DNA of 64,000 nt from Ischnura elegans (taxonomy: Eukaryota; Arthropoda; Insecta; Odonata; Coenagrionidae), in contig NC_060247.1 of assembly GCF_921293095.1 (NCBI RefSeq), positions 111,867,111-111,931,110 of the forward strand, read 5' to 3'. Within the stretch, counting starts at the first letter, position 1. Each line of letters begins with the position of its first letter. Positions 1 to 64,000 of the stretch are shown in pieces. A model generated the notes under the pieces. It was not told the DNA's origin, made no database searches, and saw nothing but the letters and a program-made list of their open reading frames with translations. The translations under genes and the position numbers were made by a program.

Positions 1-700
1 CATTGATTTCACTAAAGAGGAGAAGAATAATATTAACAGGGACACCGGCCTTAAAATAAGTCGTACTTGGCAACCCGTTATCTGGAAAAACTATCAACAA
101 ACTTCTCCTCCAACCTACCGCTCCCCTCCCTATACCCCCAGACTCGGATATCCGTAAATATTTGATTTAAAATTTCTACCTCATCGGTTTCCCTTGAGAA
201 AGTGATCAGCATCGGTCGGGAAACGTTGGGGCCACCCAAAAATTGACGCGGTGACATAGCCCAAAAGTTTTCATTTAACATGACGAGTACCCGCGCACGT
301 TTTAACGAAGATTTAATAATTATTTATGGCTTCATTTGAACCAAGAAATAATGCTTTCGGTCAATTCCACATTTTTTTTTATTTTCCAACCCAGGTTTCG
401 ACAATTCCACTGGAGGTATATTCAGATATGATTGCGGGCACATTGTTTGTAAAGGGGTGGGTAACACAGATAAGCCCTCCGAACGTACAGAAAATTTCTT
501 CCAAAGTAAAACCGTGTACTACTGTAGAAATAGAAACTGTATCACGTCTCCTTACTTCTTGTGGCAAAGCGTGCAATTTTTTAAAAACCCGCTGGCCGTC
601 TCTCAAGAGCCATGGTCTCATTGCGGACGAACCAAGTGAATTATAAACATGGAAAAAAATGGAGGAGCGTGCTTTAGCCGAGGAAATCTTCAAAGAAAGT
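1..700 (-). pseudogene. Possible degenerate coding relic, unrecognised
   Basis: Two minus-strand open frames (693-379 and 281-78) have protein-like composition, lie in the same direction and do not join in frame. The second contains FLGGPNVSRPMLITFSRE, which faintly recalls the x-RP-L-x-x-F core of LINE ORF1 nucleic-acid-binding proteins. That resemblance is weak and I do not rely on it. Plus-strand frames over the same interval are open too, so chance is possible. No start context, splice signal or flanking repeat supports a gene. It is best read as a possible retroelement relic or chance open frame. Confidence 0.2.
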
Positions 701-1690
701 CCTTGTGACCCTTCGCGGATGCTTACTGCTCGAGGAAGTGTAAAGCCTTAATTGGTAGGTTACTTGTCACGCTGGCTCATACGCTCATCCATTTTTTTCT
801 TCATTTCCTTTATGTATCTCGTCACCCCTTTGCACCGTACAGCAGGCGGGAGGGAAAATATATTTAGACTTTGAAAGCACCACATCCTTTCATATAACTT
901 CAATGTAAATGCCGTAACGCTAGGAGCTAGTGTATTTTTGGATGCACCTCAAAACACGGTGTGCGTCCGCGGTTACATCTTATTTCTCCACAGTTCACTC
1001 TACGATCCACTCAGTGTTCTATAAAGAAGGCTATTCAATAACTTCGGATGAATTTCATGGAAAGAGAAAAATGTGCTATTCTTATTATGTAAATGTCGTT
1101 CAAGAAACGCTGGATTAATAACTTTTTTTATATTCATCCTCAAGCTCATCACAGCGGAGAAATATCAGTTATTCGCGAAATCCCTGGGAATAAATGATTT
1201 CAATACTGTAAAAAAAGCAAGATATCCGAGTTTGAGGAGCTCTATCGCCTAAACGAAGCCATCAAATTTGATACAACAAAAATCGAACGCTAGAAAATTT
1301 ATTCCTACATTAGATAATTTACTTAAAAATTTTCTTCCTCCTAGTATTTCATGTACTTAATTATTTCTAGAAAGAAGTACCCGTTTTTCGCGCGTAACAT
1401 CAAGTTGCCCAACTTTGAGCGTTTAGTATTCGAGTAGTTTTCGTTCCAATAACTTGGAATTTTGTTGTAAGAAAGCGAGAATTATTATTAACAGTTTGCA
1501 GAAAACAAATTGTTTATACCTTGACAATTGATAGATTTGTTGTGAACAACGCAAATCTCTGTTGACTTCGAAACCAATGGATAAATGATGAGCAATGTTG
1601 ACTTTATTAGCGATATTTAATGTAATTGTTATGAATACCAGTCTTCAATTCATCGCACAGCATACATCAGTACCAGTCAATTTGTTCCGA
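701..1690. other. AT-rich non-coding stretch
   Basis: No coding, RNA or repeat feature is supported here. Open frames are short and of low complexity. Confidence 0.6.
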
Positions 1691-1699
1691 AGTTAGCAG

Positions 1700-2100
1700 A
1701 GATTCGATGCGAAATTCATCCCCCGTTTGCTGAATTCTGATCAAAATGCGGCACATGTTGCTGCTTGCTGCGACTTGAGTTTTTGGTAAAAATTTGTATG
1801 ACACTGCTTTCTGGCCCACCCAACTCACTAGATCTCGCACCTTGTGATTTACTTTTGTTCTCACGAGTGAAAATGGTGATGATAGGAAAATGTTTTCATC
1901 ACATTACGGGGGTGAAAATGGAATCGCAAGGCATCGGGAACAACGAGTAGGTACCAAAGGTGCTTCGGGCAGTAGAAAATTTTTTAAACCAATTTATCAG
2001 TTTAAATGGAGAGCACTCCGAAGGTGACAAGCGTTTGTAAGACAAAAAATTAAATTTTGAATTTTTTAAAAATTGTGTCCGGTTATTTTTGTGTCCCCTA
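1700..2100 (+). pseudogene. Mariner-family transposase relic with 3' terminal repeat
   Basis: This is a dead DNA transposon fragment. Frame 1 (1700-1786) reads RFDAKFIPRLLNSDQN, matching the mariner AKFVPRLL.xDQK block, then stops. A different frame (from about 1804) reads LLSGPPNSLDLAPCDLLLF, the mariner HPPYSPDLAPCDFFLF block that carries the second catalytic Asp, followed by KMVMIGKCF. A stop at 1948-1950 interrupts it, and the C-terminal NGEHSEGDK corresponds to the usual (Y)FEGD ending. The region between the two blocks, including the first catalytic Asp of the DD(34)D triad, is deleted. About 60 bases after the last frame the sequence TTTTTGTGTCCCCTA (ending at 2100) looks like the outer terminal repeat with a TA target edge. 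No 5' repeat is seen. Confidence 0.75.
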
Positions 2101-2254
2101 TCGTAAGTGGGCTTGTGGAATAGTGTAGATGTAACAGGTATTGTCAGGTGTCAAATACTCATCGTGTTGTTGCTCTTTTGCTCTCTATTCCCCTCAGTTT
2201 TCTTTTTAAGATTTGCTCGCTAATGATTTGCTTGGGGGGGGGGCACGACCACCG
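2101..2254. other. Spacer with a G homopolymer
   Basis: Contains a run of nine or ten G at about 2233-2242. No other feature is seen. Confidence 0.5.
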
Positions 2255-2345
2255 AAAGAGAAGTGGACAAATAGGTCGTGGATAATTACTTAATTCCGTC
2301 GTTCACCACGTGCGTACCTTTCTGTAGGTAGTACCTTATTTGTAG
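2255..2345 (+). repeat. Dispersed repeat, left member of an inverted pair
   Basis: About 90 bases match 4533-4624 in reverse orientation (AATTCCGTCGTTCACCA, GCGTACCTTTCTGTAGGTAG) with roughly 85% identity by eye. The two members are 2.2 kb apart. They may be terminal repeats of one decayed element or two independent copies of a short repeat; nothing between them looks like a transposase. Confidence 0.65.
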
Positions 2346-3209
2346 GTATGTCTCTCTCGGTGGTCGTGGGTAGGGTTGCTTTGGCGACGAGCGGTTTGCC
2401 CTTACTGACGTTTTGTTGTCGATTCGCAAGTTTTGGAAAACAAAAAATTAATTAATTCAGCTCATATTTTCCGAGGTCATTTTTATTCCATATTTTGTGA
2501 GACCAATATGACCACGCATTCCGGGTTCTAAGTTTCCCCTTCTCTGTGCAGATACTATCCTTCTCGAGCAACGCCGGTTTGCCTGGTTAGTAGAGGATAA
2601 AATCTCAGGATTCGTTGAACGGAGAGGGAGAATGAACCATCGTTTCCAACAAGTCTGCGAGTACTCAAGCACTCCATTCATCGGTTGAATAAATGGGGCG
2701 AGTGTCTGGAAAACATCTCTTAGTTTGACCGGTGGGCAGTGAGTAATTTGGAGGGTGAGGTTGAAGAAAAAACCTGGGGTTGAATGAACAAGTAATCTCA
2801 AGGACTATGTGATCAAAGGAGGAGGTACGGGCTCAGAGAATGAAGGAGAGGAGATAGAACGTGGAAATATTCAGAGTTAACGATGATAACAAGTCAGTGT
2901 TCAACTGCCACGGGAAGGAAATTCTGATTATTCCCTCAAGATTTTACACGCGTTCGTCATGGGAGCGGAGCTGTGCTTCTTAGAAAGCTTTGAAAATTTA
3001 TCTTATCACAGTGGACATGGTACACTGGTATAGTCTGTCCGAACACTGAAGTCGGGTTTAACGCGACGCTCGAGAGCCCAACACTAGCCGACTAGCCGCG
3101 TACCCTCCATCCGCCAAAAGACCGGGTCTGGCGACCGCGTGCGCTGTAACGATTCACCAATCGAACTCTACTCCGAAAAATAATCGCATAATAGTGAGCA
3201 CAATTTTAA
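2346..3209. other. Non-coding stretch between repeats
   Basis: A 114-residue minus-strand open frame (2801-2457) exists but shows no motif, no start context and no splice support. Nothing else is recognised. Confidence 0.5.
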
Positions 3210-3725
3210 TTTTTTTATTACAGTTTTAATTTCTACGTGTGATTTCATGAAAAAAAGAGCATAAACACGTATGTCAAATTGCCTTAGGGTTTACCCACGT
3301 TTGTTCACATCTTTTTCCACTTAGCAAACGTAATTTGTACTATTCGATACGTTTACCATCATATTATGTTGGACGTGATTACCAGAAGAAAATAAAAGAA
3401 ATAGACAGCAACAGAGAGAGGTTTATTAATGTCATTCTTCCCTCATATTATTAAGAATAGCAACGATGTCTTTTTTATTACGAAAAATTATCACTTAAGT
3501 AAGTAATTTTTTATTACAGTTTTGATTACTACGTCTTATTTCATGAAAAAAGAGTATAAACACAACGCAGTTGTGTCAATTAGTTCATTTAGTGGTTGCA
3601 ATAAATTGTATTTTGATTTCAATTAAAATAGAATGATAAAGGGCTAACAACGCATTTGTACCAATTAGTTCATTTAGTGGTTGAAAAAAAATTTATTTTG
3701 ATTTCAATTAAAATAGAATGATTAG
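3210..3725 (+). repeat. AT-rich local duplications
   Basis: Two nested duplications are visible. A block at 3574-3638 (CAATTAGTTCATTTAGTGG ... ATTTCAATTAAAATAGAATG) recurs at 3657-3721, an 83-base period. A second block, TTATTACAGTTTTAATTTC with ATTTCATGAAAAAA, at about 3213-3270 recurs at about 3509-3560. This looks like unequal exchange or slippage inside an unknown AT-rich repeat; no coding content. Confidence 0.7.
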
Positions 3726-4084
3726 TGTAACTCGCTAGGACGATTTATTGCATGTTTTTTTTTGTTCTTCTGCCATAGCTCTCACTTTGCATGGATATGA
3801 AATTTGGAATTACTACTCATTGACAAATTTTGTATTTGCATGAATATGCACGTATATTTTGTTATCATGCGTAATATTTCTATGACCTTGCGGCGTGCAT
3901 GTGCCGATCCTCTTCAATGATGCATGTTGGTAATTGGTCACCCCCTGCCAAACACCCAAGAGGTGGCTCGGAGGGCATTTACTAGATTTAGATAAAAAGG
4001 TATAACTCAAGTGGACTTCGATATTGTAAAAAAAGTTGAATTTTGATCATGTTTTTACCACGCAAGTTTGGATAAAATTCCAGA

Positions 4085-4335
4085 CGTCCATGAAAATCCT
4101 CAGAGATTCGAATCACGCAGCGCTTCAAAGGGTAAGTGAGTGTACAGCATTAATGCCACAGTGCATGAATTTCGCATTTTCACTGTAGGAGAGCTGTTTG
4201 CTTCCCTCGGCCAACTCTTACTTTGGCTTTTGTAATGCTTTAAGATTTTCCGGAGTCTTTACCCGAGATTTGAACCACGGAACTCTCAATCATAAGTCAG
4301 GCGCTACACCCACTGCTACCACGCTCTCCAAAAAA
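4085..4335 (-). repeat. tRNA-derived SINE fragments
   Basis: Read on the minus strand, 4335-4255 has an A-box-like GTGGTAGCAGTGGG and a B-box GGTTCAAATCTC spaced as in a tRNA promoter. A second B-box-like GATTCGAATCTC lies at about 4102-4113. The acceptor stem does not pair, so these are pol III-derived SINE heads rather than functional tRNA genes. The sequence just upstream (3890-3975) may be related SINE body, but I cannot show it. Confidence 0.5.
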
Positions 4336-4532
4336 AGCGAAACACGACTAATACTAGTTTTCAATCAAAAATTAGCGGTGAAAGGCATTGGTGAAGAATG
4401 GGTGCGATAATTACGATGTTTCGCTCCATATTAACATTTTTTCCACGAAATGAAACCGAAACAGTTCAATTCATTTTATTTTATAGTGGTTCAAAGGTGT
4501 AGAAAAGATTCTAGCTGCGGAAAAAAATCACA

Positions 4533-4624
4533 TACAAACAAGGCACTACCTACAGAAAGGTACGCATATGGTGAACGACGGAATTAAGAAATTAGCCGCG
4601 ACCTATTTATCCACTTCCCTCTCT
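4533..4624 (-). repeat. Dispersed repeat, right member of an inverted pair
   Basis: Reverse-complement partner of 2255-2345. Both contain the CGTACCTTTCTGTAGGTAG block and the AGTGGAYAAATAGGTCG block in the same relative order. Confidence 0.65.
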
Positions 4625-5636
4625 CTTCTACGGGAGACGAAGCATATTTGCCAGACATCCCATCTATCCACGATCGTTGAGGGACTTGAAAATATTTAGC
4701 ACGGCGCATCTAATAGTTACGACAAATGAATTTTGTATTATGACATATTCTCGGGAGAAATGCCTTGTGTGGATGAAAGGACGGATTTTGTGACTCAATT
4801 CTGTGCAGTATTCCCTCTCTCACAGGGGTCGAGACGCATGAGCACCTTATCATAAACATCGCGGGTCAAAACGTCTTCCTCATCCACCCACTTCCAGAAG
4901 CCACTTCTTTTCCTTTGCAGCACAGGGCGGAATAATTTTTTTTCGACTGATAAGCGAAGGGTAGGGAAAGTGCTGGTCACCGTCTCGCCCTGGGCACCAA
5001 GTCATTAAAACTGACGGTCAAAACGTCTTCCGCCGTGGGCTTCAAAACTCTTTTTGACCGATTGGTAAGTAGGTCCTCGCTCGACGCTCGGAGTCAGAGG
5101 CATAGTCAGGGAGATTATTAGCGGGGAAGGGAGGACAGAGGGGGAGCGACCCGGGGAAACAGGGGGTGGAACCTCCCTCTAGGGAATATGTGAACATTTT
5201 TAACTTTAGAAATCACATTTTACTTATGTCATTTTGCCACTTAAAATTACACAATTGATTGATGGTCGGGTAGCTGTTTCGCTAAAACATATTGGTGCAG
5301 TCGAATACATTTTTTGCTGGTTAATATTTTTCTGATAAAATTAACGGGTTTGGGGGGGTCATGTGCCCGCTGATCCCCCCTTTGCTACGCCGATACTCGG
5401 AGTGTCTGTTGTTCTCAACGGCTGGGGCGTGGTTCAGCAGCGTAGCCAATTCGTTGTCAATTCGGAGCTTAACAAATATTTAGCTCCTAGGTGGGATGAT
5501 TTTTCTGTCTAGAATGCACTCATAAAAATGGTCTTATAAGGCCAAAACCTGTAGGTAGAGTGTCTTAAATATATTTGTGGAACACTAAAAGTGATTTCAT
5601 ATTGTAGTCTCGATTTCTCTAGGTGAACACGCCAAT
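4625..5636. other. Non-coding stretch with G- and C-run segment
   Basis: The part at 5095-5395 begins with G-rich sequence and ends in a G run and a C run before TTTGCTACGCC. That resembles the end composition of the GGCGTACCC-ended family annotated at 16813-17147, but without a convincing terminal repeat. A 61-residue minus-strand open frame at 4980-4795 has no recognisable motif. Confidence 0.4.
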
Positions 5637-5705
5637 AATCGACTTCATTCTTGGGATATCAAAAGGATACCCGGGATTAGAATCCCGAACCTTCACGTCC
5701 GAAGC
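5637..5705 (-). repeat. Possible tRNA-derived SINE piece
   Basis: On the minus strand the sequence GGTTCGGGATTCTAATCCC resembles a pol III B box with its T-arm. Only this short segment is recognisable. Confidence 0.35.
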
Positions 5706-6939
5706 CAAATGCCAAAACGCTTGGGTCGGCGATAGACGAGGGCCCTGAGCTCAGGAGGCCCCCAAAACGCTTGCGTCTATCGTGAAGGGTTTATGAAAGG
5801 TGTAATTAATAAAGAATCATATAACTTTAACCAAAATCGTTTTTGCTACCTATTACCAAATTCTAAGTTTTCATCAATTTGCTTTATTTAACAACTTACT
5901 CAGTGTAAAAAGGTCATATAAAATAAATAGAACAAACGAGTGAGAAGATTAAAGAGAACCTAATCCATTTTTGAAAGGGACACTCGGAAAGCTTATTTTA
6001 GAGTGTTTTTTAGATTTGTATTATTAAATTTTATAAGCTGTGAAATAATTCTTACTTTTACCAGTAAGTATTATTTTTCTTACGAAATTGTTATTTGTGG
6101 ACTTGAGTCTGGTTTTTAAGAGCCAGAATAGCATTGAAATCCATTTCCAGACATGCAATTTCCCCAAATTTTCCGGGGGGGGCTTCTTGTGCGCCAGCTA
6201 GGGCCCCCATTCACCACAGACCGCCCCTGACTGTAACCCAAACCATTTCAAATAAGCAAGTGATCTGAAACAATAAAGAGACCGGCCTGGTACATTTGTC
6301 AATACTCTTTCTATCCAAGGTTTTCTTTTAGGTATATTTACTATCTTATTCAGAGTAATTAATTCGCTGGTCAATAATTTCACCAAAAAGAGAAGGGAAT
6401 CTAGACAGGAAACTAGTTAGACATTCGCTCTCTGTTTCACAATTTTTTTCCTCGAAACTATTGCCAATGTCTGCCTAAAGTAATCAACTCGAATTGATAT
6501 TACAAGATTTTTTCTAATTCGAATCGATCATTACCTTCGATCAGAATTCATGCGTCAAAGTTTCGACAAAAAATGTCAAAATTATGATATTTTTTTTCGG
6601 ATAGTCCCTTCCGATGCCCTCCCTTAATTTTAAATTGGGTCGGTGAAAATTCAACCCATGGGTTGGAGAAGGTTTCAAATTCAATATTGGCCAAAAAGTT
6701 TTAAAAATGTTTTAATTACTTCGGTTAGTCCACGAATATTACCAAAGATAATCCTCAAGACGACCTGTAAATGTGTTGTCACCCACCGCGCATTTGAATG
6801 GGTTTACAAAAGTTTCCACTCGCGTCGCTAACGGACAAAGTGATCCGAGGTTCACCGAGAAATATAGTAAAATTAGGGGTGTTGACCGAAATTTATACGC
6901 ATGACGATGCGATTTCAAATGCTATTAATCGCAAAAACG
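5706..6939. other. AT-rich non-coding stretch
   Basis: No gene or repeat is supported. Short open frames near 6640-7010 overlap a repeat family rather than a gene. Confidence 0.5.
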
Positions 6940-7046
6940 AACCTTGTTCTGCAAAATATTGGAAAAATTGGATAGCATTGCATTCATCACCGCGTCGCGG
7001 GCATTTTTGAACACCGATTAAAATGCAACCAATGCAAAGTTGCAAC
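6940..7046 (-). repeat. Dispersed repeat family A, copy 1
   Basis: The reverse complement matches 41034-41138 closely (GGTTGCATTTTAATC, TTCAAAAATG, CGCGGTGATGA, CAATATTTTGCAG) and 45578-45690 more weakly. Three copies in 64 kb in mixed orientation indicate an interspersed repeat. No terminal repeat or pol III box was found, so the class is unknown. Confidence 0.65.
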
Positions 7047-7393
7047 GGAAATTTTATGTGATTGAATTTGGCCACTTCAATTCAATCCCCTCGAATTAGT
7101 CTCACGGTTTAATTTCTACTTCGGTTCTTGGACATTTGTCATCAGAGTTCCGACGGTTTTCAGAGCCCTGCAAGACACGATAAGGGAAGCAGCCGAACAT
7201 GATGTCAGCATTTCCTATCCACCATAAGAATCTCCCTGCCACCCTCTCCAAATCTTCCACTGCTCACATAAATCCATTAAACTACCCTTTCACTCTGATT
7301 TTGATGGGCCCCTGTCCTGGGTTTTTCCAAAACCTCCCGCTATTCCCTCCCTCTAAGCCTCCCACCTCTACCTCACTCCAATGCCAACGCCCT

Positions 7394-7556
7394 TATAAAA
7401 AGCCACGACTGGTGCACGAGTGTTCTTACTTGAATTCTGGTCGTTATGGTGAGAAGTTTCGTTCGTTTGGTTGTTGCTTATGTTCGGTGCTAAAGCGTAT
7501 AGTGCTCTGCTGATGGACGCCGAGGACAAGTCTGGCATGTGTCAGGTTCCCTCTGA
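7394..7556 (+). promoter_or_regulatory. TATA promoter and candidate first coding exon
   Basis: TATAAAA at 7394-7400 lies in a pyrimidine-rich flank; a transcription start is expected about 25-30 bases downstream, near 7425. An ATG at 7513 (context CTG-ATGG, G at +4) opens MDAEDKSGMCQVPS and runs to a perfect donor, GA|GTAAGT, at 7557. That gives a 44-base coding part ending in phase 2. An earlier ATG at 7447 is followed within 16 codons by a stop and may be a short upstream ORF. I do not recognise the peptide. The next exon was not identified. TATA-to-ATG spacing and donor quality together make this one of the few gene-like signals in the window. Confidence 0.4.
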
Positions 7557-8884
7557 GTAAGTTATTTTTTATTAATACTTAAGTAACTGTTAAAATCTTA
7601 TAAGAATTTGGCATGTTTTCTACCATTTTTTTCTTATTTGCTAATCTCATTTAAACATCGTCATCGACTGAATATATTGGTTTGACAAGGTTTTATCTGT
7701 GGCCTTAAAAGTTTTGAGGAAGTTGATACTTATTTCTTGATGTGGTTCTACTTGCCACTCGATTTAATTTTAAAATGTAAAATTAGCTTATTATTTCTTC
7801 TCTCTCTTCACGCTAAGGGGGTTAAGTTTATAATTTAATTTGCCCTTCAAATACGAAGTTAACGCAGTTAGGTCAAGATTAATGAAATAGTCAATCGGCG
7901 CCTTGTGAAGGCAAGGCGGCGACATTAGTAAATCTCAATCTAAATGTCATCGAAATCATATAATAATGTGATATGTTCTCGTGCAAAATCAGCAGTATTT
8001 GTAATTTTTCGGTATCAAACACTATTTATTTGACAATTTTTTTTCTTCCAATCTTGATCGATTGCTGTTATTTTTTCTTTTCATCTCTTTATTATTTCTT
8101 ATCATCTGTATTACAATAAATCAATTTGATCCGTTTCAGGATATTCATCGGAAAACTTCGCTCAGAGTTCTTCGAGGCGTTCCCTCCCTTGCAAAACGCT
8201 GTTTCTTGTACTCCTACCAAAAACAAGTATTTTCTCACGTTTCGTCTAAGGTGATATTTTACCTCATTTCTTTCCTTCATTAAGATTCTTACTTCAAGTT
8301 CACAGGTCAGCCCTGGTGTTGATCTCCTTAAATTTTTCTAATATGCTGATATTTGCATATTCACGTTTTTTTTGTTTAATCTCCATTAAAATTGTCCCGT
8401 TTCCACAGCTTTCCTGCGACAGTCTTCATTGAACAATCTATCATTACGTCACAGATTACATTACCCTGTCTTCTTCTCAATGCCTTCGGTAGATTTGTCT
8501 GCCATGCTTCGCGACCTCTCTAAATCAATCAAATCAAAACTTCTATTCAATTTAGTGGTTAGATTTGTGCTTCGTGAAAACTGAATATTGTTTGACGCAC
8601 CTGATCCTCGCTGCTAGCGCTATTATTCTACGATACACTTTCACGTCTTCCTTTCCGATGACTGTGGCGAGCAGCGGAACGATGCGAAGAGTGCAACCGT
8701 ACCCGAAATGCTGGTAGAATACGGCCTTACATGCTCCCATCCTATTGTACTCCTAAGATGTCTGTCGCTACTACCAAACCCCAACAACTTCTTTTTCCTT
8801 TTCCTAATCCTCCGTTTGATGAACCTTCGACAATATCCGACGGCGTCGAGGTGCAGCCAGCAATGAAGACAGTGCTAGTGAAGT
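7557..8884. other. Intron-like AT-rich sequence
   Basis: Follows the donor at 7557. No supported exon is found. A 62-residue minus-strand open frame (8740-8552) shows no known domain. Confidence 0.4.
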
Positions 8885-9012
8885 GTTCAGTGCTCTAAAT
8901 ATTCATGGCCAGTTGTGTGTTGATTAGTGCTACAGTTATTTTGCGTGTGCGACGGGGGAGCGTCGTTGGAAAGCAGAGCTCTTCCGCCGATGGACCTTGC
9001 AGATGAGTTAAG
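8885..9012 (+). CDS. Candidate alternative first exon
   Basis: A GC-richer segment contains an initiator-like TTCAGTG at about 8886-8892. It ends with an ATG at 8990 in a CCGCCG-ATGG context and the short frame MDLADELR, then a good donor AG|GTAAGG at 9013. The coding part ends in phase 2, the same phase as the exon ending at 7556, so both could splice to one downstream exon. Two acceptor-like sites follow at about 9252 and 9380 (poly-T tract then CAG), but joining either creates an immediate stop, so the real partner would lie elsewhere. The peptide is not recognised. Confidence 0.35.
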
Positions 9013-11150
9013 GTAAGGGAGCAACTCCTCTTCCAGGGTGCAAAGTGTGTAGGGTGGTTAGATTATCTCACGAGACATGGCCCATTCGCGGTAGGGCCCT
9101 CCGATGGGGCATTAAAGAAACAATACTTCTGCTTACTGCTCCAAGTTTAAAGCTTGCCTTTCTGGAAATGCACTCCCAACAAAGAATTTCTTTCCTCGTC
9201 AATTTCATATTTTTATCGTGGTTTCTCGACTGTAGTCGTAACTTTTTTTTCAGGTGACAGCTATTACCATTAGTTTCGTGTCTAGTGCCGTGATGGAAAT
9301 ACTCCCTTAAGTACGCTTTTTGCGATTCCCCAATTTAGTTAGGCTGGCGAGGGTTTTTTGTATTGTTTTCTTTTTTTCAGGTGACCGATAAATTCATTAC
9401 CGCCGTAAAGTGCACACCTATTATATTCATTAGGATTTTAATTATAGGAATCTCCTTCCTTCTTTAGTATAATGTACACTGAATTAAATATACCTTGAGC
9501 GTAGGAGGTCAAAGAAATTCTTTTTTGCAAGTAGTAGTCCGGTCTGGCAAACTCTTTTCTTGGAGCAAGCAGGGTATACCCTTAGAGAAGTGGTGGGAGC
9601 AATTAAGGGACATTAGCTGATGGTTTAGGTAGGAATTTAAAGGTTGTTAGGCTCTTAAGGTGACTCACAGGAAATTAAGCTCTCCTCATGACACCCTACC
9701 CTGAATTAGAGAATTTATAATATTATGTGCTAAGGTGTTCCCCAAGTTTTTATTTTGTTCGTAGAGCTTTAAGAAAATGTGAAATTTTTGTTATAGTCTC
9801 ATCAAATTAACAGCACTATGTAAGGCACAATGTAGTTGGGCTATGGATTTTGGTGTATTTTTATGTATCTCACCTGATTGTAAGGAATCTTTTTTTTTGT
9901 AATTGTGCACTGTAATAAATGTTTTTGAAGAAAGATAATTCGAAAATGTGTTCTTATTTAATTTCCGAAGGCAGCCCCCGTCTGTTTTGAAGGCGGGGCT
10001 GTAACCTGGCACAGTAGGACGACTCTCACTGCCGTTCGTATGGATGTGCAGAATAAGAGGCGTGATTGGGCCGGCCATTCGGCCTTCGTCGTACGTTTCT
10101 GTCGGTGACGAAGGCCGAGAATTGGGTTCCAACGAGCTGGCATGATACCTCTTTGGGTGGCACCAGGAAACTCATGCACACTTTACATTCATTTCTTCTC
10201 TCTCTCCTATTTCTCTTTCTTCTTTCGCTATCAAAGTGTTGATTTTTTGTGAATCCATCGTTATGTCGACATGGTTTGGTTAAATAACTACTAGTTTGTT
10301 GGTGTGTTATCTATTTAACTGGTGAATTTGGTCGTCAAACGTCTCGGTATGTGGGATTAGATTTATTTTTGACAATGGAGTTTATTTATTTCGACGCGTG
10401 TGATGCATTATTATTACCAGCCTTTTCTTAACTTGCGGCGTCTGTTTGTATGCTTCACTGATGGAATCTTTTCTTTTATTTGTAACCCACTTCCAATCGC
10501 TGGATCGGTTTGCAATTTTGCACACTTGCTCGATTCTGATAACTATGCATTGTTCACTGATCAGACATTGGATATTTTTTTGCGGTGCAAGCTCATTTCT
10601 GCATGGAAAAGTAGTTTTAAATTTCCCCAATAGATGTCGTTAATAATAATTTTTGACCGAAATTACTTTAATAGCTCCGATTCAATCGATTACATGACCA
10701 CTAAAAGACCGAAAATATAAATAAAGATTTACATCATGGTGTTAAAAAAAAGTGGTAAATATACTAAAAACTAGTAAAATTAGCTTTTAATCATTCGGGG
10801 AGTCAGGTGTGGGTGCTAATATAGACGCAATCTTGATATTGCGTGCCAGTCCTTACTTACGTAACAGGTTTTCCTACAGTCCAAAATTTAAAATTAACTA
10901 GCACTCTGGCTTTATTCTTATAATGAAAAAAACTTATTTTTACTTTTTAATGAATATCTATTGTTATCTATTGTTTCACTGAATATCGGTTCGTCCACCG
11001 ATAGGCGGCTCTTGTGGTTACGGAGAATTGAAAAAATGTGCCGATTTTCTTTACCGCGGTCACATTCACGGCAGTTGGCCGGCTAATTCCTCATAGTTGC
11101 CTCGTCTCTAGAAGAATTCTTCTGCTAATTTGACTTTTAATTCTTAAACA
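9013..11150. other. Non-coding stretch with one GC-richer patch
   Basis: Mostly AT-rich. The interval 9960-10180 is GC-richer and has overlapping open frames on both strands (minus 10179-9791), none with a recognisable domain. Confidence 0.4.
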
Positions 11151-11300
11151 ATGCAAGAGAGACGGGGCATGCTTCGCATCCGAGCGGCGGATGGCAGTCT
11201 TTTCGAAAATTGCGGAGGAGTTGAGGAATCGGAGTCACCGCCTGGGCGTGCCGTGCACCGCTTTCGTGCGGTGCTCGACCGCTCGGCCAGCCCCAACTAA
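11151..11300 (+). CDS. Small ORF in a GC-rich block, unknown
   Basis: ATG at 11151 to TAA at 11298-11300 gives 49 codons, beginning MQERRGMLRIRAADGS and rich in Arg and Glu, in sequence far more GC-rich than its surroundings. A pyrimidine tract and CAG (TTTTCCCTTTCATTTTCAG) follows at about 11310-11330, which would suit an acceptor for a following exon. No family resemblance is seen. It may be a genuine small protein, part of an exon, or chance in a CpG-rich promoter island. Confidence 0.3.
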   Translation: MQERRGMLRIRAADGSLFENCGGVEESESPPGRAVHRFRAVLDRSASPN

Positions 11301-11325
11301 TCGGCCTTTCTTTTCCCTTTCATTT

Positions 11326-11556
11326 TCAGTTGAGGTGCGCGGCGTGGATTTGACGACGTAAGGAGCCAGAGGAATCAAATTCATCAATTAGGGCCTGTAC
11401 TTCGTCGGTCTTCGCTACATGAGGATCACCGCCTGAAGGACCGGCCAACCAACCGCCTTGATGGGAGTGATCAGCAGGGATGCAGACACGGCGCAGCATC
11501 TTCTGCACGATGGACTCATTGCCTTTAGCTAACGGTTCAAAGTAATGCCAGTAGTG
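11326..11556 (-). CDS. Unrecognised open frame or exon, minus strand
   Basis: Read from 11556 down to a TGA at 11328-11326, the frame is open for 76 residues; the first ATG is at 11499-11497. The central part (IPADHSHQGGWLAGPSGG and DEVQALIDEFDSSG) has balanced, globular-protein-like composition and GC-rich codons in an AT-rich neighbourhood, so it looks more coding than most frames here. A stop precedes it in frame at about 11557-11559, so if real it is a terminal exon or has a short 5' part elsewhere. The plus strand also has an open frame across the interval. The EVQALIDE stretch faintly recalls cystatins, but the diagnostic QxVxG loop is absent, so I do not assign it. Confidence 0.35.
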   Translation of the reverse strand, partial: HYWHYFEPLAKGNESIVQKMLRRVCIPADHSHQGGWLAGPSGGDPHVAKTDEVQALIDEFDSSGSLRRQIHAAHLN

Positions 11557-12026
11557 TCATGGTTGCGAACCCACCAGAACGCCCTTCCGGCACTGGTTTA
11601 GAAAAGACTCAACAGTCGTTTGACACTTTTATTGATTTTTGTGCCACATAATTTCTAATATAAACATTCATAACTAAGAAAAAACAATTATTTTAAAATA
11701 TGCAGACGTAACTTGTTATAAAAAAGAATAATATTTCATTTATTAAAAATATTAAAGAAAGTGCGTTCCGGCGTTTCTTAATTTTGCCATGGCACAACTG
11801 AGTCAAGCCCTCCCGTCCTTACAGCCAACCCGCCTAATGCCGCTGTTGTCAGGGTTTTGCGGAGCGAGAAGTCACTCCGAAACTTGTGAAGAAAAGTCTC
11901 TGAAATGCGCCAACTTCTCAGGAAGGCATCACTCTGGGGATTGGAAATGCCTCGTGCAATCGGCACAGCCGAGAGGGTTGGCTAAAACTGTACCACTGAC
12001 GTTTTGCTCTTCTCTCCCATCACCAG
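11557..12026. other. Spacer between coding candidates
   Basis: AT-rich from 11590 to 11770, then GC-richer. The plus-strand frame that opens at 11789 and runs into the next feature has low-complexity content here and is probably intronic. Confidence 0.35.
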
Positions 12027-12187
12027 GTCCGGCATCAGAGTACGTCGTCACCAAGGATGACGACCTCAGCCTCCTGAGTCTTCTAGTAGCCAACCTCCAC
12101 CCTCAGGAGAGAGCAAAAGTCGCAGATATTCTCGACGAAGCGGCGCGTGATGCCTTCGGGTACTTCGTGAAGACGGTGCAATCGTGA
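12027..12187 (+). CDS. Candidate terminal coding exon, unknown protein
   Basis: A strong acceptor (TTTTGCTCTTCTCTCCCATCACCAG, shown only as landmark: pyrimidine tract 12001-12020, CAG at 12024-12026) precedes a frame reading PASEYVVTKDDDLSLLSLL, then LHPQERAKVADILDEAA and ending FGYFVKTVQS before TGA at 12185-12187. The segment is amphipathic-helix-like, acidic and GC-rich, and is the most convincing coding stretch in the window. It needs one base from the preceding exon (phase 1), so neither phase-2 first exon upstream joins it directly; an intermediate exon would be required. A donor-like GGGTGAGAC at 12220 suggests an intron in the 3' untranslated region. I do not recognise the family. Confidence 0.45.
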
Positions 12188-12224
12188 TTCAGCAGATGGC
12201 GAATGTGCATAAGATAAACGGGTG

Positions 12225-15137
12225 AGACAAAATTTTCTTTTTCTAATTAACTAAATTTAAATTATTTTGCACATTGACCCCTAAGGCATTAAATTAGTTT
12301 CTTCTTTCAAAATTCAGTAACTTCATTTTCTCTTTATCAAATTTATTCCCATAAAATAAAATTCCCATAAAATAAAACTTTTTCTGTTCGAAATATTCTT
12401 GCATTCAAATCCATGTGTCAATTTTTAACAAATGATCATATAATACTAAAGGTTAAATTTTTGTACACCAGATTCTTTTCTCAGTTTTACATCACTACTG
12501 GTATTGTTCTGCTAGACTTTTATCAAGTAAATCCAAGAACTTTAACTCTCATTACGAATTACATTAAAATATAGGTTTTTACCAATTTTTTACCTTAGTA
12601 TATACCTAGAACCTGATATATATGACTTTCATGAATGAAGTTTAAAGATAGCGATTTTTTCTGTTAAAGTTTTAAACTCGTCTTCCGTCGGACGTCAATA
12701 AGGCACAAAGACTTCACTAACTTAAAATCTCCTTTCTCGTGAAAAGTTTGATAATTCGTACATGTTGTAAATATAAATGAATTAATCCAACCAGCCCGAA
12801 CAAATTAATCTTCCAATGAAGGGTATATAAATATGTAAATGACTAAATCACAAACGACAATCATGCCAGTCTTGCAGTGTAATTAATATATGTAGTTATA
12901 TAAACATATTTTGCTCGTTGACTAGTCTAGTGCAGCTGTAATGTATTATATTGTAAATCAATTCCTATCTGTAAACTTACAGCACGTCACACCAGCTGTA
13001 CAAAGGACACCAGGATAATGCCGTCAAAATATCAATTGACTTCTTCTACAACATCAGCATTCATCATCTATTTTACGGCGATTTACGTAGGGTTTTGTCG
13101 GTTTCCTTCACGTCTCGAACGAATGTTGGACCAATAACCATCCCGGAGGAAAAGAGTTCCAGAGGAGTGTCATTCAATTGCTGCTACAAGCTCATTACCA
13201 GATGTACACTTGAAATATCACTTCGAAAAGCCCTAAAGAGGAAATTTCCTAAATAGGGTTCATGCTGCATATGTCTAATACTGCAAAAAACGATGTAAAT
13301 ATCCATTGTACATCGGAAGAATTGGAAATAAACTATTTTTAAATTGAATAATATTGTTGGCAAATTAAAAGAACCTATTCCCCTAAATTAAAAATGCAAA
13401 AAAGGTTTTTCTCTTAATAGGTATGAGGTGCTATTTAATAGGTAATTGAAAATAATATATTCCGCTAGAAGCATTAAATATTGTATAAGATTTTATTTAA
13501 GGCCACTGATGCGGCACTTGATCTATAATATGGAAGATTGACATAGTATCAAATGAGTTTCTAAATAGAATTTGGATTGGTTTGTTTCGCTAAATTTTTA
13601 GTAATGTTTATATGGCTGAAAAAAATCAATTTTGCTGGAGTATTGGAAAGAAATGAGCAGTTGTAACTGAACCCGCAATTTAAAATTTCGAGGAAATAAT
13701 GTAAAAATCTTAAGTTAATTTATATTCAAATGTTTCTCGCTACTTCTCCTAGACAATTTACTTCATAAAAATGAACCACATGTGGTGAAACGTATTTTAG
13801 TCGACTTAGCTATCTCAACATTGGCGAAGCTTGAGAAATATGTGAGGGTATTAATTCCCATTAGCTGTAAACAACGTCTATTCACGATGGCTGCGCAATA
13901 ATGAGCCTATCACTACAAAGTAAATGTTTTTTCCGGCGTCTAAAAATATGGGTATGCGCAATCAATGACATAGTAATGTAAAGGGAGTCAGAGTTTTAAG
14001 CCTTCACTTATTCGATGCAAAATGGAAATTTAGGACAAATGTCATTTGGCCTTGCTCTCTCGGAAACATGACATTGATGATTATGCTCATTTGATGCAAA
14101 ATTTTTACCGTGCACAAGAAAAAGCGTTGGGCCTATGATCTGCTGTAACACTCAATTTATACTCAACGTCAATTAAAATGCAATTAATTGTAGTTCACTG
14201 TATTTAATAGTTTAATTATGTTGTGATGTTAACATGACGCTCATGAAATTCAATCGGCAAATGGAAGCTCATTGAAAATATAATTCTTTCCCTGGAATTG
14301 AAGGCCAATTTTTTTGTAGCAATATAGCAGTTATTTTTTTTAGATTTCATATCAAAATTATATTATTGAAACGGAAATGAGGGCAACGAAAGCGAATCAA
14401 TTGTTTTGAATCAATTAAATAAATTTTTTCATACTTAACTGATAGAAGGCCGGTATCTAATGCAATTTATTATTTTTTTGCTTTGCAAATTACGATCCAT
14501 CGTTCCGAATTATATCGCTGGGCTTCAGAGGAAAAATTACATCTCTGTTGAGGATTATTAATCGAGGCATAGGGTCAACAAGTTTCTACGTCCAAGCGAT
14601 AAAAAAAATCAAATAGATGATTATGTCTGGAATTGCGGATTTCATACATGCAACCAGGTTGCGCTCATTAATATATATACATATTTACCTAAGATGTCAT
14701 ATTCGTGAATCATAAGCCTGAAAAACAAGAGGTTCTTTGTTACATCCGAAAGCGATAAAAGTTATCAAATGTGTTTTCTTAAGTGAAATATATAACAAAA
14801 TAAAGTTTTAACTCATATAATATAAAGATATAATAATAATATAAAAGATCTCAAGTTAGTTAATTTATAATCCAATATTTGTTAAGTTGTGTTTACTAGA
14901 TTTAGAAAAAAATATGAAAACGAATAATATTGGAAAACAAAGTAAGCAAAAATTTATCAATGGAATACAATTTTATATGGTGTACACGGCAGTCGAGACT
15001 CTCAGAATACAAAACGAGAAACTCGCCATCTACAATCGAAAGAAACAGCCAATCTTAATTGGTAATAAAAAAACAACGAATAAATGACTATTTCATGTGC
15101 TAGATTCGTAATATTTATCTAAGAATAAATATTTCTT
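12225..15137. other. AT-rich non-coding stretch
   Basis: No gene, RNA gene or repeat boundary is supported over nearly 3 kb. The only sizeable open frame (14887-15087) is Lys/Asn-rich, as expected by chance in AT-rich DNA. Confidence 0.6.
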
Positions 15138-15290
15138 GATTGAAGCTTTCACGGCTCATGGTGATAAAAGAGAGACGTACGGGTGTATGCCGCGTGATGT
15201 AACGGAGTTGCATCACGACGTTTCGTGACCGACCGCTGGTTACTTCTTCAAGGGAATGGTGCTGGATTTTGGTTCTGCTGCGTTTTATTT
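15138..15290 (-). mobile_element. PLE-like terminal-repeat fragment with hammerhead-like core
   Basis: On the minus strand, CTTGAAGA (in 15253-15244) is followed by a stem, GTAACC pairing with GGTCAC (one mismatch), and then by GAAACGTC (15224-15217). This is the order of a hammerhead ribozyme core, with T for the usual C-U-G-A second position and one extra base before stem II. Flanks ATTGAAGCTTTCACGG and CATCACGACGT resemble terminal-repeat material of the same class. Only one arm is present. Confidence 0.5.
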
Positions 15291-16812
15291 CAGGTGGGCG
15301 GAGGAGGTGAGGAATGAGGACTGGAGGGGGAGGATGAAGAAATTTTGTGGAATGATCATATTCACTATTTACCCATTAATTTTACTTAAAAGTTTATATT
15401 TTTCAATTTCGATTATTCGCTCGAGGTAGACTCCACACATTTTTTTTAATTTGACAACATTGTTGCTTCTAATATTGTATTTATAGAAATTTTGTTAATT
15501 GCGTGCCACCATTCAGTAACAGAAGTCATGATTGTTCCTATCGTTACCAAACTCTCTTGCCTGTATTGTATTAATACGTTTAACATATTTTTGCAAGAAA
15601 ACCACTATTAAGAAAGTACTTTATTATACTTAGGGAGGGGAGGGGGTGGAGGGTAAGTCTCTAGTAAGTGGTGCGGGCCGTACCTCAGCGGCGCCGCGGT
15701 GCGGGGTGGCGCCCTGGGGGGTGGATTGCATTACGAGGGACGATATCTCGTAAACGCTTAGAGATAGGTCAAAACAAACAGAAAATCGGTCCTTAAGACC
15801 TTTACTTTTACGTTTTACATAGGGATAGCACTTTTTCTGCTCCAAAAAACTCAATTGAGGGTCCTCAGTACTTAGGGCCCTTGGGGCACGGGTTTCCGTT
15901 ATTTTAAAGTAACCAAATTTTAACATGTGAATATAAACCTCATTTGGATCATTTTGAGACTAGGTAAACATAACTTTTCGCAATACTGAAAAATAAGGGC
16001 CGGCCTATTATACACCTTCCTGTCTACTAAAAAGTCAATTACACCGTTTTCTTAATACTCTTATTCCCTAATTAAGTGCGGAATTTTTTCACGGGTTACC
16101 TAGTTTCAATCAATGTGAATTTAACCGCCGTTCGCGCGGCAGGATCGCATTAAACCACGCTGACAAAAATTGTTTAAATAAACGTGAAGTATATTACATC
16201 TGCACATAGTGTAGGCACATAAGGCATCCTTGTGTCTGAGAGTACGAAAGGAGAAACGCGCTAATTAGAGTCTCGCAAACTGCGGGTCAATGCGAATGTA
16301 ATTGGCCGCGAGGTTCCGTGATGCAGACAGAGGGAGACGGACACTTCAACACTTAACTCCGCGCGCCAACCCCCTTCACGGCTCGCGTCCATCTCATTAG
16401 CAAGTCCGGCGAGGGGTTCTCGTTTGTTAAGTATGCCAGGGTGAGGGAGTCACGCGAAAAAGAGACCCAAAGCTCATCCCTGGACATCGGCATGCCATCC
16501 GGAATGATTATGATGGCAGCATCATACCTACGGAGGGTGAACTGCAATTCAAATCAGGGATATTTTTCCGTCCAGTAAGCGGCTGGTGGATGAGGAAAAA
16601 TTGCATGTTATTTCGAACACGTATCATCTGAGCGTCGTTTTGCTAATCATCACGTCTGGATTTCAACATTCCGGATATGCACCACTTCACTAGAGTGAGT
16701 CAACCTCTTTTTTTGGCGCGAAATATCTGAATGGCGCAAATGAATACAAATACGAGTCCACATGACTTAAAAACGTAAAATAAAAGTTTTAAAATGTCAG
16801 CAACGTTACATG
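15291..16812. other. Non-coding stretch with GC-rich patches
   Basis: A G-rich segment lies at 15630-15730. Open frames at 15926-15630 and 16547-16353 (minus strand) show no motif. Confidence 0.45.
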
Positions 16813-17147
16813 GGCGTACCCAGCGAGGGGGAGGAGGGGGTAGCTACCTCCTCTCCCCCCCCCCCCAAGAAGCATACATCGTGTAAGTCCTTAAGGAAAA
16901 TCTCGACTGGATTGAAACAAAAGTTTTCAACAAATTTTATTTAAACCCACGAAAAATGATATAAATATATGAGAAATAATTAGAATAATAATAATTGTTT
17001 TCAATTAAAAATATTTATAAAAACAAATAAAGCACTGTGATTTTTTACATAAAATGTTGATTTCAATCACCTTTTCCATGCTTAAATATTACAACTTGAG
17101 CAACCATGACTTGCCCACCCCCCACTAGTTTTGATCCTGGGTACGCC
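16813..17147. mobile_element. GGCGTACCC-ended MITE-like element, copy 1 (complete)
   Basis: A 335-base element begins GGCGTACCCAG and ends CTGGGTACGCC, an exact 11-base terminal inverted repeat. It has a G-rich then C-run segment near the left end and an AT-rich, non-coding body. Copies lie at 44878-45113 and 52600-52742. No transposase is encoded; superfamily unknown. Confidence 0.75.
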
Positions 17148-18075
17148 ATTGCAAGGGCGATTCAAAGGAAAGGGAGAAACTTTGATTATATTTTCACTAA
17201 TTCAAAAGCTAACTTCACATTCACCTAAGAACTATTGAAACTACACACCAGTCACCACAGTCACAAAGAGCTCGCGAACCAAGCGGTGTTCAGTTCATTT
17301 ATTTTTGAGAGTTGAGTTACAAAATATTTATTCTTAAGAGAGGAAAACTCAGAAACTTTCGAAGCGGGGCAGGCTGCAAGAATTGTTGTTTTCGAAAGAA
17401 ATGCATTCTACTTCGAGCGCAATAAGTTACTATAATAAATGAAAATACTTTTTGGTATTTTCTTATGAATTAATTTTTTTAATCGTGTTTGAAAATCTAG
17501 TAAATTCAGTCAAAAAAAATGTTTATTTCAAATTTAGAGAACTTCCCTCCTTAATATACGGTCTACCATACAAGGGTAATTGTAGTAGAATTAGAAAAGT
17601 TTTTCGTTCCTCTGTTCCTATAACTGAAGAATCGCCTAGTAAACCATTTTTATTTTGTTTTCAATTTTGATTGAGTTTGAATTAAGAGAGACCAGTATTT
17701 TTTCCTCTTTCGATCCCTCGCATCGCTTACTCCTTGAGCTATTCGTGACGGAAAATCGACGGCCCCAACCATTTCGGAGATAAGTTGATGACGTCACTAA
17801 TTCACTCCGATTCCGTCGCCACTCCTCAGTTATTCCTCGGCCTCGCACATTGGCCTAGCCAGGTTTGTAGTCGTTTATCCTGTCGTGCACGATTCCATCC
17901 TTCAGCAAGCGGTTGTCTTTCAACGGGCTAAAGGGCTCGAACTAGTAATGACGTCATCAGCTAGTGAAAAGCAGGAGGCAACTTTCGTGTTTTTTTATTA
18001 AAAAATTATGAGATAATGTCCGGGCGAAAAAGATTTTTTTACGTTGTAACTTGGGGTTCTTTTCTGGTAGTGAAG
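17148..18075. other. Non-coding stretch
   Basis: Nothing supported beyond short open frames on both strands. Confidence 0.5.
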
Positions 18076-18225
18076 CATGCTCGGGTGCTCCATAGGGTAA
18101 TCTCATACATTTCGCGTGATCCACAGGGTAAACTCCGGGATAATAAACCGGGTATTCCTGTGGAGCACCCCAGCGGCCTTCATTACCAGCACACGCCGGG
18201 AAAGCATCAGATCATTTTTTTGGGG
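18076..18225 (-). mobile_element. PLE-like fragment carrying the shared tail
   Basis: The sequence CGCCGGGAAAGCATCAGATCA at about 18197-18217 is almost identical to 51305-51325 and matches, in reverse, the tail motif of the cassettes at 23386 and 28640. Beside it GGTGCTCCATAGG (18082) and CCTGTGGAGCACC (18158) form an imperfect inverted pair. No clear hammerhead core is seen. Confidence 0.45.
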
Positions 18226-19430
18226 GCTTACATTCATTACCGACTTAGTATATTTTATATTTGCCTTGACGTCCTCCAAAATTGTATTGGCCTACTTCAT
18301 GCTAGAGGTATATGGAGAGAAGAGAGGAATAGTCTTAGCAAATTAGGAAACTTGAGTGTGTTAGATAAGAAGAAGATGGTCGTGAAGGAAGCTGATTACT
18401 TGGTTGAGGAAATATGATTGACTTTAGCGCAAGAGAATGGGACGTGGTGAGGAACTCTTTCCCGATAACCCACTTCAAGGAATTACTCCAGAAATTTGAT
18501 CCTTAGAATGGAAGAGTGACCAGAGTGAATCAAAAATTAATGCTGTCTCGCTGTGACTCAACTGAGAAAAATAACGTTTGAAACACCTAGTTCAAAAGAT
18601 GCTTCAACAAGATTTCAAAGCAAGGTACAATTTTCTTACATTCTAATATAAATAATCTTCAGTCCCCGAACGATTTTTTACCGGGTATTTTCCATCACAT
18701 CTCATGCTCTTATGCCCTCTCATTCTGCTCCATAGTTAAGACCTAAGTAGCAATTTGATACGTTTTGTCCAGAAATTGTGAATCGAAGCGGGAAGTTCAG
18801 TAAGGAAGGGGATACTGTCAGAATGCTTCTTAAATACTCTATGCAAACCTTACATAATTGGTAGAATACTTAAATATTAACATCCGAAAGTATTCTTTAA
18901 TTTATATATAGTAATACACATTTTCTTCCTAACATATGTACTTAGAGTAAATTATTTCAATTAAGGGAAGTAAGGTATTTTATAAGGCAATAAACCTGTA
19001 ATTAGGCTAACTTCAACTATCTTAAATGTGAAAATAAAACATTAAACCAGAACTACTAATAACCTAATGAAAATATAGAAGAAATTTTGGGCGTTAAAAA
19101 TTTTCAAATCTGTAGTGACTTTTAAATGAATAAAAATGCAGGATGAACAACACTTATGAAATTAAGTTCAAATATTATATGATATTTCATATAGGAACGC
19201 GTTAAAAGACGTGATAATTTAAGTTTTGTGAGCAAATTGGTTCTTCTATTGTTCTTCGATAAATGTTTATTTGGTCCCCGAACGATTCCTTACGTCATAA
19301 TTTCCTTGACAAATCCTATTCGTGTACATCCTCTCACCCTCCTCCTTGAATAGGACTCAAGCGGCAAATGAAAGGGGTTAGAGAGTTCTTCCAGGCGGGA
19401 ATGGGGCACAATTGAGGGCTAAGGATGAAT
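18226..19430. other. Non-coding stretch with a repeated short motif
   Basis: GTCCCCGAACGATT occurs at about 18662 and again at about 19276, each followed by a TTAC-containing segment. The shared context is short. No gene is supported. Confidence 0.4.
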
Positions 19431-19990
19431 TGATTGAATGCCGGGAAAAAAATGAGAGCCGTGATTGCTCGCCACGTGCGCTGCGGTTAACTTCGTTGTC
19501 GTTGTCATCCTTTCACGGGGAGAAGTGAGCGGCGAAGTCCTTCCATCTTCCTCGGCCCACACTACACCCTTCTGCTCGCTCCGTGAAGGAGGAACGCTAC
19601 TCCAGGCACACATTCCCCACACCCTGGGACCCTTTCTCCGCGTGCCCTCCCCGGAGAGTCCCTTGTTGAGGACGCTAAACTCATATGAGTTGGGGATATA
19701 TTAAGGATGGGAATAAGGGAGCCCCTTAGGAGGGAAACGAAGTTATCCTTGCCGCATGCGGGGAGGAGGATAGGAAGTGTAGTCGGTGTAAGGGGGGGTC
19801 GTCGTGAGGGGTGTTTGGCGGGATGAGACGGGGGGAATGGCCGGGGAGGGGTAGGGCAAAGCGTCGCTCGGCGGTGCGATGACAAGATTGGAGAGGAAGA
19901 ATCGGGCGACAGATTTGGAAATTGGTCGGCTTTATGAAGAGTGGAGTGACGCACGGCGGACGCCATGCGTCTCGATAGCGCGGGGACACT
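19431..19990. other. GC-rich island
   Basis: Strong rise in G and C, with G-rich runs on the plus strand (19790-19850) in an AT-rich neighbourhood. Overlapping open frames on both strands (19465-19704 plus, 19966-19562 minus) are a by-product of low stop-codon density and carry no domain. Could be a promoter-type CpG island; no TATA or initiator stands out. Confidence 0.4.
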
Positions 19991-20010
19991 CTGAAAGGGT
20001 GTTTTTATAA

Positions 20011-20697
20011 AAAGAAACCGTGCGAATGGAACTGTACAAAACTAGATAACCCACGACGAGGAGTTCAAATAACTGTTATTGACTGCTTCACTAAAGCTTT
20101 TATAGACTACCTTATGCAGCCTTCTGTGGCGTAACGCTTCATTATCGGGCATTCTAATTCGAGAAATTTAATTTAGAAAATGAAGATTAACTCCGCAGTA
20201 GGCTAAATAGGGAAGTCAATCAAAGATTCTGGTTTTGTTTGAACTTCTCGTCATTGGTTATCTAGATGCGTACTGATCTGCAGTTACATCTGATATTTGA
20301 AAAGAAACCGTGCCAATGGAACGGCAGTTCAGTACAAAAATAGATAACCCATTTCGAGGAGTTCTAACAAAACCTGATGCTTTAATTGGCTATCCTATGC
20401 AGCCTTTTTGGTCGTCACTCTTCATTGTCGGTCATTATAAGTCAACAAATCTAATTAAGGCGAAGCTAAGGGTTTTTGACCAAGGTTTAAAGTCGCAATT
20501 ATCTCAGTAAATTTCGCAGATCTGTACAAGACTAAATCATCCATGACGAGGAGTTAAAAAAAATGAAGCTTTAACTGACTACCCTATGCAGTCTTCTTTG
20601 ACGTAACGCTTTAGATTCGGTTATTATAAGTAAAAAAATCTAATTACGGGAAAGCTGAGGATTTGTGACCGGGGTTTAAGTGACAATAATATCAAGG
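20011..20697 (+). repeat. Three-unit degenerate tandem repeat
   Basis: Units begin at 20011, 20301 and about 20522. Shared landmarks in order are AAAGAAACCGTG (first two), GTACAAAA-CTAGATAACCC, CGAGGAGTT, CTATGCAGCCTT, GTCGTAACGCTTCATT and TAATTAAGG. Unit spacing is about 290 and 190 bases, so copies differ by internal gaps. The repeat is non-coding and not seen elsewhere in the window. Confidence 0.75.
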
Positions 20698-21170
20698 TTT
20701 CTAGATGGCTATCTAATACTTATACCACATCTTTTTATAAATAATGCGGCCCTGGTTTCGGTGAGTAACTATCACCATCATTAGGCGCATATATTATTAG
20801 CTATTTATAAAATTATTGTAACCTTAAATTCTATTCATCGAAAATGCGGTCGCTTTATTTTAAAAAGAAGTGATATGAGTAATAGATATTCAACCAAGAA
20901 ACCTAAAAATGGAATGTGGCATAGTTAAACATGAGTTATTAAATTTTGGATATAATCTCATTTAATGTTGAGGAAATTCACAACAACCAAATTTATTTTC
21001 TTTCGAAATGTATCTGAATACTCTTAATATGCCTAAACGCGGGCATAGTAGAAATCATAGCAACAAACTGATGAAAATGTAGAATGTAATCGAAATATTT
21101 GTTCCGGATGGAAAATGCGATAGCTATTTTCCTTAAGCTTTGAAAGAGCTGTGTTGAGGGGGAGACTACC
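20698..21170. other. AT-rich non-coding stretch
   Basis: Nothing supported. Confidence 0.5.
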
Positions 21171-21690
21171 GTACTTATATCAGTTCCCCATCCCTCTTCT
21201 TCCGAGCATGAAAGAGATCCGATGGGAATGAAAAACCTCCGAGTTGTATGACGAGAGGGATGAAGAATGAGTGGATGAGGAATTCCGTAGTGCTGTGTGG
21301 GGTTGTATTTCCTCCTACCGTCGTCAGGCGCCGCTTTTTATATGTATACGCCATCTCCTACCCCCCACCTACGATCCCTTACGCATCCATCCCCGAAAAA
21401 GCACTTCAAATATGACGAAGATGACAAAAGATGGCGAAGAATAAGCTGGAGAAAGAAGCTCTCTCCCCCTCCCTCCTTCACGTCTCCTTGGCGCCCTCTT
21501 GCATATCGACGGTCCCGCTTCGCCAATTCCCCTTGTCTCAACTACCTACTCTCCCTACCACCCTTTTTCATTGCTACGAGGCGCCAATACCATCCTCCCC
21601 CTCCAACAACCCATCAAGAAACACCATTCCTCCATTGTGTCGTCTTAACCCTGAATCGACACGATCGGTCTTTATGAAATTGTGGTAAAA
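21171..21690. other. GC- and C-rich island
   Basis: C-rich on the plus strand with Pro/Ser-rich open frames in two frames (21297-21677 and 21431-21688). Their composition follows the base skew and shows no domain. TTTTTATATG at about 21335 is TATA-like, but no exon is evident. Confidence 0.35.
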
Positions 21691-22780
21691 ATACTTCATA
21701 TTTTTATAGTCAGCCAAGCTGCTAGTCGCTAATGGCAAACGAGATTCGTTCATTAATGGAGATTGGTCTAGCCTGAATCACACGATAATGTTTACCACGT
21801 TTGATTGTACTCGCTTTCTTGTTTGCGCTCCCGGGAAAAATCTTGCAACTCAAATTTCAACCACTTCCTGATTAACCAGGATGACTCAGAACTGGATGAC
21901 AATGCAATTTTCTTGAACTTTTACCACGACTGGAAGTGTACCTCGAGTAATATTCAGAAATAAAAATTAAGTATAGAGTTCTGAAAAAGGCCACTTAAAT
22001 CCAATGGAGGCGCTGCAATCACAGTAATAAAAATTCTGTTTGTAATACGTAAAGTACCAGTATATATTTTTTTCTGTAGTTTATCTTCAACAAAAGCCTG
22101 CGATTTACCATTCCTTATATGACTTCCTCTGAGAATTTTACATTGATACATGGAATTTTCGACTTCGCAAATGACTTCTGCCGTCTCTATGCCACAATCA
22201 ACAATTGAATAAAAAAGTTTGCTACAAAACTATTTCAAATTGAATGAAGAATTAAAAAAATTGAATTTAGAGATGAAAAGATTTTAAAGAACAGAGAAAG
22301 TGATGAACTGCATAATAATATAGTGTATTACGACATCGATGTCAAGAAATTAGACAATGTAGGTTGGCAAGATATTCAATAGTTTAATTAGAATCCATTA
22401 GGAGACTCTTAACGGCTCTTGATGAAACTGTTGCATTAGTTCTTGAGATCTCTTGTCGATTTGAACTAATGAGAATTAAATGAGTCCAGACATAAATAGG
22501 TAAAATAGTTGAAGTGCAAAAAATATAATGAAGTGAAAGAGAGTGAAGAGAAAGTGAGGGACAACATAATAATACGGTGTGTTAAGACACCAGGACAAAG
22601 CAGGTTGGCAAGATGAACAGTTAAATTAAAATATTTCAATCTGATTAGCACGCTGATCAATCTATCTCAATCTCAATCTCAATCTCAGCTATCTCAAGCT
22701 GGTGGTTGTACTTAAAATTTAAATTGATTGCAAAATTCCTCTCTAACAAAACTAAAAAGTCTAAAATAATATTAACGAAT
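21691..22780. other. AT-rich stretch with a microsatellite
   Basis: A (TCTCAA)n run lies at about 22662-22686. No gene is supported. Confidence 0.5.
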
Positions 22781-23290
22781 AAAAATAACTTTTTTTATAA
22801 AAACCACGTTTTTTTAAAAGAAGAAAATAACTGACTACCTACTTAAATTAATGAAAATTTCAATTACGCATGATGAGAAAGTAAAATAAGTTTTAGAAGA
22901 ACATTTCAGACATCAAAAACGAAAAACGTGTTGCGCATGTACGATTTTATTTTCTACCGCTAGGAGACAAATCAATTATTAATTTCATAACCTCACAAGC
23001 GCACCACGTTTTTCGTTTTTGATTTAAAATTTTACCATGACTGGAAGAGTACATGTAAGATTTTATTTGCCACCGCTAGGAGACAAATCTGATATATATT
23101 GACCAGCAATTATTAATTATATATTCTCACAAGTGCACCACGTTTTTCGTTTTTGATATCTGAAATTTTCTTCTAAAACTTATTTTACTTTTACGTCAAA
23201 AATATTTAAAATTTTAATGAATTTAAGGGGCCGTAGTCAGTTATTTTCTTCTTTTTAACAAAACACGGTTTTTATAAAAATGTTATTTTC
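22781..23290. mobile_element. Foldback element 1 (510 bp)
   Basis: Arms of about 150 bases pair: left 22781-22935 and right 23130-23290 share AAAATAAC, ATAAAAACC, AAGAAGAAAATAACTGACTAC, GTAAAATAAGTTTTAGAAG and CATCAAAAACGAAAAACGTG as inverse complements. The middle holds an internal duplication (ACCGCTAGGAGACAAATC at about 22958 and 23071, each followed by a CACCACGTTTTTCG block). It is non-coding and AT-rich, fits a large foldback MITE and has no clear target duplication. Confidence 0.8.
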
Positions 23291-23475
23291 ATACTTAAAT
23301 ATTTTTCTTTCCCTCCCGAGGGACAGCTTGAGCGATCGCTCTAATGATGGCGGGAAAAAGACTTATTTTAACATTTTCCTTGATGAAGAATGATCTTAGG
23401 CTCTCCCGGCGTATATAATTGTGGAAGGTTACACGGGATTTCCACCGGGTCAGGTTCTCCAACTCCATCTCGGCC

Positions 23476-23520
23476 GGCGTTTCGATGGGCGAGTTGTCCA
23501 TCGTCTTCAGGGTATGTCGA
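23476..23520 (-). ncRNA. Hammerhead-like motif, left arm
   Basis: Minus strand: CTGAAGA, one unpaired C, stem GATGG/CCATC, then GAAAC followed by GCC instead of GTC. The changed cleavage-site triplet makes this copy less likely to be active than its partner. Confidence 0.4.
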
Positions 23521-23633
23521 GTCTTGAAAATCGTCCTCCTTATATCTGGATGACGGCGGTATCAACCGGGGCCATCATCCATATATACCGCCGTCATCCA
23601 TATATAAGGAGGACGATTGTCAAGACTCGACAT

Positions 23634-23676
23634 GCCCTGAAGACGATGGACAACTCGCCCATCGAAACGTCGGCCG
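23634..23676 (+). ncRNA. Hammerhead-like motif, right arm
   Basis: GCC (stem I), CTGAAGA, one extra C, stem II GATGG/CCATC with a nine-base loop, GAAAC, GTC, then GGC (stem I). All conserved core blocks are in the right order and stem III is reduced to AC/GT, as in minimal hammerheads of retroelements. The extra C between the core and stem II departs from the textbook fold, so activity is uncertain. Confidence 0.5.
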
Positions 23677-23932
23677 AGATGGAGTTGGAGAACCTGACCT
23701 AGTAATCCTAGTAAAGGAAATCCCGTATAACCTTCCACATTTTCCTTGATGCTCTGGGGATGTGCTTTTCATCCCTTATTTCATCCCTTCGTCTATAACG
23801 TCCCTTTTTCCGTCGCTAAAACCATGGCTGGTACCGTCTTCCAGCCAATCAGAGCGCACGTAAAAGTTACTCGCAATTTTTCAATGGTGAAGAAATATTA
23901 AAGTATTCGCGGAAAATTGCCTGTAAATTTTA

Positions 23933-24618
23933 TTATACCGGGTGTTTACAGATAGATCTCGGGTATTTAACGCATTATAATATTTATTACATTACACTTA
24001 AAGTAATAAATTATATGTAAAATGAAAGAGAGACTCAAACAGTTTTTTTTAGCAACAATGTACATGTGCGTGAAATGTTTCCGCCGCGATCCGCTAGAAA
24101 GCGGTAGTAGCAAAGATGGCGACTAGTGAACAGAAAGTGTTTTGTATTTTACATTTTACAAAGACTGAATCCGTAGTTATCCACTTAAGTAACATTTTAT
24201 AAAAACGTCCCTTAAAACTCTTCCAACTCGAGAGCGTGAAATGTTTCCGCCGCGATGGAGGTGAAGGAAACATTTCACGCACATTTGCATTGTTGCTAAG
24301 AAATAAAACTGTTTGAGTTGCTCTTTAATATGACATATAATTTATAACTATAAGTATAATGTAATAAATACTATAAAGCGTTTTGTATTTTACATTTTAC
24401 AAAGACTGAATCCGTAGTTATCCACTAGTCGCCATCTTTGCTACAACCGCTTTCTAGCGGATCGCGGCGGAAACATTTCACGCACATGTGCATTTTTGCT
24501 AAAGAACAAAACTGTTTGAGTTGCTCTTTGATTTGACATATTATTTATAACTATAAGTATAATGTAATAAATATAATAAAGCATTAAAACCCCGATATTA
24601 ATTTATAAACACCCTATA
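23933..24618. mobile_element. Foldback element 3 (about 685 bp)
   Basis: Ends TATACCGGGTGTTT (23934) and AAACACCCTATA (to 24618) are inverse complements. Arms of roughly 190 bases (23934-24128 and 24423-24618) share CGTGAAATGTTTCCGCCGCG, CTAGAAAGCGG and CAAAGATGGCGACTAGTG in opposite orientation. The core is scrambled: a block of about 48 bases (TTTTGTATTTTACATTTTAC ... GTAGTTATCCACT) is repeated directly at 24141 and 24381, and an extra partial right arm lies at 24266-24377. No coding capacity. Confidence 0.8.
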
Positions 24619-26570
24619 CTTATGTGACATGCTATTTTACCACGAGACCTCATCTACAAATATTCTCTTCCGTGGCATCCTCGACTGTACCTTCATTCCC
24701 TCCATCTTCGCGATGATGAAGATCAGGTTCTGAGTTGAGGGGTCATCCTCGCCTGTTAAGGAGACCCGCACTGTCGCCCGCCCGCCTTCCAAACTTCAAC
24801 CTCTTCCAACTCGAGAGCGCAGTCTCCTTTCAGGATTGTCCACGTGCCAACGCTGAGTAATGACGCAATACACGCCGGAAGAAACGGCAAAGTGGCTTGT
24901 TCCGAGTGAACTCCCCACGTCTAAGCCCTAAATCTATCGTAGAACAATGGAACTTCTTCCGTGGAGTGAGAAACTAAGAGGGGTTGGGTTAAGAATCAGG
25001 TGTTCTCATAAGACCTGCGCAAAAGGAAGGGAGGGACTGCCATTATGTAGAGATACCCCTGCGGATCGCCGCCATGGATACGGGATACGAGGCGAAGACG
25101 TGAAGTGTGCCCGCTGAAGGTGGCGGAAGTGATCTTGGACGAGTGGACGCTGTGTTTTAATCCGCCCAGATGTCTAGGCTTAGCACACTCGCCACCATCT
25201 GGCAAGTCAGGGATAGATAATATTACCCTTAATTACCGAGAAAGCTGACGCCGCGTCGTGCCTTGTCCTATTACATTTTTATTTATTTTATTATACTTTA
25301 TTGATTTAATTTCTTTCGTTATTTGGGATTGGATTGTATTCATTTAAGTATATGTCAATGTATGTTTTGCTAGATTGATGTTTTAGATTGTTTATTCTTT
25401 GTTTTAAATAACGTTGCTATGCGTTCTAGATAAAAAGAAGGGGATCAATAAAAAGTAAGTTTAAGAGAGAAGACGTGAAATAAAGAGGGGCAATACCTAA
25501 TTCATATTTCTAGGAAGTTTGTTATTATTTTAGGGATCCCAACGTTACAGGGTACGTACTGCGGATAATTTCGTACAGAAGGATGCATAGGTTCGTTTTA
25601 AGTCGATGTGATGTTCTGGTAGATGTTAGGTAACCATTACCGGAACCCATTATTTTTTTACCGTAAGATTTCGGTAAAAACTTGTATTTTTCATTACAGT
25701 TGCATTCTTATGATATTATTACCAATCATTTAAGTTCTGGGGTGAGTTTTTTCGCACAAAGCCATAAATATTTACAGTAACCCTGAGCATCTACTGGTTG
25801 AATATGCTTTATTTATAAATATTATAACTATAACACTAGTAGTCAACTGGCTAGGCTGAAAGTATTAGTTTTTCGTAACAATGATATAATACTCTAAATA
25901 TTCATTCGCATTCTTTATCCAAAAATCGAACAATTTACTCAATTCCCCATCCTACTATGTCATCCTTATCCTTATTATTAATTCCTTATCCTACTTCTAC
26001 ATATTATCAGTAGCACGAGCACGGGAGCTCGATTCTATGCGTGTTTTTGATTACAACTTTATGGTTTTCTAAACATTTTTCTAAATGATACTTTGATTTG
26101 TAAAAGTAAAAGAGCTGACGGCGGACTGCTGCGCAAATTTATTTTAGTTTTATTTCATAAATTATGGCATGGACAATTATCGCACTAAATCTTTTCATTT
26201 CCTTAAAAAATTCAAAAGCTATTTTCTTCATTTCCTGATAATTTAAAATATTTCCGTGAATTTTCACGAGTTGCAAATGTTTTTCTGGCGAAATCAGGAG
26301 ACTTTATTATTTCAAGCTACATTTATTCCCAGTCCTATGATCATGCGACGTCTTAAAATACTTCACCATAACCGTTTACGTTAATCATCGGGATAGCTTT
26401 CACAGAATGCGGATGGGTTTTTATGGAGTATCTCCGTTAAGGCGTTTCCGCATTTAAATTAATACCTGTGCTTCCATAGGGTGACCTCCCACGACCTCAG
26501 TCTTTCCCACCGCTCCAGATTACTACGCATTCTATTACGGCGATCTTGCTCCGTATTTACAACCTAGTCC
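24619..26570. other. Non-coding stretch
   Basis: 24660-25200 is GC-richer with a minus-strand open frame (25205-24996) lacking motifs. 25260-26570 is AT-rich. No gene is supported. Confidence 0.45.
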
Positions 26571-26571
26571 G

Positions 26572-26796
26572 TTTTACATGGCGCACGTAATTGCACAATA
26601 TGAAGTGTGTACGAAGGCGCAGTCACAATTTCGACGTGTGAATCGATTAGTTACTAGAATGCTTGCGAGAATGCATGGATGCAAGATGGGAAAATAGTCT
26701 GTTTTAATTTCTAGCCGTTGCACGCCGTTATTGCCACGTACATTATTGAGAAAGAAATGCGGTTCCAACCTGCGCAATGACTAGCCCCGTGTAAAA
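26572..26796. mobile_element. TTTTACACGGGG-type MITE, copy A
   Basis: Begins TTTTACATGGCGCACG and ends GCCCCGTGTAAAA, matching the perfect terminal repeats of the copy at 49124-49281. It contains TTCGACGTGTGAA and GCGAGAATGCATGGATG, shared with the adjoining interrupted copy. 225 bases, non-coding. Confidence 0.7.
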
Positions 26797-27636
26797 TGGC
26801 CTTTTTCTACCGTTCGACGTGTGAACCGGGGAATAGGGTAGTTTCCTTCATCAAAGAAAACGAAAGGCATTGCTTTCGATTCGTTTCCCATCCTTAGTGT
26901 ATTCATAATATAAAAATTATTTGGTTTTAGAAATACCGGTTCAGACGAATGGCAAGGGTCACTTTTATCCTCATTTGAAAAAGGCCAGATTGGTGCCCGT
27001 GCGATGCCACTCCACGTGACGTCACAGGGACCTAGTTTATATACGAGAAGATAGGAGCTATACATCGTCTGAGGTTACCAATGCATGCATGAGGCACAGA
27101 GCTCAGGGAAACATGTCTTAATAATCACCTATAAAAACTGGCTAAGGTCGGAAAGTTTTCTTCGTTTGATAAGGTATTAATAATCCTTATCTAAGCCAAG
27201 CGCTACCAGCTAGCATGGTACTCTGCTACCTGCTAGCAGCCTGAATCGCAGCGGCGCGCCGCGGCGCACATATCCTCCCCCAAGTCATCTCACACGGCGG
27301 CAGAGGGAACCAGAACGACGTCACACGGAGCTTTTCCAGGAATTCATACTAACCCGTCGCGTTTTCGCGCGCTTGAAATTTTTTCACTTTTCATTTAATC
27401 GCGAAAAATAGATATCGTCATTTAAAAATCTAAAAGGGTGAAATACGTACTCCAGGAGTAATAATCTTTCGATTTAGGCAATAAAAAATAATAGGAAACC
27501 ACCCTATTGCAAGAACGCTCGCGAGAATGCATGGATGAAAGATGGAAAAATAGTTAGTTCTTACTTCGCGCAATTGCACGCCATATTGAGAAAGAAATGC
27601 AGTTCCAAGCTACGCTATTACGTGCCCCGTGTAAAA
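26797..27636. mobile_element. TTTTACACGGGG-type MITE, copy B, split by an insertion
   Basis: The left piece (about 26808-26831) has TTCGACGTGTGAA. The right piece (27509-27636) has GCGAGAATGCATGGATG, GCACGCC, ATTGAGAAAGAAATGC and the terminal GCCCCGTGTAAAA. These pieces are collinear with copy A, and the 677-bp element at 26832-27508 sits exactly between them. The extreme left terminus of copy B is missing or merged with the end of copy A. Confidence 0.7.
26832..27508. mobile_element. AATAGGGT-ended non-autonomous transposon, copy 1
   Basis: 677 bases. The ends AATAGGGTAGTTTCC and GGAAACCACCCTATT form an imperfect terminal inverted repeat. Copies are at 39322-39987 and 55526-56196, collinear over their full length. 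Shared landmarks include CATCAAAGAAAACGAAAG, CCAATGCATGCATGAG, CACAGAGCTCAGGGAAACAT and GAAATACGTACTCCAGGAG. Open frames in copy 1 are broken in the others, so it does not encode protein. The superfamily is not clear from the ends. Confidence 0.8.
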
Positions 27637-28247
27637 CTGCCTTATATGTTTTTGTGGAACGCCCGGGAGTATGGGCTCCGCATCGTCAGCTCGCTACGCC
27701 ACGATTCAGAAAGCCGCAAAAGATATTCCCCGTCACGGCCAGGCAGGCAAGCAACCCCTCTCGGAATAAGCGGTGGCATCAGTGAGACTGGTATCGGGAA
27801 GAGGGGAATGGGACGAGGAGGGAATATCAAGAGCAAGCGTGGAATGGAAGATGGTGGCGCGGTTTGATATTCAAATTGCATCACCCGCATCAAGTTTTCA
27901 AGAGGCGAGGTGCATTGTATTGATATGATATTGTGAGCCACATGATTTCGGAAACACATGCAGCATCATGTGTTGAATCACAATGCATGACGTTTCGTCA
28001 AAATGCGAGCGACGTGGAAAGGTATTTCGCCCTTTCTTGCGTGCATACATTTCGGCAAATCGTTTCCTACGACAGAATACCACGAAGTTGCACATCGCGT
28101 AGCACAGCATGTAAAATTATATGCAATTAATTCCTAATAGGTCAGTAGTAAAAGCAGGAAACATCGCGATAATACGGGAAATAAGGTTGTAATGGAATAC
28201 TTGAGTACTTTCTTGGGTTTAATTCATACGTAATCGAATACTTACCT
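27637..28247. other. Non-coding stretch
   Basis: Moderately GC-rich with overlapping open frames on both strands (27535-27867 plus, 27959-27642 minus). None has a recognisable motif. Confidence 0.4.
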
Positions 28248-28465
28248 GGGTTGGCCCTCCAAAGTTGCTTGGGTCAAGTAGAGGAATAGCATTCCTGACG
28301 ATGTCATAAGACATCCAATTCAACATCTTTTATTTAAAACTAAATAAGTTCAATGTACCCATAAACTTTTCGAATGATTACTACGCTGCTACACGCTGCT
28401 ATTTCCAATACCAGCTATGTCATGTTCTACAATTATATTTTCTTCCCAATATATTTTAAGAGGGC
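28248..28465 (+). repeat. Dispersed repeat family B, copy 1
   Basis: Collinear with 30538-30770: CAAAGTTGCTTGGGTCAAGT, GGAATAGCATT, CATCTTTTATTTAAAA, AATAAGTTCAAT, TTTTCG-ATGATT and CTATTTCCAATA. Identity is about 75-80% by eye. No terminal signature is seen. Confidence 0.7.
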
Positions 28466-28631
28466 GAAAAGGTAACGGAATAATAAAAATCCTCTTATTT
28501 TTGTCTTTACTTTTACTACAAAATTCATTAATGATTAATAGTTAAAGCAAGAAACATAGTGCTTGAAATAGGCTCCCCACCACTAATCGTGGAATGGAAA
28601 ATGAAAGTGAATATTTCAAATGGAAAATTTA

Positions 28632-28680
28632 TTTATGATCTTAGGTTTTCCCGGCGTATCAGTTGCAGAAAAGTTATTGA
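28632..28680 (+). mobile_element. PLE-like tail fragment
   Basis: ATGATCTTAGGTTTTCCCGGCGTAT followed by TGCAGAAAAG matches the left tail and arm start of the cassettes at 23386 and 31033. The rest is absent (5' or 3' truncated). Confidence 0.55.
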
Positions 28681-29690
28681 TCAGAATCCTAAATAAAATG
28701 TTAAAGGTAACCAAACAAATTAGAGAATAAAAGTCGATTTTGTCGAACGTACACTTAATTAGACATCGTAGTCAGCAAATATTATATTCTGACTTTTCCG
28801 AAGCAGTTGGATTGTAAAACAGTTTTCCTGCTAGGATGCAAATGATTTGTTAAGTGTGATAACATTACCAGCATTTTTTTAAAGACTTTATTCGATAGGA
28901 AGATTTTTCATACAGTTATTTTTAAACGTTGTGACCGTGTTTTACCATAAAATGTCATTACTTACAAATTATTTAAAAAAATATCCTTCTACGCTTCTTT
29001 TGACTGATATTTGTGTGTCTCGTCGTGACACTTGTTCCTGTCTTAATGGTTATAATAAATAAAGACGTAATTATTTAGCTTTTTCGATACTTTTACAAAC
29101 CCTGTATTAATAAAATTTCCAGTGACGATACCATGGGATATATAATTAAGAAACCAAAAGGCTAAATCAGTTTTCAGTGGGATCCCTCAAAAACCAACCA
29201 CACAGCCTGTTATACTCTGCCTATATTTCCTTCACTCATAGCAAATAAATTAATATGGAGGAATCTGAGCTTACATTTTCAACCAAAATTAACTACTGAG
29301 ACAAGTGCTTTGTTTGGACTAATAATATTATTAAAGAGAGGTCCTTGAGTTAAGCAAATTGGTATTCACTGTGACATTTAACTGTCTATACCAAAAACAA
29401 CGAAGTAGAAGATTCAGTGAAGTAAATAGATAATAAAGTTATTCTTAAGATAAACATAATTATTCTGGGAAGAAAATTTTTTAATGAATATTTCTTCAAA
29501 ACGAAAATAACACATAACTAATGTAGAGGAAAAATTTAATCAAGCATTAACGTGCGTGATTAAATTATCCGCTGTATTACGTCAGCCTCTGGTTAACAAA
29601 GGCTCCCTGTAATTTCCTCCATCAAACGCATTTTGCTCCGGTCGCAAATAACTTCGGATCGAGGCATAAGCGCCCGAGATGCTCATAACT
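28681..29690. other. AT-rich non-coding stretch
   Basis: Nothing supported. Confidence 0.55.
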
Positions 29691-30260
29691 TCCTAACAGG
29701 GCGCTTCCCTGCGAATAATTCGCGTCGAGCGGTAAACGGTGAGCGACGACGGAGGATTTACTAGAACAATGGACGGAACGAAATATTCCCCCGCCCGAAT
29801 GAGAAGGTAAGATGATGAAGAGGACGTAAAGCAGAATAGGCCGTGGGGGTAGAGGGGAGGGTTAAATGAAGTGATGAGGGGGTTTGGCGTCTTTAGGAGG
29901 AGCGTGGCAGGGCGGAGGGCACACAACAATGAGGGTACGCAAGTTCCCCGTAAACGCCGGAGTGTTTAGGGAACCTTTTTCTCTGGTCGCGGCGCGGCGG
30001 GTGGACAGCATCTTTGATTGCTGCCGGAGAACCATAGCAGCAGTCATCTCATCATTGTTGGAGGCACGCGCGGTGATAGCGCGTGCCACCATTGGCCCGT
30101 CCGTCAAACTGGCCGCTTCCATTTTGATCCCCCCAAAACAACCCTCCCGGTTGCCAAGGCATAGGGCGAGTCTGAAATTCTGGGGGGGTTGGGGAGTGTT
30201 ATTTTCAGCGGGAGCACAGAGGGATACGCGCAGGGGTGGGGCAAATAAGATTTGGGGATA
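29691..30260. other. GC-rich island
   Basis: G- and C-rich with open frames on both strands (29884-30261 plus, 30122-29862 minus), including GCGCGGTGATAGCGCGTGCC. The frames have no domain or splice support. A regulatory island or CpG-rich remnant is possible. Confidence 0.35.
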
Positions 30261-30537
30261 ATGAAATCAACAAGCGAAGCGAAGGGAATCTATTAAACTC
30301 GACCCCTTGTTCGCTTCATTTGCTTCGCGCTGGCTACTGGCAAGAATGAGAACTAACCTCTAAAATGACAGGGGAAAACTGTGGCTTTGATGTACTGAAT
30401 GAACCGCGGTCTAGAGCGAACGGATGCGCTCGTATATGCGTTTTGCAGCATCCTCAAAACCATCAATATATGCAAATAAAGCGTGAGATAGATATCTCAA
30501 AACCTTCCTTCTATCAGTACACCTTTTCATACTTACA

Positions 30538-30770
30538 TGCGTCTTTCAAAGTTGCTTGGGTCAAGTAGTGGAATAGCATTACTGGCGAAACTATACACGT
30601 CCGACATTACATCTTTTATTTAAAAATAAGTTCAATTTAAAAAAATTGGTTAATAATTTCAATTTATCTGTAAAATTTTCGCATGATTTCTATTGCCACG
30701 CAGCTACTTCCAATATCAACTGTATCACGTTCAGCAATTACTACCTTTAATCTATATTTTTAGAGGATTA
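30538..30770 (+). repeat. Dispersed repeat family B, copy 2
   Basis: See 28248-28465; same orientation, 2.3 kb apart. Each copy is followed within about 170-280 bases by a PLE-like tail (28640 and 31048), so the pair may mark a larger duplicated unit. Confidence 0.7.
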
Positions 30771-31023
30771 ATAAGACCCTGAATTATAACATTCCTCTCA
30801 CTTTTGCCTTCTATCTTACATACTTATTTCATTTCTGGCCCAATATATCTCATACGAAGTTCCCCCATGCGTATTTTGCGTATATATGCGTCCAAAAAAA
30901 GGGAAACTTTCTCAAACTAACTGGTTTGATTTTTAAAAAGTTATCTCGCTACGAGAACCTATGCTAATTTATAATCATGATTTATATGCCTAGCATCCGT
31001 GTCAGGAAAATGTTGTCTGGTAT

Positions 31024-31294
31024 GTTATCATGTGATGTAAGATAAAAGATTCTCCCGGCGTATTAAGTGCAGAAAGGTTTCACGGAATTTCCACCAGGTA
31101 ATATTCTCCATGTCTCCCGACGTTTCGGAGAAAGACTTTATCTTCATCCTCAGGGGATTTTCGACAGCCGTCTCTCAAATTTGACTGGTACAAATCGCTT
31201 GAGGATGAAGAGCAAGTCGGTCTTTGAAACTTCGGGAGACATGAAGAAAATTACCTGGTGGTAAGCCCGAGAAATCTTTCTGCAGGTTATCATG
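31024..31294. mobile_element. PLE-like cassette with 9-bp flanking repeat
   Basis: GTTATCATG flanks the insert at 31024-31032 and 31286-31294. The left tail (GATTCTCCCGGCGTAT) is one-sided, and imperfect arms 31068-31160 and 31195-31285 share GAAAGGTTTCACGG/GAAATCTTTCTGC ends and the block CATGTCTCCCGA-GTTTC in inverse order. A hammerhead-like order is present on the minus strand (CTGAGGA 31153-31147, GAAACGTCGGG from 31126) with a 3-4 bp CCC/GGG stem I, and on the plus strand (TTGAGGA 31199, GAAACTTC 31226-31233), which is degenerate. Confidence 0.6.
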
Positions 31295-31374
31295 CCATTG
31301 GGGCGGAAGGGGTGGCATTATTTTTAAAATAAGTAATAGAATAGGTCCACGTGCTGTTGCTTCCCCGGTAATAC

Positions 31375-31893
31375 ATGGCTTCAATTGTTGTGAAAAAAAT
31401 TAACTTGCTTTCTTTCCTCTCCAAAATATTTCTTCCGGAAACCTTTCGTTGGGGATTCATTTTGCAACCAGGGTGGAATTCCATTCGTTGCCGGGGCAAT
31501 ATAAAAATGGGAAGATTCGGTATTCTATCCGCACCAAAAGGACATGTTTTCGACGAAAAGAGAATCCTCTCCTGTTGTGATGTCTATATGTGTGCACACG
31601 ATCACATACACTTCGCGCGTGTTTCGGAGTGCATTTCCAACCGTTCTTCCGCTCTTCAAGAATCAGGAAATCCACTCGAAGAGGTCCCCAAATTGTGTTT
31701 CTTTGCTGCCACGAATGCTTTGCCGGAAGGAAAGACCGCGCCTCCGTCCAATTTCAACGCTCGCGAGGAAGACAGGATGGAAGCTGCAACCTTCGATCGG
31801 ATTTTACCCCGAGATTTTTCGAAACGGGGCATGACAGCAGCGACCGCTAGTCCAAAGGAAATCATCTTATTACGCACGCTCAGTTTCAGCTAA
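31375..31893 (+). other. Longest open frame in the window, unsupported as a gene
   Basis: 172 codons from ATG 31375, with two other frames and a minus frame also open over 31457-31877. Simultaneous openness in several frames points to low stop density rather than coding selection. No domain, signal peptide or splice context is recognised. It follows directly after a PLE-like insertion and may be unannotated repeat. Confidence 0.25.
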
Positions 31894-34676
31894 GAGGTTT
31901 ATAATTGGATCAGTAACGTGGAAGATTTCCATAAGGTCGCAAGAACCAATTACCCATATGATGGGTAAAATTTTTATTCCAGGAAAGTATTGATTTCCCT
32001 CTCTAATTTGCAAATATTATAAATACAGCTGCATTTTTCTGAATTTTTAATTGATTCCGATTCGTATCTTCCAAGGAAATTATGTCTTTTACGCCATTAT
32101 ACTACTCGCTCTTCCTTTATTTTCCTGACGCAAAGATTACAGAAAGTATGAAAGATCGTTGGTTTGAGAAAGCTTGTTTAGATAACTAAAGCTACCGGTA
32201 TTCACCTCTGACGTGCCTCTTTCTTCCATATTTATATTTAGCAAAATTAATTATCAGATGATAGTTACACCCATATCGTTGCCACAAATATGTATTTTTT
32301 CAAAGTGAGTGGTGTCTGATGTCAGTATATGTCTCTCTAATATATAATTTTTGAAAAAAGGACAAATATATCATTGATACTTCTGCTAAGCGGCCATATT
32401 CTTCGGTAAAATATATTTTTTAAATCGGTCACAATTAATCTGGACATTACAACCCCAATATTCATCGAATAGACACGTCACACACTTACGTTACCTTTGT
32501 GTGTATAGTATATGATAACTCTGAGGAAGTTGAAAGCATCCAATCCAAGTTTAGGACTGCCCCTATTTAGGACTTTTTTCTCAAGTCAGTAACCCGGAAA
32601 TGGATCCAAAATTGTTGAGATAAGTTTATAAAATGGAGATTTTATTTGTAATCGCTATATCTTGTCTTTCCATATAAGGGAGCATTTAAGTCTTTATCGT
32701 TTAAGTTACACTATGCTATCATTTAATTAAGAATCCTCATCCATGTGGCTTTGCCTTAATTATTGGAAATCAATTTTATTTCAGTAACTGAAATTAAAGT
32801 ATTAAGTAATATAGTACATGAAATACAACTACTTATGTAGCATATTGAGGTTTAATCTTAAAATTCATTATAGTGCCGCAGTTTCCAGCCAAAATAGCTA
32901 TCATCTGGGAGCTTTTCTGGACTTAATGTTTACCTAAGGGTAATTTGTTCTAAACTTAGGAAAGGTACTATGGGGAAAAATGTCCCAGCTAAGGTTGTGC
33001 CGCCACTATCGCTCGGCGGGATAGTGGGTTTCCTTTCCAGTGGGTTATTATTCTTTGGTCATTGAGGGAAATTCAAACAAGGCAAACCATTCCTTTCTTC
33101 GTTGGCCAAATAGGCGACCGACCACTGAGTCTCCCGCAACCCAGGGCATGACTCACGATGAACTCCGTAGAATAGAGACGTATTCGACGGCATTAAATGT
33201 GCTCATTGGGAACGCTCCTCTGAATTTTCCTGGGCGTATCTCAACCAAATGACAAAATCACTACGGGCCATAGCAAGCTTTCTCTTGAGGTAAACAGGAC
33301 AGACAACGAGCAGATTCGGTGGGCCACGTGTTTGAATTCAGTTGACTTTGAGAAAGTTTTAGCTTTTCTGAATGGACTGACGAGCACATTGCCAGATCGA
33401 GTTTTTCTTTGGATCGAGAAGGATATTTGAAATGCCTTTGACAGCAGGCGAGAAGGGTAAAAGTAGTCGGCTTATTGGAGGCAGGCTTAACAGTTGGGGA
33501 AACATAGCGAAGGATGAATAAAAATAGTAGTATCATGTACTACTGGGAGAGAAACGCAACAGGGAGGGTAATGAGGTATTAAAAAATTGGAAAAGAGGTA
33601 GACCTAGGTGTACAAGCGGAGATCTTGATGCTGATAGACAATACATCGAAGTACTGCTGAGATTTCGAATTTAATAAAAGAAGAGATATTGTCCCAAGTG
33701 GAGTGTGAATTCATTGGAATAGGTTTTTCGCGTCTCGATTTTTTTCCACATTTATTTAGATATTTTATTTGACCGTTAAATACTGTCAAAAGTAATTTGA
33801 CAGCAATATATGTCATAAATTGTTTTAATTTTACAAAATGGTTTTCAAAGCAATTGAAAAGAAAGCGATGTATCAAACTACAGAAAATAATTTTTTTTTT
33901 GGGTTTAGCCACTGGCTTGAAAAAAATATAATGTTAATTTTTTGCGATTTATGGACTTTACCTCGCAAAATTGTGCGTGGTCATTTAAACGTGTAGCAAT
34001 TATGTGCATATGCATTGAGGAAATATTTTCAGTCGCAATTGACCCACTAAATCTTATAAAGTGATGATTATTTAGGTATTTAGAGTAATTCCTAATACTC
34101 AATATCGCTCCTCTCCATCGCTGTCTTGTAGATTACGTCTGGCGAATATTTATGCCGTAAATTTTCAGAGACGAAAAAATGAGGAAGTTGAGATAGACTT
34201 TAAGTGAATTTTAGAGGGAGTGCCAGAGTAGATGCGAAGAAGGAACAGAAAGGAGAGTTAGAGGAAGATAGTGGGAAAAAGAAAGGCACAACTGCTAAGG
34301 ATACCGATTCCGCCAACATTCTGGTGAGAAGTACGAAATACGTTCGACCCTCGGTGCAAGGCAGGAAAGATCACCGTCACGACCTTGGTGGCTGAAATAA
34401 GACCGTATTTGAATTTTTCCCTCGTTTCGTTCTAAGGATTATATACCTACCGTTAGAAATTGAATCCATTATCCTGCGAAGCGATGGTGGCGGCACAAAC
34501 TCTGTTGGGATACTTTTTCCTCCGTAGTATCTACCCTCCTGGCTATTCCGCAGCTATTTCCAAGTACAAAATAGAATCCAGGATAAATTGGACTAGGATT
34601 TAAAAAGTAGCACCTTGGTGACTTTGAGTAAACTCCTATAGCAAATTTCGATGGAGGCTTCCGCGGACTAGTGCAG
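31894..34676. other. AT-rich non-coding stretch
   Basis: No gene or repeat boundary is supported over 2.8 kb. Confidence 0.5.
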
Positions 34677-34857
34677 GAGTTGTCCTCCACGTCGATTCAT
34701 CCTCATCCTCGTGACGACAGTGTCACCGACGTTTCATACTTTGCAACTAAAGTATATGAAGGCATGCAAAAACTTGCATCCGACACTAAAAATTGAAGAC
34801 GCACGCTTCAACGCTGGCGAAACTGTCGTCACGAAGATGAATCGACGTGGAGGATAA
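34677..34857. mobile_element. Inverted repeat, PLE-like
   Basis: Arms 34680-34725 and 34816-34857 pair (TCCTCCACGTCGATTCATC, CGTGACGACAGT) around a 90-base spacer. GAAAC and GAAGATGA/GAGGATGA blocks occur, but in the order GAAAC first, so a hammerhead would need a circular or dimeric transcript. Confidence 0.45.
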
Positions 34858-35218
34858 CCCAGAAACCAAAATCCCTTGGAATTTAAGAATATTCGACAAG
34901 GAGGGATGTATGGATGATTCGTTGGCAATTTGGAAACAAGCCTCCGTGGTAAATTTCTCTTGTTTAAATGAAACTGTGGATAAATTGTATTACGGCCGGT
35001 AGGGACGGAGGGAGCAAATTTACTTTGAATGGTGGCTCTCCAATGTGGTTGAGGAGGCACCTACCCTTATTGAATAATGTAGCCGTAGTTCGTGGGTGTG
35101 AAAAGGATGCCGAACTCACCTTTTGTCGTCAAGGGGACGAAGCAATTTGAAGGTGTTACTAAGGTCCGGAGCATTCGGGGGTGCCTTTAAGGGGAAGTCG
35201 ATAGAGATGAAAGACCCG

Positions 35219-35340
35219 AGGTTTTCCCGGTGAGTAAGTTGGGTGAATCGCTCTCGGGTTTTGAAACGGGTTAGAGATTTCTCCATGTCGAAGTTTCAAT
35301 AGCTGACCCTGCATTCGTCCTCACGGTCAGAGTACCTGGA
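35219..35340 (-). mobile_element. PLE-like single arm with tail
   Basis: Begins GAGGTTTTCCCGGTGAG, close to the shared tail. On the minus strand GTGAGGA (35324-35318) is followed by GAAACTTCGACATGGAGAAA (from 35297), the same closing block as the plus-strand core at 31226. No partner arm is present. Confidence 0.45.
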
Positions 35341-35407
35341 AGATTTTTTCTTTGCATTTTTTACATTTTTACTTCATCATCCTAAGGAATCTTAAGACTT
35401 GTTTGAC

Positions 35408-35460
35408 GCAGCTCTCTATTCCAATGCATATGGCACTTACGCATTGGAACAGGGAGCTGC
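35408..35460. repeat. Compact 20-bp stem-loop
   Basis: GCAGCTCTCTATTCCAATGC (35408-35427) pairs with GCATTGGAACAGGGAGCTGC (35441-35460), 18 of 20 positions, around a 13-base loop. It is shorter than a typical animal pre-miRNA and could be the remnant of a foldback element. Confidence 0.6.
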
Positions 35461-38400
35461 ATGCATTGGCACTATGGGATTAATGGATATCCAAATTATG
35501 AAAGGTATCTGCCCATGACGCTAGAACATTCTAAACATGCTGTTAGAGATTCTAGGGAAATTTAGAAACATGCATCAAAGAACACATAGGTCAGTAAGCT
35601 ACACTACCAGTCAACTAAATTATTTCATAGTGCTAAAGCTGCAGTTACAGTCGCTTATCGATCGTGAAAAAACGACATTCTGAATCTATCAGTTCTACAG
35701 TCTATCTTTCTTGTTATATCTTCATTCGATCTACCGTACTATGCTGTTGATCGAAAGATATGGTTAACTTCATTGGAAAATAAACCGCTGCTCTTGAATT
35801 TACATTATAGGTTTAGTATAGTTTTCAAACTACTGCCTTACAGTTATCCTCATCCAAGTTGTTCTAAGAGATCAGTAACGCTAACAAGATTATAGTAACG
35901 GTTTTTTATTTACCTGGCTGCTCTTCTCTGTATACGTTTTAACTCTGTTTTTAAGCATTTTTCATGATAATCCCAAACCCTGGAATTGAAAAAGGAAAGT
36001 TAGTTTGAACCATGTGAATCTAACTTTATTATGTGGTCGTTCATAAATGATCTTGAAGCCTAGCCCTATTCGGATTTTTCAGCGGGTCAATGATGACGTA
36101 TATTACGTGAGATAACTACTTTGTTGCTCTAATTTTTAGTTATTTTGTTCAGCTTATTAGGCAGTTACGTTGTGCAAAGCTCCGTAACCAGTTTCACTTC
36201 TATCCTTTGGCTTTCATAATGATCAACGTAACGACCTTCGATCCGATCGATAACTAAGTCAATAGCTGCGACCGTTCCTCATAATATCCGTCCATAATTT
36301 TCGCAATATTATCCGGTGTATCTTTATTTTGGGACTTTCAAAAATCGCTTGCAGCGAATGGAAGAACTCCCAAGAAGAATCTGATCGCCTGCAGTGCATT
36401 TTTTTGATCCTCTCATGACAAACTCCTACACGAATCTTTTTGAATAGTTAATATTTTATATGAAGCGATATTTTTGAGCAGTGAGTACATATTTTGTATT
36501 TTTTTAGTTTTTCATGCTTTAGCATCGAAGAGTAGGTTGAGTTATGCTATAATTTTAAGTAATAAGAATGTGAGGAAACATCGGACAAAAATTTATTTCA
36601 TTCGTGGATTTTATTGCAAATGATTGTTTATGGTTTTCTTGCAAAAGTGTCAATTCCTATTTGATTTAATGTAATCCATCTTCTCCATTCATCTCCACTT
36701 ACATTAATTATCATTTGCAGTTGAAATATATATTTAAATGAAATACACTGATATCTTCATGATCACTACCTTTGGACAAAAATTTGCTCTTTCGATGCAT
36801 ATAGCATGCATTGTTCTGCCATTCATAAATCCCATTCCACTCCATTCCAATATCCCTCCGTTAATTAGAGAATTGTGGAAATCCAAATCTCCCCCTCTCT
36901 CTTTTCCGGACGCTATCTCCCCCACGCACTAAACCCGCATTCCCTTATCTTCTCAAAAGATATTGAAAAGGTAAAGAGAAATAAAATCCAAATAAAATAT
37001 TGGATGAAAATTCCATCAATGAAATCGAAGGGAAAGCTTTGGGAGAATCAGTCTGTGTTCTTTGGAAAATAGCATGGACATTTCGATGTTAGAATTATTT
37101 TATGCAAGGTAATGTAAATTTTAGGTAGTTTAGTGGTAATTATGTAGGTGAATTTTTTATGTACACTAGAAATTCAACTGATCATTTTTGGAAAAAAACA
37201 TTTGTATATGTTGGATGAAATCTACGTTTTTAGCAGTTGCTTTCAGACGAAAGATCTCACGACATTTAAGCATTTGGTTGTGTTATAAGCATATTATGAC
37301 CACTAGATGCCCAAAAATATGATATCATAATTCTGAAACAGTTAAAATATTTTCAGATATTATAATAGACACATAAGACATCATTATCATCAATTTGGCA
37401 CGATAATGCATTCACTTGTTAGCTCTACAAAAATGAAGGAGAGAAATGTTGCATTTTAGATTTAAAACCTCATTTACCTTTGAAAAATAACAGACCTCTG
37501 GATGCAACCGCAAGCCCAATCTTTTTCTTTCGTCTTGCAATATAGCTCTATAAAAACATCTTGTCTTTTAATGACTTCAAAATTGCCAATTTTCTCAGTA
37601 TTTTTACCAGTATTGGTCTTTCCTTCTATTAAATTCTGAAGCCAAACATTTAATGACGGTATTCCTTTTAAGGATTATACAGAGAAGATTATACACATAA
37701 TCTCTCGTCGAAGAGATTTTATTATAATATTCAAATTATTTTGCATTTTGCTCCATAAGTAACTATTGCTGCGCCTTTTATTCTAAATATCTGTAGTAAC
37801 AGTAAGCTTATAGCAGTACAGAATGGTGAAAGTTCGTGAGGTATTTTGACTGAAATCAACTACTAAAGATCTATACTAAAGATCATAAGCGGAATTTATA
37901 TTGATTATTAACATTTCACCAAAAATTTAAGATAAAGAATCGAGAAACCAGTACACAATTACACTTTTGGCAGTCGTTGTGAATCACTCAATAAAAAATG
38001 TTTAATAATTTTAACACCCTTCAAAAGAGAAGCCATCGGTTACTGCTAAATTTATCATGTTTGTGCCAAGAGAATGGAGTGAATTGACTCATGACTTAGT
38101 TAGCCATATCTGATCCCGCTAGTTGTATAATGATGTAGCATCCCTTGCTTTTCACCAGATAAAATAGTGTTTGGGGAGAGTTGGTGTTTTAGTCCAGCCA
38201 CTTATTCGTGTGTAAGCTAAGTGTAAAAAATCACCTCATGAAGCTTCGAGGTCGTTAGAAATGAACACGAAGAAGGTCTTGAATTTAATCGTTATGTGGT
38301 AGAGGTTTTTAACATTAATTATTGAAATATTTTTAAGGACTAGCGGTATTGTTGTAGTATACGTTATTAACAAAATAAGTTCTTTTTTGTATATGTATAG

Positions 38401-38530
38401 TGTGGTTGCAGCTCCTGGGTGGAGTTCGGAAAGGCGTTGCCAAGGTTGCGTTTATATTTGATGTAACTGTTTTTTGTTCTTGGTGTAATTTTACGTTATA
38501 ACCTATTGTGAATAAAAGTTTTTTTCCTGC
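35461..38530. other. AT-rich non-coding stretch
   Basis: Nothing supported in 3 kb. Confidence 0.55.
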
Positions 38531-38619
38531 GTGTGCTAACAGGCATGCCTGGAAGATTTTTTTACGGCAAATTAATTTTTATAGTCATTTTCCATATCAT
38601 AAAGCGTAGTTCCTGCGTC

Positions 38620-39310
38620 CTCGTTTGCACTTTTCCCATGATGTGCTTCTTCTTATTTTTAATGGATGGCACTACACCGTCTAAGCTGTCTATTCGACGA
38701 TTTTTCCCACACTACACCACGATCCGCCCCTCATCCCTCTCTCGCACTTTTACTCTCACGTATAATAATCAACCCCGCAAGAGCTGTCACATCTCAAAAT
38801 CCTCTCCCCTATTCATGAAAGCACTCCCTTCTTCTTCCCCCATCCCTGTCCGTGATCCTCGGCGTGGCGACGATGAGTGAAAGGGTTGAGAAAGATAAGG
38901 CACGGGCGGCGCCTAACCAGACCGCTTTCCACGCGGAAATTGATAATTATGCAACCATTATTCGGGGATAAAGAGATTGGAGGTGGTGGTGGTGGTGGTT
39001 GAAGGTTTTATGGGAAAAGGGGGTTGGGTCTTAAGCGTCGGGATGGAGCGCTGAATGATGGGTAAGGTGGAGGGGTGGGAGGTTGGCGTGGGAGGGATTA
39101 TTATCCGAAGGGGGGTGGTTTGGGACGTGTCCTTTTATAAATGCGCGCCGGATAAATGAGGGAAAGCGCTGGTTGTCCTCGGGAGAGGAGGGAAGTAATG
39201 AGCGTGAGATGGAGAGAGGTATGAAACGCCTTTCGATCAGCGGAGGTCCTTCTCATTGAAGAACGCCCCCTCCCCTATTTCTTTCATTCTTTCCCTTTCG
39301 ATTTTCCAGC
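38620..39310. other. GC-rich island with TATA-like site and (GGT)n
   Basis: C-rich to about 38870 and G-rich after. (GGT)6 lies at 38982-38999. CCTTTTATAAATGCGCGCC at about 39130-39148 is a TATA-like site in a GC-rich setting, but no downstream exon is visible. Confidence 0.35.
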
Positions 39311-39321
39311 CTCTTCTACTA

Positions 39322-39987
39322 CTAGGGTAGTTTCCTTCATCAAAGAAAACGAAAGACATTGATTGCGATTCGTTACTCACCATTAGTGTATTCACAATAT
39401 AAAAATTATTTGGTTTTAGAAATCTCAGTTTAGACGAATGTTATGGTCGATTTTAACCGCATTTGAAAAAGGCCAGATTGGCGCCCATGCGATTCCACTC
39501 CACATGACCTCACATGGACCTAGATGCTATGCGAGTAGTCAAAAGTTTTACACCCTCTGAGATTACCAATGCATGCATGAGACACAGAGCTCAGGGAAAC
39601 ATCTTTTAATAATTACTTATTAAAATTGCCTATGGTCGGAAAGTTTCCTTCGTTTGATAGGGTATTGATAATCCTTATTTAATCCCAGCGGTACCTGCTA
39701 GCAGGTTACTCTGCCATCTGATAGCAGCCTGCATCGCAGCGGCGCACATATCCTCGCCCCAAGGTCACCTCACACGGCGACAGCTGGAACCAGAATGACG
39801 TCACACGGGCTTTCCCCAGTATTCATAATAAGCCGTCACGTTTTCGTCCGCTTGAAAATTTTCACTTTTCACATAATCGCGAAAAATGGATGTCGTCATT
39901 AAAAAATCTAAAAGCGTGAAATACGTACTCCAGGAGTAATAATCTTTCGATTTAGGCAATAAAACAATAATAGGAAACAACCTATTT
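39322..39987. mobile_element. AATAGGGT-ended non-autonomous transposon, copy 2
   Basis: Collinear with 26832-27508 and 55526-56196 over its whole length. The ends are slightly decayed (CTAGGGTAGTTTCC and GGAAACAACCTATT). Confidence 0.8.
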
Positions 39988-40523
39988 GCATTATATATAC
40001 AATGCACATTTATTATGTAAAACAAACATAATACATTTATGCTATGATTCACTATTAATAACATATAAATGCTATTTATAAATAACATATAAATATAATT
40101 TGTATTATAAATTTATACAGGATAGAATATATTTATTGCTTCTTTAAAATATAAATCAGAAATCGAACCAAGGCTTTCGATTTTTTTCATTTAAAAAATT
40201 CCCTCAGAATATAAATTTATTTTCCTTAAATAAAATTCACATACCACCATAATTAATTCCCATATCTGAATAAAAGTATCTAAGCGTTAATAAAAGTTAC
40301 CATTTTTATTATCTTACGGATGTTTGGCAAGCGCCTTTTATCGCATATACATAATACCTTTGGGGCGACCTCTAAATGCTGCTAAAGTTTGCGGGGGTAA
40401 ACTTATTATGGTAATTAGATGGTGGTGGAAAAAAATTCATCCCCACGCAGAATCGAATTCTTTCTGGGAAGACTCAGAACACCAAGCCTCTGAGATCACG
40501 CTTATCACTCACCAGCGTCTGAG
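39988..40523. other. AT-rich spacer
   Basis: Nothing supported apart from the sequence leading into the LINE fragment. Confidence 0.45.
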
Positions 40524-40810
40524 AACGTCCTAATCGCCAAGATAACAACCGCTCCCTGGTTCATAAGAAACAAGGACATCCACAAGAACCTACGAATCAC
40601 CCCAATCCCTCATGAACTCAAAGTAAACTTAAACTCCTTCAGAAATTCACTCCCCCGGATCGAAAATTAATCAATCTCTGGAACTACGCACCTAACGCAA
40701 CGACAAAGCACAGAACCCCGAATTCCGCCTTCCTCCGTAACCATATCCCTTTCCCCATAATAAAACTCCACCTGTCACGCTATGAACAAACAAAGATAAA
40801 ACTTACCTGA
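40524..40810 (+). pseudogene. Jockey-type LINE 3'-end relic
   Basis: One frame reads ENVLIAKITTAPWFIRNKDI then HKNLRITPIPHEL, close to the C-terminal LRTITNAPWFVRN..IHRDL..P.V block of Jockey-clade non-LTR retrotransposon ORF2. The preceding frame (THQRLRTS) may be its frameshifted lead-in. A stop follows at about 40668, and a shifted A/C-rich frame continues to about 40809. The A/C-rich plus-strand composition also fits a LINE. There is no polymerase domain and no visible A-tail. Confidence 0.55.
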
Positions 40811-41033
40811 AACCAACTCTTGAGAAATCCCCTGGAGATAACTAAAACAGCTGGGATTAGTGCAGAAAAATTATATCAGAAGTTCGGCGAGGCGAGGTAT
40901 CATTCACCAGTGTTTTCGCCGGGGATCAATTCCACCCCTGATGTATAATGTTGGTCAGTAGTGGTAGCCTCATGGATAGAGCCAAGGGGACTGCATAGAA
41001 GAGGCCCAATTCCATCCTAAAGAAGGTTGATTT

Positions 41034-41138
41034 TTGTTGCCGCTTCGGTTGCATTTTAATCTGTTTTCAAAAATGTCTGCGGCGCGGTGATGAGTGCAAT
41101 GCGATCCACTGTTTACCAATATTTTGCAGTATAATATT
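41034..41138 (+). repeat. Dispersed repeat family A, copy 2
   Basis: Reverse complement of 6940-7046 and similar to 45578-45690. Confidence 0.65.
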
Positions 41139-41724
41139 TGTCATTGCAAGTAATAGCATTGAAAAGTAATTAATTTTATAGATTAAATTACCATATTGTA
41201 AGAGGTGGCTGTCGTCTTCCTTGCCTCATTTCCTTCATTTCCTTCCATTCCCAAACTCAGCGATAACTCCTTTCCATTTGGCTCCCGCGATCCGCCACCA
41301 CCCAACCCCGACAGGAAGTGCTTGCATGGCCACGTAAGATAAGACATCTTTCTTAGGAATTAATTCTTGTTATGAATCCGAGAGAATAACAGAAAAACGC
41401 TTACCAGAGGGAGACGACAGTACGCTGGGCAGTCGACGTGTGTATTCAAATGAAGGAAGAATAAAGTGTGATTTCTCCGACATGATGACTTCTCCCTTTT
41501 TCTGCGCGACTTTCTTTATACTCCTGCGGATGATGAGGGCGAGAGCGCCGGCAAATTACAATATGAATAAATTTCGGTTAGTACCCCTAATTATACCTAT
41601 TTTCATCGTGAAACTCGGATCAATTAGTCCGTCAGCGACGCGACTGGCGACTTTTGTAAACCCATTTAATTTGGCGATGGTTTACAATACATTTAGCAGC
41701 CGAATTGAGGATCCTCTTTTGTAA
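41139..41724. other. Non-coding stretch
   Basis: A 94-residue plus-strand open frame (41440-41724) has no recognised motif. Confidence 0.4.
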
Positions 41725-41900
41725 TACTCGTGGATAGAGCTCTTGAATGCTGGTCGAGGGATGCCGGGTTCAAATCCAGCGTAAAGCCATCGGGCATCTA
41801 AAAAAATCCTTGAATTGCAAGGTGGCCCAGGTAAAGGAACCTAAACACCTTCATTGAATGCGTGAAATTTAATCGCCTGTGGCGTGGTGACCTCGAACCT
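41725..41900 (+). repeat. tRNA-derived SINE, copy 1
   Basis: The head has GGATAGAGCTCTTGAATGC and the B box GGGTTCAAATCC. The body GGCATCTAAAAAAATCCTTGAA, GGTGGCCCAGGTAAAGGAAC matches the reverse complement of 48280-48485. Pol III boxes with an unpaired acceptor stem mark it as a SINE, not a tRNA gene. Confidence 0.65.
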
Positions 41901-42867
41901 CATCTATCGAAAAACTATTCGGTTCGTTTCACTAAGTGAATGGGTCTTATTTCTATTACGGATTCCCTCAGAATTGTAATTTATTATATTACAAGTCGAT
42001 GGTCGCTTGATTTCATCAAGCGGGTTTTGGAGGGGGGTGAGAACATATTTGTGGCACGTGTGTTTGAGTATTGGGTCCATAAGTTGCTCAAAAGCGAAAA
42101 AAACACTCACAATGTCGTTTAAATGGGCGGAATAGACGGACAACACGCATATTCGGCCTCAACAATACTTAAGATCGTCTTAGTAACCACGATGATATAA
42201 ACGTTAGGAAAACGTTTTGAACTGAATATTTACGCTATGGAGAGAAATTTAATGACGGATGAACTTGTGAAATATAGTCGATTTTCGTATTTTAGCCCTT
42301 ACCCTAGGATTGTAGCTCCCTTTCTCAATATGAAGGTTTGAACCCAACAAACTTAAACAAATTCAAACAATTTTTTTAAATAAACGAACTGAGACCAATT
42401 ATTACCACTCCCGCTCAAGTTAATTTCGAAGACATAATCCCAAAAATCGAGGATCTATTATATGTTAATGCGTACCAAGCTAGAGAGTGCGCCACCAACG
42501 CTCTGTCCCCAAAAATCCAGCATTCGCATATTCCTAGAGGTATATTTATAAAAATTCGACATTTCATACACATGTTCATTTATTCATGATAAAAAAGTAG
42601 ACCTATCCTCAATATATGCCTTTGGACATACAATTCTTTCGGTTTTTTTCTCTCCCTTTCCCCAAAATTTTTATGAACGTCTCTTGGGGTCTTTTACCAA
42701 TCGCTCTCTCCCTTAAGAGTCTTTCCCAGTAGCTTAGTGCGAGGCGAGCTCTAGCCCCACCAACATATGGGTTGTTTCACTAAGTTAATGAATGTAATTG
42801 CGATCAGAAAGATTCCCTCAGAGTTTTAATCTATATTCAATATGAAAAAGTATACCCACCCTCAATA
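41901..42867. other. Decayed local duplications
   Basis: TTTCACTAAGT-AATG and GATTCCCTCAGA-TT-TAAT occur at about 41927-41985 and 42774-42830. CTTGGGGTCTTTTACCAATCG at 42682 is echoed at 43200-43222. These are short shared blocks of an unknown repeat; no gene. Confidence 0.45.
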
Positions 42868-43123
42868 TCGATGGCTAAGTTCCAACAACACGTATCTGGC
42901 CGGCTCGACACAGGTATCTTAAACTATGTGTAATAGCATTAAAAAATAAAATTCAAGCAAAAAAAACAACTCTTTTTTGGTAAATGTATGCTTCTTTTTT
43001 CAGTTTTATGAATTTTTGGTTTTTAATTTCTTAGCGCACAATTAAAAAAAAATTATAGTTTTTTTTTGCTCTCCTGTAAAGTTGCTATTTTTGAGATGCG
43101 TGTTTTTATAACTTAGCCATCGA
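42868..43123. mobile_element. TCGATGGCTAAGTT-ended MITE
   Basis: 256 bases with ends TCGATGGCTAAGTTCCAACA and the inverse complement of TCGATGGCTAAGTTATAAAA. They share AACACG and ATCT further in, so the terminal repeat is about 29 bases with a few mismatches. The interior is T-rich and non-coding. Confidence 0.7.
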
Positions 43124-43199
43124 TTTGTGTCTTTGAACAAAAGTTGGAAAATTTCGAAGTTATTCGATCTTTTCTTTCCTGATATTCGTGAGCATGCCT

Positions 43200-43560
43200 C
43201 TTAGGGTCTTCTATCAGTCGTTCTCACTCCCTCCCCTCAATAACACTCCCCTCCTTCCACCCCTTTCCACCTCTCCCTCGAGTGTTTTACGGCCACCTAG
43301 AGTGTCTCCGTAATTGCAAGCAAAACTCCCGCCCCCACCCACGCCCTCGTTCGTCCCCGGCGCCAATTATCGAGACGTCGACGGTTTGCGCGCAATCTAC
43401 ATCTCCAGCAGAAGAAAAATAATAAAAACGGGCGAAAAAATAACATAATGATAATGCCGATTTTTAAGAGGGAGGGCGTCAATGTGAGGAGTGATTTCGG
43501 GGCGTTTATGGCGATAGAAAGGAGAACGGAACGGGGTGATAAGTGGGAATAATCCGCGCT
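43200..43560. other. GC-rich island
   Basis: C-rich then mixed GC sequence with a minus-strand open frame (43647-43297) lacking any domain. Confidence 0.35.
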
Positions 43561-44877
43561 TAAGGCAGTTTTAATAATCATGACTCCGTGATCACGTTCA
43601 TTATATACAAATCGTAGTGCTCTGATATATCTATCTCTGTGTACCATGTGTATTCATTATCTAACTACACACACGAATACTTTTTCTCATAAAATTTTCG
43701 TATAAATGTTAGTGATTGTTGAATTCCTAATTTCTACAAGTTCCCATCGGCCAATTTCGATTCTATTTTAATCCTTTTAGTGAATATGCGTACCAATGTC
43801 AGTGCATTACATAACTGATAGGACGTTTAAGCGAGAAAAAGGAGAACAAAACTGGATAAAGTGAGAGTAACGAGCAATTACAGCAGACATCTTTTAGAAC
43901 GTTTATCAAATAAAATTATAGTATTCCGCTTGATCTAACTTTTACAAATCGTACGAACCGAGGTAAATATATGAGAGGACATAATAGTCCTAGTTTCGCG
44001 CGGAAAATAAATGTAGATTATCAGACTTTGCATTCGTAATAATAGATGTTCACCATCAATAAGGCATCAATCGTTTGATTTAAGATTTTTTCTGATCGAT
44101 AAATTCATTAAATTAACACAGCTGATAATATAGAACCTTTGATGCATTGAATTTAAACAAGTTGCTTATGGTTTAACATGTATTATATTTGCTCTTCGTC
44201 ATAACTTTTAATCCACCTCATTTTAAGTTTAAGTCATGAATTGTGGTAACAAAATTGAAAGAAAATCGGTGTGGGGCATCTTGATCCGGCAACTCATATC
44301 CGAAGTGTGCGTGAATTTCGCTCGCATGCGAGACGATTGTCAACTAAAAAAAGAGCACTTCCACTTCGGTTAATGGCGAAAGCAACACTGAACAAGATAC
44401 AGCCGGAGTCCTGTGGATGGCAGTTCTCTACACTACTCCCTCCCACTTTGTAGTGTATTGTTGTCAATCTATAGGACTCTGGATACAGCTGCCTAGTGGC
44501 GCCGTCGAATAAAATGCTCGCATAACGGGAACAAATCTAACGCTTAACCGCCATGTTATCGGGTCTCCTTAAACCTATTCGCATCCTCAAGCTTTCCGGT
44601 ACGTGGCCTGAAGCTGGGCAAAAAAATAAGGGGACTGGTACGCAGAATGCATAGTGATATCTGTCAGTTGATTCTGCTGCTATCTTACGTATTTTTTTAC
44701 GAGTTTTTAGGCAGATAGTGTACCTGATAGCAGCTGCCATCTGGTGGCTATTTAGAAATTTTTTCCACTGTAAATCGCATTAGAAATAAATTTTTTACTT
44801 GAAGATTTTATTCACCTGAAAATGGGTCGATTTAAATCTCAGGGGATGGATGCGAATGGTTGGTCACTGTTTTCATG
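43561..44877. other. Non-coding stretch
   Basis: Nothing supported. Confidence 0.5.
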
Positions 44878-45113
44878 GGCGTACCCAGCGAGAGGCAGGT
44901 GGGGTCAGCTTGCCCCCCCCCCCTTAAGCAAAAATCGCAAAAGTCTTTAAGGGAAGTAGTATTTTTTCAAGCAAATAATTTTAAAAACTAATGAAGAGCT
45001 GTTACAGTTTCCTTAAAATGTTGATTTCATTCACCTTTTCCATGCTTAAATCTTACCTACAACTTGATCAACCATGCCTTGTCCCCCCTCCTAGTTTTGA
45101 TGCTGGGTAAGCC
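44878..45113. mobile_element. GGCGTACCC-ended MITE-like element, copy 2
   Basis: Starts GGCGTACCCAGCGAG; ends TAGTTTTGATGCTGGGTAAGCC, one or two changes from copy 1 (16813-17147). About 100 bases of the body are deleted relative to copy 1. Contains a run of ten C. Confidence 0.75.
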
Positions 45114-45577
45114 CTTAACTGTTTTGGAACTCATTGCAAAATAGTCGCCTCGTGTGTGGAGGGCCGAAGAATCCATTCGTTAAGACACCCGCGTGTTTGT
45201 ATCGGCGACTGCTAAGGTGTTCAGAGTGGAGGGGAGGATAGGAAACGGAAAACGGGGGGAGAATGACGAGATACAAAGGGGGAATCGTATGGGGGGAAGG
45301 GAGGTGTAAAGGGTAAAAAAAGGGATTGGCTGACAGATGTCACCAGTGGCCGCGTGTTTATGTGCGGGGGAAGGGGTCTTATGTTAGCAGCCGTGGCGGG
45401 GATAAAAGGACTGAATGTTTAGCAGAAGTGGTAAGGGACTAGGTGTTGCCTTGATCCCCGTTAACACAAAGATGATAGCCACGCGTGTATCCTAACTGCA
45501 TTCTGATTCACATCGTACAGCGCCACAAGGGACTACGTGGAGGAGACATCAATGCGTAAAGTAGAAACTTGATTTAT
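45114..45577. promoter_or_regulatory. G-rich island with promoter-like block (member 1)
   Basis: CCGTGGCGGGGATAAAAG followed by TGAATGTTTAGCAG (45391-45425) recurs at 46844-46878. GATAAAAG could act as a weak TATA element. The island is G-rich on the plus strand. No start codon with a usable exon was found downstream. Confidence 0.3.
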
Positions 45578-45690
45578 GTTGCCACTTTCAATAAGGGCGT
45601 ATTTTCATCTATTTTTATCCGTTTTCAAAAATTTCCGCAGCTCAGCGATTACTTATCCTTGTTATTGAAGAGTTATCCGTGTACACCCAT
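45578..45690 (+). repeat. Dispersed repeat family A, copy 3
   Basis: GTTGCCACTTTC, ATTTTCATC, CCGTTTTCAAAAATTTCCGC align with 41034-41138, with lower identity. Confidence 0.5.
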
Positions 45691-46843
45691 TATTTGGTTG
45701 TTTTGCCATTGTTCACTTTCACGTGGGAAAGCAATGTACAGGTACGAATTTTAAAGATTATATCGTCCAAAATATAAATTTCGTTTAATAACCATCATTA
45801 TAATCTGTTTCCCCATGAAATTTGACGAAATAGTGGAATAGTGACGCGAGCGGCCCTGAAAAATTCGGTTTTGTAAACCCAATTAAAATCCGCACATAGC
45901 AACAAAGTATCTAGAGTCTGGCTGACTCTGTTGTAATATTTGTGGTATTATGAATGCAATTTTAATGTTCTCCTTTCGAGAAAAGCACTACATAAACGAG
46001 TGGCTTCGTTCGGAGTTAACGCGTCGTGAGTGACACGAACGTTCTCTTATACTGTTTCTTTATTTCCGTTTTAATGCTCTTATTTTAGAGTGGGGAAGTT
46101 TTTTTTGCAATAAATGCGATTTTTGATTTGGCTGCACGATGATAATGCAGACCCAACACTATCCTAGGCTACTCCGGGAGGCTATGAAACGGAGACAGAT
46201 ATTTTCGTCCCCAGTTCAGGATACGTGGTCATTCCTAGTGGTAAGTCGAACATATTAGTCGTGCGAATAAATCCAGCTTCTTCTCTAATGTATAACATAC
46301 GTGAAATCAAATAATCATCTGTCCATCCCAAAGTTTAAAGCCAAATGTTTTTTTTTTCGTTTCGTGCTAGTACTCAAGAAAGAAGCTGAGATGACCTGAG
46401 AGAATAAATAGCAAATCCAGTTGAAAAAGAGTTGGATTTCTGCAGGTGTATTTATTATGGTTTTACATTAACATTTAAAAGTTATCTGTGAATTTAAATT
46501 TACCAGGAACTTTCCACATTTATTTTATTTTCCATTTTTCATTGATATCGGTCAAAATATATTAAAAGCGATCGTGAAATTGAAGTAGCTGTGAAAAATT
46601 GCGAGAAACTCATAATTTACTATATTTTTTATTCCACAAGATTTTGCCTTAGGAACCTTGTTTCCTCTGTTACCCCATTTTTCTTCCAGGTATGTCAAGT
46701 ATTCATTTGTTTGGCTGCGGCGATGGCGTATCATAATATGGCGCAATTTGTAACTACGAGTCACAATCGTACGAACTTATTAATGCGATCACACGACAAT
46801 TTTGGCATACACTCGCGTTAAGTGCATGCGTGAGAAGCTTTTT
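45691..46843. other. AT-rich non-coding stretch
   Basis: Nothing supported. Confidence 0.5.
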
Positions 46844-47170
46844 CCGCGGTGGGAAATAAAAGCCTGAATGTTTAGCAGGTGCTGTGGTGGTTTCCGTGTG
46901 GGAAAAAGTGGCATGAGGGGTTTTGGATTTTCGGAGTGTCGTCTCTTGGGAGGGTTGCGGTACCGTGGAAGCCCATGCACCGTAGCCGATGGGGGACGTC
47001 GATAGAGATGTTTATATTTTTTCGTACACTTCCGATCCTGGGGGTTGTTTGGTTGCTGGGAAGGTCGGGTGGAGGGGTTCTCGAGGGGTTAAAAGAGAGG
47101 TCTACGAGGGGTGGCCGAAGTAGGGGTTGACTTTGGGGGCTGGTAAAGGACTTTTTTCCGCTCATGTTTT
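46844..47170. promoter_or_regulatory. G-rich island with promoter-like block (member 2)
   Basis: CCGCGGTGGGAAATAAAAG followed by TGAATGTTTAGCAG (46844-46878) matches member 1 at 45391-45425 over about 34 bases with few changes. The rest of the island (to 47165) does not align obviously. Confidence 0.3.
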
Positions 47171-47514
47171 CATATTTTTATGAGGTTGGAATCAGATGGG
47201 TGCGGTCTTTTTTAGACCAATTTCAGGAGCTGTTCACCATCAAGGAAATACCATGAGCCAAGTGCTGCCGATGCCATACATGGGTGTGCCTCGTAATGTA
47301 TAGATAGCATAGTTCTACTCCACTAATGGCTCGTACAATGGTTACGTTATTTTATGAGCGATTCTTTTCTTTTTTCACTCTTTAGCAAATGAAGTATTTT
47401 TATATGCCTTCTAGCCTCCTTCCTCCATCTAAAGCATGTTATTTTGTTCCTATTTACGTACCATTAACTTCAAATTCAAAAATATAAATCTCAATTACTG
47501 TGTGAGTCCGTACA

Positions 47515-47600
47515 AAGCCGGCATCGGGGGTGGCGGGATAAAGACGTCGCGGGTTCGAGCCCCGCCCGGGTAGTTTTCTCCTATCCAGGATCAGGATGTT
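47515..47600 (+). repeat. tRNA-like SINE head
   Basis: GTCGCGGGTTCGAGCCCCGC (47548-47567) is a near-perfect B box and T-arm. The 5' half lacks a pairing acceptor stem, so this is SINE-derived rather than a tRNA gene. Confidence 0.5.
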
Positions 47601-47714
47601 CTTGTACGTTTAACTGCTAAGTATATATCTAGCCCCTCTCTGGATCCGACACTTATTCCACATAACCCGAAAACCGCTCTCAATGGCCTTTATATCGAGG
47701 AATTGAACACTCAC

Positions 47715-47835
47715 CTTACTACTGTGCAGGTATTTACCCATGCTCTGAATAGAACTCGATCCAGGTGGGACTCGAACCATGGGCCTTCGGATTAGCAGGC
47801 GAGGACTTTACGACGCCGTCACCGAAGTCTGCAAT
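47715..47835 (-). repeat. tRNA-Ser-like SINE head
   Basis: On the minus strand GGTGACGGCGTCGTAAAG (A-box region), CTGCTAATCC (like the anticodon arm of tRNA-Ser GCT), and GGTTCGAGTCCCACC (B box) appear in tRNA order. A perfect acceptor stem is missing. Best read as a SINE whose head derives from a serine tRNA. Confidence 0.55.
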
Positions 47836-47999
47836 TGATGAAGTTTATGTATTTAACTGTGTTTTTACCTTGGGATATAAATACTAGGTTGTATCAAATC
47901 ACCGCTCGAAGGAAAAGCATCTCCTCACAAGCCGAAAGATTGAAAAATAAAAACTTCTCATAACAATACCGTGTGTGGGATTATCACAAGGCGTTTTGT

Positions 48000-48200
48000 C
48001 GTTCCGACTGTAACAGCATTCTTTTTTTTTCATCGTCCCCCGCTGCTTCTCCCCTGGGATTCGGAAATGTCACCGTCTGCTCTCAGTGTCTTCCCTCCCT
48101 ATCTGGCGTTGGGGCTTCGGCCAACAATCCCCCACCCCTCCCTCCATATCTCCCACGTTCCAAACCCTCGCAGTTGGGAAAACGGCCAAAGCTGACCAAT
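48000..48200. other. C-rich island
   Basis: Pyrimidine- and C-rich with Pro/Ser-rich open frames in two frames; composition explains them. Confidence 0.35.
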
Positions 48201-48279
48201 GATTTTTAAGTCCTAATGTCAATATTTTTGCGCGCTAACTATAAGTGAGCAATTGTTCACTCACCCGAAACTTCAACCC

Positions 48280-48485
48280 GAAGGTTGGTATGTTTAGGTG
48301 AGGGTAGATCTCACCCCGGACTAAGTCGCTGGCGTGTGTATTTCTCATATTAAGGTTGGTGAAAGTTCCCTTCCCTGGGTAACCCAGCACCTCAAGAATT
48401 TTTTAATGGGCGTCCAGAGACTTCACCCAGGCTTTGAACCAAGGACTGTTCGGTCGGCATTCGAGCTCTCCGCACTTATGCCTTT
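48280..48485 (-). repeat. tRNA-derived SINE, copy 2
   Basis: The reverse complement has GCGGAGAGCTCGAATGCCGA (head) and B box GGTTCAAAGCC. The body CATTAAAAAATTCTTGAGG and TTACCCAGGGAAGGGAAC aligns with copy 1 at 41785-41850. Confidence 0.65.
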
Positions 48486-49123
48486 GCTTTGCTAGTCGTT
48501 TTGGTTTTTTTCAAACTTCTTTGGATTTTTAGTGATTGGAATGGGTGAAATTCAGATGATGAGAGGACAACGATCCGTTCGCTCAGATCCGAAATAGAAA
48601 TTTAATAAGATAACTAGGTAAATTGATTGGAAAAATAAGTCATGACGACAAAAAAATCTTCCTCATTAAGCCATTTTCTCACAAGATTAAAATGAAACAA
48701 TGGAAAAGTTACCGCCTATTTTTCATGAGTTAGTGACGTCTTTCAAGTTCTGTTGCATAAAGTCGTGCTGAAAGACTTGATCCTTGGAGGAAAGAATCGT
48801 TCATTAACGTGTTAATGTCAGCAAACCACGTGAGGCAAATGCACGAGGCTGAGAAGATACGTGAGAAGCGGCGAGCCGCTCGGCAAGAGTCAGAGACGTC
48901 ATCAATTTACCATCAAAAACCTTCGATATTTCGCCATGAATAGCCCTAAAAGTAGACGACCAATCTAAAAACGGAAAAATGCCGGACCCTTCATTTTCAA
49001 AACTCTATCGCAATCGACAATAATACAAAAATAACAGAAACGATAAATTTAGAGAGTTATATTGCCGAGCAAATAGGTATGGAAATTCGTTTTTCCCCCG
49101 CACGGCAAAAGACTTTAAAGCAC
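48486..49123. other. Non-coding stretch
   Basis: Nothing supported. Confidence 0.5.
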
Positions 49124-49281
49124 GTTTTACACGGGGCACGGAATCGCGCAGGTTAGAGCTGCATTAATTTCTAAAATGGCGTGGAATTGCGCGAATGCAT
49201 GAACGAAATTAGAACAGAGGCTATTTTGCCATCTCACGTCCACGCATTCTCGCATGTGCAAGGACGTGCCCCGTGTAAAAC
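49124..49281. mobile_element. TTTTACACGGGG-type MITE, copy C (reference copy)
   Basis: A 158-base element with perfect 17-base inverted ends: GTTTTACACGGGGCACG and CGTGCCCCGTGTAAAAC. It contains GCGCGAATGCATGAACG and CATTCTCGCATG, which relate it to copies A and B at 26.6-27.6 kb. Short, non-coding, high stem potential: a classic MITE. Confidence 0.8.
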
Positions 49282-51300
49282 CCCGTGCCTTAGCAAATGG
49301 TAGGCGTAATTCCGTTGGATCATTTCCTTTTTACGTGTAAACGGTTGGTGTCCTAGCAACCTCCACAATCGCATATTGACGTTGCTTGCGGAGTAGTATG
49401 TAGATAAAAATGGTAAAGGAGCCTATTGTAGTTTGTATTTTTACTCGATATATAATGAATACACAAAGTCTTGGAGACCAAAATGCATGGTTTGTAAAAT
49501 TATTCACCAAAAAAAGGTTTGCTAAAATATTTATCAGTTTCAACTAATTTCCCTAATACCTTGTTCTCACCCCAAGCAATGAAACACGACATTATTTTTT
49601 CAAATGGACCGCCAGCGTTATAGCTAGCATCGTTTAACCGTCGTAACTCACCATTTTTTGACTCATTAACTTCAAATATCTCTTAAAATCATGACGAAGA
49701 TAGCTCCTTTGAACTCGCTATGCTTCTGTTTTAGAATATTAATTCAATATTTCAAATCAATCAAGTGTATTTCCAGTATAAAGAAATAACCGTGATTTGC
49801 GAGTTACGGGCTAGAAAGAAATTCAACTCTTTCATATGTGCAATAGCGATACTGCGTATTCATGGCCTACTACTGGCCTGATTTATGGCAAAAATTAGCG
49901 AAAGATTAAATGTTTAGCGAAAAATTTACGTCAAAGTTATTGAGTATTTGCATAAAAACTAACCCATACTAAACATAACATTCTTCTAAGAACCAGCAGC
50001 TAATTGTCGCACATACTGTGTTAAAATTGAGCTTTCCTCAGGTGATTGCTTTTCCAGAGCTTGTTTGTCTAATATTCATTCTATTTTTATTTCCAAAAGT
50101 TTTTCGTGTGTGGCGCACGGATTAAATGAAGAGCTTATTAAATAAAAGCAAGAAGGGCGCTGAAACAAATGAATACGAGAGTGCGCACAAAATAAATTTC
50201 ACACTAATTCAAAATATGTCTGACGTTACGCTAATTTTGGACTCAAATTACCCAAGTATCATGGAATAATAGGTTAATTGTAGCTTTGCTATAATAAATT
50301 GTTAAATAAAGGGATTCTCATTACTTCATAATGATTGTTAAATCCAGGGAGTCACGCCTGAAACAACGGAATACATCGCGCTAAGTTCTGATTGCGGTTA
50401 ACGTGGGAGTGCTGAAATGGTGGTGGGAACCTGGAATTTCCCCACTACCCAACCACTGGTCCCTTATACTATTCCTATCCTCCATGCGCCCAGGGACTGA
50501 AAATATGTGAACATCCATACTTCGAAGAGCGCTATTGGATCCACTCCATAAAAGTATATGACGTTTAATGGAGTCAAATAGGGCGAATGGAGATGGAAGG
50601 CCAACTTGAAAGGGTTCTTTCGCATTCCGCATTCCAACCAGTTTAACCCTTTCTATGTTCCGTTATAAAAATACCGAGGGTCGATAGATGTATTCTGACG
50701 TCTGATAGTGTGGCGTTTCGTAGTTGTTCGTGTTTTACACTCACATTACCTTACTTTGTATACTGTGATCTATATTTTGCTATATTAAAAATGTAAAAAC
50801 AGATATAGAAATTTCTGTACACATAAAGAGAGTTGATTCGTACTGACCTTCCCCGGTGGGATACTAAAATATTGTAAATTAAAATTAACTAGCTAATTCC
50901 ACTTACACATTTATTCACATGCAGTCTACTGTTCCTGGAGAGATATCACTGAAGAGCACAGTGCAAAGATACACAAATATATTCTTACAAGGTGCCTCTG
51001 GCTGCGAGACAGTTTAAACACGCGTTGTAGAGTTTTTAAATTCAGATAAGTAGACTATACCTTCTACGACCATTTTTTATTAACACGACCGGTTTTAATG
51101 CATTCATATTATCGCAAGGTTTACGGACGATGACGATAGCATGAAATGTATTGAAATCCGTCATCTGAATAAAAGTGTTTGTGGAGAGTTGCTAGCATGT
51201 GGATAAACTCTTCTCGGGATTCTCACCAGATCAATTTTTCCATAATGGCTAAAGTTTCAAGCTCCGACTCGGGGCTCATACTCAGTGCTAGCAAAAAAAT
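49282..51300. other. AT-rich non-coding stretch
   Basis: No gene or repeat is supported over 2 kb. Confidence 0.5.
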
Positions 51301-51600
51301 CATTCGCCGGGAAAGCATCAAATCATATTTCAGTTGTTGGTATGTTTTGATTTTCAATATCTCTACACCTCATTTTCTGGAGGAAGAGTTCTCGGGTTTC
51401 CAGCGAGGTCCAAGGGTTTTTCTGCACCGATGTTTCGAAGGCTAAGTCTGCCATTGTCTTCAGGTCTTCATTCACCCTGAAGACGATGGCAGACTTAGCC
51501 TTCGAAACATCGGTGCAGAAAAACCCTTGGACCCGGCTGGAAACCCGAGAACTCTTCCTCCAGTCTATTCGCCGGCAAAACCTTAGATCCTTAACTCTCT
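51301..51600. mobile_element. PLE-like palindrome with near-perfect 88-base arms
   Basis: Arms 51375-51464 and 51476-51563 are nearly identical inverse complements around an 11-base loop. Each carries CTGAAGA, about 20 bases, and GAAACATC (minus 51463-51457 and 51436-51429; plus 51477-51483 and 51504-51511). The right side ends in the shared tail read on the minus strand (GATCTAAGGTTTTGCCGGCG). A second copy of the tail, ATTCGCCGGGAAAGCATC, at 51302 belongs to a separate truncated copy. No protein is encoded. Confidence 0.65.
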
Positions 51601-52599
51601 TTCTCTTAGAAAAAGCTCATATTCCCTTTGAATGAACTATAAACAACTCATACCATAAATAATAAATTAAGTATTGACGCAAGAAAGATTCATTTAAAGT
51701 ATAAATAAACTAAGAAAGAGACACTTATAGCATTTAGTACGCTGTACGGGACGCTTCTTGCGGATCTGTGGGATAAATTAAATTCAGCATTTTCGGATTC
51801 TGTCCACGTGTGCCGACGAAAATTCACTACAGTATCGCCAGCTATCCCATTGGCCTTCTCAAATGAAGGATGGCAAGAATTCTCGTGGTACTCAATAATA
51901 TTTGGGATTTTTGGCGATGAAACCAGGAAATTTTCTTCGGCCTATCAGGGAACTTCCTCAAATTTTCGCGGAATTTTTCCTTTCCATTCACTATAGGGCG
52001 CATACGCATCTTCCATGTGGAAATTATTTTATCTTTCCGAGATTTCTACGCCCTCTTTCATGATTCGGGATAAATATTTCCCTTCTTTCAATATTATTTG
52101 GCATCGGCGGGCAACTGTGGGAATTAGCTTTTTACACTATGGAATGCGCTTTGCAAGGTTTTTTTTTAGCTGGATTTCGGCGAATTGCTGATTTTTCTCT
52201 CGCAGCGCTCATATGGACTAAATTCCCTAGGCCGTACAGTTACACATAGAAATATTCCCTATGTTTGTTTGTGAAGACCGTATTTTTCTCTTGTATGTCC
52301 CTGCAGTACTAAAGGCTGATTCAGGTAGTTTCCAGGGAGTTATCTTAGTTGCTCCATTTGGAAATTGTTACCTCTCTTATTTTACTTCATGCATTTTTTC
52401 CCCTTCAATGGGGATAGATAGATAATAGAAAATTGATGCCAATAAATTGCAACTAATAATTTAACCAATAGAATTAACATATGGTGGAGTACAGGCACCG
52501 CTGTGGTAAGCAAAGTTCTCTTGACCACGGCGACTTGACTTAACAGTGCTTTATTAGTTTTTAAAATGATCTGCTTGAAAAAAAAATTCATTCCTTACA
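51601..52599. other. Non-coding stretch
   Basis: Nothing supported. Confidence 0.5.
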
Positions 52600-52742
52600 C
52601 TATCGTCTTTTTTCGTGGGTTTTAAGAAAATTCGTTGAAAACTTTCGTTTCAATCCAGTCCTGATTTTCCTTAAAGTCTCTTGCGATTTTTGCTTCTAGG
52701 ATAGGGGATAGCTGGCCCCTCCTGCCCCTCGCCGGGTACGCC
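52600..52742 (-). mobile_element. GGCGTACCC-ended MITE-like element, copy 3 (truncated)
   Basis: The reverse complement starts GGCGTACCCGGCGAGGGG and runs through CTTTAAGGAAAATC and GACTGGATTGAAAC, collinear with copy 1 to its position about 16960. The distal half and right terminus are missing. Confidence 0.75.
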
Positions 52743-52999
52743 CATGTCTCTTGAATATGAGAAATAGACAGAAACAGCTGGCTGATGCGGCCAAAAGCAG
52801 AGCATTACGATTTTAATTTTTAATTAAGTTAAGAAACGGTTTTATTTCACAAGGGCAAGGGAAAAATACTTAATTACCAATTGTCATGAACCTGCGTATT
52901 AATGTGCAAAAATATTTTGCAAAAATAAATTAATCACCTCACTTTGTAGTCCTTCAATTTTAAACAATTTATTAGCCAACGGCTGTCCCATCATAACCA

Positions 53000-53460
53000 C
53001 GATCCTGACTGTGGGAAAGATGGAGGTTGAGTATCCAAACCCCGCCTCCCAGGCGTAAGCCATTGTGTATGTGATACTTCAGATCGCCGTCAGGTTTTTC
53101 CTCGAGGGAATGTGCGGCATTATAAGCGAGCGTAAACTGAGTGCTGCGCAGGAGATTTGAGGGCGAAAGCCGAGACGTGGGAAGGAGGGCGGGCTGGCGG
53201 GCGGGCGTGGGTAGCCGGCGGTGGGAGGAAGGATTAAGCCCGTGTCCCCTGGGAAACGCGGAAATGTCAGGCGGATTGAGCGCCAATTAGGGCTCTTTTC
53301 CTCGGCGATTACGACCCCATTCCCCCACCCACCTAAAGCCACCGCCCCCTATCCCTCTCCCAGCTCCCTCCATGGCCAATTCGAGAATCCCAAGGAAGTC
53401 GGAATATACTGGAAACGCTGTTTCCGAGTTTTTGGCGAGGTCAAATTTCCCCCATCTTAG
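53000..53460. other. GC-rich island
   Basis: Balanced GC-rich sequence with open frames on both strands and GCATTATAAGCGAGCG at about 53118. No exon or domain is recognised. Confidence 0.35.
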
Positions 53461-54556
53461 TTTGACAATTTTTGGACTTAGTCTCCGACTGATATTTTGA
53501 GTTGGCTAAGTTTTGATCTGAAAATGCTCTACGATAAGTGAAAAATGCCACGATAATCACTAATGTTTCGCCGGGGATTGTCATAGGATTTTTCTCATCA
53601 TTCGCGATACTTCTACCAATGAATAAACTCGGTGTCTGTCAGCCGCCTTATTGGTGGAGATATCCTTGAAAATATACTTTTGTACTGTAAATTTTAGATT
53701 TCCGTTGGCTATACTAACATTAAATACCAGTATAAGTGCAGGTGAATGACTAGTTTACACTCGTAAAATTTTATTTTCTATCAAGCTGGTTGTAAAACGT
53801 AACCGTGGCGATCGATAATAATATTTCCCAGGGAAAAGATGTTTGAGACATAACTTCGCGAAGCCTAACAGTGAAGCAAGAAAAAAAGGTTTACAGTGTG
53901 GGTTCCATAGTTTATTTTGATGTACTTACCGGTTATGACCAAAAATTTCACCACACAGTAAGCATTGACTCTTATGGGATTGTCAATGTTTTGGTCAAAG
54001 TAGGCGAGGCAAATCCTACCCAAGCACCCCATTCCTGCCACACTTCGCTCCACTCTCTGAAGCAGTGGTGCCCCCTCCAGTATATTGCAACCTCCTTGGA
54101 GAATCCAGACTACTGCGGCGCCAACTATAAGCCAAATTCGGAAGTAGAGCTATGAGGTTACCGAGAAATTACCTTATGAAACCACGTAGACTCTGACTAA
54201 CTTAGAGAGTAAGACACGTAATTGTCTGACAGGCAAACGATCTTCTCATGCTTGAGATTAGAAACAAGTTACAAAAATTACTGTATGATATATTATCTAT
54301 ATTTTTACATGAGTTATTAACATGGAATTAAATGATTGAGGCTTCATAATGCACCAAAAATGAACGTAATTATAACACCATATTAAAAATTTTGTCCGTG
54401 TGTTTTAAGCCTCTGGGGGGGGGGGGGACGTGCCCCCGTACCCTCCCCCTAAATCCACCTACGTTCTCTTCTTAAAGTTTTTATAGAGATCCTCTTCTCC
54501 CCTACTCCCCTTAGGTCCTTGTTGCTCACTCGGTTTATTCAATTTCATATTTACAT
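53461..54556. other. Non-coding stretch with G homopolymer
   Basis: A 94-residue open frame (53871-54155) is unrecognised; a shadow frame on the minus strand is also open. A run of about 14 G at 54415-54428, followed by C-runs, resembles the G/C-run segment of the GGCGTACCC-ended family without its ends. Confidence 0.4.
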
Positions 54557-54852
54557 TATATATATGCATGTATTTATATAACATAAAAATACCACAGGTC
54601 GGCAGAATCACAGGACACAAAAAAAGATAAAAAAACACTCGCAGTACTAAATTTTCGGTGGCGCATTACCACCTTCCTCAGAGTTAGGTATGAGACTAAG
54701 TCTCCTGAGTCTCCCGGTGGTAATGCGCCAACGAAAATTTAGTACTGTGAGTCTTTTTTTGTGTCCAGTGATTCTGCCCAACCTGTGGTATTTTTATGTT
54801 ATTTACCTCGTCGAGGAACATTTCGAAGTATGCATTTATATATGCATATGTA
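54557..54852. mobile_element. Long palindrome, PLE-like with hammerhead-like core
   Basis: The inner arms (54592-54674 and 54717-54789) share CACAGGTCGGCAGAATCAC, AGTACTAAATTTTCG and GCGCATTACCACC as inverse complements. The outer parts share ATAACATAAAAATACCACAG. On the minus strand CTGAGGA, one A, a perfect stem GGTGG/CCACC and GAAAA follow in order (54681-54651). The plus-strand copy has CTGAGTC and a weaker stem. The tail motif was not found. Confidence 0.6.
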
Positions 54853-55525
54853 TTCCCTTTTCATTCCCTTATTGCCAAGTCTGCAAGCAATGTTAATATT
54901 CCTCGAGAGCAGCTTTCCGAAACGTTGATGTAGTTTCCAAGTCGATACGTTCTTCCGCTAACGATGATTCGTTTTCTCGTGTAATGCGGGTATCAACGAA
55001 ACTTCTTTATGATAAGTTTAAAAAAGCAACGTGTCTAATGCTACCTCGAACTCGGATTCGTACGACGTGAAAAATTGCGGAACTGAATCCCCGCTGTCGA
55101 GGAAGTCGCTCTGTATCTTATGTATGTATCCCTCCCCGACAAGTACCCCCTCCATCAATACCTTCTGTCTGCTCCGTATTTCATCTAAAATCTACCCCTC
55201 CTCAACCACCATCTCCAGAACTTAGTCGTTCCAGTAATATATGACATCCAGTCATTACAAGAAGAAAGAAACGCCGCCCGGAATATTCTGAATCCACAAC
55301 TACAATCAGATACATATTTACGCGCAGCATAACGCGAGATTCTTAGCCCTGACGAGGTCTCCGTCAGAGGGGAGTTATTGGAACTTTGGCTTGTTTTATA
55401 AATGACGGGTTAGCCCAAAAATAATCCTGAATTACGATGACTAAATGTTGAAAACGGGTGTGTCTGTTGCCGAATGTATTTAACATGATGGAAAAGTTCA
55501 ATTTTCTAGAGTCTCACCATTAGAT
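54853..55525. other. Non-coding stretch
   Basis: Nothing supported. Confidence 0.5.
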
Positions 55526-56196
55526 CAATAGGGTAGTTTCCTTCATCAAAGAAAACGAAAGGCATTTATTGCGATTCGTTACCCACCATTAGTGTATTCA
55601 TAATATACAAATTATTTGGTTTTAGAAATACCGGTTTAGACGAATGGCTATGGTCCATTTTTATCTTCATTTGAAAAGGGCCAGATTGGCGCCCATGCGA
55701 TGCCACTCCACGTGATGTCACAGGGACCTAGTTTCTATACGAGAGGATAGGAGTTATACATCGTCTGAGGTTACCAATGCATGCATGAGGCGCAGAGCTC
55801 AGGGAAACATGTCTTCATAATCACCTATTAAAACTGGCTAAGGTCGGAAAGTTTTCTTCATTTGATAAGGTATTAATAATCCTTATTTAAGCCAAGCGCT
55901 ACCAGCCAGCAGGGTACTCAGCTACCAGATAGCAGCCTGCGTCGTATCAGCGCTCAACTCGCCTCAAGGTCACCTCACAGGGCGGCAGCGGGAACCAGAA
56001 ATACGCCACACGGAAAGGTTTCCCGGCATTCATACTTACGCGTCGCGTTTTCGCGCGCTTGAAATTTTTCACTTTTCATTTAATCGCGAAAAATAGATAT
56101 CGTCATTAAAAAATCTAAAAGCGTGAAATACGTACTCCAGGAGTAATAATCTTTCGATTTAGGCAATAAAAAAAATAATAGGAAACCACCCTATTG
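55526..56196. mobile_element. AATAGGGT-ended non-autonomous transposon, copy 3 (best ends)
   Basis: 671 bases with ends CAATAGGGTAGTTTCC and GGAAACCACCCTATTG, inverse complements with one mismatch. Collinear with copies 1 and 2. Flanks do not show a clear target duplication. Confidence 0.85.
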
Positions 56197-56859
56197 GCTG
56201 TTAAAAAGTCCGCCAATCGGTGAAGACTGTGTACGCCGCGCCGGTTAGACAAAGTGGGATCATGTACTTAAGGGACCCCTTACGAAACAAATGTGGCGGC
56301 TCTTGTTAAAACTAGATTTGGGTGTCTTCGATGAGTTTTTAATTGAGTTGATGAGAATACAAGAATATTACGTCAATTTTTTTTTAAATTCTGAAATAAA
56401 ACTTGAAATTTCCCACCTCGATATCACTTTGAAGATGGTGTATTGCCTTGGAAACCTAGGTAGTAATAAATTTTATATTCTTGGAAAGCTGCAAGTATTC
56501 ATTTCAGTATGGAAAAATTTCAATCTATTTACCTAGATTCTTCGTATTTTATTTTGCTGATAAATTCATAAATTGCAGAGTAAATCCAATTTGCACATTT
56601 TTTTGCACAACATTCTACTACCTGTACATGCCTGATTTTAACTCCAATTTACTGCTGCACCGGCCTTTGAAATGGGATTTCTCTTCACTTAAACGATTAT
56701 ATAACGTAACTTTTTCGCTTCTTTTACCGTGGTTGCTCTTTTGTAAAAACTAATATTTATAGATTTAACGTGAACATCCCTTGCACACGCAATTTCTACG
56801 ATGGTCTAAATCAATAGCAGGAAAATAAACGTGTGTAGCTGAATGTTGATGCTGTAATG
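56197..56859. other. AT-rich non-coding stretch
   Basis: Two plus-strand open frames (56291-56536, 56481-56753) are AT-rich in codon content and unrecognised. Confidence 0.4.
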
Positions 56860-57240
56860 TGGAAAGTAAAATAGGGGAGAAGGAAGAGGTCGTTGAATCA
56901 AGTAACGGAAGGGTGTGAGTTGGTTTGTGTCTGGAGGGGAAAAGAGAAGGGGGGGAGAGGTGGGGAGGTGGCTCCTGTTTTCATGGTGGGGGTTGAAGTG
57001 TTGGGAGGGATAAAGCCATGAAAAGAGGATTTGGTCTGCACGAGGGCCTTTCAGGGCATTTGGGATTCGCCGGGGCCATTTTTAGGGTAAGGGCAGGGAG
57101 GAGGGGGGGAGGTGTTGAAGTCAAAAGATTCGGGGAATCAATGCGACCGACCGTAAAAGCAGTTTGGGATTGCAGCAGGGGGAAAAAAAGGAATCCATCG
57201 CCGCCGTTACCCATGGTTCATTAGCGCGGGAGAGAGGACT
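56860..57240. other. G-rich island
   Basis: Long purine-rich, G-rich run. Open frames on both strands follow the skew. Confidence 0.35.
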
Positions 57241-57285
57241 TTGGAGAGGTGCCATTCCACTTAATTAGGTAGCCCGAAGGCAGGG

Positions 57286-57470
57286 GATTTATGATTTGTG
57301 GCTCGAGAAAGTCGTTCCCGCCGAGTAATTTGCGATGTTAATCGATTAATATGACGCGATACGCTACCTCCGCAAATAGGGTGACAATGACCTCATACCA
57401 CGCAAGCTCTTTTGGAGTCATTTAGTGATCGATAATATCTCCGTTAGCAAAATGACATATTCGCAGTTGC
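57286..57470 (+). repeat. Duplicated non-coding segment, member 1
   Basis: TTTATGATTTGT, TATGACGCGATA, CCTCCGC-AATAGGG, AATGACCTCAT, CTTTTGGA-TCATT and TGATCGA align in order with 59448-59590. Member 1 contains GTTAATCGATTAATATG, which includes the palindrome TTAATCGATTAA, a plausible homeodomain-type binding site. Confidence 0.65.
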
Positions 57471-58287
57471 TGTACTGGTGAGGCAGCCAGTACCGCCTCC
57501 AACAAGCCAGTACAGAATGAAACAGGAATTATTTTGCGTATTTGTTCACATCATTGGCTTAATTTGGGGTTTTTGATGCACGGAAAACTTAAATATAAAT
57601 ATAGTCTTCAATTATTAAAGATTTATTAAGAAATGTCTATCATTCAATAAATGCATCTGTTGGCGATACAATTTTGTGGTAGTTCATTTGAACCGACTTA
57701 ACGACCATTCCACTAACGAAAACCGAATAAGTAAAAGAACTTTAGGTTATCAAACACATAGCGGTTCGCAATGGGTATGAAGAAGATCTTATTGGCCAAA
57801 TCTTGTCTGCGAAAATTAGTAGTTGATTCAATCACCACTTCAATCCCCGTTTCTTCTCCAAAGTGGGCAAAATTACCATTAGTAAAAAAAAACTTATCTA
57901 ATATAATAATGCGGCATATCGCACATGAACATGCTAGAATAGGTTTTTAAAATACGATTACAACTGGTAAATTGTTTTTTATTTTAATTCAAAATATGGT
58001 TTTTGTTGAAATGGTTACAAATATGTGTATATCACAATGTACAAATAACAATTGTGTATCATTTAATGTTTGTCAAAGTAGTTGGAAACTTATGGTTGGA
58101 AGGAAAATGAAAGGTAAATGGTGAATTGTGAAACTAAATCATGGTTTTCTAAACATAAAGTTGAGAATAGTCACGTTGCGGATTAAAAACCAATTATTTT
58201 ATATTTTACGTTTACAGTGAATAGATGGATTTTGTAGAAAATAAATTGAGTGGAAGATGCAGATAAAATGTGGAGATCCATTAAAAG
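57471..58287. other. AT-rich non-coding stretch
   Basis: Nothing supported. Confidence 0.5.
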
Positions 58288-58420
58288 ATATGAAGTGATA
58301 GTACTTTGCACTTTTCCTCATAAAACTTTATTTCACTTGGTTCAGCACGTTTCAATGCACTGCAGCATTATCAAGAGTCTCGGGGAAGAAAGGTACAAAG
58401 TAGTATAACTTCATATCTTT
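58288..58420. mobile_element. Short inverted repeat with degenerate hammerhead-like core
   Basis: AGATATGAAGTGATAGTACTTTG (about 58288) pairs with its inverse near 58395-58418. Between them on the minus strand CTTGATA (58375-58369), the stem AATGC/GCATT and GAAACGTG (58353-58346) appear in hammerhead order with substitutions. Confidence 0.45.
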
Positions 58421-59447
58421 ATAGAAAATGAAAAATCGGAATTATTTTAAAATTAATGAATATACGTTACTGGATGAGGTTATTTCTAATGGTTTAGGTC
58501 GTTTAAACATATTTGTCGATACTTCCGAAATTCATCTTCCATTTTCAAGTCTTATCACATGAAAATAAGAGCAGTCGAATAAATAAAAAATCTGGTCAAG
58601 TATTTAGTATTTTTTTTCGAGTTTAAGAATTATACAATAAAACATTTTAATTGATGGATTTAAAATTAAAAAAAGAAATCGATCGAAAATTCCACACGGA
58701 AAAAAATAAGAAAACCCATCACCGTGGCCAGTCTCGGAATACTTAAATTAATAAAACTGATGTGACATACCTTATACGTACACTTAAACAATGTTAGTTG
58801 AAAAATTTTTATTGAATATTTTTTGCACTGTAAAATTAATTTTAAATTCTTGACTAGCTTTTGCATTTATGGTACATCCAATATTTTCATATAATACACC
58901 CAAAAGATGGAAAATGAACTTCTGAAACGTCCGCAATAAAGTTTTCTATGGATGAGATAAACCGGAAGATGTCAAATTTAAGCATAAACAATAGATGGAG
59001 ATAAAAAAGAAAAATGTCTATTACTAAATGAGGGATATAACTTTTTAGAAAAGCATCCGTATCAATCAGTTCTAGAAATTAGCGGAAGTAATCAACAGTA
59101 TATCATGCACAAAGAAAAAAAATGCGATGAGGAATATTAAAATAAAGGCTAAGAAGCTTTTTAAAGATTCAAGTGTACCCGAAACATAAATATATGGTTT
59201 TTCATTGATGCGATTTATTTTTTATGATTCAGATTTATTTTTAATAATAACATTTTGATATATTCCATTCATTTTTTAAAATTATTATTTGTAATTTTGA
59301 ATGTAGGAATATTATTCTTGGGCCGCATTTTTTTACCCCGTGCAGGAAGGATGCAGGATTGATGAAGTCAATTTCATGTAATTCACTAGCGCAGAAAAGG
59401 GTTCAGGAGGTTTTCAACTAATTATCGCAAGGAGGAAAGCGGGTTTT
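58421..59447. other. AT-rich non-coding stretch
   Basis: Nothing supported. Confidence 0.5.
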
Positions 59448-59590
59448 TATGATTTGTATTAAGCGATTTATATGACGCGATATACCACCTCCGCTAATAG
59501 GGCGGCATTAACCTCATTGCTAATACCGCGCAGGTTCTCTTGGAATCATTCATTGATCGACAACGGAAATCTGGCGTTATCAGAATATCC
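59448..59590 (+). repeat. Duplicated non-coding segment, member 2
   Basis: Collinear with 57286-57470, 2.1 kb upstream, same orientation. It keeps the ATGACGCGATA and CCTCCGCTAATAGGG blocks but has lost the full TTAATCGATTAA palindrome. Confidence 0.65.
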
Positions 59591-60602
59591 CCACCTCCGG
59601 GACGATAACTTGCCTACGCACCACCAGCCAATAGTAATGGAATGTTTGAAATAGAATGAAAATGATTTTTTTATGAATTAGTGGAAGCACTATAGCGGCA
59701 AAAAGTTAACAGCACTAAAATGGCAACCGCACTCTTCCGAAACCAATATTCAGGTTCTCATATTTAAGGTCGCTCTCAATTTCAGCTTGCAAACGCTTTT
59801 ATTTGAGGTTGATTATTTTAATTGTCTCTCTAGAACTTGCAATCACACTTTTTTAAAGAAAGGTCTTAAAGGAAGGAACTTTTTTACTTTTTTCTTCCTT
59901 TGATATGGTATTGTTAGTATTAATGCATTTGCTGAATCCGTGGGCATAAAAGGACGATTTTCTTGCTATTTTCATACTATAAACAATGTGCTCGTAAACT
60001 ATTTTATGTGATTTTATTTCTGCCTTCAGATTTAAATACGAATTATTTTACGGATGAGGTTGAAAAAGTTGCATCTCATTAAAGCATTCTCTAACATAAT
60101 TCAATTCATGTTTTCCTAACTTACCATCTGCTAAAGATAATACACTGTTGTGGACGAAATGTTTCCAGCGAAATATTTGCACATCATTCTAATTTCCTAA
60201 AATGTATTGCCGTCACGTTTAACTTGATTTGTTGAATCATTTTCTGCTTTACCGAAGACTAAAATATGGAATAAAATATATATTGATCTTTTGAATAAAT
60301 GACCATTTGTTACTGGAGAGCGAGTGTAGGGAAAAATATGAAATAAACACCATACTTGCTAGAGAAGTAATGAAAATAACCAATTTTGAGAAGGAAAAAT
60401 TAACGACCAATGGATACAAAAGACATGCGATTCACTTTAATAAAATAATTCCATGGTTGATTTATATGTCAAAAGCTATAAAAGTAATCGTAGTTACGAA
60501 ATATAATTTTCATGAACATTTATAAATCTCTTCATTGAACTGTGAACGGTTAACAACAACTATCAGAACTAGAGCTATGTCGGGTAGGTATTCGTCTCTA
60601 GA
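59591..60602. other. AT-rich non-coding stretch
   Basis: Nothing supported. Confidence 0.5.
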
Positions 60603-60889
60603 AAACAGCTATTTGTAGAACGCCGTCGGATCCCACTATGCCTTTTAATTTGACTCGCAGACAATTTCCCATTAAGGTTTCCTATGCGATGGCTATTAAC
60701 AAGGCTCAGGGTCAGACTTTGCAAAGAGCTGGCTTATTCCTGCCTGACCCTGTATTCTTTCATGGCAAACTTTATGTAGCATTCTCTAGGTTAAGATCTT
60801 TTCAAAATATTTTTGTAAATATTAAGGAAAACGCTAAACAAATATTAACAGAGGATAGTGTAATTACTTCCAATGTTGTGTTTAAATAG
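60603..60889 (+). pseudogene. Helitron helicase C-terminal relic
   Basis: The frame opens after a TAG at 60600-60602 and reads TPSDPTMPFNLTRRQFPIKV, SYAMAINKAQGQTLQRAGLF and FFHGKLYVAFSRLRSF, then stops at 60887-60889. These are the C-terminal Pif1-type helicase motifs of Helitron Rep/helicase proteins: TINKSQGQT (motif V region) and HGQLYVALSR (motif VI). Only the last 95 or so residues remain; the Rep nuclease and Walker A region are absent, so this is a 5'-truncated copy. The surviving frame has no internal stop, suggesting a fairly recent origin. Confidence 0.85.
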
Positions 60890-61050
60890 GTCCTCTGACC
60901 TAAATTCGTACATGAACATTCCAATTAAATTTGTACATAAGACCCTGCCTTTTTTTTCTACATATTAAAATTAGAAACGCGCCTATCCCTCTGTGGACCT
61001 GCATTGAAAAGAGCGGGGGAAGCCCGCTGGGAGCGGGCGCATCACGCTCG
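60890..61050 (+). mobile_element. Helitron 3' end with terminal hairpin
   Basis: The non-coding tail after the helicase contains CCCGCTGGGAGCGGG (61023-61037), a GC stem-loop, followed about 9-10 bases later by CTCG-T (61046-61050). Helitrons end in CTRR preceded by such a hairpin and insert before a T; CTCG would be a one-base variant. Spacing, composition and position support this as the element terminus. Confidence 0.6.
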
Positions 61051-62190
61051 TATGTCATTAAAAAAAATACCTGTTTGGATTACGGTTCAGAGGAAAATCA
61101 TATGATATCAAGATAAGAAAACACTAATAATAGTGTCTCTTTAGTGGCCAATAGTGTTTCCTCAATTGTAATTAAACAGGTTTAGATGATTTCAAACCAA
61201 AGGAAAAACACTTTATTCATTCCTTAATTCATAACGAAACCATTTATTTTATTTGTATGAATGGAATTCAGTTATCCTAGGAATTGAATTGAAGGACTAC
61301 CTAGAAGAAAACGAGCAGAAGAAACTTACCGAGGCAGTTTCACTACGCTTTGCTCTGAGCTGACGACGAGGAGGTTTCTCTCCTCATAAAATCTGCCACG
61401 AGAAAAACATCAACCGCTGGCAGGTTGTTGGATGAAGCCGTCGAATATCCTGCTTGCATTTGGGAAAATAAATTCCCCGAAAAGATTACCTTCCTCGAAT
61501 TAAAAATGTTAAATAAGCACCAATAAGAATAGGGCTGGTGACGTCAGAATGGAGCAGCCGATCAGAGCACGTTTTTTCTTATTCATAGCTGACACGAAAA
61601 AATGTAACTTTAGTGGCTTATATTATTTATGGAAAACAAAAGAACTACGTTTTACGTAATAATTGACTTTATTACAATACAATCTTTTTTCTGGAAAAAG
61701 TTAATCGTTAAATTGAAACCCTTTCAAATGCTCCTTTTTCGCAGGAATAGAATTTACCTGCATTTACCTACATAGAATAGACCTGAATAGAATTTATCTG
61801 CATTTATAATTTACCTGCATTTTTCACCTTGATAATGTTACTCTGTAAAGAAATCATGGTCGGTGTCAATAAGTTACTATGTGGAAATAGCAAAGTTGTT
61901 GATCCTTCTATTCCTGCGATTATGGACTTCCACCAAGTTACGCCCGCTACTATTAATTATATTAATTAAGTTCCTTTTTTATTATCTCTTCTTTTTATTT
62001 TATTTACATTCCATCCTTGTCAGCCGAAGTGCGTTTAACCTATTTACATGAACATCCCTCCCTCTGTTGCTCTATAAATAGTAAATGAGCAGCGTGGGGA
62101 TCGCAATCGGCCTTCTGGCGAGATCATCGCTTCCCTCCTATCTCACGAGCATCTCCCTGCTTATAAGCGGCCAAAATGGCTGTCCTCTCC
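61051..62190. other. AT-rich non-coding stretch
   Basis: Short imperfect repeats of AATAGAATTTACCTGCATTT occur at 61745-61825 (three partial units). No gene is supported. Confidence 0.45.
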
Positions 62191-64000
62191 TGGCTGAGAG
62201 AGAGAGAAAGAGAGAGACCTTTGATAAGCTGCTCTTTTCACGGAGAATGTCCTAGAATATGGGCTGGATGACGACAAAAGCGACCATGCATCCACGTCGT
62301 TGTCTCGATGGGAAAGGATATTTTTATTATTTTCAAAGTTCCCTTTGTCCCGTCATCAGGGGCTATCTCTTGCCTTTCGCTCCCTCGATATAGTATCTCA
62401 ATATCGATCCGCCCATACTCATCGCCATTGTCCTCCCGACACTCGAGATCGCCTCGATAGCCTTCCTTGCTGGAATTTCGATTCATCGAAACCTAGATCT
62501 TCCATGTACGTCTCCTCTGAAAGCCGATCTCCTCTCACCTCGCCGACCTAACTGAATGAAAGACTTGAATAATGGACGGCTGAACTGAGAAGTGGCGCAC
62601 TTTGATCGTCTATTGTTTCCTTCCTTCGGTTTTACTCCATCGCGTCCGCCCCCCGAGTCCGGAGCTGAATACTATAAATATAGTCATTTTAGAGGAGTCA
62701 CCTGGCCCCTAGCAATTCTCTTACATAAAAACTGTATGCTATAGACTTTTGGCATTTTTGAAAGCGCCATTAATCAAGTGAACTTGACGATATAGGGTAA
62801 CGATCTCAGATGTCAATTATGAACATCTTCTAACGTAAGAGATAACTAGAGTCCATTCCAAATATCTTTGCGATTGAGTGGCATACCCAAGTGTTTTTGG
62901 GGGTGAGGGTAGAGAGCACGTGACTTCCTGAAAAACAACCAAATTGCGATAGGCGGAGCCTAGCCTCCGGTGAATTCAGTCGCTTACAGACCTCCGTGGT
63001 GTACTCTTCGTAAGTTTGCAGTGTTGCCGAGTGAAAAGGGGCCTTTAGACACAGTCTTTCGTTTTTATGCACAGACAAAGTCTTTTGAGGAAACATGGCA
63101 ACGTCCGCCTCTCTCTCTCTCCCCATTCTACATCTTTAGTGTCGCAGTTCCTACCTCTTGCCGCGAGGCTTCACGAAATATGTCGAGCTTGCACGACTCG
63201 GCTTGTCGCAAATACGTAAATATGAAAAGGATTTTAGCGACCTTTACCGCGTTTATGACTTCTATACCCTAGATACTCTTTGTAATTGATTCTCATTTTT
63301 TTTCGTGGCGGTAACCACTAGATGTCTCCTCGGTAGGAGATAGTTCGTTAATTGTCATATGAGATCGTTGTCTTTTTTCTTTCAGTGAACTCTCATAGGA
63401 TGCAGTTACACATGTAAAGCAATGGAGAAAATTGAAACAATAGTTTGACCTAATACCTATGCACTAAAGTGCGTGACTGCGTACCAAGTCATGCATTACA
63501 TGCTATACTTAGTAGCTATATTGATATTAGTTGAAGGTGTGCATAATTTAAATATGTGATAAAAATCGGGGAAGATAATTAAAAACTGAGAACGCTTGTA
63601 AATAGATGTATAAAAATCTATTGTAGTATTCATAGATTACGTATTAAACTTTTAACCAAAGCGACCAACTTAGTAGCTTGCTATTGACAATGTAAAAAAA
63701 TTGTAACTAAGGATCCTCCTAGCGATTCCGTAGTTGTATCACCATTTGGTTCTGCAAAGCATAAGTTGTAATACGCAGTGCGTCGGAATGCGGTTGGAAA
63801 ACAATTACCCACGTTTAACATTCATCAGCAACCACCTCAATATTATAACGTGACATGGAGTGAGTGCCTAGAGCTGAAAGCGGTGAACCAACTAAAAAAA
63901 AAATTAAGACTTCCAGGAAAGAAGTGTATTTTTCGGAGTGTATTAAATAAAAACACTTGAAAAGATAATCACTATCCTTTTTTAATAAGCCTGTTCGGAT
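62191..64000. other. Non-coding stretch
   Basis: A GA-rich microsatellite lies at 62198-62218. Overlapping open frames on both strands at 62238-62551 and 62830-63272 have no recognised domain. Confidence 0.4.

Follow-up and report, generated by a model that had tools for sequence, protein, structure and literature searches.

What kind of event could leave two inverted copies of the same sequence, each with a hammerhead-like core, between two copies of one short target sequence and with a tail at one end only? This is the question raised by positions 23371-23751 of the 64,000-nucleotide stretch of Ischnura elegans DNA analysed here (the window). An initial annotation, made from the sequence alone, had described a complete Penelope-like element (PLE) cassette of terminal repeats, mobilized without a reverse transcriptase (RT) of its own. 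The PLE origin holds; the cassette does not. We conclude that 23371-23751 is a 5'-truncated, ORF-less PLE insertion of the kind that encodes RT and a GIY-YIG endonuclease, and the PLE reading is well supported. It is an ordinary insertion, and the pattern seen across its family may sharpen the view of how PLEs insert.

Structure of the insertion

The insertion is bounded by an exact 15-bp direct repeat, ACATTTTCCTTGATG, and its left (23371-23385) and right (23737-23751) copies are the target-site duplication that had been annotated. The duplication score is 15; when 300 pairs of positions were drawn at random from the window, 299 gave 9 or less and the remaining one 25. Between the two copies lie a tail, two inverted arms and a short junction, and the whole hairpin is 366 bases long. 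The tail (23386-23420, minus strand, 35 nt) is present at the left end only, just as annotated, and the right arm has none. The left arm (23421-23562) is a truncated pseudo-LTR (pLTR) with its sense direction on the minus strand, and the right arm (23585-23736) is a truncated, tail-less pLTR with its sense direction on the plus strand; both assignments come from the inverted repeats and from alignment to family copies. Sense thus runs outward in both arms. The junction is a 22-nt gap between the inverted repeats (23563-23584). The inverted terminal repeats of the initial annotation are evident: the main arms (23448-23562 and 23585-23699) are 97% complementary over 115 nt, and the outer arms (23417-23443 and 23716-23742) are 93% complementary over 27 nt. 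By eye, a small extra stretch at about 23700-23715 in the right arm interrupts the arm match.

The left arm contains a TATA-like box (recognized by eye), a hammerhead and the start of a PLE ORF. This ORF start, MDNSPIETPAEMELENLTRWKSRVTFHNYIRRESLRSFF, occupies 23386-23501 on the minus strand; it was read from the sequence and has homologues in long family copies. On the minus (sense) strand, the tail codes for the N-terminal segment ...NYIRRESLRSFF, and includes the conserved IRRESLRSF segment, the final residues of the ORF start. The motif IRRE[SN][LI][RKQ]S is found again at the tails of other PLE traces, both in the window and in retrieved loci. The end of the tail marks RT start site 1, which corresponds to the start at family positions 1-5 shared by the tailed arms in 24 two-armed copies, and the outer end of the right arm is RT start site 2 (..CCTTCC).

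The insert itself lacks RT, as had been annotated, and it also lacks the endonuclease. This copy is inert, a dead insertion. Searches of the phage collection returned 11 records with E values of 0.4 or worse, the plasmid collection gave no match and the PDB nothing relevant. Other foldback repeats lie on both sides of the insert (22765-23306 and 23940-24614), with arms of 74-110 nt that are 78-95% complementary.

Three further copies built on this plan, and two fragments consisting of a tail only, were recognized by eye elsewhere in the window. The second member (31024-31294, the element itself spanning 31033-31285) has inverted arms and a hammerhead and was recognized by reading the sequence and by its duplication score. 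Its tail is on the left (31033 to about 31067) and its 9-bp duplication, GTTATCATG, has a score of 9, a value reached by 4 of 300 random pairs. The third member (51377-51590), identified from motif and repeat matches, has inverted arms, a hammerhead core on both strands and a tail on the right (51564-51590, by eye); no duplication was found at its ends. Nor was one found at the ends of the fourth, PLE-like member (about 18062-18221), recognized by sequence matches, which has short inverted arms (by eye) and a tail on the right. The tail-only fragments at 28635-28668 (minus strand) and 51302-51330 (plus strand) were each identified by a tail match and the IRRE motif. The window also contains a direct repeat family of three copies (26832-27489, 39321-39967 and 55527-56174) that are 74-92% identical and spaced by about 12.5 and 16.2 kb.

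The family and its hammerhead-like core

A first genome search, using a query that included the tail, yielded 1480 candidates, of which 40 loci were scored and all 40 were read; because the query carried the tail, tailed copies are over-favoured in this sample. Two inverted arms are present in 24 loci and one arm in 16. L003 and L005, being duplicates of L002 and L004, are not counted.

The initial annotation had called for a search for copies joined to an RT with a GIY-YIG domain, and the family contains such links. L009, L016 and L022 run continuously from the tail through the pLTR to a GIY..YVGETGRT endonuclease motif, and L028 begins just inside this motif. Beyond the pLTR, L022 reads ..GIYQIPCTCGLVYVGETGRTVETRLKEH..REAIEIRLNTTINRDTGY..stop. 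In long copies the pLTR lies between the endonuclease stop and the ORF start, the arrangement of a pseudo-LTR. Pfam gave no match for the family's own endonuclease piece. However, the piece is 40% identical to the endonuclease of L042, which matches PF01541 at 9e-6, and by this comparison it is a GIY-YIG endonuclease. Pfam likewise gave no GIY-YIG match for L045 and did not recognize P0001, P0003 or P0004.

L045 provides the link to RT. Its single 384-aa frame joins an RT segment (RVT_1 31.2 bits, cut-off 29.6) to the endonuclease (GIYQIPC..YVGETGR), and part of the family's pLTR comes after this frame. At the DNA level, L045 matches the family pLTR and endonuclease from positions 124 to 632 at 92.7%, and the same family therefore has an ORF combining RT and GIY-YIG. 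L045 is without the N-terminal part of RT and its pLTR match breaks at family position 124, so that there is no complete, intact full-length copy of the family among the copies examined. The best match to a named protein is from Ischnura elegans (96%). Relatives carry RT together with endonuclease. P0034, from Hetaerina, scores 26.0 bits for RVT_1 (under the cut-off of 29.6) and 22.8 for GIY-YIG (cut-off 22.6), and P0039 scores 36.5 for RVT_1. The best 120 of 2678 similar proteins include P0128, a PLE-like RT protein filed under Escherichia coli that is probably contamination.

A genome search with the endonuclease gave 15710 first-look candidates, of which 150 matches were scored. Five of the ten endonuclease loci L044-L053 (L045, L046, L049, L051 and L052) break at family positions 124-142. 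At the break, adjoining the TATA-like box, L046 and L052 carry insertions of 172 bp (1274-1445) and 323 bp (1111-1433); the start of the pLTR is a possible insertion hot spot. L076/L077 is a PLE pair with near-identical arms that lies within the hammerhead region of a different PLE, and its duplication, ATCCCCTGAAGATGA, spans the CTGAAGA core. At G000:C11:102452383-102458409, an inverted PLE pair has 844-aa open frames on both sides. Similar pairs were also seen, and the foldback plan thus reaches very long arms. The L079 pair on C1 is in same-strand orientation, with endonucleases at 158995204 and 158997760. By eye, its sequence continues beyond the tail into an apparent further ORF, in which case the end of the tail would fall inside the RNA.

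The hammerhead-like core was annotated on both strands, and both cores are indeed there: CTGAAGA..GAAACGTC at 23637-23671 on plus, identified by motif match, its stems I and II supported by covariation among families, and CTGAAGA..GAAACGCC at 23476-23510 on minus, identified by motif match. The annotated GUC cleavage triplet is not on both. Read from 23510 down to 23476, the minus core has GCC, having lost the U before the cleavage site. The start codon (ATG) of the PLE ORF lies inside stem II, and the distance from this codon to the predicted cleavage after GUC is 26 nt in the plus copy (counted by hand).

A gap-free alignment of seven PLE families, all from the Ischnura elegans genome (L009, L056, L060, L076, the L077 flank and two window copies), gives the pattern C/U-UGANGA, 20 nt, GAAAC(G/A)UC. 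The core of B_L056 starts UUGA, and the L042 stretch, when searched, did not contain the motif. In all seven families a single additional pyrimidine follows GA, ahead of stem II; the textbook hammerhead core does not have it. Stems I and II covary across the seven families. Positions pair in 87% of cells; double changes occur in 6 of 9 pairs (equalled by 28 of 500 shuffles), with 11 further pair types (equalled by 27 of 500) and 15 cells changed on both sides, compared with 4.6 after shuffling (0 of 500). Slid versions of the stems gave 4 at most, a comparison that favours the unslid version because the stems were picked by eye from these same sequences. The initial annotation had made its reading depend on compensatory changes preserving stem II, and across families they do. 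Covariation is observed although Rfam found no hammerhead where searched, either in the whole window at gathering level or up to E 10 in 22800-24300, L056, L060, L076 and L009. The Rfam matches to MIR918 and MIR6136, below gathering, reflect the hairpin. Judged from its sequence, a CUGANGA and GAAA core with stems I and II is consistent with the minimal type I hammerhead of PLEs.

Would such a core act in transcripts of this copy? The initial annotation supposed a ribozyme-like transcript in either direction. Activity is unlikely, given that the minus core is without its U and that RNA from both strands is predicted to form a near-perfect hairpin. The predicted fold is arm-to-arm on either strand (-277.9 and -270.1 kcal/mol, z -33 and -26), which would hide the ribozyme, and transcripts of the insertion would be as likely to serve as a source of dsRNA as to cleave themselves.

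Outer and inner ends of the inverted copies

The outer ends of the family copies cluster at two sites. In the 40-locus set, all 24 two-armed copies have a tailed arm beginning at family position 1-5, and in 20 of them the non-tailed arm starts at 31-36. In 20 of the 24, the offset between the two ends is about 31-35 nt, in line with a tail of 30-40 nt at one end. The other arm of L004 starts at 24, which is the same place, its alignment slipping into its duplication. The deviating second-arm starts are at 50 in L033 and 109 in L030, both with shorter tail-less arms, and at 233 in L015. Weak minus matches 4-5 kb off in L019 and L020 were taken as other PLE copies. A duplication score of at least 9 was obtained for 20 of the 24 two-armed copies, compared with 3 of 200 random controls, and for 6 of the 15 one-armed copies tested. 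Target-site duplications are variable in length, 15 bp at 23371-23751 and 9-19 bp across copies.

The one-tailed pattern is also present in samples blind to the tail. By eye, the 150 scored endonuclease matches include at least 12 inverted pairs no more than 6 kb apart. All 12 are divergent (minus then plus) and none convergent; there is one same-strand pair besides. Their arms are 99.6-100% identical over the 230-298 nt compared. Each of the 12 has exactly one tail (8 left, 4 right), all read by eye; a scripted tail motif recognized just 3. These pairs belong to other families, and 11 of 12 have perfect duplications of 11-15 bp, a count made without a random control. In the L054/L055 pair, one side ends early and there is only a doubtful 8-bp repeat. 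A further 20 endonuclease-bearing ends, unpaired and picked blind to the tail, possibly include some with short second arms. All 20 fall into two groups, 7 reaching past the tail (family positions 295-314) and 13 tail-less (259-277, a spread that includes chance matches).

A search with the pLTR only gave 1206 candidates, of which 40 were scored, representing 39 places: 21 from the 40-locus set, 16 newly retrieved, and L047 and L048. Both ends are seen in 22 two-armed copies. One, L100, is without a tail and 21 are one-tailed, 13 of these from the 40-locus set and 8 new (L101 and L104 having a partial tail only). L111, with one end beyond the stretch, is in no end count. The 16 one-armed places, some of them short stretches in which a second arm may lie outside the view, divide into 8 with a tail (L009, L011, L013, L016-L019 and L022) and 8 without (L047, L048, L102, L105, L106, L108, L110 and L113).

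When the tail-blind inverted copies are pooled, 33 of 34 are one-tailed, one (L100) has no tail and none has two. Outside the 40-locus set, 20 of 21 are one-tailed; for independent ends and a tail frequency of 0.35-0.5, the probability of at least 20 is 2e-6 to 1e-5, a guide rather than an exact test because the copies are related and the counts are not independent events. Single ends take either start site about equally; inverted copies nearly always have one of each.

The inner ends of paired arms are uncorrelated (Spearman -0.20, p 0.37, n 23; for a subset of 12, 0.10, p 0.75; arm lengths entered by hand, L015 left out and a 29-nt extra piece in L039 ignored). At the inner join, the arms overlap by 1-7 nt in 7 of 24 copies, as microhomology would leave, and in 17 of 24 there are 2-55 nt that belong to neither arm. 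It is here that the 'complete cassette' gives way: inner ends vary widely among copies, pointing to extreme 5' truncation rather than a defined mobile unit. The two arms of one element nevertheless share variants. Within-element divergence is 0.050, compared with a mean of 0.070 for permuted partners (0 of 2000), which implies one common source or later gene conversion. L027 is a possible exception.

Models of insertion and known systems

We propose the following route to these structures. The element's endonuclease would cut both strands, about 15 bp apart, and each free 3' end would prime reverse transcription of element RNA within the ORF start. One cDNA would begin at the distal site, giving the arm with the tail; the other would begin at the proximal site, about 32-35 nt upstream, giving the tail-less arm. 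Both would stop early, inside the pLTR. Joining of the inner cDNA ends and fill-in of the staggered cut would then leave the 15-bp duplication. We infer the order of events and the roles of the enzymes; that 23371-23751 consists of two target-primed cDNAs, one per strand, from two RNA start sites, truncated and joined, we hold with high confidence.

Four other explanations were weighed. The first is self-priming: a single antisense transcript would fold back and serve as its own primer, and the hairpin made in this way would be inserted, a route put forward for the Penelope elements of Adineta. Inverted pLTRs that meet head to head at palindromic junctions are a frequent arrangement, and the authors of PMC3846280 prefer this explanation; variants common to both arms of one element would also fit. 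However, self-priming predicts matching inner ends, and these are uncorrelated (614 and 181 in L027, for example). It also predicts no fixed tail-less outer end, whereas tail-less ends cluster at one site. We regard it as improbable here, and the outer and inner end patterns suggest that two target-primed cDNAs are the better fit.

Twin priming of the LINE type is less probable again. One RNA would be used, with the second cDNA primed internally, and the arms would be non-overlapping pieces of that RNA. L015 has this form, with inverted segments covering 1-235 and 233-569 and a duplication of 11 bp, and ordinary twin priming may occur alongside. In the other 23 two-armed copies of the 40-locus set, however, the stretches of RNA represented in the two arms overlap, which requires two passes over the template.

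Could the insertion be a unit with its own life cycle, a retrozyme-like or terminal-repeat-only non-autonomous cassette of about 350 bp mobilized in trans? Similar foldbacks of 340-387 bp exist (L002, L004, L006, L007 and L008), but they were selected by their likeness to the query. Arm lengths are very variable, and in other PLE families the arms reach long ORFs. The animal non-LTR retrozymes, as described in PMC7229834, are likewise short and non-coding, with a type I hammerhead and, when present, target duplications. They differ in being tandem repeats with canonical hammerheads, whereas 23371-23751 is an inverted pair with a minimal hammerhead of the PLE type; a tandem array of the retrozyme kind, with monomers of about 300 bp, was looked for at this place in the window and none was found. 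Moreover, the RNA is predicted to be a closed hairpin. A cassette is not needed to explain 23371-23751, and we think it most unlikely.

Finally, a DNA-transposon foldback or MITE with terminal inverted repeats would explain inverted arms and a duplication, but it is scarcely credible given that the duplication length differs among copies, that one end exceeds the other by about 32-35 nt, and that the arms represent the coding start of a PLE ORF, with copies extending into RT and endonuclease coding sequence.

Two target-primed cDNAs, then, are the reading we carry into the comparison with PLEs studied elsewhere. In Pen2a_Av, a Penelope of Adineta vaga, PMC3846280 describes an inverted pLTR added to the element, a 9-bp duplication and an optional 31-bp tail on one of its inverted pLTRs; a one-sided tail is therefore already published. 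One difference lies in the proposed mechanism. The authors of that study attribute the inversion to self-priming on an antisense template, whereas the end patterns in the damselfly favour two target-primed cDNAs. Our literature search, whose scope mostly left out subscription titles, found no account of inverted pLTRs arising through two-site priming on both strands.

PAc, a Poseidon PLE of Anolis carolinensis (PMC11167929), is close to the damselfly families in several respects. It has a hammerhead at the ORF start, with the start codon at stem II, a tail delimited on either side by an internal RT start site and an ORF with RT and GIY-YIG. In vitro, the Anolis protein cuts and extends both strands, and RT begins at these two sites, which are adjacent (PMC11167929). 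The PAc start sites were assayed in vitro, whereas the pattern in the damselfly families is read from genomic insertions. The choice of start site did not appear to differ between strands in vitro (PMC11167929), whereas inverted copies in the damselfly almost always have one of each. Because no difference between strands was seen in vitro, some additional coupling step would be required to produce the one-tailed pattern. PLE integration might be a coupled, two-sided reaction in which an RNP copies its RNA once from each strand of a staggered cut and is obliged to combine a distal start on one with a proximal start on the other, unlike LINE TPRT; we see the case for and against this as evenly balanced. 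If it is true, the coupled reaction makes both the inverted pLTRs and the one-sided tail, and these old oddities of PLEs become readouts of one mechanism. The Ischnura elegans genome, with its many PLE copies, is a natural experiment on the insertion of a poorly understood class of eukaryotic retrotransposons. The pattern of one tail in 33 of 34 inverted copies links genomic structure with the RT start sites defined in vitro in Anolis, and opens the question of how inverted pLTRs arise to direct testing.
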